The notes beneath the pieces were generated by a model, which saw nothing but the letters and a program-made list of their open reading frames with translations, did not search any database and was not told the DNA's origin. Below are positions 1 through 36,786 of a stretch of DNA of 36,786 nucleotides, piece after piece. Within the stretch, counting starts at the first letter, position 1. Every line of letters starts with the position of its first letter. This stretch comes from a virus. The position numbers and the translations under genes are program-made. Location of the stretch: positions 1 to 36,786 of the IMG/VR virus record IMGVR_UViG_3300044699_000103. One strand, 5' to 3'.

Positions 1-390
1 GAGGCCGGTCAGCTCCTCCTCGAGCAGGCTGCTGGCCGAGCGGTACACCGACGAGTACACCGTCTTCTTCGCCTGCGGCACGATCTTGAGCGCAGCCGTC
101 TCCTCGTACATCTCCTCCTGCGCCCGGACCATCTTCGCGGCCCGCGCGGCGTAGGCGGGCCGCTTGAGAGCCGCGAAGAGTTCGACCGCCTGCTCGCGTT
201 CCCGGCCGCGGCGCCGATGCTCGTTCCGCACGCGCACGACCCAGGCAGCCGGGGTGGGGAACGCGGTGATCAGGATGACGATGAGCCGCGCCTTGAGTTC
301 CTGGCGGGTGCGCTGTAGGTGATACGCCCACACCGACACCGGGATGATGGCGCCGGTGAAGTTGAAGTTCAGTCGGCTGAGGCGGAGCAC
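1..390 (-). CDS. Hypothetical protein, C-terminus cut by window edge
   Basis: An open minus-strand frame runs from a GTG at 390 off the left edge, with no stop in 130 codons. A GAAGGGA ribosome site lies seven bases before the GTG. The N-terminus is hydrophobic (residues about 10-50, including AIIPVSVWAY and IVILITAFPTPAAWVV), so one or two membrane segments are likely. It is followed by a charged helical stretch rich in Arg, Glu and Ala (RRRGREREQAVELF). I do not recognise a family. It is the last gene of the left arm seen here, separated from the DUF397 gene by 400 bases that hold two inverted repeats. Confidence 0.6.
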   Translation of the reverse strand, partial: MLRLSRLNFNFTGAIIPVSVWAYHLQRTRQELKARLIVILITAFPTPAAWVVRVRNEHRRRGREREQAVELFAALKRPAYAARAAKMVRAQEEMYEETAALKIVPQAKKTVYSSVYRSASSLLEEELTGL

Positions 391-475
391 GGGTCAGTCC
401 CTTCAGGAGGCCACGCCAAAATGGGGCCAGGGTCTGGGGTCCCAACTGCTGATGCACGTTCTACAGTGGGTGATC

Positions 476-501
476 GGCTGAACACGATCGTCCGTTCAGC
501 C
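476..501. repeat. Inverted repeat, possible operator
   Basis: The arms GGCTGAAC (476-483) and GTTCAGCC (494-501) match perfectly around a 10-base spacer that itself contains CGATCG. It lies 86 bases upstream of the GTG of the left-edge gene. Arm length and position fit a dimeric repressor site, or a stem-loop in the leader of that gene. No regulator can be assigned from sequence alone. Confidence 0.5.
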
Positions 502-678
502 AATTGCATGCCTCGACGTTGGCTTGTTAGCTAGCCGTCGAATGGAGTGATCCCTTCACAGGTTTCACTCAGGTGCCCCGGACCCCGGCACGAACCGTTG
601 TGCGTCCCGCGCCCCCACCGACGATCAGAACCACCCCGCCCCTAGACCTCGGGCGGTTTGTTGATTCATTCACGTTCC

Positions 679-697
679 GCTCACGCCAAGCGTGAGC
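679..697. terminator. Perfect stem-loop downstream of DUF397 gene
   Basis: GCTCACGC, loop CAA, then GCGTGAGC form a perfect 8-bp stem. It sits about 95 bases past the stop of the minus-strand DUF397 gene, where a terminator for the regulator pair is expected. There is no T-run, which is common for actinobacterial terminators, so the role is inferred. Confidence 0.45.
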
Positions 698-790
698 CGG
701 TGGGGGCTGGGCCGCGCTCGGCTATCCGATCTCTCCCGACTCAGCGAGAGGATCACACCACACCATGGCCTCATCAGGCAAGATGGCCGT

Positions 791-1000
791 TCAGTCGATG
801 TCGAACTCACCGTCCTGGGCGCCGCCGACGAAAGCGATCCACTCGGCCCGGGTGAACGCAACCACCGGTCCGGTCGGATCGTTCGAGTTGCGGACCTCGA
901 CGCCGCCGTCGACGAGGCGGACCTCGACACAACTGCCCTGCGTGCCGGACCGCCTGGACTTGCGCCAGCCGTGCCAGGCCCGGTTGATCTGGTCGTCCAT
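791..1000 (-). CDS. DUF397 domain protein
   Basis: A 69-residue protein from ATG 1000, with the strong ribosome site GGGGAGAAGGGG upstream. It carries the DUF397 signature: a W-RKS-RS start (GWRKSRRSG), a central Cys-Val-Glu-Val (SCVEVR), DGGVEVRNS and the closing segment VAFTRAEWIAFV. DUF397 proteins are small partners of XRE/DUF5753 regulators in actinomycetes (WhiJ/BldB-type pairs in Streptomyces) and are thought to modulate them, sometimes likened to a toxin-antitoxin arrangement. The gene starts 16 bases after the stop of the XRE regulator, so the pair is one transcription unit. It appears intact. Confidence 0.9.
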   Translation of the reverse strand: MDDQINRAWHGWRKSRRSGTQGSCVEVRLVDGGVEVRNSNDPTGPVVAFTRAEWIAFVGGAQDGEFDID

Positions 1001-1016
1001 GGAGACCCCTTCTCCC

Positions 1017-1873
1017 CTACCGTCGTATCTTTCTGGCCGCCGCACCGAGCAGCACGGCGGACTTCTCCGGGCTCAACGCAAGGCTGCGGAGCGTTTCGAA
1101 CATCGTGACGTAGCGGCGCACGTCGTCGACCTCGTTGACGTACTGAATGCTCAGCGTCGACTCAATGCAACGATTGGCGAGCCGGAGAAGTCGTCGAGGA
1201 CCACGAACGAGCCGTTCAAGCCCGGGTGCGCCCCCACGTCGAACGGCAGCACCTGAACCGTCACGTGCGGCCGGGCCTCTTTCGCCAGCGCGTTCAACTG
1301 CGCGGCCAAGACCGCCGGGCTACCGACGATCCGGTGCAGGACTGCTTCGTCGATGACGGCCGCGAGTTGCAGAGGCTCATCCTTGGTCAGCACCTCACGT
1401 CTACGGCGCCGCACCTCAACCAGGCGGTCGGCGTCGGCCGGACTGACTTCGGGTGTAGCGCCGGCGATCACGCCCCGCGTGTAGTCCTCAGTCTGGAGCA
1501 GACCTGGCACCAGCAGCCCGTCGTAGGTCAGCCCCACGCGGGCGTCCATCTCCCAGCTGATGTAGGTCCGGTATCGGTCGGTGATGGACTGGTCGTTCTG
1601 GAAACGATCGAGCCAGACGGGCTCGTTGGCCTTCGACCGCAGCTTCTCGAGTTGTTCGCGCTCGGGGCCGCGGACGCGGTACACGCTGAGCAGCTGCTCC
1701 AGCGAGCGGCGGGTGGGGACCGAGTTGCCGTTCTCCTGCCGCGTGATCGTGACGGGGCTGAGGTTTGTCAGCTTGGCGACGTCAGCCTGTGTCAGACCGG
1801 CAGCCTCGCGATGGGCGAGCAAACGCTTGCCCAACTGGATGGCACTCGCCCTTCCCTTGCTTCGCACGTCCAT
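1017..1873 (-). CDS. XRE-family regulator with DUF5753, one frameshift
   Basis: Start ATG 1873 (MDVRSKGRAS) follows a GGAAAGG site. Residues about 10-70 form a helix-turn-helix of the XRE type (GLTQADVAKL, SPVTITRQENG). The rest matches the DUF5753 sensor-like domain: WLDRFQND, then SWEMDARVGLTYDGLLVPGL, LLQTEDYTR and VIDEAVLHR. After SPIV (near 1175) the frame shifts by one base; the next frame continues with QYVNEVDDVRRYV and ends KIRR at 1017, as family members do. The total length of 857 bases (one short of a multiple of three) fits a single missing base. This is a DNA-binding regulator that probably acts with the DUF397 protein just downstream and on the divergent promoter region at 1874-1994. 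Confidence 0.87.
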
Positions 1874-1938
1874 GCCCTTTCCACGCTCCGTCCCCATCAG
1901 TGTCGATGGGCGGCCCTCTGGGCGCCTCACCCGGTTCG

Positions 1939-1973
1939 TGCAAATGCAGGGTCAGCAAATGCACGTCTTGCAT
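1939..1973. promoter_or_regulatory. Repeated AATGCA motifs between divergent genes, likely operator
   Basis: GCAAATGCA occurs at 1939-1947 and again at 1954-1962 (15-base spacing), and an inverted TGCATT follows at 1968-1973. The cluster lies in the 121-base gap between the XRE regulator (minus) and the small-gene operon (plus). Direct plus inverted copies near both starts suggest a binding site for the XRE protein that controls both directions. This is inference from position and symmetry. Confidence 0.5.
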
Positions 1974-1994
1974 TCTGACAGACGGAGGCACATG

Positions 1995-2204
1995 ATGGCG
2001 GAGTGGCTCCGAGCGATCCCGACTCAGCAAGAGGGACGTTCGACGGTCACCCGCACAACCCCCGAGAGTCGCCGACGGGTAGTGACGTACGAGCCGAGCC
2101 GCCGGCAGACCAGTGGGAACCTGAACGCGTACCGGGGTCCGAGATGGTTGGGGACCCCGAGGGGATCGGACTCCGGTACGCCCTACATGGGAGATCGCTC
2201 GTGA
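1995..2204 (+). CDS. Small hypothetical protein, first gene of coupled operon
   Basis: A 69-residue reading frame from ATG 1995 (or the adjacent ATG 1992) with GGAGG six bases before 1995. Its third codon positions are strongly G/C, as in the true genes nearby. The product is basic and rich in Arg, Thr and Ser (MAEWLRAIPT, TPESRRRVV) and has no recognised domain. Its TGA overlaps the GTG of the next gene (GTGA), as in the rest of this operon. Another frame over the same bases (GTG 2003) is also open and joins the next gene in frame, so the true product could instead be an N-terminal extension of that gene. Confidence 0.45.
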   Translation: MAEWLRAIPTQQEGRSTVTRTTPESRRRVVTYEPSRRQTSGNLNAYRGPRWLGTPRGSDSGTPYMGDRS

Positions 2205-2479
2205 CGGGACTCGTGTTCAAACTCGCCCTTCTCTTCGCGCTCGCTGCCGTTGGCGCCACGCTCGGCCTGTATTGCGTCGCCGCGTTGTACCGGCGGCGCG
2301 ACCCGGAGCTGTACCGCCGCGCGGTCCGACCGTCGATCACCGCGGCGATGGAGCACGACCTGCTCGGCCGGGACAACGAACCGACGCGGGACATCCTCGC
2401 CGGGACGCCGTACGTCCGCGGGCGGCCGATGTACGCCATCCAGGCCGCCCCCGTCGCGCCCAGCCGGAGCCGGTCATGA
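2201..2479 (+). CDS. Small single-pass membrane protein
   Basis: A 92-residue protein from GTG 2201, whose start overlaps the previous stop. Residues 3-28 are one hydrophobic helix (LVFKLALLFALAAVGATLGL), followed by a positively charged cytoplasmic-type tail (YRRRDPELYRRAV) and a Pro/Arg-rich end. No family is recognised. The stop overlaps the next ATG (ATGA), so translation is coupled. The frame is also open upstream to 2003, which would add 66 residues. Confidence 0.6.
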   Translation: MTGLVFKLALLFALAAVGATLGLYCVAALYRRRDPELYRRAVRPSITAAMEHDLLGRDNEPTRDILAGTPYVRGRPMYAIQAAPVAPSRSRS

Positions 2480-2664
2480 CCCCCCGTCGCCGCCCGACGG
2501 CGGAGGAGAGCGGTTCTCGGTGGCTCGCCAACCGGGCCCGACTCGACGCGCACATCGAGGCCATCGTCGCCGCGGGCGCATCGTCGCTGACCCCGGAGCA
2601 GGCGCAGCGGCTGCGCAAGGCACTGCGGCCGGTGCTGTGCCCGGAACTGGAGCAGCAGCCATGA
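2476..2664 (+). CDS. Small hypothetical protein
   Basis: A 62-residue helical protein starting at ATG 2476, inside the previous stop (ATGA). It contains WLANRARLDAHIEAIVAAG and then LTPEQAQRLRKALRPVL, with no known domain. The pattern resembles small accessory proteins of actinobacterial phages and integrative elements, but I cannot assign a role. Its stop overlaps the next gene's ATG. Confidence 0.65.
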   Translation: MTPRRRPTAEESGSRWLANRARLDAHIEAIVAAGASSLTPEQAQRLRKALRPVLCPELEQQP

Positions 2665-2891
2665 GCATCCTCATGGGCCAGCCGGGGCGGGGCGCGGCCC
2701 TCGAGGCCACCAAGCACCTTCCGCTGAACCTGCCCGTCTCCGCCGCGATTCCCTGCGGGCCGGGCTGGGGACCGTGCTGGGACGAGGCCGAACGCCGTGC
2801 GGCACTGCCGGGCGGCGGGAAGGTCGTCGCCGAGTACCTGTGGATCATCGCGAGTCCGGATGCGCCGTGCCAGGCGGTGGTGAAGCCGTGA
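2661..2891 (+). CDS. Small hypothetical protein
   Basis: A 76-residue protein from ATG 2661, overlapping the previous gene by four bases. It has a Gly/Pro/Cys-rich middle (AIPCGPGWGPCWDEAERR) with two cysteines five residues apart and a third cysteine near the C-terminus. No family is recognised. The stop overlaps the GTG of the membrane/winged-helix gene. Confidence 0.6.
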   Translation: MSILMGQPGRGAALEATKHLPLNLPVSAAIPCGPGWGPCWDEAERRAALPGGGKVVAEYLWIIASPDAPCQAVVKP

Positions 2892-3379
2892 TCGGCACGG
2901 TGGTCAAGCATTTCAGGCGGAAGTACCGCGGCTGGTATCTGGTCTGGGCCATTCTCCTGGCCTCGATGGGCGTCGCCACGGGCCTCGCGCTGACGCGGTG
3001 GATGCATCCCGCCAAGTGGCTTGTGCTCATGGCTGGATTCGCGATCGTCTGGTTCATGCCGACGCCCAGATGGACCCTGCGGTCGCCGCCGTCGAAGATG
3101 GAGCATCCCTCGTGGTTCCGCCGCCGCAGCAACCGCTACGACGCCGCTGTGCTCGGGCGGCTTGCGCTCGGCGACTCCTATTCGACCGACATCTGGCGCC
3201 ACATAGGCGGCAGCTCCGGGGCGATCATGGGTGCGTTGTGGCGCCTCGAACGTGCGGGGCTGGCGCGGTCCGAGTGGGCCGAGCAGACCGGGGGACCGGC
3301 GCGACGGCGCTACTTCCTCACACAGACCCCGGACGCGGCGCAGGGACCGGGGGGCTGGAACCCGCCGCGTCCGGCCTAA
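2888..3379 (+). CDS. Membrane-anchored PadR-like winged-helix protein
   Basis: A 163-residue protein from GTG 2888 (GTGA overlap with the previous stop). Two hydrophobic helices occupy residues about 16-36 and 43-58 (YLVWAILLASMGVATGLAL; WLVLMAGFAIVWFM). After a basic linker the C-terminal 70 residues look like a PadR/ArsR-type winged helix: AAVLGRLALGDSYSTDIW, then GALWRLERAGLA and RRRYFLT. A winged helix fixed to the membrane is unusual. It may be a membrane-bound regulator or part of a DNA-anchoring/transfer complex; the sequence does not decide. It ends the first block of five coupled genes. Confidence 0.65.
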   Translation: MIGTVVKHFRRKYRGWYLVWAILLASMGVATGLALTRWMHPAKWLVLMAGFAIVWFMPTPRWTLRSPPSKMEHPSWFRRRSNRYDAAVLGRLALGDSYSTDIWRHIGGSSGAIMGALWRLERAGLARSEWAEQTGGPARRRYFLTQTPDAAQGPGGWNPPRPA

Positions 3380-3502
3380 AGCCCCCGGAGGCGGGGTCCC
3401 CCGCTGTTGATCGGCCCGCCTCCCGGGCCCGGTCCGCCGTCCTGCACGGCGGGCGCACCACCCACCCCGGAACCTCAATCCGCCGCTCCGGGGAAACGTT
3501 GA

Positions 3503-3526
3503 GGGCCGGCCGCACGGCCCGGCCGG
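3503..3526 (+). terminator. GC-rich stem-loop, weak terminator candidate
   Basis: GGCCGG (3504-3509) pairs with CCGGCC (3519-3524), followed by GGTTTC. It lies in the 230-base gap between the membrane/winged-helix gene and the next small gene; nothing else stands out in the gap. The stem is short and could be a chance product of the high GC content. Confidence 0.25.
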
Positions 3527-3610
3527 TTTCGCCAGGATCCCGCCGGGTCAACGAACGCCTGCCCGGTCGGCCCTCAACGCCCCCGCTAACTTCCGAAGGA
3601 CGTGCCCGTC

Positions 3611-3940
3611 GTGGTGATCGACGCGAACCTTTTGACCTTCGTGCTCCTCGGCGACGCCGCCGTGATCGGCGCCGTCGCGTTCTTCGTCGTTCGCGGTCGT
3701 CGGCGTCGGGCCCGCGAGGAGGCCGCCGTGGCGGCGGCTGAAGCCGCGGCCGCCGAAGCCCTCGCCGCTGAAGCTGCGGCTGCCGCAGCGACGGATCCGC
3801 GGGACAACGAGGTGACGTACCCGATCGCCACACACCCCGCTGCGGTCGCTGCGGCAGCAGCTGCGCAGGCCGAGGTTCTCAAGTTGGTCCAGGAGATGAC
3901 CAGCCCCCCGCCCTACATGGCCCTGTCGCCCCCCACGTGA
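3611..3940 (+). CDS. Membrane protein with alanine-rich coiled-coil tail
   Basis: Start candidates are GTG 3602, 3611 and 3614; the GAAGGA ribosome site ends at 3600, so 3611 is best placed. Residues about 6-24 form one membrane helix (LLTFVLLGDAAVIGAVAFFV), then a stop-transfer RGRRRRAR and a long Ala/Glu helix (EEAAVAAAEAAAAEALAAEA) likely to be a coiled coil, then a Pro-rich end. It could tether a complex to the membrane; no function is known. Its stop overlaps a GTG for the next small gene. Confidence 0.6.
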   Translation: MVIDANLLTFVLLGDAAVIGAVAFFVVRGRRRRAREEAAVAAAEAAAAEALAAEAAAAAATDPRDNEVTYPIATHPAAVAAAAAAQAEVLKLVQEMTSPPPYMALSPPT

Positions 3941-4092
3941 TTGCTCAGCGCCGGGCCCGGCCCCACCCACACCACGACATGAATCAGCCGGGCACGCCAG
4001 CACAGCGGCGTGAGCGGCCCGCCGGCTACGACCCGTGGGGACCGCTGCGGGACGCCGAGATCGCCCCGAGCGTCGACGTCAAGGACGAGTGA
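3937..4092 (+). CDS. Small hypothetical protein
   Basis: GTG 3937 overlaps the previous TGA; an internal ATG at 3979 would give 37 residues instead of 51. The product is polar (PAGYDPWGPLRDAEIAPS) and has no recognised domain. Support comes from the GTGA overlap and G/C-rich third positions only. Confidence 0.45.
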   Translation: MIAQRRARPHPHHDMNQPGTPAQRRERPAGYDPWGPLRDAEIAPSVDVKDE

Positions 4093-4105
4093 CCGAGGAT
4101 GATGG

Positions 4106-4333
4106 ATGTTCGAGTTTCTGATGGTCCTGACCTTCGCGGTCACCACAGTCGTATTGATGTGGTTCTGGTCAGGTGGTCATGAGCGCCGAAGCTGTGACCG
4201 TCGACGTCGCCCGCGCCATCCGCGACCAGGACGAGCTCGACTGGCTGTGCGGCCCGGACCCGACTCCACCGCCGCCGCGCAACGCCGCGCCGCTGACGGC
4301 GCGGGAACTGGTCACGTCGCCGGTTCCGGCTAG
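4106..4333 (+). CDS. Small membrane peptide, doubtful 3' part
   Basis: ATG 4106 opens a frame whose first 22 residues are a hydrophobic helix (MFEFLMVLTFAVTTVVLMWF). The remaining 50 residues are Arg-rich and look like a shadow of the overlapping gene at 4179-4346. Either a true short membrane protein ends here with a non-conserved tail, or a missing base separates this helix from the 4179 frame and the two are one membrane-anchored protein. Confidence 0.4.
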   Translation: MFEFLMVLTFAVTTVVLMWFWSGGHERRSCDRRRRPRHPRPGRARLAVRPGPDSTAAAQRRAADGAGTGHVAGSG

Positions 4334-4346
4334 GGTGCGGCCATGA
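4179..4346 (+). CDS. Small acidic hypothetical protein
   Basis: A 55-residue protein from ATG 4179 (MSAEAVTVDV), with helical RAIRDQDELDWL and a Pro-rich middle. Its TGA overlaps the next ATG (ATGA at 4343), matching the coupled pattern of the operon. No family is recognised. It may continue from the upstream membrane helix if a base is missing near 4175. Confidence 0.55.
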   Translation: MSAEAVTVDVARAIRDQDELDWLCGPDPTPPPPRNAAPLTARELVTSPVPARVRP

Positions 4347-4558
4347 GCGGCAATCTGAGGAAGCTGACCGTCAACCTCTACCCGAAGGCGGTGGACGCCC
4401 TGCAGGCCGCCAGCAACATGACCGGCGACAACCGCACCGACACCGTGAACCGGGCGTTGCAGATCTACGCCTACCTGATGGAGCAGACCCTGCTGGAGGG
4501 CCGCCGCCTCCAGTCGGTGGACTCGGACGGCACCGTGCGCGCGGTGGAGTTCGAGTGA
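4343..4558 (+). CDS. Ribbon-helix-helix-like DNA-binding protein
   Basis: A 71-residue protein that starts with a short beta strand (LRKLTVNLYPKAVDALQAA) followed by two helices (DNRTDTVNRALQIYAYLM), the layout of RHH/CopG-like proteins as seen in many actinobacterial plasmid and phage regulators. Such proteins bind palindromic operators as dimers of dimers. It is coupled to the previous gene (ATGA) and to the next (GTGA), so it is probably made together with the PadR-like protein. Its target is unknown. Confidence 0.75.
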   Translation: MSGNLRKLTVNLYPKAVDALQAASNMTGDNRTDTVNRALQIYAYLMEQTLLEGRRLQSVDSDGTVRAVEFE

Positions 4559-4818
4559 TGAGGGCCTGGCTGAAGCGGCGCAGGTGGCGGGCCGACGTCC
4601 TGGTGCTTGCCGCCCTGGCCGCTGGAGAAGAGCACGGGTACGAGATTTCGAGACGCGCCGGCCTGCGGGCCGCCCGGCTCTATCCGGCGCTGGACCGACT
4701 GGAGAAAAGGGGCGTCATCTGTTCCGGCTGGGGCGAACCGGTATCACCCGGTGGGCCCCGGCGTCGGTGGTACAAACTGACGAGCGACGTGCGATCTAGT
4801 ACCGGTTCACGTCGCTGA
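4555..4818 (+). CDS. PadR-like winged-helix protein
   Basis: Starts at GTG 4555 (overlapping the RHH stop) or ATG 4558 and encodes about 87 residues. The pattern ADVLVLAALAAGEEHGYEI, then LYPALDRLEKRGVI and RRRWYKLTSDV is that of the N-terminal winged helix of PadR regulators, without the C-terminal dimerisation helices of full-length members. It ends the operon and its last 23 bases overlap the convergent FxLYD gene. It is the second PadR-like protein in the cluster. Confidence 0.75.
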   Translation: MMRAWLKRRRWRADVLVLAALAAGEEHGYEISRRAGLRAARLYPALDRLEKRGVICSGWGEPVSPGGPRRRWYKLTSDVRSSTGSRR

Positions 4819-5269
4819 CCCGGCAGGTGAAGCGGCCGGTCGACTGGTGCAGGGCGATGGCGTCCTCGTTGGTCGACTGCCCGGGTGCAGGTCGTTGACG
4901 ACGATGAGGCCGGTACCCAGGCGCTGGTTGCCCTCGACGAACTCGACGGTGATGAAGTAGGTCTTGTCGGTCTTCGACTTGTTCTCCACCCGCACCTCGG
5001 CCCTGACATTGCCGGCCGCGGTCGCCCCGCACGAGGTGATGGTGATCTCGCCGTCGGGCACGCTGGCGCCGCTGCCGGCCCTGATGACCGTGGCGACGAA
5101 GATGACGAAGATGATGCCCACCACGAAGACGGCGCCGAAGATGATGGCGATGGTCGCGCCGGTGGACAGGCCCCTTCTTGCGGGGCGGCGGCGGGGGTCG
5201 CAGCGGCACCGGGGTCATGCCGTGGCCGGTGGTGATCGGCGGCTGGCCGGGAACGATCGGGACGGTCAT
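4796..5269 (-). CDS. Membrane-anchored FxLYD-like protein, two frameshifts
   Basis: Start ATG 5269 gives a Pro-rich cytoplasmic end (MTVPIVPGQPPITTGHGM, PPPPPRKKG). After a one-base shift near 5173 comes a membrane helix (GAVFVVGIIFVIFVATVI), then an extracytoplasmic domain like FxLYD/DUF4352 proteins (ITSCGATAAGNVRAEVRVEN; FITVEFVEGNQRLGTG; VVNDLHPG). A second shift near 4880 leads into QSTNEDAIAL, TGRFTCRVSDVNRY and the stop at 4796. The two cysteines (SCG and TCRV) probably form a disulfide, as in related actinobacterial proteins. Function is unknown; such proteins are common cell-envelope accessory proteins. Both breaks look like single-base errors. Confidence 0.7.
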   Translation of the reverse strand: MTVPIVPGQPPITTGHGMTPVPLRPPPPPRKKGPVHRRDHRHHLRRRLRGGHHLRHLRRHGHQGRQRRQRARRRDHHHLVRGDRGRQCQGRGAGGEQVEDRQDLLHHRRVRRGQPAPGYRPHRRQRPAPGQSTNEDAIALHQSTGRFTCRVSDVNRY

Positions 5270-5316
5270 GGCGTCAGGGTGGGTTTGTCGCCGCCTTGAT
5301 CGCCTCAGCCGTTCGG

Positions 5317-5523
5317 TCAGGGCGTACCGCTCGGGCGCTCGCGGGCCGGCCCGCCCGGACGTCGGGGCATCTGGGCGTCGGGGTCGCCGGCATACCAGCG
5401 CATGAAGTCGCGCAGCACCACTGCCCGGGCCACGTGAGCCTGGTTGACAGCCGCCTCGCCGAAGCGCTGCCATAGGTCCTCGTCGACGCGGATCGTCTGC
5501 TTCGGTGTTCCCATGGTTGGCAT
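5317..5523 (-). CDS. RHH-family regulator candidate
   Basis: ATG 5523 or 5514 starts a protein of about 66-68 residues. It has a basic strand (KQTIRVDEDLWQRFGEAA) followed by a helix (HVARAVVLRDFMRWYAGD), fitting an RHH/Arc-type DNA-binding fold, and a disordered Pro/Arg tail. A perfect palindrome lies 22-37 bases upstream of ATG 5523, so self-repression and control of the divergent promoter are likely. There is no clear ribosome site at ATG 5523. Confidence 0.65.
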   Translation of the reverse strand: MPTMGTPKQTIRVDEDLWQRFGEAAVNQAHVARAVVLRDFMRWYAGDPDAQMPRRPGGPARERPSGTP

Positions 5524-5540
5524 GGGGTGACTGTACACCC

Positions 5541-5570
5541 TTGCGGGTGGGTACCCACCCATGCTAGACT
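5541..5570 (+). promoter_or_regulatory. Promoter candidate for the DUF2637 leader
   Basis: TTGCGG (5541-5546), an 18-base spacer and TAGACT (5565-5570) resemble a sigma-70-type promoter on the plus strand. The spacer contains a perfect palindrome, so a bound repressor would block it. Transcription would enter a 0.5-kb leader ahead of the DUF2637 gene. Confidence 0.45.
5545..5560. repeat. Perfect 16-bp palindrome, likely operator
   Basis: GGGTGGGTACCCACCC reads the same on both strands. It lies between the divergent RHH gene (minus) and the promoter candidate at 5541-5570 (plus). The symmetry and placement fit an operator for the neighbouring RHH protein; the assignment is inference. Confidence 0.6.
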
Positions 5571-6091
5571 GTAGGGACAGGGCAGGAAGAGCCCACGTAA
5601 CTTGATCAACTAAACAGCGATTAGACCGACCGAGCCGGACGAGACAACCGGCACCGCCCGAGGCAGACGACACCGCGCACACGCGACCGGCGCCCGGGCC
5701 ATGGACTTCCCCAACGGGCGTGTAGGCAGCCGTATCGACTACCGAGGCGTAAGGCCAGCGGCGGGGGTAGCACCCGCAGAGTCCACGCAGCAATGCCGGC
5801 CTAGCCGCTGAGCCGTGATCAGCGCCCCGACGCGGGGGTTAACCGGGCGCAGGTAGGCACTGCCATGGGAGGTGCTAGGGAATCCCGCCGAATCCAGGGA
5901 GGCCATCCGGGAGGCGAGGTCTGGGCCCGGACGCAGAGTGCCACTGAGGGCAAAGGCAGGCCGACGCCGTGGCGGCTGATACTCCACGGCATCTAAGAAC
6001 TTCAGCGAGCAGGCATCTCCCCAGACGCGTTCATCCGCGGCGCTCGCACCCCGCACCCCGCCCGAGGGTGCCTGGTGGAGGGAGACCACCG
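5571..6091 (+). other. Long structured leader without a clear gene
   Basis: About 520 bases separate the promoter candidate from ATG 6092. Only short frames without ribosome sites occur (for example 5865-5996, 43 codons). Several self-complementary segments are visible: GCGGG/CCCGC around GGTAGCA near 5759-5775, and CAGCGGC (from about 5757) with GCCGCTG near 5803-5809. It could be a structured 5' leader, a small RNA or a replication/transfer origin. Nothing in it matches an RNA family I know. Confidence 0.4.
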
Positions 6092-6703
6092 ATGAGCAAG
6101 ACCCCCCGCGACTGGCCGTTCATCGGCCGTCGCATCGCCTACGCCCTGTCGATCGGCACCGTTGCGGGTGTCGCCGCGTGGGGCAGCTACTGGCACCAGG
6201 TCGACGTAGCCGTGCTTGCGCATCAGGCCGGCACGCTGGCACACACCCTGCCGCTGTCTGTTGACGGCATGCTCGTCGCCGCGACCACAGCGATGAGCGA
6301 GGACAAGGCCAAGGGGCGCACGCCCCGAGGTTGGGCTAGGTTCGCCTTCTGGTTGGGAGCGGTCGTTTCGGTGGCCGCGAACATCACCAGCACAGCTGTC
6401 CACTATGGAGATGTCATCTCCATCTCGGTCAGCATGTGGGCCCCGATCGCTCTGCTCGTCACGGTGGAGATCATGGCCAGGCCGGGCAAGCCGAAGACGC
6501 CGGAAGCGTCCAAGGCCCCCGCCGCCGCCGTTCGGGTAGTACCCGAAACTCCCGAGGTGGTTCAGCAGGCGCAGCAGGTTGTGGCCGCGGAGGTCACCCG
6601 CCTCCCGGTTCCGGTATCCCCGGCACCGCAGCGTGCAAGTGTGGAGCGCAGGCCAGTGAATCGGACTGGTCCGGTGGTTACCGCGCGGCGGTATCTCCGC
6701 TGA
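6092..6703 (+). CDS. DUF2637 (Spd-type) membrane protein
   Basis: A 203-residue protein from ATG 6092 with the strong site GGAGGGAG. Four hydrophobic segments are visible in residues 1-130: IAYALSIGTVAGVAAWGSYW; HTLPLSVDGMLVAATTAM; FAFWLGAVVSVAANI; VSMWAPIALLVTVEIM. This is the DUF2637 pattern found in actinomycete plasmids, integrative elements and some phages, where members are called spread (Spd) proteins linked to transfer between hyphal compartments. The C-terminal 70 residues are Pro/Val/Ala-rich and disordered, and their coding sequence contains a 17-bp inverted repeat. A strong terminator follows. Confidence 0.85.
   Translation: MSKTPRDWPFIGRRIAYALSIGTVAGVAAWGSYWHQVDVAVLAHQAGTLAHTLPLSVDGMLVAATTAMSEDKAKGRTPRGWARFAFWLGAVVSVAANITSTAVHYGDVISISVSMWAPIALLVTVEIMARPGKPKTPEASKAPAAAVRVVPETPEVVQQAQQVVAAEVTRLPVPVSPAPQRASVERRPVNRTGPVVTARRYLR
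6531..6547. repeat. Inverted repeat TTCGGGTA-G-TACCCGAA
   Basis: Eight-base arms match perfectly around one base, inside the 3' part of the DUF2637 gene. The inner 15 bp (TCGGGTA-N-TACCCGA) recur at 6915-6929. Two copies of the same long palindrome 384 bases apart are unlikely by chance and suggest a protein-binding site. Confidence 0.6.
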
Positions 6704-6752
6704 CGGGCGCGGTCCTCATGGAGGCCCGCCGAAGGTATGACGTAGGCAACGA

Positions 6753-6794
6753 GAAGGCCCCGCCCACGGGAATTGGGCGGGGCCTTCTTCGTTT
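6753..6794 (+). terminator. Strong intrinsic terminator after DUF2637 gene
   Basis: A 14-bp perfect stem (GAAGGCCCCGCCCA / TGGGCGGGGCCTTC) around a 7-base loop is followed by TTCGTTT. It lies 50 bases after the DUF2637 stop. On the opposite strand it can also stop transcription arriving from the phage late region. Confidence 0.88.
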
Positions 6795-6878
6795 AGAAGT
6801 CCTTGGGGCGAGCCAGTCTGCTAGGCCGCGTCCGACCGATCTGACCCGCCACACTCACCATACCCCAGGAACGCAATC

Positions 6879-6906
6879 ATGGCCCCGGTCCGAAGACCGG
6901 GGCCAT
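6879..6906 (-). terminator. UUCG-loop hairpin ending the minus-strand late operon
   Basis: A perfect 12-bp stem (ATGGCCCCGGTC / GACCGGGGCCAT) closes a four-base loop that reads TTCG on the minus strand, the stable C(UUCG)G tetraloop. It lies 38 bases beyond the stop of the last minus-strand gene (6944). It probably terminates the late transcript. Confidence 0.75.
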
Positions 6907-6914
6907 TCGTGTGT

Positions 6915-6929
6915 TCGGGTATTACCCGA
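6915..6929. repeat. Inverted repeat TCGGGTA-T-TACCCGA
   Basis: A second copy of the 15-bp palindrome seen at 6531-6547, differing only at the centre base. A degenerate relative (CGGGGGTTACCCG, 6938-6950) overlaps the stop of the gene at 6944. Located between the UUCG hairpin and the last late gene. Confidence 0.6.
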
Positions 6930-6943
6930 TGCAGGTCCGGGGG

Positions 6944-7213
6944 TTACCCGCTCGCCAGCGCCGGCCAGAACGGGCCGACCGTTCCGTCCCCCCAGACGAC
7001 GCCCGTGTCGCAGCCAACGCCACTGATCCACAGGTATGTGCCCGGGATGAATCCACTCGTCGTGGTCGGTACAACACACTGGAGCGGTTGCGGTTGCAGG
7101 GCTCGACGAAGCACCTCAGTCGGCCCACCCATCGCATCGAGGCGGGCCCGCTCGGCCGCAGTAAGCCGTACCGACACGACCTCAGTGCGGGGCTCGCGGT
7201 TGGCGCCATTCAC
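6944..7213 (-). CDS. RHH-like N-terminus with unknown C-terminal half
   Basis: An 89-residue protein from GTG 7213 with GAGG six bases upstream. Residues 8-40 (TEVVSVRLTAAERARLDAMG, PTEVLRRAL) look like a ribbon-helix-helix or CopG-like DNA-binding segment. The second half has a Trp/Gly-rich pattern (GTYLWISGVGCDTGVVWGDG) that I do not recognise. It is the last gene of the late operon, after the holin, and is flanked by the palindromic repeats, so it may be a regulator carried with the lysis cassette. Confidence 0.6.
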   Translation of the reverse strand: MNGANREPRTEVVSVRLTAAERARLDAMGGPTEVLRRALQPQPLQCVVPTTTSGFIPGTYLWISGVGCDTGVVWGDGTVGPFWPALASG

Positions 7214-7247
7214 ACCATCATCCTCGCGGTCCTTTCTCTCGTGACGG

Positions 7248-7538
7248 TCAGCGTATGCCGTTGCTCGGCCGCGCGAGCCGCTCGTTGACGCCCGGTGCGG
7301 GGACCGGGTCGAGGACCTCAGCGTTGGTCAGCGACGGCCCGCCGCCGGTGAGCCCGGACGACGTGATCGACCCGAGCACCGACAGCAGCGTGGCGCCGGC
7401 GGCGATCAGCAGCGCGGACTGCCACGGCACCTCGGCGATGTTCAGCACCCCGCCGGTCAGCGTCGCCGTCAGCGAGTAGGCGAACGACTTGATGGCCCGT
7501 TCGGTCACGGCCCGCCAGAACGCCAGCGTCCAGATCAT
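7248..7538 (-). CDS. Holin, r1t type
   Basis: A protein of about 96 residues from ATG 7538, which overlaps the stop of the preceding gene (ATGA). The start WTLAFWRAVTERAIKSFAYS and the segment SALLIAAGATLLSVLGSITS, with a short hydrophilic tail, match the r1t-like holins of actinophages. Two membrane helices are visible. Holins open the inner membrane at the end of the lytic cycle so that the endolysin reaches the wall. The gene appears intact and lies at the distal end of the late operon, next to several other small membrane proteins. Confidence 0.85.
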   Translation of the reverse strand: MIWTLAFWRAVTERAIKSFAYSLTATLTGGVLNIAEVPWQSALLIAAGATLLSVLGSITSSGLTGGGPSLTNAEVLDPVPAPGVNERLARPSNGIR

Positions 7539-7690
7539 GGCCGCCGCCACGGCGCCCAGCCGCCGAAGGCCATGTGCGCGGCCACGAACGTCAGGCCGAG
7601 GAACAGCAGGCTGACCTTGCCGGTGTCGGCGCCGAACAGGCCCATGAGGAAGGCCAAGGCGAATGTGATCAGGCAGCGATGCGCGAACAT
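7535..7690 (-). CDS. Small two-helix membrane protein of lysis cassette
   Basis: A 51-residue protein from ATG 7690 with the site AGGAGAAG. It is almost wholly hydrophobic: CLITFALAFLMGLFGAD, then VSLLFLGLTFVAAHMAF. Its TGA overlaps the holin ATG, so the two are translated together. It may be a second holin or an antiholin; no family is recognised. Confidence 0.7.
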   Translation of the reverse strand: MFAHRCLITFALAFLMGLFGADTGKVSLLFLGLTFVAAHMAFGGWAPWRRP

Positions 7691-7700
7691 GGCTTCTCCT

Positions 7701-8048
7701 CTACTGCCGTTCGGCCGTTGCTGCCTGCTGCGCGCCCGTTGCGTCCTGTAGCGGTGCGCCCGGCCGGCTCCCCGTGCAGCGCTGGTGCTCAGCCTTCGCC
7801 GAGCCTGCTCTCGATAGCCTCTCCCTGGCTGGCGATGACAACACCCGCTCCAGTTGTCTTGCGATCTGCTTGACGTGTTCGGCGGGCTGGCGGCCGGGTC
7901 TGGTCGCCACCACACACGGCGGCTTGGCTGCATTTTCGGAGTGTCCGAACATACTCGGATAGCCCTTCGCCAGGCTGCGATCACACAGCAGCTGCCCGAG
8001 GATCGCGCCGCACACGACGCCGATCGCGGCCCATTGGTCGAGTGACAT
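7701..8048 (-). CDS. Small membrane-anchored protein, possible frameshift
   Basis: ATG 8048 starts a frame with a hydrophobic N-terminus (MSLDQWAAIGVVCGAILGQL) followed by a soluble helical part (AEHVKQIARQLERVL). As written it ends at 7701. A one-base shift near 7840 would lead instead to a more protein-like end (VVIASQGEAIESRLGEG) with a stop near 7798. It lies between two other membrane proteins of the lysis region. An accessory lysis role is inferred from position only. Confidence 0.55.
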   Translation of the reverse strand: MSLDQWAAIGVVCGAILGQLLCDRSLAKGYPSMFGHSENAAKPPCVVATRPGRQPAEHVKQIARQLERVLSSPARERLSRAGSAKAEHQRCTGSRPGAPLQDATGAQQAATAERQ

Positions 8049-8112
8049 GGGTCCCCACTTCAGCGGGTCGTGCTAACCCACCGCGGGGTCCAGGCTGGCG
8101 GGGTGGTGCGGT

Positions 8113-8549
8113 CTATTTCGTAGCTTGCGCTTCAGCCACCTTGGTCTGTTCGAGCCGTCTGTCAGCGACGCGCGATCTCGGCGATCTCGCCTCGATGAGG
8201 TCACGCCTCCTCTGTCGGCGCCTCGGCGTTACGGCGAGAACGCGACGCATCATCGCCAGTTGCTGCACGGTGGCCTCGAGTGCGCCTCGATCGCCGCGGT
8301 CAGAGTCGAGTTGACCAGGTGTGGATGACGTCCAGTTTGCCGTTGGTTATCACCGCGGTCGCGCGACTCTTTCTGTTGGACTCCAGCAGCAGCCTCGCCG
8401 CCTCGGCGGCTCTGGGCGGCTACCGCGTCCTGGCGGGCGTAGTCCTCGATCTTCTCGGCGCGGCGCTGCCGGTTGTTGAGATGGGACAGGAACAGCGGCC
8501 CGGCCACGGTGCCGAAGACGACGATCAGCGCGACCAGGACCGCGTTCAC
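8113..8549 (-). CDS. Phage membrane protein with coiled coil, several frameshifts
   Basis: GTG 8549 starts a membrane helix (VLVALIVVFGTVAGPLFLSHL) followed by NNRQRRAEKIEDYARQDAVA. The next parts lie in successive frames: AEAARLLLESNRKS, then NGKLDVIHT, LVNSTLTAAIEAH, LEATVQQLAMM, and an Arg-rich end closing ATK at 8113. This order matches a common actinophage protein encoded next to the endolysin, which has an N-terminal helix and a long coiled coil. At least three single-base shifts are needed, two of which shorten C runs, so sequence error is likely. Function is unknown; a role in lysis control is inferred from location. Confidence 0.7.
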
Positions 8550-8552
8550 GGT

Positions 8553-9949
8553 CTAGGCATCCGAGTCGGCGCGGACCTGCGGCGCGCCGCCCTCGCCGAG
8601 GTCGGCGACGGCATCGCGCATCTCGGCGCGGGTGAGTTCGCCCTCCCCGCGGATCGCGGCGATGATCGGCGCCGCGTCGATGTTCCCGTCGCCCGACGAC
8701 AGGGCTTTGATCGCCTGCGCCAGCAGGTTCGGCTCCACGATCTCCGGCTTGCCGAGCACGGCCGGAATCTGATCGGGTCGCGCATGGCGACGATCGCCTC
8801 GAGGCGGTAGTTCATGACGTGCTGGATGTAGAGCTCGTCGTCGCTGGCCATGTCTTGTCCTCCTGGTGTCCATTGGCCGAAGTCGGCGACCATGGCCCGG
8901 TTGAGATCCAGGTCGCCACCGGCGAGGACGATGCCGTTGTGGTACTGCTGCACGTGCGCACCGGGATGCCACCGGCCGCCGGACCAGGCGTAGGTCTGCC
9001 AGGCCCACCGGATGAGCGAGGTGCTGAGCAGGTGCTCGATGGTGTCGTAGCCGCCGTAGGCGCCGACCTGTTCGAGCGGCAGGACCGAACCGATGCCCTG
9101 GAAGTAGGCGCTGACCGGGGCGTAGTCGCCGGCCGGGTCGTAGTCGACGGAGAAGTAGATCGGCCGCCCGGCGGGCATGCCGCACGCGGCGGCCTGGCGC
9201 ACGGCCTCGGCCGCGTACTTGCGGCCGGCGTCGTAGCCGGCCTTGGCGTCGCCGGCGCGCCATTCCCAGTTCGCGACCACCGCGATACCGGCCGCGGCCA
9301 GCTGTTCCGCCTCGGCCAGGGTGAGGTTCTTGCCGGTCCGGTCGTAGGACAGGTAGCGGGACGCGAAGCGTTTCCCGGCCGCGTACAGCCCGGCCGGATC
9401 GGGCCGGGACCAGGCGTAGTCGACGCCCTCGACGGGCACCGGCACGGCGTAGTAGGAGTAGCCCCGTTCGGCGATCCACACCGCCAGCGCCTTGGTGGTG
9501 ACCCAGTACTGCGCCGGGCGCACCACGTCGGCCACGTACGCCTCGTCACCGCCGGCCCGGTAGCCGGTGACCGCCACATAGTGCCCGCCGTTGTAGGCGA
9601 AACTGCCACCCGACAGCGGCCGGACCGTGCCGACCACGTTGGCGACCATCGCGAACCCGGCGTCGATGCCGGCGACGAGCTCGGCCCTGAGCTGGGCCAC
9701 CTGGGCGTCGGTGACGGTAGCGCCGATGTAGCGGTCGGCGTAGGTGCCCGCCCCCAGGATCTGGTTGAGGGCCTGCACCACGTCGGCGGAGGAGTTGGTG
9801 CCGAACGTCGTCGTGCCCAGCGCCTTCGCCAGTTCGGTTTCGCTGCGCTCGATGCCCCGGCACCGCAGTGCGATCTGCACCGACGCGGGACCGCAGAAGT
9901 AGCCGGTCTCCTGCCCGTCGAAGGTGTACTCCAGCGGGTTGGTGGGCAC
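8553..9949 (-). CDS. Endolysin: C39-like peptidase plus DUF1906 domain, one frameshift
   Basis: GTG 9949 follows GAGGAGGTGCC. Residues about 5-165 form a C39-type cysteine peptidase: catalytic Cys in GYFCGPASVQIAL, His in GGHYVAVTGY and Asp in VADVV. Residues about 170-385 match DUF1906, a glycoside-hydrolase-like barrel (VDYAWSRPDPAGL, YLSYDRTGKNL, VVANWEW, PIYFSVDYD, VGAYGGYDTI, WQTYAW). A C-terminal tail of about 85 residues (DDELYIQHVMNYRLEAIVAM, then EIVEPNLLAQAIKALSSGDG) lies across a one-base shift near 8783 in a C run and ends at 8553. The enzyme should cleave peptide and possibly glycan bonds of the host wall. AGGAGGA before an internal ATG (8850) means a short separate product is possible. 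Confidence 0.88.
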
Positions 9950-9958
9950 GGCACCTCC

Positions 9959-11294
9959 TCAGGTCAACTGGGCGGTGAGCGCGTTGACGAGCAGCCCCTC
10001 CAGCGCGCCGGTCTGCGGGTAGTAGCGGAAGTGGCCCATCAGGCCGTAGACGCCCGCGGCCCCACCGGCGGCGTCGGGTGCGTCGGTGTCCCAGCCGCCC
10101 TCGTAGGAGCCGTTTGTGTCGTACGGCGGGAAGCACGTGTCGGCCGGCACGTAGCACGGGACCTCGTTGGCGTAGCCACCGATGAACAGGCCGTTGGTTC
10201 CGTTGAACCGGTTGCGGAACAGCACCCCGTAGCCGCTGAGCAGTTCGCCCGCGACGAACGCGAGCCGCAGCTTCGGCGACCCGCTCAGCTTCCACACCTG
10301 CGTCGGCAGGGTGATCGAGGCGGCCCAGCCCGAACCGGCGTCAATCAGTTCGATCATGCTCTGGGCGTGACGCACCACCCACGGGGTCGAACTGGCCAAC
10401 CGTGTCACATAGGCGGCCCGCAGCGTGGCCCAGCCGGCCGGGGTGGTCGGCAGCAGCAGCGGCGCGGTGACGCTCGACAGCGACGTCAGCAGCGGCCCGT
10501 TCACGCCCGACCGGGGGCGCTGGCCTTCTGCACGACCGCCTGGCCGAGGGAGGCGCCGTGGCGGTTGCGTTCGGCCCAGCTGCGCGGCCATGCCGGGTCC
10601 TGGTCGCCGGCCGGACCGGGCAGGAACACGGCCACACAGCCGGGGATGGCCGCCTCGATGACCGCGGCGGCGGCGGACGGGAAGTCGCCGTCCCACATGG
10701 TCTGTTCGCCGGCGGTTACGGGATGCGTGCCGTAGCTGAACAGCACCACGGCGGGCAGGCCGTCAGCGCGGCGGGCGGTGAGGATCGGCACATCGGTTTC
10801 GATGTAGGTAGCTCCGCCGCGGTTGAAGCTCCAGTTCTGGGTCGCGAACTGGTAGTCGAGCGTGACCGGAGTACGGGACGGCGGCGAGGGCGGCGGTGGT
10901 CGTCGTCACGATGTCGTCGGCGAGGCGGGTCCAGTACTCGGTGCAGGCCGTCAGGTCGGTGGCGGCGTGCAGGATGTACGCGTCGGGTGTGTTCAGCGCC
11001 ATCGGAGCGTTGTGGGTGTGGGTGGCGAACAGGACGATGTCCGACGACGCCCACCCGGCCAGGGCCAGCAGCCGCGGCCGCAGCGCCTGATGCCAGGCCG
11101 GCGGAATGAAACCCACGTCGAGGCTGACGAGCAGGTTGGGCGTGCCGTCGTCCCACAGCACCACCGCCGTGGCATGCAGCGGCGAGTAGGTGCCGGTGGC
11201 GCGTCGTGGGGTCATGGCGCAGCCGTAGCCGCCCATCTCCGTCATGACGGTCGGGGGTGATGTCGACCCGGGCGCTACTCACGGCGAAGGCCAC
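9959..11294 (-). CDS. Neutral/alkaline ceramidase-like hydrolase, at least three frameshifts
   Basis: GTG 11294 follows TAGGAG. The reconstructed protein of about 445 residues matches the neutral ceramidase family throughout. In order: SSARVDITPD; EMGGYGCAM; LHATAVVLWDDG; LLVSLDVGFI; the zinc motif ATHTHNAP; NWSFNRGGATYIETD; VVLFSYGTHPV (second zinc His); GDFPSAAAAVIEAAIPG; FLPGPAGDQDP; then, after another shift, AFVAGELLSGYG and GYANEVPCYVPADTCFPPYD with SYEGGW. Known members use one zinc to hydrolyse the N-acyl bond of ceramide. Here GDQDP stands where true ceramidases have GDVSPN, so the catalytic Ser is replaced and the substrate may differ. It lies between tail genes and endolysin, which suggests a virion or lysis enzyme acting on an N-acylated envelope compound. 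Confidence 0.8.
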
Positions 11295-11303
11295 GGCTCG
11301 CTC

Positions 11304-11805
11304 CTACTCGATTCGGTTGAGCTCGAGAAAGGACCCGGCCTTGACGATCGTGTCGGAGACGTTGGCGGTGTTCTGCGCCCACTGGGTCTGCAACGTGCCC
11401 GCGGTCCCACCCATGATCACCAACCCCCAGGCGTCCATCACGAGGTCCGCGGCTGTTCCGGCCAGGCCGACCACACCGCCCGAGGCGGCCGCGCCGTAGG
11501 TGAGGGTCGGGCCGATGGCGTAGCAGAGGAATGACCAGGCCGCAGCGTCGCGCCGGCCGGGAAGGTGAAGCCGTACTTGAACGCGGCCGCGACCTGGCTG
11601 AGGTACAGCATGTGCAGGTGGGCCAGGTAGACGACGTTGGCCTCGACCGGGACGAGCAGCACATCGTCGTTCTGCAGCACCGACGAATTGTTGACCGTCT
11701 CGTTGGCCGTCTTCCGCGCGGTGTCGGCCGCACCTCGGTGATCGCCGCGCCGAGGGTGAGCGCGCGCAGCTTCGCCCCGGCCAGGGGGAGCGACGTCAGC
11801 GCCAT
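11304..11805 (-). CDS. Small beta-rich tail/fibre-type protein, two frameshifts
   Basis: ATG 11805 starts LTSLPLAGAKLRALTLG. After a shift near 11730 the protein continues ETVNNSSVLQNDDVLLVPVE, ANVVYLAHLHMLYLS and FTFPAGAT; after another near 11530 it runs CYAIGPTLTYGAAASGG, LVMDAWGLVIMGGTAGTL, NVSDTIVKAGSFLELNRIE and stops at 11304. The alternating hydrophobic pattern and the TLQNDD-like core resemble small virion proteins encoded downstream of minor tail genes in actinophages. About 167 residues. Exact role is unknown; a tip or fibre component is inferred from its place. Confidence 0.65.
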
Positions 11806-11817
11806 CGGGCGGTCCCG

Positions 11818-14800
11818 CTACATAGACAGCACAAGGTCGTCCTCCACCTGCATGGCCACGCCGGCGGCGTGTGACCTTGGTGACCCCGTTGACCGACCGG
11901 ATCACGGTCAACGTCTGGAAGCCGCCGGCGAACGCCACGGCCGCGCCGCCGCTGATCGCGGCCGCGCCGCCAGTGACGGCGAACGACCCGTCGGCCACCG
12001 CGGTCGCGTTGGTCTGGATGACGTAGTCGACGACCAGGCCCTGGTCGTTGCCGGTGACGGTGAACGCGTCGACCGCCTCGGTGAACCCGGACACCGTCGC
12101 GACCGACGTCCAGTCGTCGTCCTTGCCGCCGAGCAGCAGCACCACACAGCCGTCGACCGGGCAGTGGTCGCGGCGCACCGCCAGACCCGGGTAGGCAATG
12201 TTCTGGGCTGAGGCGTTCGTCAGCGACCCGGACTCGACAACCGCGTCGTTCAGGTCGGCCAGGGTGATGGGCATGTTGCGCAGGCCGAACGTGACCGCCG
12301 AGACGGTGTCGCCGGCCGCTCCGCCGGTCGGGGTGACGGTCGGGTTGGACTCCGTTCCGCTGTGGACTTTGACGAACAGTTGCATCGGCGACGTCGCCGA
12401 CCAGCCGTTGATGGCGATGCGGGTGTAGCCGGCTGGTGTGGTGAGGGTGCCGTTGGAGGCGTCGCGGATGCGGGCCAGCACACAGATCCAGTCGCTGGCG
12501 GTGTTGCCCGCGTACAGGGCCGGGGTGACGGCGGCGTTGTCGGCGCTGGACATCGTCCCGGCGGCGACGAAAGTCGCCGCGGTGGTGGCGATGCTGGCCA
12601 CCTCGATCAGTTCGCTGCCGAGGCGCACCCGAAGGTCCGGGTCGAAGTCGTCGGCGGTGGTGGTCCACCGGTACACGTTGGGGTCGAACGCGACGGACGT
12701 GGCGGTGCTGGTGAGGGCGGCCCGGATCGCGGGGTCGTCGTCGTCGAGCCGGCCAACATACTCGCCCGCGTCGCTGGTGGGTTGGGCGAGAACGAACACC
12801 TTGTTCGGCGCGTATGGGCTCAGGTTGGCGGTGACCGTCCACTGCTCGGCCGACAGAATCTCGGTGTAGCCCTCGAGGATTGCCTGAATGTCGTCGGGCG
12901 GGTACTGCGGGGGCGGGTGGAGGATGTCGACGCGGTTTGAACAGGCGGGTGGCCATCCATTGCTGGGCGAGCACGGGCGCGGCGCGCATGTTCCAGGTGA
13001 CGGACGGAAAGCGCATGCCGCGCACGGTGCCGAGGTTGACCCGCCACCCGGCCAGGTCGCGGAGGAACCTGTCGTCGAAGGTGTTGACGGTGACCTGCTC
13101 GTGGTAGCGGCCCTCGACGGCAATCGACGTCTCGTCGGTGACGCGGGCCGACGATCCGCCGGTGCGGGACACCTCGACGTCGTTGACGATGTCCTGGTCG
13201 TCCAGGGCCGGTTCGAACCCGGGAGCGACGTGCCCAGCCGATATGTTCAGGGTGAGCGCGGCGTCGATGTTCTCCCGGTCGTCGCGGGCAGGGAACCACA
13301 GCAGCCCCGTTGCGCCGGCAAACTCCCCGGAATCGTTGATGACGCAGCCTTCGACGGTTTCGGCCTCGCGGATCTGGTTCATGAATGTGTCGACGCCCTG
13401 CGGCCCCATGGTCAGGTCGAGGTTGTCGGACGAGTCCAGTCATAGGGAACGTTCTGGTCGACGCAGAGCCGCTGGAACCGCGACCACGGCCAGTCGCCCG
13501 AGTTCCCGCTAATCACAGCGCCAGTCGCCGTGGCCCCGTCCGCACCCGGATCGACGTGGACCGCCAGGTGCCCGAACGCGATCCCAGCAAGCCCAGCAGC
13601 AGCCGGGACCCGCAACCAGGTGACCCCGCCAGCTGTCCGGCCAGCCACCGAGTTGGTGATTCCGAAACCGCCCGTGGCCTTCGTGGCCAGCAGGACGAAG
13701 TCGACGGCGGTGCCGTTCTGGGTGGCGGTGAGGGTGTAGAAGTGGCTGACGCCGTAGAACGTCGCCTCGTCGATGGCCACCGTGCTGCTGAAGATGGACG
13801 TGCCGCCGCTGTCGTAGATCTGGAGGAACAGCGCGCTGGGGGCGCCGGGGATGATGCCGACCGTCCACCCGGCGGCCGTCCCACTGGTAAAGGTGTCCAG
13901 CAGAGTCGTGGCGGCCGCCGGTTCGGCGGGCACTCTGGCGGCGAACATGACCGTCCACGTGCCGGTGTCGACATAGGACGGAACGGTGGCGCGGACGGTC
14001 GTGGTTGCCGAGAACTGGGCCAGCGGCGCAGCGCCGACAATCGAGTCGTCCGACCCGAAGGTGACGTTCGTGACCGCCGCGGGATTGGCGCCAGGTACGG
14101 CGCTTGCCGCGGATGTCGCATCAGACCCGTCCTCGAACGGCCAGTGCGCGACCGGTGCCGAATACCCAGCATTGCTCTGCATCCGCTGAATCGCGGTCCA
14201 GGCCGCAGAGTGCAGCGGCTCGTCGCGCCGCTGCAACCTGCGGAGCCGGCCCTGCGCGACGATGTCCACAACGGACCAGTTGGCCGTGTCCCACCGCAGC
14301 CGCGCCGACGCCAGGAACGCCGTGCCCCGGTGGTAGCCGTTCGTCGCGCCGACGCCGAAGCCCGTCAACCGCACCCGGAACGGCAGGTTGCGCACCATGT
14401 ACGGCGTGTAGATCCCCGTCGGGGCGGTGAACTCACCGTTGAGATTCAGCAGCGAGAAAGCTATACCGGACGGGTCGGCGATGCCGGTGCGGTTAGCGCG
14501 ACCGTGGGTGATCGTGATCGGCGTTTCGCTGTCGTGAACGTAGCGGGAGAAGTCCGTCCATACCCACGTCGACGAGTCGGTGTCCGGGTCGGCGCCGAGC
14601 GCGGCCTCGACGACGACCTTTCCGGCGGGGGGTCCACCGTCGTACGGCGTGAAGTACGGGTTGAGCGTGATCAGCAGTCCAGCACCGGCGGTCTGGTTCT
14701 GTGAAGCAGTGGCGAGGTAGGACGAAAAACCGATGTAGTCACCGAGCCACGTCTGGTCGGCGACCACGCCAGCGATGTCGGTGCCGGCGCCGGCGTTGGT

Positions 14801-15308
14801 GGATGTATCGAGGCGTTCGGTCGGGTTGGAGCTGACTCCGGTCACCGTCCATGTCGTTGCCACTCCCGACGCGGCGCGCACGGCGGCCGCCACGGCGATA
14901 GCCGTGCCACCACGGACGAGATAGTCGTCGACAGTGAGTTGGGTCGACGCGGTCAGCGTGGTGTCGACGCCATAGTCGCCGACCAGTGAGGTCACCGGCG
15001 TCGTCGGGTCGACGCCGCTGTATGCGCCGACCCAGCCCCAGTTGCGCTCCGAGGTGCCGAGCGTCCACGTCCACGACGCGCCCTCGGAGGCAGCCAGTTT
15101 GCGCCAGCAGGTCAACTTGACGGTGCCGGCGTTGGTATTCACCACCAGGGTCCAGCCGGACGGCGGCGAGTGGCCAGGTACGTTCGTGGACGCGATGAAC
15201 GCGATCAGCTGGTCGCCGTTGACCAGACCGGCCGGGGCCGGCACCACCACGGACGTGCCGGCGGTGCCGTTCGTCACCGAGGCGGACGAACGGAACGCAG
15301 GTGGCCAT
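11818..15308 (-). CDS. Long minor tail protein with LamG-like domain, about four frameshifts
   Basis: ATG 15308 starts directly after the tape measure stop (about 1,160 residues). The N-terminal 200 residues are a beta domain (GLVNGDQLIAFIAS, WTWTLGTSERNWGW). Residues about 230-350 resemble phage distal-tail domains (GKVVVEAALGADPDTDSSTW, DPSGIAFSLLNLNGEF). Residues about 380-560 form a LamG/concanavalin-like domain (VAHWPFEDGSD; TGTWTVMFAARVPAE; HFYTLTATQNGTAVDFVLLA). The rest carries LDLTMGPQGVDTFMNQ and a late beta region (VTPTGGAAGDTVSAVTF) ending VAMQVEDDLVLSM. Shifts lie near 15283, 13430, 12930 and 11860; sequence on both sides is conserved in style. It probably forms the distal tail/adsorption structure. 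Confidence 0.8.
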
Positions 15309-17307
15309 CTAGCGCGGCGCCTTGAAGTTGAGCACGGCCAACTGGCCCCCGCGGGCGGCGACGGCGCTGCGGATCGACTCGATCATCGCCGCCTCGAACT
15401 GGTTACTGCCGCTGTAGTTGAACGGCTGCGCCACCCACTGCGGGCCGCCGCCGTACCCGCCGCCGCCGTTCCACTGCTGGGCCGGCGTCAGCACCCGCTC
15501 ACCGGCGTGCGCCACGACCAGCTGCGCCGAGCCGGGCGGGCCCAGCACCATGCCGCCCTCGGCGAACTCCTGGAATCCGCCGGGCGTGATGCGGAACGTC
15601 TCGCCGAAGCGGGCCCCGGAGTGCTCGCCGAGTGGTGTGCCCTGCGTCGTGTACTGCAGAAGGAACTCGGTCGTGATAACGGGCGGGATCTGCTTGTACG
15701 CACCGATGAGCGTGGCTACCGCGTCGGCGGCGAAGCCCATCTCGACGACTGAGTTCTGCAGCGCGTTGGCCTGCGCGTTGTACTTCAGGCTGGCGTCGGT
15801 GGCGGCCATGCCCGCCGCGATGTCGGCCTCATACTGGGCACGTAGGTCCTGCAGGCGATCACGGATCATCTGCCGGTTCTTGATGCCCTGCTCGGTGTGG
15901 TCGTTGAGGCTGGTGCCGTTTTCGATCACCGACTTGGTGAGTTCCACCATGCCGGCGCCGAACCGGTCGGCCGCCTCGTCCGCCGAGAGCATGAAGCCCT
16001 GCGCGGTGTACAGCTGCTCGTTCAGTCTCTTCAGCGTGTCGACCATGGCCTGGAAGTCCTCGGCGGACTGGGCTGCCGCGCCGCCTGCGGACTTGACGGG
16101 GTCCACTGTGCCTGTCATGCCCGACGCCATCATCGGGGCGGTGCCGGCGATCTCCTCCATGTTGTCGTTCATTTCGCGGATCCGGGTCCCAATCCACGGC
16201 ACCCAACCGAATACATCCTCGGCGTTGCCGGTCAGCTCCGCGTTGAACAGCACCATGTCGTGGAACCGGTCACCCAGCCACTTCAGCAGCTCGCCGAGGC
16301 CGCGGATCGTCCCGTTGAGCACCATGAACAGGAAGTGCAGGCCCTCCAGTGTCCCCTTGGACTCCAGCAGATCGCTCAGCATGTCCGACAGGGCATCACC
16401 CGTGTCGGCCAGGCCGTCGCCGAACACGCCCATGATCGCTTCGCTGTCGTCCATGACCGCGTTGAAGCCCGGCATCAGGTTCGTGACGAACCCGGCCAGG
16501 CCGTCGGTGAGTTCCTTCAGCGCCGGGCCGCCCTTGCCCAGAATCTCGTCCAGGTTCAGGTCCGCGAACGTCGACTTGAGGGTTTCGATCGACGCGATGA
16601 CCGGACCGGCCATCTTGTCGCCGCCGAACGCGTCGGAGGTCAACTGGCGCGGTGAAGTCGCCCCACGCCTGCTTGACCCGCGGATCATGCGACGCCGCGA
16701 CAACGCCGCCGACGATGCCGCCGCCGGCAGTCGTACCCACCACCGCACCGGAGATCATCGCGCCCAGCGCCGGGGCGAGCACTGCCAGCGCCGCTGTCAA
16801 GCCGCCGAGAACGTACGGGTTCATGAGCGATATCCGGCCGATGCCGCCGCCGCCGCCAGCACCACCGGCGGCGGCGGGGCCCAGGGCGTTCGCGCTGCGG
16901 TAGACGGTCGACCCGCCGGCGTCCGGCACGATGGTGCTGCGCAGCCGCTCCATCGCGGCCAGGGCCCGCTTCTCGGCGTTGAACGCGACCTGGTCCGCCT
17001 TGTCGCCCGACCGGGCCCACTCCTCACCCAGGTTGTGCACCGACAGCCGGGTCGCTTTGATCCGGGCGTCCAACAAGGTCAGCGAGGCCGCCGAGCCGCG
17101 GGCCTGGTCGCCGAGGTTGTCGACCTGCTTGGCGGCGACCGCCATGGACGCGGTCAGTTCGGCCGCGTCGCGGTCAACCTTGTCGATGGACCGGTCGAGC
17201 TGATCCATCTCGTGATCGACGGCGGCGGTTCGCTGCTCGACGACCTTCGCCGTGGCGATGTAGTCCGCGGCGTCAAGAGTGAGCTCGGCGGCGACCCTGC
17301 GGGCGAT
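15309..17307 (-). CDS. Tape measure protein, one frameshift, start codon absent
   Basis: The longest helical tail protein (about 666 residues), lying just after the chaperone pair. Its N-terminus is a coiled coil (VVEQRTAAVDHEMDQLDRSI, LTLLDARIKATRLSVHNL), followed by a Gly/Ala-rich membrane-like stretch (LGGLTAALAVLAPALGAMIS, GGGIVGGVV), then, after a shift near 16645, helical segments with NLMPGFNAVMDDSEAIMGVF and GLGELLKWLGDRFHDMV. The end is AEGGMVLGPPGSAQLVVAHA, GERVLTPAQQ, typical of actinophage tape measures. The coding frame is open to a point where GGGAGG-like sequence (GGGAGG, then GTCGCC) precedes ATC at 17307, not ATG or GTG; a base error there is likely. Tape measure proteins set tail length and line the tail tube. 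Confidence 0.88.
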
Positions 17308-17320
17308 GGCGACCTCCCTG

Positions 17321-17647
17321 TCAGGTGCGTCGGGTGCTCAGCACCACGCCGTTGCGGCCTTCCTTGGCGATGTCGCGGGCCCTGGCCTGAGCCACCTGCG
17401 TCGGGTAGCAGACGTCCGTAATCACCTGCCACGTGCCGGCGGTCTTCTTGTCCCGGCACTGCGACATCGGATGCCCGCACTGCGAGCACGTCTCCCGCCG
17501 CTCAGCCAGCAGTGCCAGCAACAGCCCGCGGTCGGTATCGGTCCACCGCGGCTCGGCCACTGTCACGGCGCGGACCAACAGATCGCCCTCGTACTCGTAG
17601 GTGGTCTCGGTGACGCCCTGCCCCCCGATGAACTCGCTGTAGGGCAC
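17321..17647 (-). CDS. Tail assembly chaperone, frameshift-extension part
   Basis: The 108-residue frame from GTG 17647 reads VPYSEFIGGQGVTETTYEYE, DLLVRAVTVAEPRWTDTDRG, then a zinc-type motif CSQCGHPMSQCRDK and ends at 17321. It is open upstream, with no stop, to the CCCAAAC site at 17713-17719, giving the joining sequence LRTDPGLRADVEAATEAG. This is the layout of the lambda G-T chaperone system: most ribosomes make the short protein from the upstream frame and a minority slip back one base to add this domain. The chaperone binds the tape measure during tail assembly; the tape measure gene follows directly. Confidence 0.85.
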   Translation of the reverse strand: MPYSEFIGGQGVTETTYEYEGDLLVRAVTVAEPRWTDTDRGLLLALLAERRETCSQCGHPMSQCRDKKTAGTWQVITDVCYPTQVAQARARDIAKEGRNGVVLSTRRT

Positions 17648-17667
17648 CCCGGCCTCGGTAGCCGCCT

Positions 17668-18190
17668 CTACGTCTGCTCGGAGTCCCGGGTCAGTTCGGA
17701 GGCGGCTTCGGAGTTTGGGACGTCAACGTCGCCAACGTTCAACACATAGACGGCCGAGTACAGGACCGCCCACGGCCCGGCCGTGCAGCAGATCCACCAG
17801 TTCGCCGACCTGCTCGACGCCCATCACCGGGTCGACGCAGCTGCGGGACACCATCTCGGCCTGCCAGCCGAAGATGCGCGGCTCCCACTCGGAGGCCGGC
17901 TCGTTCTCCTTGCGTTCCGGGCGGTCGGCGAGGAACACCGACCACTCCCGGGCCGGCAGCGCCCGCAGGTGAAAGTCGATCGTCGACTCCCGCATCTGCT
18001 CCTGCAGCGCGACGATCTGCTCGGCGATGGCCCGCTTCGGGGACACCTCGGCGAGGCTTGTCGCGGCGCCCGCCTCCACCAGTTGCCGTTCCAGGTCGTC
18101 GATCTGCTCGACCAGTTCCCCGGCCAGACACAGCGACACGACCCGGCTCGGGCGGGAGGCGAGCTTCTTGATGTCGTCGAAGTTGGCCAT
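17668..18190 (-). CDS. Tail assembly chaperone, upstream frame, one frameshift error
   Basis: ATG 18190 overlaps the stop of the major tail gene (TGATG). The helical protein reads MANFDDIKKLASRPSRVVSL, then LVEQIDDLERQLVEAGAATS, KRAIAEQIVALQEQM, FHLRALPAREWSVFLADRPE, PRIFGWQAEMVSRSC. Near 17775 one base is missing; the next frame continues VLYSAVYVLNVGDVDVPNSE and stops at 17668. The slippery heptamer CCCAAAC lies near its 3' end in the correct phase. It corresponds to the G protein of the G/GT chaperone pair. About 174 residues. Confidence 0.85.
17713..17719 (-). promoter_or_regulatory. Programmed -1 frameshift site CCCAAAC
   Basis: On the minus strand the zero frame reads GTC CCA AAC, which is a perfect X XXY YYZ slippery heptamer (C CCA AAC). 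Slipping back one base gives CCC AAA and continues without a stop into the frame of the gene ending at 17321. The site lies in the overlap of the two tail chaperone frames, upstream of the tape measure, exactly where such sites are conserved in siphophages. Confidence 0.85.
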
Positions 18191-18695
18191 CAGGCGACGA
18201 CCGAACGCCAGGACGGATCCTGGTAGACCTTCACCGGCACGTCGAAGTCCCACGACGTGTCCGGGCCCGGCTTGACCGGGTTGAACTCGCCGCACTCGAT
18301 GGGGATCATCATCAGGGCGCCGGTCGTACCGCCGCCGCCCTGACCGGTGGCCCACGCGGTGGCAGAGTCGACGCCGGTCCGTACGGCCAGGACCCGGTGG
18401 CGCGGTAGAGCAGCAGCGTCCAGGCGGGGTCGGTCGAGCCGGTCGTCGCGTCGTGGTGGAATCCCAACATCACGGTGGGCTTACGCCGGCCGACCCGCAG
18501 CAGGGTGAACGTCGAGGTGACGTTGCCGACGTCGACCTCGCCGGTGTCCATGCTGATGTCCAGCCCGTCCGGACGGATGTAGACGCCGATATTGGTGCCG
18601 GCGTTGAGTTCCGCGGCGGTCGGCAGGGCGAGGTTCGCGGGCGTCGCCGTCAGCCAGTAGACGCGGACCCGGCCGTCCATGATGACGACGCTCAT
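18190..18695 (-). CDS. Major tail (tube) protein, one frameshift
   Basis: ATG 18695 overlaps the previous stop (ATGA). The N-terminal part is VIMDGRVRVYWLTATPANLA, LPTAAELNAGTNIGVYIRPD, GLDISMDTGEVDVGNVTSTF and TVMLGFHHDATTGSTDPAW, the pattern of actinophage tail-tube proteins. Near 18388 the frame shifts by one base to VRTGVDSATAWATGQG, ALMMIPIECGEFNPVKPGPD, TSWDFDVPVKVYQDPSW and ends at 18190. About 168 residues; it would polymerise around the tape measure to form the tail tube. Confidence 0.85.
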
Positions 18696-18929
18696 TCGGT
18701 GCTCTCCTCATCGGTCGTCTCGGCCGGCGCCTCTTCAGGCTCCTGCTCGGGCTCGGGTTCGGGCGCGTCCAGGTCGGGCGCGTCAACGAAGTCGGGAAGG
18801 TAGAAGTCAGCCGGCTGCGCGCGCCACTCAGAGACGCGGTACCAACCGCGCACTCCGGTGCGCCTCGAGCGCGCCCTCCGGGACGATGCCGGGGTTTTCG
18901 ATGTCCGGATGCCGGACCACGGCGAACAC
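18692..18929 (-). CDS. Small acidic phage protein, one frameshift
   Basis: GTG 18929 starts VFAVVRHPDIENPGIVPEGA, then (one-base shift near 18850) RGWYRVSEWRAQPADFYLPD and an acidic Glu/Pro/Asp tail (EPEPEQEPEEAPAETTDEES). Such small proteins with a RHPD core and acidic tail lie among head-tail genes of many actinophages. About 79 residues. Function is not known. Its stop overlaps the ATG of the major tail gene. Confidence 0.65.
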
Positions 18930-18932
18930 GGG

Positions 18933-19280
18933 TCAGATCCGCATCAGGTAGTAAGTAACGCCGGTGCGGGCACCAGAGAACGTGACCGTGGCCAGGCCGG
19001 TCGACGGGCTGATGGCCGACTTCGGGATCTGGACCGCCCGGTGACCGGTGGCCGTTCCGACCAGAGTTGGAACGGTGCCGGCGTAGTTCATGTCGGTCAC
19101 CGTCGGATCCAGCACTGTCACGTCGGTCTGTGTACCGGTGGTTACCACGAACATGATCAGCCCGTTGGGGCCGAAGCTGTCCTGCGAGATCGTGTCGGTC
19201 GCCGCCGGCGTGAGCGCGGCCGGCGTGGTCAGGACGCCACCGGAGGGCACCCCGACCGTTTGTGAAACCTGAAGCGTCAT
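18933..19280 (-). CDS. Beta-rich phage structural protein
   Basis: A 115-residue protein from ATG 19280, chosen because AGGAGG lies eight bases before it; GTG 19289 is too close to that site. It is made of short beta strands with many Thr and Gly (LQVSQTVGVPSGGVLTTPAA, TQTDVTVLDPTVTDMNYAG, VTFSGARTGVTYYLMRI), like an Ig-type or decoration domain. Located between the tail terminator and the major tail gene. It appears intact. Structural role is inferred from position. Confidence 0.65.
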   Translation of the reverse strand: MTLQVSQTVGVPSGGVLTTPAALTPAATDTISQDSFGPNGLIMFVVTTGTQTDVTVLDPTVTDMNYAGTVPTLVGTATGHRAVQIPKSAISPSTGLATVTFSGARTGVTYYLMRI

Positions 19281-19311
19281 CCGACGCACCTCCTATGTGG
19301 AATGGCCGGAC

Positions 19312-19733
19312 TCAGCCGGTAGACACGAAGCTGTAGACGCTCACCGCGTCCATGACCAACTTGCCGGTGGACTCGTCGCGGTCCGGCGGTTCTGCGGCGT
19401 CCTGCTTGATCGGCGAACAGTTCCGGCCGGCGATGACGGGCCGGACGTTGAGCAGCGACGAACGGACCTGCATGTCGACCGCCCGCGCGGCAGCTGCGCT
19501 GAGCCCCACCGAGTGGAAGGTGGCCGTGGCGGTGATGGTGCGCTGCAGGGCGTCCAGCGCCGTGCCGATGCCGTCACGTGGCCACTGGATCTGGATGTAG
19601 CCCAACACGTACGGCGGCGTCGCGTGGGATCCGGCACCTTCCCGTCGAAGACTTTCGTCGCGCCCAGATCCGGGTTGGCGACCAGCGGGGCGAGGAACGC
19701 CTGGGCGTGCAGTTCGTTGAGGAGGTCAGTCAC
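19312..19733 (-). CDS. Tail terminator protein, one frameshift
   Basis: GTG 19733 overlaps the previous stop (GTGA). The protein begins TDLLNELHAQAFLAPLVANP, DLGATKVFDGKVPDPT; after a one-base shift near 19620 it continues YVLGYIQIQWPRDGIGTALD, ALQRTITATATFHSVGLSAA, AARAVDMQVRSSLLNVRPVI and closes YSFVSTG at 19312. The order (strand, VHSVG-like core, LDVRP-like end) is typical of tail terminators/completion proteins of siphophages. About 140 residues. Confidence 0.8.
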
Positions 19734-20132
19734 GACGATTCCTCGAGCAGGTCCTGCGCCACCTTCTCCATGGCCGCGAGGAACTTGGGCACCTCAGCGT
19801 CGAGGGACTGCTGCCCGGCCGGGTGCGGGGCGGAGGTAAGAGTGCCGTACTCGATGAAGCTGGCCAGTCGGGTCTGCTTGTGGCCGGACGCGACGGCCGA
19901 TCGTGACGGCGAACAGCGTGCCCTTCTGCGACAGGTCGTAGCCCAGCGCGCGGATCAGGTGCGGAATGTGGCCGACGGACGGCGAGCCGGCCGCGGTCCA
20001 TCGCCGTTTCCAGTCGAGTTTGATCTGGACCCCGGCCCGGGACATGACCGGCTTGATCGCCTTCTCGGCGCGCTCGGGCAGCGTTTCGAGGTCGCGGCGC
20101 CAACTGTCCATCCCGACGACCTTGAGGCCCAT
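19730..20132 (-). CDS. HK97 gp10-like tail/connector protein, one frameshift
   Basis: ATG 20132 overlaps the previous TAA. Start: GLKVVGMDSWRRDLETLPER, AEKAIKPVMSRAGVQIKLDW, HIPHLIRALGYDLSQKGTLF. After a one-base shift near 19893 it runs ASGHKQTRLASFIEYGTLTS, PAGQQSLDAEVPKFLAAMEK and ends QDLLEESS at 19730. The pattern (early helix, FIEYGT near the end, final helix) matches the HK97 gp10 family at the head-tail joint. About 134 residues. Confidence 0.82.
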
Positions 20133-20539
20133 TACGAAAGCACCTCGAGTAGTGGCAGCTTCCGCGTCGTCGCGTGCGACTTGCGCGACGTCCCGGTGAT
20201 GGTGAACACCCTGCCCACCAGATCGGCGTCGTTGAGGCTGGCCGTGACGGTCACCCGGTCGTCGATGCGCAGATCCTCCGAACCCACCACCGGCAGCTGC
20301 AGTTCGAACGACGCCAGCCGTAGCGCCGCCTCGGCCACGTCGGTCGGGCCGGCCCAGTTCGCCGCCGCCGACTGGATGCGGCACGGACCCGTGTAGAGCG
20401 TGGCGTACGTGGGCGTCACCGCACCAGTGGTCGTGTTCGTCGACTCGCCGCTCTTACGCGTGACCGTGCACGCGTCCACAAGTGCCCCGGAGGTGACGAG
20501 GAAGGCGCGGCCGGCGGCGAGTACGTTCTCTCGACCCAT
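20132..20539 (-). CDS. DUF6093 family head-tail connector protein
   Basis: An intact 135-residue protein from ATG 20539 with GAGGAGG upstream. It matches DUF6093: ALVDACTVTRKSGESTNTTT, YATLYTGPCRIQS, FELQLPVVGSEDLRIDDRVT, ASLNDADLVGRVFTITG. Members lie between the head and tail genes in actinophages and are thought to be head-completion or connector proteins. Its TAA overlaps the start of the gp10-like gene. Confidence 0.85.
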   Translation of the reverse strand: MGRENVLAAGRAFLVTSGALVDACTVTRKSGESTNTTTGAVTPTYATLYTGPCRIQSAAANWAGPTDVAEAALRLASFELQLPVVGSEDLRIDDRVTVTASLNDADLVGRVFTITGTSRKSHATTRKLPLLEVLS

Positions 20540-20548
20540 CTCGCCTCC

Positions 20549-21710
20549 TCAGCAAACCTCGGTGTCTCCGGAGTCGGGACGGACGTTGTCGCCGGTATCG
20601 GGCGCCGGTGTCGTCCCGACCGTTCGTGGTGTGGTGCCGCTGGCCGGTCGGGCTGTGGTCCCGGTGACGCGGGACGTCGTGCCGATTGGCGCCGTCGTCG
20701 TGCCGGTCACGCGGGCAGTCGTCCCGGTAATACGGGCGGTGCTGCCCGTCGACGGCCGGGCCAGCGTTGCGACCATGGCCGCCGTGTCACCGGTGTCGGG
20801 CCGCATCGTCGGCGGTGGACACTCGCCCTCGTCGGTGAACGCGGGCGAGACGGTGAGGGCGCTCGTCGTCGAGGTGAAACACCGCGGAGTGACGACGACG
20901 AGCGCCGGCCAAGGTGGGGGTTCGCCGACGACCACGGCCGGGGTCGGCGGTCGACCGCAGGGTGAGCGTGACACCCGGAACCCGCCGGCTCGACGGTGTG
21001 ACGACCAGCAGCCGCGGCAGTGCGTCCGGGTCGGTGCGGGTCCAGGTGACGATCGGCCTGGTCGTCGCCAGCCGTGGGGGAGGTACGACGACCAGGGGAA
21101 CGGGGGCGCGGGTGTCGTCGATCGGCGGCGGGGCGAGGACGACGATGCGGGAGGTTTCGCGGGGCCGGGTCGGGGTGTAGACCAGTGGCCGCGGCGGGGT
21201 GTCGTCGGTGACGACGGGCGGGTCCGCACGTGGCGTGAGGACGATCTGCGTGCCGGTGGGTGTCCGCCACGTGCTGCTGACGACCAGCGGCCGCGGCGGG
21301 GTGTCGTCGCTCGGCGCGGCCGGTGGTTCCGCCGTGGAGCGGGTCACCAGCGCTGCCGTGGGCGGCCAACGGGTCGGCGTCGACGTGACGAGCACCGTCG
21401 GGCGGGCGTCCGCCTCGACCGCGGGATGAGCGACGATGGCCGCGGCCACCTGCCGCAGGGCGGGCGGTGCCACGACCAGGACGGTGGGGCGGGCCTCGTC
21501 CGCGACTACGACATCGGCGGTGCTGTGGACAAGGATCGAGACGCCGCCCGGCGGTGGCATCCGCGGCGGCGCGACAACCAGGGCCGGCCACGGCGGCGGC
21601 TCGTCGACCAGGCTGAACAGGTCGGTGCGGGAGTCCTGGCGGAACGGACCGAAGTGCGTCGGCGCCGACGTCGACGGAACGAACTGGACGGGCGACGTCA
21701 CGGCGCTCAC
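20549..21710 (-). CDS. Double-repeat virion protein: eight about 32-residue units plus heptads, one frameshift
   Basis: GTG 21710 overlaps the previous stop (after repair of one base). After about 30 residues there are eight degenerate units 29-35 residues long, each centred on PLVV with a Pro-rich flank: PPPWPALVVAPPR, ARPTVLVVAPP, ARPTVLVTSTP, TPPRPLVVSST, TPPRPLVYTPT, APVPLVVVPPP, LPRLLVVTPSS, PPPWPALVVVTPR. Units one and eight are nearly identical. A one-base shift near 20945 (extra C) precedes unit eight. The end is a run of Gly-Thr-Thr heptads and an acidic tail. About 386 residues. No enzymatic motif is seen; extended beta repeats suggest a fibre or capsid-surface protein. Related Pro/Val repeat proteins occur in other actinophages, as far as I recall, without known function. 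Confidence 0.65.
20597..20746 (-). repeat. Seven heptapeptide repeats (21-bp period)
   Basis: In the reading direction the units are GSTARIT, GTTARVT, GTTTAPI, GTTSRVT, GTTARPAS, GTTPRTV and GTTPAPD. The DNA repeats with a 21-base period (24 in one unit). They form the C-terminal region of the double-repeat protein. Such arrays often vary in number between strains through slippage. Confidence 0.75.
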
Positions 21711-22260
21711 TCAGGTTTTGCAGATGCGTCCACTGGGCGGTGATCGACTGGCTGGCCACCGACAGGGTCACGTCCAGGCACACGCCCTGCGCGGTGGAAT
21801 GGTCGGCTGTCGTGATGACGGTGCCGCCCATGTCGGCCACCTGCGACACCGCGGCGGCCGCGCCCTTGATGGTGACGAACCCGTTGCCGGTGATCGTCGC
21901 ACCGGCCGCGGCGATACCGATCTGCCTGACCCCGAAGATGAACTCGGCGAACCACGCCTGTCCGGTGAGGCTGGCCGTCCACGTGATCGCGTTGGACGCG
22001 CCGAACGCGATGTTGCTGGCCGGGGTGGCGCTCTGGCCGAACGTCGGGTTGAACGTGATCGTGCCCTGTGTCGCGGTGGTGGTGAACACGCCGCCGCAGC
22101 GCAGGATCCAGCTACGCCCGGCCTTCACGTCGAACGCGGAGATCGGCGTCCACAGCGCCGGCACCCACAGGTTCGTCCGGGCCGCCGACGCGGTCACCGG
22201 GGTGTGGCTCGCCGGTGGGAACTCGGCGACGTCGGTCGAGGTGAAGTTCTGCCGGCCCAT
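21707..22260 (-). CDS. Beta-rich virion protein, one frameshift at its end
   Basis: ATG 22260 overlaps the previous TGA (TGATG). The protein reads MGRQNFTSTDVAEFPPASHT, then ARTNLWVPALWTPISAFD, WILRCGGVFTTTATQGTITF, FGQSATPASNIAFGASNAIT, and QAWFAEFIFGVRQIGIA. It ends near SITAQWTHLQ. Adding one A to the run of four at about 21720 gives the stop overlapping the next GTG (GTGA). About 184 residues. The WxLRCGGxxTT style is shared with other small actinophage virion proteins; role is unknown. Confidence 0.65.
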
Positions 22261-22845
22261 CAGATCGCCAACAGGTACATCACGGCCGCGTCGAGGGTGA
22301 CCGTCGCCGCACCGGGCGGGGCCGCCGACAACCGCGCCTCGGTGCCGACGCCATGAAGGCGGGCAGCCGGACCGGCCGGGCAGTGGATCGGCAGCTGCGA
22401 GACCACCGTGCCGTCGGAGAGGATGTCGGCGAAGTCGAGGTATTCGCGGGTGCTCGCCGCCCCGTGATTCGGGAAAGTAGTAGTGCACGCCCACACCTCC
22501 CGCGTTCGGTACGACGTAGCGGACCTGCACGGTCAGCGCCGGCAGGACCGGCGGCGAGGCCACACCCGCCGCCGTGCACTCGGTGGCCAGGAACACCAGG
22601 TACTCATGCGAGGCCGAACCCTGGTCGTTGAACGTGATCAGTTTGTTGACGCTGTCCCAGTCCACCAGGCGCAGCCCGGCGTCGGTGATCACGGGGAACT
22701 CGTTGAGCGCGACCGTGGCGAAGTCGATCCGCTGGAACGTGGTCGTCAGCGCCAGCGGCGCCGACATGGACCGCTGCAACTTCGGGGCGGGCGCGGTGCC
22801 GCCACGAAGAATCGCCGCGTCGAGGTCCCCCGGGCCGAGGCTCAT
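22260..22845 (-). CDS. Virion-associated protein, one frameshift
   Basis: ATG 22845 begins SLGPGDLDAAILRGGTAPAP, then LTTTFQRIDFATVALNEFPV, DAGLRLVDWDSVNKLITFND and EYLVFLATECTAAGV. After a one-base shift near 22475 it goes on REYLDFADILSDGTVVSQLP and ends AAVMYLLAI at 22260. About 195 residues of mixed beta type. No family is recognised. It lies in a run of three coupled virion genes downstream of the connector gene. Confidence 0.6.
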
Positions 22846-22849
22846 GTCG

Positions 22850-23320
22850 CTAGCAACGCTCGAATCCGATGGTAGGTCGACAGTTCACAGCCGCAGCGGC
22901 GGTGCACCGGATCGCGAACCCGACGCTGACGGCGTTGTCGTAGCTGGCGCCGAACGGCATGTCCCAGATCACCGTGCCGCCGTACGCCGCCAGGGTGAAC
23001 GCGTCCACCACCACCAGCACGGTCGGCTCGGCCGTCCAGTTGGACGCCGCGGTGAACCCGGCCACGATCGACCGGCCGTACACCTGGGTCGGTGCGATGG
23101 TCGTCGAGTTCGTGCCGGGTGCGTTGGTCGCGAACGTGGCCTGACAGATCTCGATCGACACCGGGATGGCCGTGGACGTCGCGCCGTCGAAACTGATCCG
23201 CAGCTTCGTCAGGTCCACGCCGAACTGGGCCGGCGCGAGTACGCCGATGACGCTCTTGGCGGTCGCCGGGGCGAGCGCCACGCCGGCCGCGGACGCGGCG
23301 GTATATCCGGCCTTAGACAT
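22850..23320 (-). CDS. Beta-rich virion protein
   Basis: An intact 156-residue protein from ATG 23320 with GAGGG upstream. It shows AAGVALAPATAKSVIGVLAP, FGVDLTKLRISFDGATSTAI, PVSIEICQATF and VGFAIRCTAAAAVNCRPTIG, a beta-sandwich-like pattern with three cysteines near the end. It resembles small structural proteins of actinophages encoded near the capsid-tail joint. Function unknown. Confidence 0.65.
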   Translation of the reverse strand: MSKAGYTAASAAGVALAPATAKSVIGVLAPAQFGVDLTKLRISFDGATSTAIPVSIEICQATFATNAPGTNSTTIAPTQVYGRSIVAGFTAASNWTAEPTVLVVVDAFTLAAYGGTVIWDMPFGASYDNAVSVGFAIRCTAAAAVNCRPTIGFERC

Positions 23321-23333
23321 CAGCCCTCAACTC

Positions 23334-23720
23334 TCATTGCGTCAACGCGCTCGTGGTGGGCACGACATCCCAGTGCCAATCAGGCTCCGGGAAGGAATAC
23401 GACGGCGTACCCGCGCCCGAGTAGGCCAGGCGCGCGGCGTCGAGGATCTCCTTGCGCCGGGCTTCAGTAGCGGATCTGGAGTAATCGTCGATGGACTCCG
23501 ACGACGTCCCGTCCGGCCAGCGGTACGCGATCGCGGCCAGCTCGATCGCGTACGCGAACAGGTCGTCGGGGATCGGGTTGGGCCAGGCCGTGAGACGGGT
23601 GGCCGACATGAGCCACCCGTTCACGTACTGCCTGACCCTTGTGGCCGTCTCCGTGTCGACCGAAGGCACCTGCAGCCACGAGGGCAGATCGGACAACTCG
23701 AAGAGATTCGGCCACGTCAT
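23334..23720 (-). CDS. Head-tail connector (gp6/gp15-like) protein
   Basis: An intact 128-residue helical protein from ATG 23720. It begins TWPNLFELSDLPSWLQVPSV, DTETATRVRQYVNGWLMSAT, and continues DDLFAYAIELAAIAYRWPDG, IDDYSRSATEARRKEILDAA. The helix-rich layout with an early DLxxWL motif is typical of the connector adaptors that sit below the portal. It starts a few bases after the second decoration protein. Confidence 0.75.
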   Translation of the reverse strand: MTWPNLFELSDLPSWLQVPSVDTETATRVRQYVNGWLMSATRLTAWPNPIPDDLFAYAIELAAIAYRWPDGTSSESIDDYSRSATEARRKEILDAARLAYSGAGTPSYSFPEPDWHWDVVPTTSALTQ

Positions 23721-23724
23721 TGCG

Positions 23725-24141
23725 TCAGCCGCCGTTGATGCCGAGAACCCAGATGACCGGGTTGCCCGCCGTCGCCGTGGTCAGCGCCGTGCCGATGATC
23801 TTCTCGAAGGTGTTGGCGGCGATGGTCTCCACCGTGCCCGCGGCGCCGGTCACCAACTTCGCACCGGCCGTGACGCCGGTGGGAGTGACCGACGTCCACA
23901 CACCGTTGGGCACGAACATCCGCACCACCGCGGCTGAGGCGGCGTCGGCCAGGGCGATGCCGACAACCGCCACCGAGTTGGCGGCAGCCGGGCCGACCGT
24001 GCCCGAACCGGTCACAGCCAGCAGTTGCCCGCCGGTGATGGTGGCCGAGGCGGTACAGCCCTCGTACACCGTCACCGGACCCTCGTGCAGGTGGTTGGAG
24101 TGCCGCGCCACCCAGCCGGACGTCGCGACGACAGCAGCCAT
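23725..24141 (-). CDS. Capsid decoration-like protein (second copy)
   Basis: An intact 138-residue protein from ATG 24141 (TGATG overlap). The pattern CTASATITGGQLLAVTGSGT, AANSVAVVGIALADAASAAV, VTPTGVTAGAKLVTGAAGTV, GTALTTATAGNPVIWVLGI is that of the DUF2190-type decoration proteins that trimerise on the capsid. A relative lies on the other side of the major capsid gene (25593-25985). Confidence 0.75.
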   Translation of the reverse strand: MAAVVATSGWVARHSNHLHEGPVTVYEGCTASATITGGQLLAVTGSGTVGPAAANSVAVVGIALADAASAAVVRMFVPNGVWTSVTPTGVTAGAKLVTGAAGTVETIAANTFEKIIGTALTTATAGNPVIWVLGINGG

Positions 24142-24653
24142 CAGCTACCGCCGCCCTTCGCCTTCGGCGCCGACGGTTCAGCCTTGTCCGTCGTCTTGTC
24201 CGGCTTCTCGGCCTCGGCCTTCGCGTCGGCCTCAGCCTGGGCCTGCTTGACTGCCTCGGCGCCTTCCTTGTCCTCCGTGTCGGCGGCCTTCTTGGCGGCC
24301 TTCTCCGCGTCGGCCTCTGCCTTGTCGACGGCCTTCGCTTCGGCGCCCTCGAGCTTCTCCACCATGCCCTTGCGGATGTGGCGGGCGAGGTCCTCCAGGT
24401 CGACGGTCTCCGGCACCAGGGCGCCCTCGAAGTAGCCGAGGACAACGTCGCCGCCGGTCTCGGACTTCGACTTGAGCGTGATGTACGGAGCGATGACCCG
24501 GTACCGGCCCACCTTGCTGCTGGTCGTCTTGGTGGACGACGCGTCCTTGTCCGCCGCCGAGGACTTGTCCTCGGCGGCCTTGTCGACAGCGGCCGCCTTG
24601 TCGGCAGCGGTCTTGTCCGCAGCGGTCTTGTCTGCGGCGGTGGGACCGGTCAT
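24141..24653 (-). CDS. Capsid accessory protein with Ala/Asp/Lys-rich arms
   Basis: A 170-residue protein from ATG 24653 (ATGA overlap with the capsid stop). The core of about 55 residues (VGRYRVIAPYITLKSKSETG, VVLGYFEGALVPETVDLEDL, RHIRKGMVEKLEG) matches a protein found next to capsid genes in many actinophages. Both arms are low-complexity: TAADK repeats at the N-terminus and Ala/Glu/Lys helices at the C-terminus. The role is not established. The charged arms may be an expansion of a short ancestral protein. Confidence 0.7.
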   Translation of the reverse strand: MTGPTAADKTAADKTAADKAAAVDKAAEDKSSAADKDASSTKTTSSKVGRYRVIAPYITLKSKSETGGDVVLGYFEGALVPETVDLEDLARHIRKGMVEKLEGAEAKAVDKAEADAEKAAKKAADTEDKEGAEAVKQAQAEADAKAEAEKPDKTTDKAEPSAPKAKGGGS

Positions 24654-25573
24654 GACGTCACCCCTGTGATCTCCTGGCCCGCACCGGGCTCCTGAACGAC
24701 CGGCACCGTCTTGCGGCGGGCCTGAAGGTCCCAGCCGTCAACCTCTTCGAGGCGGATCGACTTGACCTGCACTGCGAGGTCCGACACGGCGTAGCCGGGC
24801 GCCCCGTCCATCTCGTCGGCCATGCCGCCGAGTGCCTTCGAGTCGAGCACGAAGCACGACGTCGTCACCGGCAGGTTGGGCGTGACGATCACCTTCATGC
24901 CGGCGACCATCTCCAACTCCCCGGTGTAGACCGGGTTGTCAGTGGTCTCACGCCGCCACAGGTTGCTGATGACGGGGTCGACCATCATCGACATGTAGCC
25001 GAGGTCGGACACCACGATCGTGTCCGGGTCGTAGCCCAGGTTGCGGGCGTTGATGATGCGCTTGGCGTTGAGGATGTCGTTGAGGATCTTCGGCGTGCCG
25101 GCGTCCCACTTGCCCAGCGTCGCCGTGTCAGCCAGCGCCGAGCCGATGGCCGACATGCTGATCAGGTCGACCTGGCTGATGATCGAGTTGATGACCTTCC
25201 GAAGAGTGCGGTCCACCGCCGCGCCCCCGTAGGCGTTGCGCGAGATCTCCTCGTCGGTCAGCCGCGCCTTCTGGCCCCACTTGCTGACCGCGGCCAGCGC
25301 GGCGGTACCGGTGGGCAGGTTGGCGAACGGGTACTCGGAACCGGCCGACACGGCTTCCACCGTCCGGTCGGTCACGAACGGCTCGGTGAGCTCGTAGAGC
25401 ACCGCGCCGCCGCTGGAGCGGAACCGCGACGTCAGGATCTGGTCGGCGACGAAGCGGAGGTCCTTGTAGTCGCGCAGCCGGCGCTGGATCGCGGTCGGAC
25501 TCTGCAGGAACCGGCTGATGGCCAGCGAATCACCCGTGAGGACGGGCGCGCCAGCCGGGTACGAACCTGGCAT
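24650..25573 (-). CDS. Major capsid protein, HK97 fold
   Basis: An intact 307-residue protein from ATG 25573 with GAGGAG upstream. It has an N-terminal arm (LAISRFLQSPTAIQRRLRDY), the middle region FVADQILTSRF, the E-loop and P-domain area (YPFANLPTGTAALAAVSKWG, QKARLTDEEISRNAYGGAAV), and the A-domain (DPDTIVVSDLGYMSMMVDPV, VAGMKVIVTPNLP, YAVSDLAVQVKSIRLEEVDG). This order fits HK97-type capsid proteins of actinophages. It lacks a long delta domain; the scaffold is probably the gene at 25989-26470. It is the best-preserved gene of the region, without frameshift. Confidence 0.9.
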   Translation of the reverse strand: MPGSYPAGAPVLTGDSLAISRFLQSPTAIQRRLRDYKDLRFVADQILTSRFRSSGGAVLYELTEPFVTDRTVEAVSAGSEYPFANLPTGTAALAAVSKWGQKARLTDEEISRNAYGGAAVDRTLRKVINSIISQVDLISMSAIGSALADTATLGKWDAGTPKILNDILNAKRIINARNLGYDPDTIVVSDLGYMSMMVDPVISNLWRRETTDNPVYTGELEMVAGMKVIVTPNLPVTTSCFVLDSKALGGMADEMDGAPGYAVSDLAVQVKSIRLEEVDGWDLQARRKTVPVVQEPGAGQEITGVTS

Positions 25574-25592
25574 GTGCTATCTCCTCTCGGGA

Positions 25593-25985
25593 TTACCGGC
25601 GGCCCTGGACGCGCAGCTTCAGCGGGGAACCCGCGGCTGTCGTCACGGCGGTGCCGATGAGGGTGCCCGCCGCGGCCGCGGTGGCGATGGTGGCGGTCTT
25701 GACCTGACCGGCGGTGTCGGTGACGACGCCGGCCAGCGCGGTGATCGCGCCGGACGCGACGAGCTTGTGGACGCAGCCGATCGATCGGCCACACCGTGAG
25801 CTTGGCGCCCGGACGCGGCGTCGTGGGCGGCCGACACCGGCCACCACGGTCGAGTCCGCGCCGGAGACGGTGACGCGTGCTCGCGGCGGACCAGACGACG
25901 CACGTTGCCGCCGGTCGACGGCACCGCCGTGGTGCGGTGAACGGAACCGTGCCGCCGGAGTAGAACGGGGTGAATAGTCAGCCAC
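25593..25985 (-). CDS. Capsid decoration protein (DUF2190-like), several frameshifts
   Basis: GTG 25985 begins MADY; the next frame gives FTPFYSGGTVPFTA, then VTVSGADSTVVAGV, AHDAASG, AKLTVWPI, and finally an undisturbed stretch CVHKLVASGAITALAGVVTD, VKTATIATAAAAGTLIGTAV, GSPLKLRVQGRR. The sequence follows the DUF2190 pattern (DxxP-x-FLPG start, TVWPxxGHVHELVASGA core). At least four one-base shifts fall within 250 bases. It lies upstream of the capsid gene, as usual for decoration proteins in actinophages. Confidence 0.75.
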   Translation of the reverse strand: MADYSPRSTPAARFRSPHHGGAVDRRQRASSGPPRARVTVSGADSTVVAGVGRPRRRVRAPSSRCGRSIGCVHKLVASGAITALAGVVTDTAGQVKTATIATAAAAGTLIGTAVTTAAGSPLKLRVQGRR

Positions 25986-25988
25986 GGA

Positions 25989-26470
25989 TCAGCCCGCCTT
26001 ACGCGCGTCGGACGCGCCGTAGAGTGCCGCGTATTCGGCGTCGGCCTCGACGCCCTCGCCGGCATAGCCGGAGCGCCATCACCGCCAGGCGCGGAGTTCG
26101 GCGTCAGACTGTCGATGAGGCGCGGCGATGTCCGGGTCGGCATCCCACAACTTGCGAAGTGGAGTCTTGCTCCGCCGGGGTGAGCTTCCCGCCATGGACC
26201 GCCTTCGCTGATGACCTCGTCACGCTCGTCAGCGCTTGGTCTTCGCGACGAACTCGTGTGAGCGTCCTCATGGTCTTCTGGTTCATCTTCTCAGACGTCG
26301 AGGATGGCAATCACCATCGTGCCGGCCGGTACGGCTGATGTCGCGGAACGGGGCTGACCTTCGGCGAGGTGCGATATCCGGCATCAGTGAGTGCCGCACC
26401 TCACCTCGTCGTCAGAGGCATCGTCCGGAAGCCGGCCAGTGCCTCTCGGATACTTGGCCGTCAGGGACAT
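25989..26470 (-). CDS. Scaffold-like head protein, several frameshifts
   Basis: ATG 26470 follows AAAAGGAG. Pieces in successive frames read MSLTAKYP, LPDDASDDEV, DAGYRTSPK, then charged stretches (GKLTPAEQ) and the end YAALYGASDARKAG at 25989. The layout (acidic start, charged helical middle, Tyr-rich C-terminal tag) resembles the scaffold-like protein that lies between protease and capsid genes in actinophages. More than four one-base shifts occur. About 160 residues. Confidence 0.6.
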
Positions 26471-27054
26471 CACGGACTCCTTTTGGTGGTGGTGAACCAC
26501 CGCCTCTGTGGCGGGGTCTGTGGGCGCCGCCGAACGAGGCGACGATGGGAGCGGCTCGGACGCGGACACGGCAGGCCGAGCGCGGCGGGCAGAGTCCCGC
26601 AGCGACTTGAGAGACGCCATGCCCGGCGGGGTGACGCCGAGCAGTGCGAGGCCATTCGACGATCGAGGCAGTACTTCTCGCCGTCCTCGTCCGTGTAGTC
26701 CTCCTAGCCCTCCATCGGACCGGTCCGCCAGTGGACGAGGTGACGGCCTCGGCGAGCCAGTCGGGGCACTGTCGGTGATGTCGCCCTTGAGGACGTGTCC
26801 CTGCTCGTCTTCTTCGACCCGCATGTTGTGCAGCCAGCCCATGGGCGGCTCGCCATCGGCGGCCATGAACGCGGGTGTCGGTGTGGCCGATCTTGATGTA
26901 CGGGGCCGGGCGCCTTCGCGGTTGGCGAAGCGGGCGGCGTCGTCGAGGTGCGCGGGGTCGACGTCGATCGCGCCCGAGGCGAGGTGCCATTTACCGGGTC
27001 GGGCAAGTCTCGATGTCGCGGAGTTCGGCAGCGGCGTCACCGGGCGTGCGTCAT
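26470..27054 (-). CDS. Prohead protease candidate, several frameshifts
   Basis: ATG 27054 has AGGTGG upstream but the first codons are broken. Recognisable pieces: RPGKWHLASGAIDVDPAHLD, DAARFANREG, APYIKIGHTDTR, MGWLHNMRVEEDEQGHVLKG, DITD, then DWLAEAVTS and ALLGVTPPGMASLKSLRD. These follow the actinophage capsid-maturation protease with a conserved IKIGH segment (His likely catalytic) and the VTPPG motif seen in prohead proteases. The end overlaps the next start (TGATG). About 195 residues; at least four one-base shifts. Confidence 0.7.
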
Positions 27055-27096
27055 CAGCCCACCTGCACCTTTCGGTAAGCGGGCTGTGCGCCCGGG

Positions 27097-27191
27097 CTAG
27101 ATCAGTAGGCCTTCTTCTTCGGCATGGTCTTCTTCTTCGGCGTCGACCGGACCGGCGCTCACCGGCGTCGGCGGTGGTATTTCTTCGCCAT
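27097..27191 (-). CDS. Small acidic peptide
   Basis: ATG 27191 follows the HNH stop directly (TAAATG) and reads MAKK; one missing base later the frame gives PPPTPVSAGPVDAEEEDHAE, EEGLLI and a stop at 27097. About 31 residues, acidic at the end. Very small acidic genes are common before prohead protease genes. Weak support. Confidence 0.35.
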
Positions 27192-27763
27192 TTAGTGGCC
27201 TCTTCGTCGTCGTACTGTGCCAGCACGGCTCGCGCGACGGCACGCATCTCCGGCAACGCGGAGCAGGGCGGGCAGAACGTCCGCGCCGTTGCCGTGGTTG
27301 CCCCATCGAAGGTCAAGATTCTCGGGGCGGTTGTCGGTGCGGTCGCCATTGATGTGGATGCACGGTGAAGTCCGGGTAATCGCAATGCCGTACTTCTCCT
27401 CGGCCACGACGATGTGTTGAAACACCCAGCCGTACTATCGCCGCGATGGTGGCCGCTGGTCTTCGTCACCTTGTAGCCGGCCTTGGCTAAGAAGGTGTAG
27501 CCCTCAGGGCGTGTCAGTTTCCGGGCCCTGCATCTTGGGGTGTCCAATGGGAGCCGCGCGACGTTCGCGCACCCGTCGCATGGCGTCGCGCTTGCCGTCG
27601 ACGACATGCACATCCCTGCACCACGACTGATACTCCGTGCTCCCTTGCCGCGCGGCGAGAATTCAGCGACCGGCTTGGTAGCGAGGCACTTAGCTGCAGC
27701 ACTTCTTGCCGGCCTGTCTTGCAACAGGACGAGGGCAGGCTGATTCCACGTATCGTTCATCAT
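27192..27763 (-). CDS. HNH endonuclease with zinc-finger start, several frameshifts
   Basis: ATG 27763 (or 27760) begins NDTWNQP. A broken cysteine region (GKKCCS, CLATKPVAEFSP) is followed by LTRPEGYTFLAKAGYKVTK and the HNH core MFQHIVVAEEKYGI, TRTSPCIHINGDRTDNRPEN, LDLRWGNHGNG. HINGxxxDNRPENL is the conserved metal-binding motif of HNH homing-type endonucleases. Placed between head genes, it may be a free-standing homing endonuclease, or it may aid packaging. It ends at 27192. At least three shifts or stops interrupt it, so it may be a real pseudogene or a product of sequence error. Confidence 0.7.
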
Positions 27764-27821
27764 GTCCGGCTCCCATCAGCTGGGCCACGCCCCGGGACGG
27801 TGTCAGCCGTCGCCGGGGTCT

Positions 27822-28914
27822 CTATCTATCCAGGGCCAACAAGTGGACCCGTGGCGGCTGTCCGTGGCCACCCCGCCGAGTCGCTGCCTGACCGGCCGAT
27901 AATGCAAATACCTCGATGATACCACCTGACTGGCGAACCGCTTGAGCGTCTCCAGCGTTGTCCTTGATACTCCGTGACAGTTGCGCGCGAGGGTCGTCCA
28001 CGGCGTCGGCGAGTCGACCCAGCGTCGCGAGCCCTGCGCCGCGGGTCCAGTAGTGATGCAGCGTCGTCGTGCCCCGGCGTCACGTCATGGCCCGCCGCCG
28101 CGGTCACAGGCTCAGGCTCGTCGTCCTCGTCGTCCTCTTCGTCGTCGAGGTCTTCGTCGTCCTCAAGCTCGTCCTCGTCGTCGAGGTCCTCGTCGTCGTA
28201 CGCCGCCGACGCCGTCACCTGCGACGCGCCCTTGTCCACACACGGCGACAGGGCGTGCGCGTCCTTCAGTCGCCGCACCAGCGCCGGAGTCGCCGAGACC
28301 GGTGGGCTTCAACCCGAGTTTGGTCTGGATCGCCTTGATTGCGGCGTCGGTGTGCGGACCGATCACGCCGTCGATGGCGACGTTGGCCAGGCCCAGTTCG
28401 GCGATCATCGCCTGCAGCTGCTTGACGGCCTCGGGGTCGTTGTCCTTGCCCATCTTCAGCGTCGTCGTGTTCTTCGACGCCGCCTTCGCGACGCCGCCGC
28501 CCTTGCGGTGAGCGCTGGGTGGGGCGGTACGGGCGCGAGGCCGGCGCCACGTAGCTGGTGCCGCTGGAGGTGGTGGTGAACTGACCACCAGCGGGGCTGC
28601 CGGCGGGGGCGTGCGGGGGCTGGTAGTTGGAGTCGGAATATTCCAGCGGTTTGGCCTGCACGGGGTGGTCACGGTTCACCGCCTTCCGGACATGCGAAGA
28701 GGACACCGCGATGTGCGATGCCCTCGGGGTTCGGCTACTCCGCGAGCGGCGGGAGACCATGATCTCCCGGGCCTGATCGACGAACTCGGGATCGTCGTCC
28801 GGGTCGTAGCCAGCTCCCGGCATGCCTGTTGACGAACTCGGCGTGCAGGTCGAACAGGTCGTTCTGGCGCTTCACCACGAGCGGGTCGGGCTGAGCGCGT
28901 TCCGACTGGCTCAT
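27822..28914 (-). CDS. Modular phage protein: PG-binding-like domain and acidic tract, several frameshifts
   Basis: ATG 28914 overlaps the previous TGA (ATGA). Pieces in order: MSQSERAQPDPLVVKRQNDL, FDLHAEFVNR, YDPDDDPEFVDQAREIMVS, the linker AGSPAGGQFTTTSSG, then a peptidoglycan-binding-like domain (DPEAVKQLQAMIAELG, AIDGVIGPHTDAAIKAIQTK, LGLKPTG), LVRRLKDAHALSPCVDK, a run of about 28 Asp/Glu residues, and an end with TPGHD, WVDSPTPWTTL and FASQW. The last motif set occurs at the C-terminus of head-associated proteins in other actinophages, as I recall. About 360 residues. It may be a minor capsid protein; the wall-binding-like domain is surprising in a head gene. Confidence 0.6.
28111..28200 (-). 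repeat. Asp/Glu-rich codon repeat
   Basis: Thirty codons of GAC/GAG/GAA encode an almost pure acidic tract (DDEDLDDEDELEDDEDLDDE and so on). The plus strand reads as repeated TCGTCG/TCCTCG. It lies inside the modular protein gene at 27822-28914 and separates its PG-binding-like domain from its C-terminal part. Confidence 0.85.
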
Positions 28915-31900
28915 GAGATGACCTGCACCCTCGTCCGGGTTGGGATCATCTCTTCCGCGTGAACCCCAGGACCCGACGAACCATAGCGCCGTCTTGCCAC
29001 GCTGACCGGGTCGGCGGCCGAGCTGAGACACCTCGTAGGCAGTCGGGTATTCGGGGTCGCCTGCTTGTGGGCCTTCAGCCGGCCAGCAGCCTCAGCCGCA
29101 GTAATCTGCGCGTCCAGGTCGGGCGCGCTCACGGAACTTCTTCGGGATGACCTCGCCGTACTTGGTGGTCTTTGTGCGGCCAGCTCGCAGGTCCGCGATC
29201 AGCCCGGCCATCTCCTCCTGGTCGTAGTCCGGCATCCGGCCGCCCGCCCAGTTGAAGCCCTGGCTGGCCCACACGTAGCCGTTGTGGTCACTCAGGTGGA
29301 TGCCGTGCACGCCGAGTCCCGATACCAGTCGGTCGCGCGCTGGTTGAGTTCGCGACCGAACCCGGTGCCGTGATACTTCGCCGGGTTCTCGTCGTAGTCG
29401 CCCTCGCCCAGCTGGACGATGGGGATTTCGCCCACATCTCGCGGCGCACGGTGCCGTCGTTGTAGTTCATCGTCGATGGGGCGACACGGTGGCTGAAGTA
29501 GCCGATCTCGTGGCCGTTCGCGTCGTAGATCTTGCCTTCGACCCCAATGGAGGGCTCGACCTCATGCACCCGCCCGCGTCCGTCGGTCCCTGGTCCCGCG
29601 CGACGGACGCCAACGTTGACCTTCGTCGTGTACGGACCGACTGGCCTCGAACACATCGCGCAGCGACGTCTCGATCGTGGCGTCGTCGGCGTGAACAGTC
29701 GCGGATCGGACCGGCGTCGCGGGTGGCGCGAGGTGGTGGCGGGCGCCTTCGCCGGCGCCGCCTTGCGCGCGCCGGTACGCCGCCTCCTGCACAGTCGCCT
29801 TGACCGCCCGCACGTTCTCCCCGTCCACGTCGGCGTCGTAGCCGGGACGCAGGATCGTCACCGGTGTGCCCGGTTCGGGACGCTCCCCCAGCCACTCGTG
29901 GACGCTCCGGGTCGAACGGCTCCACGGTGCCGGCCGGGCCGGTGACGCGGGTCAGGCCGTGGGAGGTGGCGATGCGGTCCAGTTCGGCGTTGAGGGCGTC
30001 GCGGGGCGACGAGTCGTCGAGGTGAACTGCGTGGTTGGCTGGTTGCCAATGTGGACGGCCGAGTCGCGGTCCGTTGGGCCAGTAGGCTTCTGGTCGGCCA
30101 TTGAGGAGATCACGGCGTCGGCGAGAGCCATCCTCTTGAGCGCGGCGTCCACCTCATGCCGATTGAAGTCCTCGCCCAACTCGTCGCGAATGTCGGCGAG
30201 ACCGACCCAGTTCGGGCGCGCCGGTAAGGCGGCAAACCTCCTCATGGGCGTTAGGCCGTCTCCTGATGATCCGTTCCCGCACACGCCCAGCGCTCGGGGT
30301 CATCGAGAGCTTCCGTACGCCGCCCGGATCCGGTTCTCGCACCTCGACCTCAGCGCACCCGCGCGCGTCGCCCGCCGCCACCGCTAGCAGTTCGTCCCGT
30401 GTCGCGTCCGGTAGCCCGTTGGCCTTCGCCCGGGACCGGATACGGGACTGCAACGCCCGAGGTGTGGCCTGACTGGAGGCCAGTTCGTCCACTTCGGCCA
30501 GAGACTCGGCGACGGAACGGACACGGTCCAGCTTGACCTGACGGTCGCGGCGTCGAGTTCTGCGCGGGGCGCCTCCGACAGGTGCGTGGGCGATGTGCAG
30601 CTGCATCGACGTCTTGGCCCGCATGTCGGGCGGGAGGTCGATGCCCAGTCCTTCGGCGACCTGCCGGGTCTTCTGCGCGCTCAGCCCCGAATCGCCGGCC
30701 AGGAGGCGGAGAACCTTGCCCTCCAACTCGGCGCCCGAACCGTCGAGCGCGAGCAGGGCGGCGACGGTGCCGTCCACATCGCCCGGACCCCGCAAGCCCG
30801 GGTCGGTGTTGGCGATCGCCTCGGCGAGGGCGCGGTCCGGGGTGATGTCGGAAGACTCTGGTGTTGCAACAGACCCACATAGGCGCCCACCGGCCGGTGC
30901 TCGGCGAGGCCCTTCGTGATGGCATCGATGATCTCGGGCTTGGTTGGCGCCGTCGGGCAACGGAAAGACCGAGGCGGTGGCAACCTTGCGCAGCCGGGCA
31001 GCGGGCAGCGCCTCAAGGTCAGCCCTCGGACCACTGGGGGCACGGTCGAGCTTCACCTGACGGTCGCGGGCGGCCTGCTCGACGTCGGGCAGCGGTCGCA
31101 GCGATGGGGCGGTCTGAGTAACAGCCGGACCGTCCGACGCCGGAGTCCGAGGCGCGTCGAGTGCTTCGTCAACTTCGCGAGCCGAGACGTACGGTCCGGC
31201 CGCATTTGCGGAGGTGTGCAACCGCCACGGGCCGGTTCGCGTCGCCCATGGCTTGGTACGCGGCGCGCAGCCGGTTCTCCACCTGAACGGCCCGGACGTT
31301 CGGATCAGCCGACAGGCCATCGAGGCCCTGCGCCAGGCGGCGAGTCTCGTCGGCGGCCTTACGCGCCTTGTCGGCCTCGGTCGGCTGGTGCTCGGGCCAA
31401 GTCGCGCCGCCGCCCTCGGCCAACGAAGGCCCCGACGATCCAGTCGGCGAGGGTGGCACGGTTGGCCGGTCGTGGCGCCTCGGTCTCCTCCACGCGAAGC
31501 CGTACGGGAGGTGATGGGTTCCGATGCCCATCTCGGTGGCGACCAGACGCAAGTCGCCCAGGGGGGGCTGCTTCTGCAGGTAGGCCTTGGCCGCGGCGCT
31601 ACCCCGGCGGCGTCCATTCCCGCTTGCAGCGCCTCGACGCGCTTACGACGCTTGTAGTCGACCGGGCCTTTCGCAGCGGCAGCATGTCGGACAAGCTCGG
31701 GCTGGCCTTCGGTGCCCCGACGTTGCTCCACCAGCCGTCGACCAGTTCCCGCTTGCGTCCCGACACCGGCAACTTCTGCTCCCGCAGCATCGCCTTCAGC
31801 TCGTCGACCTTGTGCAGGGTCCAGGGCGTCACGGATGGCTTCCGGGTCGCCGAGTTTGGCGCAGCGAGTCGAGGTCGGGGGCGTCGGGGATGGGCTTCGG

Positions 31901-32500
31901 GGCGGCCTTGCGTGGCGCCGCCTTCTTCGCCGGCGCCTTCCCGCCCCGCTCCTTGTCCGCCCATTCCGCCAGTCGCGTCTCGCCGTTGTCCCGCGCCCAC
32001 GCGTGCAGGTCGTCGAGCGAGTCGAAGCGCTCGACCAGCCCGCCACGGTTGCCGTGCTCGTCCTCGAAGAACAAGGCCCGGCTTGTCGCCGGGGAAGGCG
32101 GTAGACGGCCACGTCCTTGTCGTGAAGCTTCCCGGGCTGCTGCAGCGTGAACTTCGCCGTCGGCGGCCCCGCCTCACGCTTGTCCTTCACAACCGCGCGG
32201 ACGTCCTCCGTCAGGATCTCCCGCAGCCGCTTCGCCACGTCCTCATCTGACTCGCCGCGACCGGCGCGCTTCGGCGTCAGCCGCGCGACCCGCTCGTGGT
32301 CACCGGCAAGGAGGGCCTGCTTCCGCAGGTGGGTGACCGCCCTCTGCAACTCGGCCCGCTTGAAGCCGAGGGTCCTTGAGCGCATCCTTCTTGTCGCCAC
32401 TCCCATCACCGCGCGACCACTGGCCCAGCGCGTGCAGGATCCGGTCCACGACGTTGCGGAACTGACCCTCGGCTGTCGCGCGGGTGCAACGCCGGGTCGA
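28911..32500 (-). CDS. Giant modular head-associated protein, many frameshifts, start unresolved
   Basis: A continuous coding region of about 3.6 kb (about 1,190 residues) in changing frames. In order: FKRAELQRAVTHLRKQALLA; a helical/charged part with FFEDEHGNRGGLVERFDSLD; a SAP-type motif DELKAMLREQKLPVSGRKRE (about 31735-31820); a second SAP-like segment (RLRKVATA, LPDGA, KPEIIDAITKGLAEH); helical SAQKTRQVAEGLGIDLP; a winged-helix-like part NWVGLADIRDELGEDFNRHE, VDAALKRM; VTILRPGYDADVDGENVRAV; a GNAT-like end GFGRELNQRATDWYRD, GIHLSDHNGYVWASQGFNWA. It stops at 28911 (RTRVQVIS), overlapping the next ATG. RDRQVKLDR occurs twice. It follows the portal like MuF-type proteins, and may even be fused to it, since no start is visible. 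Confidence 0.6.
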
Positions 32501-33939
32501 AGCGGCCGCGGCGGCCTGGACCTCGCCGGTGAACTCGGCCAGCGCCTGGATCAGCGCGTCGGCGAGGTCGAATTGCCCCGGTTCGTCGTCGTCACCGGTG
32601 TCGATGTCACCAGCGCTCGACGCTTTTGGGTCCACATCAGCGGCAGCGGCCACCCACTGCGTGCCCTCCGACGGGGCCATTCCGGCAGCGTCCTGGCCGC
32701 GGGTCGTCTCCGGGTCCTTCGGGGGCAGGCCCGTACTGCTGGCGCAGGGACTCCTCGAGGCGGTCGTCGGGCTCGAGAGCACCCGCCTGGATCAGGGACG
32801 TGATCGACTGCGCGGTGGCCTGCTGGCGACTGCCGATCTCATCAAAGGTGATCTTCGGGGCGGGCTCCTCGGGGCCCCAGTTCTTGTCAACCAGGTCCTC
32901 GACGATGTGCATGGTGGCAACGTCGGCGACCTGCTGGGCCAACGTCTGAAGCGAGGCGGTGAAGAAGTCGGCGAACGTGACGCCCAGCGCGTAGGAGCCG
33001 GTGCCCGACTCCGCCCCCAGGTTCAGGAAGTGGGCCAGCACCGCGCGGGCGATCTGGTTGTCGTGGTAGTTGATCGCCGGCTGGGCGTCGGGCAGCTGCC
33101 CGGACACGCCCATCAGTTCGAGTTTCGACCCGAACGGCAGGCTGATCCCGGCGGCCTCGCCGGCGCGCAGAGCCTTCGCCATCGCCAGGCCGGCGGCGTG
33201 CTGCTCGGCGGTGGCGCCCTCAGCGTCGGTGGCGACCGGGATGCCCATGCCGTTGCGCTCGATCGTCTGGGCCTGGACGCGAAGCAATCTGTCCTTTATC
33301 AGCCAGTTTTTGTAGGCCTGGCGCAAAATGCTGCGACCGAGCCAGTTCCCGCCCTCTTTCTTGTAGACGTAGGCCACCAGCCGGTCGACCGGAATCGGCC
33401 GCTGCATGCCGTAGTCCAGCGTCCCGCACTGGGTGATCGAAATCAGGCCACCGTCGCGGGCCACGTCGATCTTCTCGATCGTCTTCGGCATCCGCGGCTC
33501 GAGCTTGCCCAGGTGCGCCCGGTTCCCGTCGTCGTCGACGCGGTAGAGCTGCTCGAAGAAGATATGGCCGAACGGAAGCATCAGCAGCGCGAGCTCAAGA
33601 TGCTCCAACCAGGAGAACCGGTCCTTCGTGCGGGGCGGTGGCTCCGGGTTCTCGCCGACGATGGGCAGGCCCCAGGTCATCCGCGACGAACTCGACCACC
33701 TCGGCCCTCGCGCCAGCCGGGTTGATACGCCACGGTGTGCGCAGGATCGGACGCACGACCGCCTCGAGCACCGAGCCGACCTGCGCGTCCTGGGTAGCGC
33801 ATGGCGTCATAGACGGCGATCGACTGCGGCCACCACAGTTCGGGGTGGTCTCCCCGTCGTACATCCACCAGCTGCTCGTCGACGAGCCGGAGGTCTGGGA
33901 GACGTAACCGATCGCCTTGGTGGGGACGTCAACAGCCAC
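32500..33939 (-). CDS. Portal protein, DUF935/Mu gp29-like, several frameshifts
   Basis: GTG 33939 follows AAAGGGGGG. Reading through shifts: WWMYDGETTPELWWPQSIAV, TQDAQVGSVLEAVVRPILRT, PWRINPAGA, then an undisturbed core from 33680: FSWLEHLELALLMLPFGHIF, LVAYVYKKEGGNWLGRSILR, QAYKNWLIKDRLLRVQAQTI, NGMGIPV, LPFGSKLELMGVSGQ, GVTFADFFTASLQTLAQQVA. This matches the DUF935/Mu gp29-like portals, the dodecameric ring through which DNA enters the capsid. The C-terminal part (EPGQFDLADALIQALAEF, then FDPALHPRDSRGQFR) is continuous with the following modular gene, so the end at 32500 is approximate. Confidence 0.8.
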
Positions 33940-33951
33940 GATCGCCCCCCT

Positions 33952-35555
33952 TTAGAACCCAGCGCTGAGCAGGTCGCGGTCTCTGAGTAGGAACGTCTGC
34001 CCTCAGCCGGGGCGAAGGACGGGTCCAGCGGCGGGGGCTTCTCCGGGTCGTGCAGAATCCACACGCCCATGCACAAGGTGATCGCCGCGTCGATGTGGCG
34101 CTTGCTCTTGCCCTTCGACAAGGTGAACCCGCGGTCCTGCTCGCGCTTCACCGCGCCCTTCACGTGCGCCGCGAGCTCCGGGTCGCCGTCGTGCACGATC
34201 CGCCGGTCGAGGATCAGGTCATAGGCCAGGCCGCACGCCGGCGCCATGCGCTGCGGGCTCTGGTCGAACTGGATCGCCAGGATGCCCTCGTCCTCGAGCA
34301 TCCGGCCCGGCAGCTCGAAGAACCGCGGGTCGTAGACCACGCCGCGGAAGTCCAGCCCGCGGGCCTGGTCGCGGATGTAGTTGAACACGTCCAGGTGGTC
34401 CACCGGCCCGGCCTCGGGCCGCCAGATCCTCGACGTGATCGCGAACCGCCGGTCGGGCAGCTTCTCGATCCGCGACACCGCCACCGAGTCGTGCCGCAGC
34501 GCCATGTCGACCGAGACGACGAACGGGTTGGCCGGGTCGGACTTCCCACGTCCCCTGAGCACGCCGCCCACGCCCCGGGGTGGTCCTTCAGCCACGACTC
34601 CTCGGCGATGTCGACCCCACGTGTTGGCGAAGTAGCGCAGCCACTCGTGGCGCGGGTTAGGACGGCTGACCCCACGCGTTGACCCGGTCCCGCACCGACC
34701 AGAGGACGTCCGCCGCGCCCCGACGCGGCCCGCACCGCCTTCTCGCGGTCCGCCGCCAGGTCGTAGTTCAGCCCCTCGGGCGCTTCCTGCCAGTCGAAGA
34801 GCAGCCGCGGGTCCTTGTGCGGGTCGTAGCGGGCCGCGATGCCGCGCTTGTACTCCTCGCCCAGGATCGAGTCGTCCTTGTCGAACCCGGCGGTGGAGAT
34901 CCGCAGGATCCGCCCGGAGCCGCGCGGCGTGCGCCGCTTCAGCGTCGACTTCCCGATGACGGTGTGAACGCGGGCCTTGCGTGAGCCCGGCGCGCCCCAC
35001 TCGTGCAGCTCGTCACAGATGAAAAGCGACGGCAGACCGCCCTCATTCGTCCCCGCGACCGCGGCCACCCGGAAAATCCGGCCCGGACGGTTGTCCGCGA
35101 ACGTGATCTCCGTGTCGTAGACGTTGAAGTACCCGCACAGCGGCGCGTCCTTGACCGCCTGGTCCCGCCCGCCGCACATCGTCGCCGCCGGCCGAGAAGA
35201 GCAGGTTCGCCTGCTCGAACGACGCCGCGCCGATCGGGATGTTCGGGCTCGGAACAGCGATCTGGGGAGGTCCGGCCATCTCCAGAACGGCGATCGCGGC
35301 GATGAACTGGGTCTTTCCGTCCCCCGTCGCCGCCCCACGCAGGCCCTCGTTGGCCCGCCACTCGCCACACTTCGGGCAGTACTCGTACCAGCGGTAGAGG
35401 AACCGCTGCTGCTCGAGGCGCAGCTTCAACGGCTGGCCGTACCAGTCGCCCTCGCCGCAGATGCAGTTGTCCTCGATCCACTCCACCGCCAGCGGGCCCT
35501 CCGTCGGCCACAACTGGCCCCGGGCGGGCCTCCAGGCGCACCTCTGGCAGCCCGG
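33952..35555 (-). CDS. Terminase large subunit, several frameshifts
   Basis: N-terminal Cys-rich start (GCQRCAWRPARGQLWPTEGP), then LAVEWIEDNCICGEGDWYGQ and LRLEQQRFLYRWYEYCPKCG. The Walker A-type loop is GAATGDGKTQF; Walker B is SLFICDELHEW. The nuclease half carries VVSVDMALRHDSVAVSRIEK (first catalytic Asp), VVYDPRFFELP and KSKRHIDAAITLCMGVW. After a last shift it ends TFLLRDRDLLSAGF at 33952. Shifts lie near 35190, 34730, 34560 and 34005. The enzyme cuts and pumps DNA into the prohead with the small subunit encoded just upstream. No ATG or GTG is visible at the 5' end, so the start is approximate. Confidence 0.88.
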
Positions 35556-35556
35556 A

Positions 35557-36063
35557 TCAGGCTTCGATGACCCTCGGGTCCGGGCGGACGACCCGCGGTG
35601 GCGCGGACAGGGTCATCGCCACCCCCGCCGTATTAGAGTTCATGTCGGCCAGCGAACGGCGCTCAGTGATCACCGCGATGCCCAGCGCCGAGCGGTTCAG
35701 CGCGCCCATGCCCATCTGCTTCTCGCACGCCTGCACCGCGGCCAGCGCCTTGTAGGCGGTGCCGTAGAGCGGGTTCTCCACCGGCTGGCCCTGAGAACCA
35801 CGCACGCTCGGGGCACCGGTCGGCCTCCGCCGACAGGCGCAGGTAGCGGTCCATCTCCCGCACCCACCGCGACAGCACAGCCCGGTCGACCGGCGTCTGC
35901 ACCGACGCAACGCCGTCCTCCCAGTACGCCTCCCACGCCGCCAGCGCCTCGTCACACAGGCCCTCGGGCGGGTCGAAGCGGGCCCCCATGACCACCGTGA
36001 GGTCGCGCGGCGGCCGTTGCGGGGATCGATCGCGGTGCCGGCGGGTTTCTTAGTGCGGGGCAT
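35557..36063 (-). CDS. Terminase small subunit, P27 type, two compensating frameshifts
   Basis: ATG 36063 begins PRTKKPAGTAIDPRNGRRA. The middle lies in another frame: VVMGARFDPPEGLCDEALAA, WEAYWEDGVASVQTPVDRAV, LSRWVREMDRYLRLSAEADR. It returns to the first frame for PVENPLYGTAYKALAAVQAC, EKQMGMGALNRSALGIAVIT, ERRSLADMN and ends RVIEA at 35557. The helix pattern and the NPxxxxAxxAxxxxxxxExxLGxxPxxR-like block are those of P27-family small terminases, which recognise the packaging site. About 168 residues. Confidence 0.85.
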   Translation of the reverse strand: MPRTKKPAGTAIDPRNGRRATSRWSWGPASTRPRACVTRRWRRGRRTGRTALRRCRRRSTGLCCRGGCGRWTATCACRRRPTGAPSVRGSQGQPVENPLYGTAYKALAAVQACEKQMGMGALNRSALGIAVITERRSLADMNSNTAGVAMTLSAPPRVVRPDPRVIEA

Positions 36064-36068
36064 GTCAC

Positions 36069-36615
36069 CTACCCGAAGAGCGCGAGCTGGCCGGAGGCCT
36101 CGACGATCGGGACGACTCCTCGGCGCGCGCCCGCCCGAACGAAGCGCGGCGATGGTGTCGTGGTTCGACCACCATCCGGCGGCACGCAGAACCTCGCTCC
36201 TGGCCTGCACCGCGCGAACCGGATTGCACCGACGACAGCACGGAACGAGGTTGGCGGGCCGGTTGTCGTCGCCCACGCCGTTGAGGTGATCAACCTGCAA
36301 CTCATCTCGTCGACGCGTAAGCGACCAGACGACGACCACAACCGCACCAGTGACACCGGTGCGACCCGGCGCCGATCTTGTCGTAGAGGACAGCGCGATG
36401 CACGTACACCCTGCCGCTACTGCCGGCGAGCGGTGGCCGGGCCGGTGAACAGACCGGTACCGACGGCCCATGGCTCGCCGTCACGCCCGACCGCGCCCGC
36501 CGTTCTATCCACAGATCCGTGCCGGTACCAGCGGTGGTAGTGCATCTTGCACCACTCCGCCGCGGCGCTCCTGGTCGGCTTTGTCGCAGGACTCCACACT
36601 GCAGATGCGCTTCAT
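36069..36615 (-). CDS. HNH endonuclease next to terminase, several frameshifts
   Basis: ATG 36615 follows GGAGATAAAT. It begins MKRICSVESCDK, then (shifted) AAAEWCKMHYHRWYRHGSVD, VYVHRAVLYDKIGAGSHRCH, WCG, and the HNH core ELQVDHLNGVGDDNRPANLV, PCCRRCNPVRAVQARSEVLR, ending GQLALFG at 36069. An HNH gene beside the terminase is common in siphophages, where the nuclease works with the terminase in cos-type cutting. It precedes the small terminase by five bases. Three or more one-base shifts. Confidence 0.78.
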
Positions 36616-36637
36616 ATTTATCTCCAGGAATGCGAAA

Positions 36638-36688
36638 GGCCCACGCCTGGAGACGTGGGCCCTCTACCTCCGGTGATCAGGCCGGAGG
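36638..36688 (-). promoter_or_regulatory. Tandem stem-loops upstream of the late operon
   Basis: GGCCCACG (36638-36645) pairs with CGTGGGCC (36654-36661), and CCTCCGG (36667-36673) pairs with CCGGAGG (36682-36688). Both are perfect. They lie 23-73 bases before the ATG of the first minus-strand gene seen, so they may be a terminator for an upstream gene, a leader attenuator or part of a packaging site. The remaining 98 bases to the window edge hold no gene and are richer in A/T than the rest. Confidence 0.5.
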
Positions 36689-36786
36689 GTGACTGTGGGT
36701 TAGTTAACGCAGGGTAGTCAATGACCTTGGTGACAACTCAGCGTGACGGAAAATTCAGATCTCTAGGTGCCAGGATGATCTTGGTG

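Follow-up and report, generated by a model that had tools for sequence, protein, structure and literature searches.

A predicted ceramidase-fold zinc hydrolase encoded between the tail and endolysin genes of an actinobacterial virus

The neutral ceramidases (PF04734/PF17048, EC 3.5.1.23), with published structures for the P. aeruginosa enzyme (2ZWS) and human ASAH2 (4WGK), share a catalytic domain with a His/His/Glu/Tyr site, which we take to be the zinc ligands of these structures. They carry a Ser within the amidase motif GDVSPN, a C-terminal Ig-like domain and a signal peptide. Roles in the human enzyme have been described for His196, Arg257, Tyr579, Tyr591 and Ser354, of which Ser354 reportedly only positions the catalytic Arg (PMC6952831). 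Ceramidases are also encoded by giant viruses (Terrestrivirus and Mimivirus, the latter cited in PMC5383658), which infect eukaryotes. Among the tailed phages an accessory envelope enzyme near the endolysin is known from the mycobacteriophages, namely LysB, an esterase which cleaves mycolyl-arabinogalactan (PMC7246905).

The DNA analysed here, referred to as the window, spans 36,786 bases and comes from IMG/VR as a virus record. Its minus strand encodes portal, protease, major head and tail proteins. Phages of Gordonia, Mycobacterium and Arthrobacter have the nearest head genes; homologues of the tail protein are found in Streptomyces phages. The record represents a soil virus of actinobacteria; naming a host genus was dropped because the head and tail relatives disagree. 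The gene under study (Table 1) has a Shine-Dalgarno-like AGGAG just 5' of its GTG and is legible piecewise, as the frame shifts near 11253/11251, at 10879-10859 and at 10504/10501.

Table 1. Positions of the gene, its neighbours, the active-site motifs and two intact orthologues (window coordinates unless a contig is named)
Feature	Position	Strand	Remarks
Ceramidase-fold zinc hydrolase gene (predicted), ~445 aa	11294-9959	(-)	GTG start 11294, TGA stop 9959; three frameshifts
Large tail protein gene, relative of Streptomyces phage Vondra gp18	11876..15298	(-)	frameshifted
Small tail/fibre protein gene, directly upstream	11304..11805	(-)	9-base gap; frameshifted; 42-68% identical to L003:6697-7200
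Endolysin gene, C39 peptidase and Rv2525c/DUF1906 glycoside-hydrolase-like domain	8546..9949	(-)	3' part apparently out of frame
THTHNAP	11003..11023	(-)	zinc-ligand His (human His194) and catalytic His (human His196)
SFNRGG	10813..10830	(-)	catalytic Arg (human Arg257)
YGTHPV	10717..10734	(-)	second zinc-ligand His (human His303)
GPAGDQDP	10594..10617	(-)	in place of amidase motif GDVSPN, Ser to Asp
VAGELLSG	10232..10255	(-)	zinc-ligand Glu (human Glu540)
GGYANEVPCY	10151..10180	(-)	zinc-ligand Tyr (human Tyr579) at end
NGSYEGGWD	10088..10114	(-)	active-site Tyr (human Tyr591)
Intact orthologue	L003:7197-8546		
Intact orthologue	L002:7179-8540		

Seven other IMG/VR contigs of uncultured viruses (L002, L003, L031, L032, L033, L034 and L036) harbour intact relatives, which makes eight contigs together with the window. 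Against the proteins of L003, L031, L032 and L033 the window pieces show 53-57% identity (more than 400 columns aligned), and against those of L002, L034 and L036 44-46%. Between the phage copies dN/dS ranges from 0.09 to 0.34 (0.03-0.11 between cellular copies), and judged from these ratios the phage gene is under purifying selection. A comparison with an intact relative shows the same kind of frameshifts in the upstream fibre gene (read in three frames) and the large tail gene of the window. Because the neighbouring tail genes are broken alike and seven phage relatives are intact, the frameshifts point to sequence errors of the whole record and the gene appears to be real and conserved. The assumption made from the letters alone, that the frameshifts are errors, is thus borne out by the intact orthologues and their dN/dS, and for the same reasons we rejected a dead gene. 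Across the record (1-36786) frameshifts are found in the tape measure, tail, fibre and endolysin genes, so that annotation taken from it is unreliable.

All motifs named in the original prediction (DITP, GGYG, LLVSLDVG, THTH, YGTHPV, GDQDP, GGYANEVPCY and YEGG) could be found in the predicted order. This series is more than chance, because the N-terminal piece alone matches PF04734 (E 5.9e-6), because the closest phage relatives are conserved to the extent given above, and because a search with the family profile retrieves 2ZWS (5.3e-36) and 4WGK (1.1e-30) with no other credible match. These profile matches span the N-terminal part and the Glu/Tyr region; a single-sequence search of the PDB missed the ceramidase relation, which was found by the profile only. 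For the structure we used an AlphaFold model of the intact L003 orthologue (pLDDT 87.7, pTM 0.91). With this model Foldseek finds 2ZWS at E 5.8e-25, and VIA aligns it to 2ZWS with Z 33.2 over 387 residues and to 4WGK with Z 30.7, the next unrelated structure having Z 3.6. Profile and model comparison therefore agree with the fold first proposed, and the protein is predicted to be a catalytic domain of the neutral-ceramidase fold. The model aligns to residues 4-484 of 2ZWS, i.e. the protein stops after the catalytic domain.

However, the phage protein differs from genuine neutral ceramidases in several respects. It is only 17-19% identical to them, it is phage-encoded, the Ser of GDVSPN (Ser354) is replaced by Asp or Asn, and both the C-terminal Ig-like domain and the signal peptide are missing. 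PF17048 is absent from the Pfam scan; a separate scan of the records likewise gave no match, though the control gave none either. The PF04734 scores of 24.3 and 17.1 bits lie below the gathering cut-off of 32.1. We do not file the protein as a ceramidase because it has neither the Ser motif nor the C-terminal domain and stays below this cut-off.

In the profile alignment human His194, His196, Arg257, His303, Glu540, Tyr579 and Tyr591 correspond to His94, His96, Arg160, His193, Glu355, Tyr386 and Tyr402 of the L003 protein. The window pieces contain all seven of these zinc and catalytic residues, and among 31 sequences only one exception to them occurs, so that the predicted zinc site is recovered by alignment in the window pieces as well as in the orthologues. 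At the Ser position the same 31 sequences have Asp or Asn in 29 cases, Lys in one and Ser in one; the phage and Micrococcales members read GDQDP or GDQNP. Loss of the Ser as a sign of a degenerate enzyme was rejected, as Asp or Asn is found here in almost every bacterial or archaeal relative and the other seven residues are kept. Either of these two residues could keep the Arg in place as Ser does. That the protein is a dead or non-catalytic remnant, with a fold that now serves for binding or a gene in decay, would fit the frameshifts of the window record and the replaced Ser, but it is very improbable in view of the seven intact phage orthologues, the invariant metal and catalytic residues, the purifying selection and the neighbouring genes, which are frameshifted too. 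Zinc-dependent amidase chemistry is well supported by the residues, and the phage protein is probably active. The zinc, with His, His, Glu and Tyr as its ligands, would activate a water molecule, and with the assistance of His, Arg and the second Tyr an N-acyl (amide) bond would be hydrolysed.

The predicted position between tail genes and a C39/DUF1906 endolysin was confirmed and recurs. In five phages (window, L002, L003, L032 and L034) the order tail/fibre gene, ceramidase-fold gene, lysis gene is found on one strand, although the types of fibre vary and so do the endolysins (C39/DUF1906, DUF1906, Amidase_2 and one unassigned). In the window the endolysin start lies 9 bases past the stop of the ceramidase-fold gene and has a Shine-Dalgarno site, so that there is a ribosome-binding site on either side of the gene. 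In L002 a small HNH-like gene, as read from the sequence, stands between the ceramidase-fold gene and the endolysin gene. In L034, a prophage-like contig with an integrase, the gene that separates the ceramidase-fold gene from that of the DUF1906 endolysin is phospholipase-D-like, likewise as read from the sequence (L034:9353-9895). A C1q-like neighbour was set aside, its model (pLDDT 48) being too poor. In Streptomyces phages with a related tail protein the slot is empty (Vondra) or contains a beta-helix protein (Dubu); therefore the slot is an accessory one.

The expectation that related phages carry the gene at the same locus holds for these five phages but not for L031 and L033, where it lies in a tRNA array away from the lysis genes; therefore proximity to lysis genes is not universal. 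The arrays of these large phages (L031:3545-16936 with 33 genes and L033:3216-17202 with 35) include one tRNA with a CUA (amber) anticodon, called tRNA-Pyl, and adjoin a Ro60/TROVE gene. On the 113-kb contig L036 the neighbour is an RlaP-type gene of the RNA-repair polymerase beta family (L036:6824-7951).

Read most simply, the slot suggests an envelope enzyme used on entry or exit. We tentatively favour, at a little less than an even chance, an accessory metal-dependent amidase with a neutral-ceramidase catalytic domain, which would be produced late, together with the tail and lysis proteins, and would have the host envelope as its target. It may be associated with the virion and trim an N-acyl decoration during adsorption, or be a helper released with the endolysin. 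Against this explanation, neither a signal peptide nor a membrane segment is present to explain access to the envelope, and the tRNA arrays of L031 and L033 and the rarity of the gene (eight contigs) allow a niche or moron role. As moron cargo the protein would be a cytoplasmic amidase which alters host metabolism or surface in lysogeny or infection and is merely parked beside the lysis genes. The integrase-bearing contig L034, the tRNA arrays, the rare and patchy distribution and the close Arthrobacter cellular copies, which also have no signal peptide, would agree with such cargo. We nevertheless consider it somewhat unlikely, since five divergent phages have the gene in one slot, co-directional with the tail and lysis genes and in several of them with very short gaps.

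The original prediction compared the gene with LysB. The likeness is that of an accessory envelope enzyme near the endolysin, as an idea only, whereas the fold (in LysB that of an alpha/beta-hydrolase, a cutinase-like esterase) and the class of bond differ. Nor do the head and tail relatives, which disagree, establish a mycolate-bearing host, and the equivalence is not supported. Because of the different fold we do not file the protein as LysB. The cutinase family PF01083 has no match in the window or the relatives, and a lone weak tblastn match in L003 (6e-4) could not be reproduced and would require a reading frame that is implausible.

Cellular relatives with 40-52% identity to the window pieces were found on chromosomes of Micrococcales (Arthrobacter, Paenarthrobacter, Cryobacterium), on an A. 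alpinus plasmid and in one Actinomycetales MAG. The Micrococcales and A. alpinus proteins share the GDQ(D/N)P motif and a similar length with the phage protein but are cellular. Close members are rare, being present in one of 396 Actinomycetota genomes (the seed itself) and in five of 396 genomes of the order. In the tree the phage and Micrococcales chromosomal proteins form one clade (100/99), within which the window groups with L003, L032, L031 and L033 (100/99). A direction of transfer between phages and Micrococcales was considered and dropped, as the tree gives no resolution.

The neighbourhoods of the relatives bear on the substrate. On four alphaproteobacterial plasmids (L070-L073) a Ser-less ceramidase-like gene is part of a conserved amino-sugar operon with LacI, NagB/6PGL-like, SIS, amidohydrolase and sugar ABC transporter genes, and in one case an AGE epimerase gene. 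The encoded proteins, named "neutral/alkaline non-lysosomal ceramidase N-terminal domain" proteins, have all seven active-site residues, Asn in place of Ser and no signal peptide. Judging from this operon, amino sugars may be the substrates of many proteins that bear the ceramidase name. In the Arthrobacter and Paenarthrobacter loci with enough flank, a GH25 lysozyme gene with FG-GAP repeats adjoins, and Tad pilus genes adjoin the Arthrobacter copies. In the chromosomal loci L007-L017 the surroundings are fixed (GH25-FG-GAP, chitobiase-domain/FG-GAP and Tad pilus genes), and in several of them the block is inverted around the gene. On the A. alpinus plasmid the protein carries a Tat-like signal, and a PL8 polysaccharide lyase is encoded nearby. 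These three independent contexts point to glycans but are no proof for the phage protein, and the operon proteins, which belong to a catabolic setting, are just ~25% identical to the window protein, which counts against our explanation.

As some relatives adjoin lysozyme genes and others belong to amino-sugar operons, our best guess is an N-acyl-glycan amidase directed at the host envelope, and an N-acyl amino sugar or glycan would be a more likely substrate than ceramide. Alternatively, the enzyme could cleave an N-acyl lipid of the host (ceramide-like, ornithine-lipid-like or another lipoamide) during entry or release. The fold and active site are indeed those of a lipid amidase, and the gene adjoins the endolysin gene. 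We regard a lipid substrate as unlikely, though, as the protein lacks three features of true ceramidases (Ser motif, C-terminal domain and secretion signal) and relatives occur in sugar operons; moreover, ceramide synthesis is not known from most actinobacteria.

Searches of INPHARED (50,697 GenBank phages) at the DNA and protein level gave no match, PHROGs and NCBIfam gave no family match, and a neutral-ceramidase-fold enzyme in tailed phages was not found in the open-access literature searched. In the viral structure library the only match to the L003 model is a giant-virus ceramidase, which has the fold in common but only 13% identity and is no tail/lysis gene of a tailed phage. The fold is therefore known, and what is new, according to INPHARED, PHROGs, the viral structure library (the giant virus apart) and these papers, is its setting in tailed phages.

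It is possible, though clearly short of an even chance, that these genes represent an unreported class of phage envelope enzymes, ceramidase-fold zinc amidases in the tail-fibre/endolysin slot which remove N-acyl groups from surface amino sugars (or lipids) of actinobacteria on entry or exit. If true, this would set apart, within the ceramidase superfamily, a branch that lacks the Ser and acts on substrates other than ceramide. If the protein is active on the host surface, hydrolysis of N-acyl amides by a ceramidase fold would be a new chemistry in the tail and lysis toolbox. It would also help to assign a function to the large bacterial and archaeal family named ceramidase without the ceramidase motif, several members of which are encoded in sugar operons.
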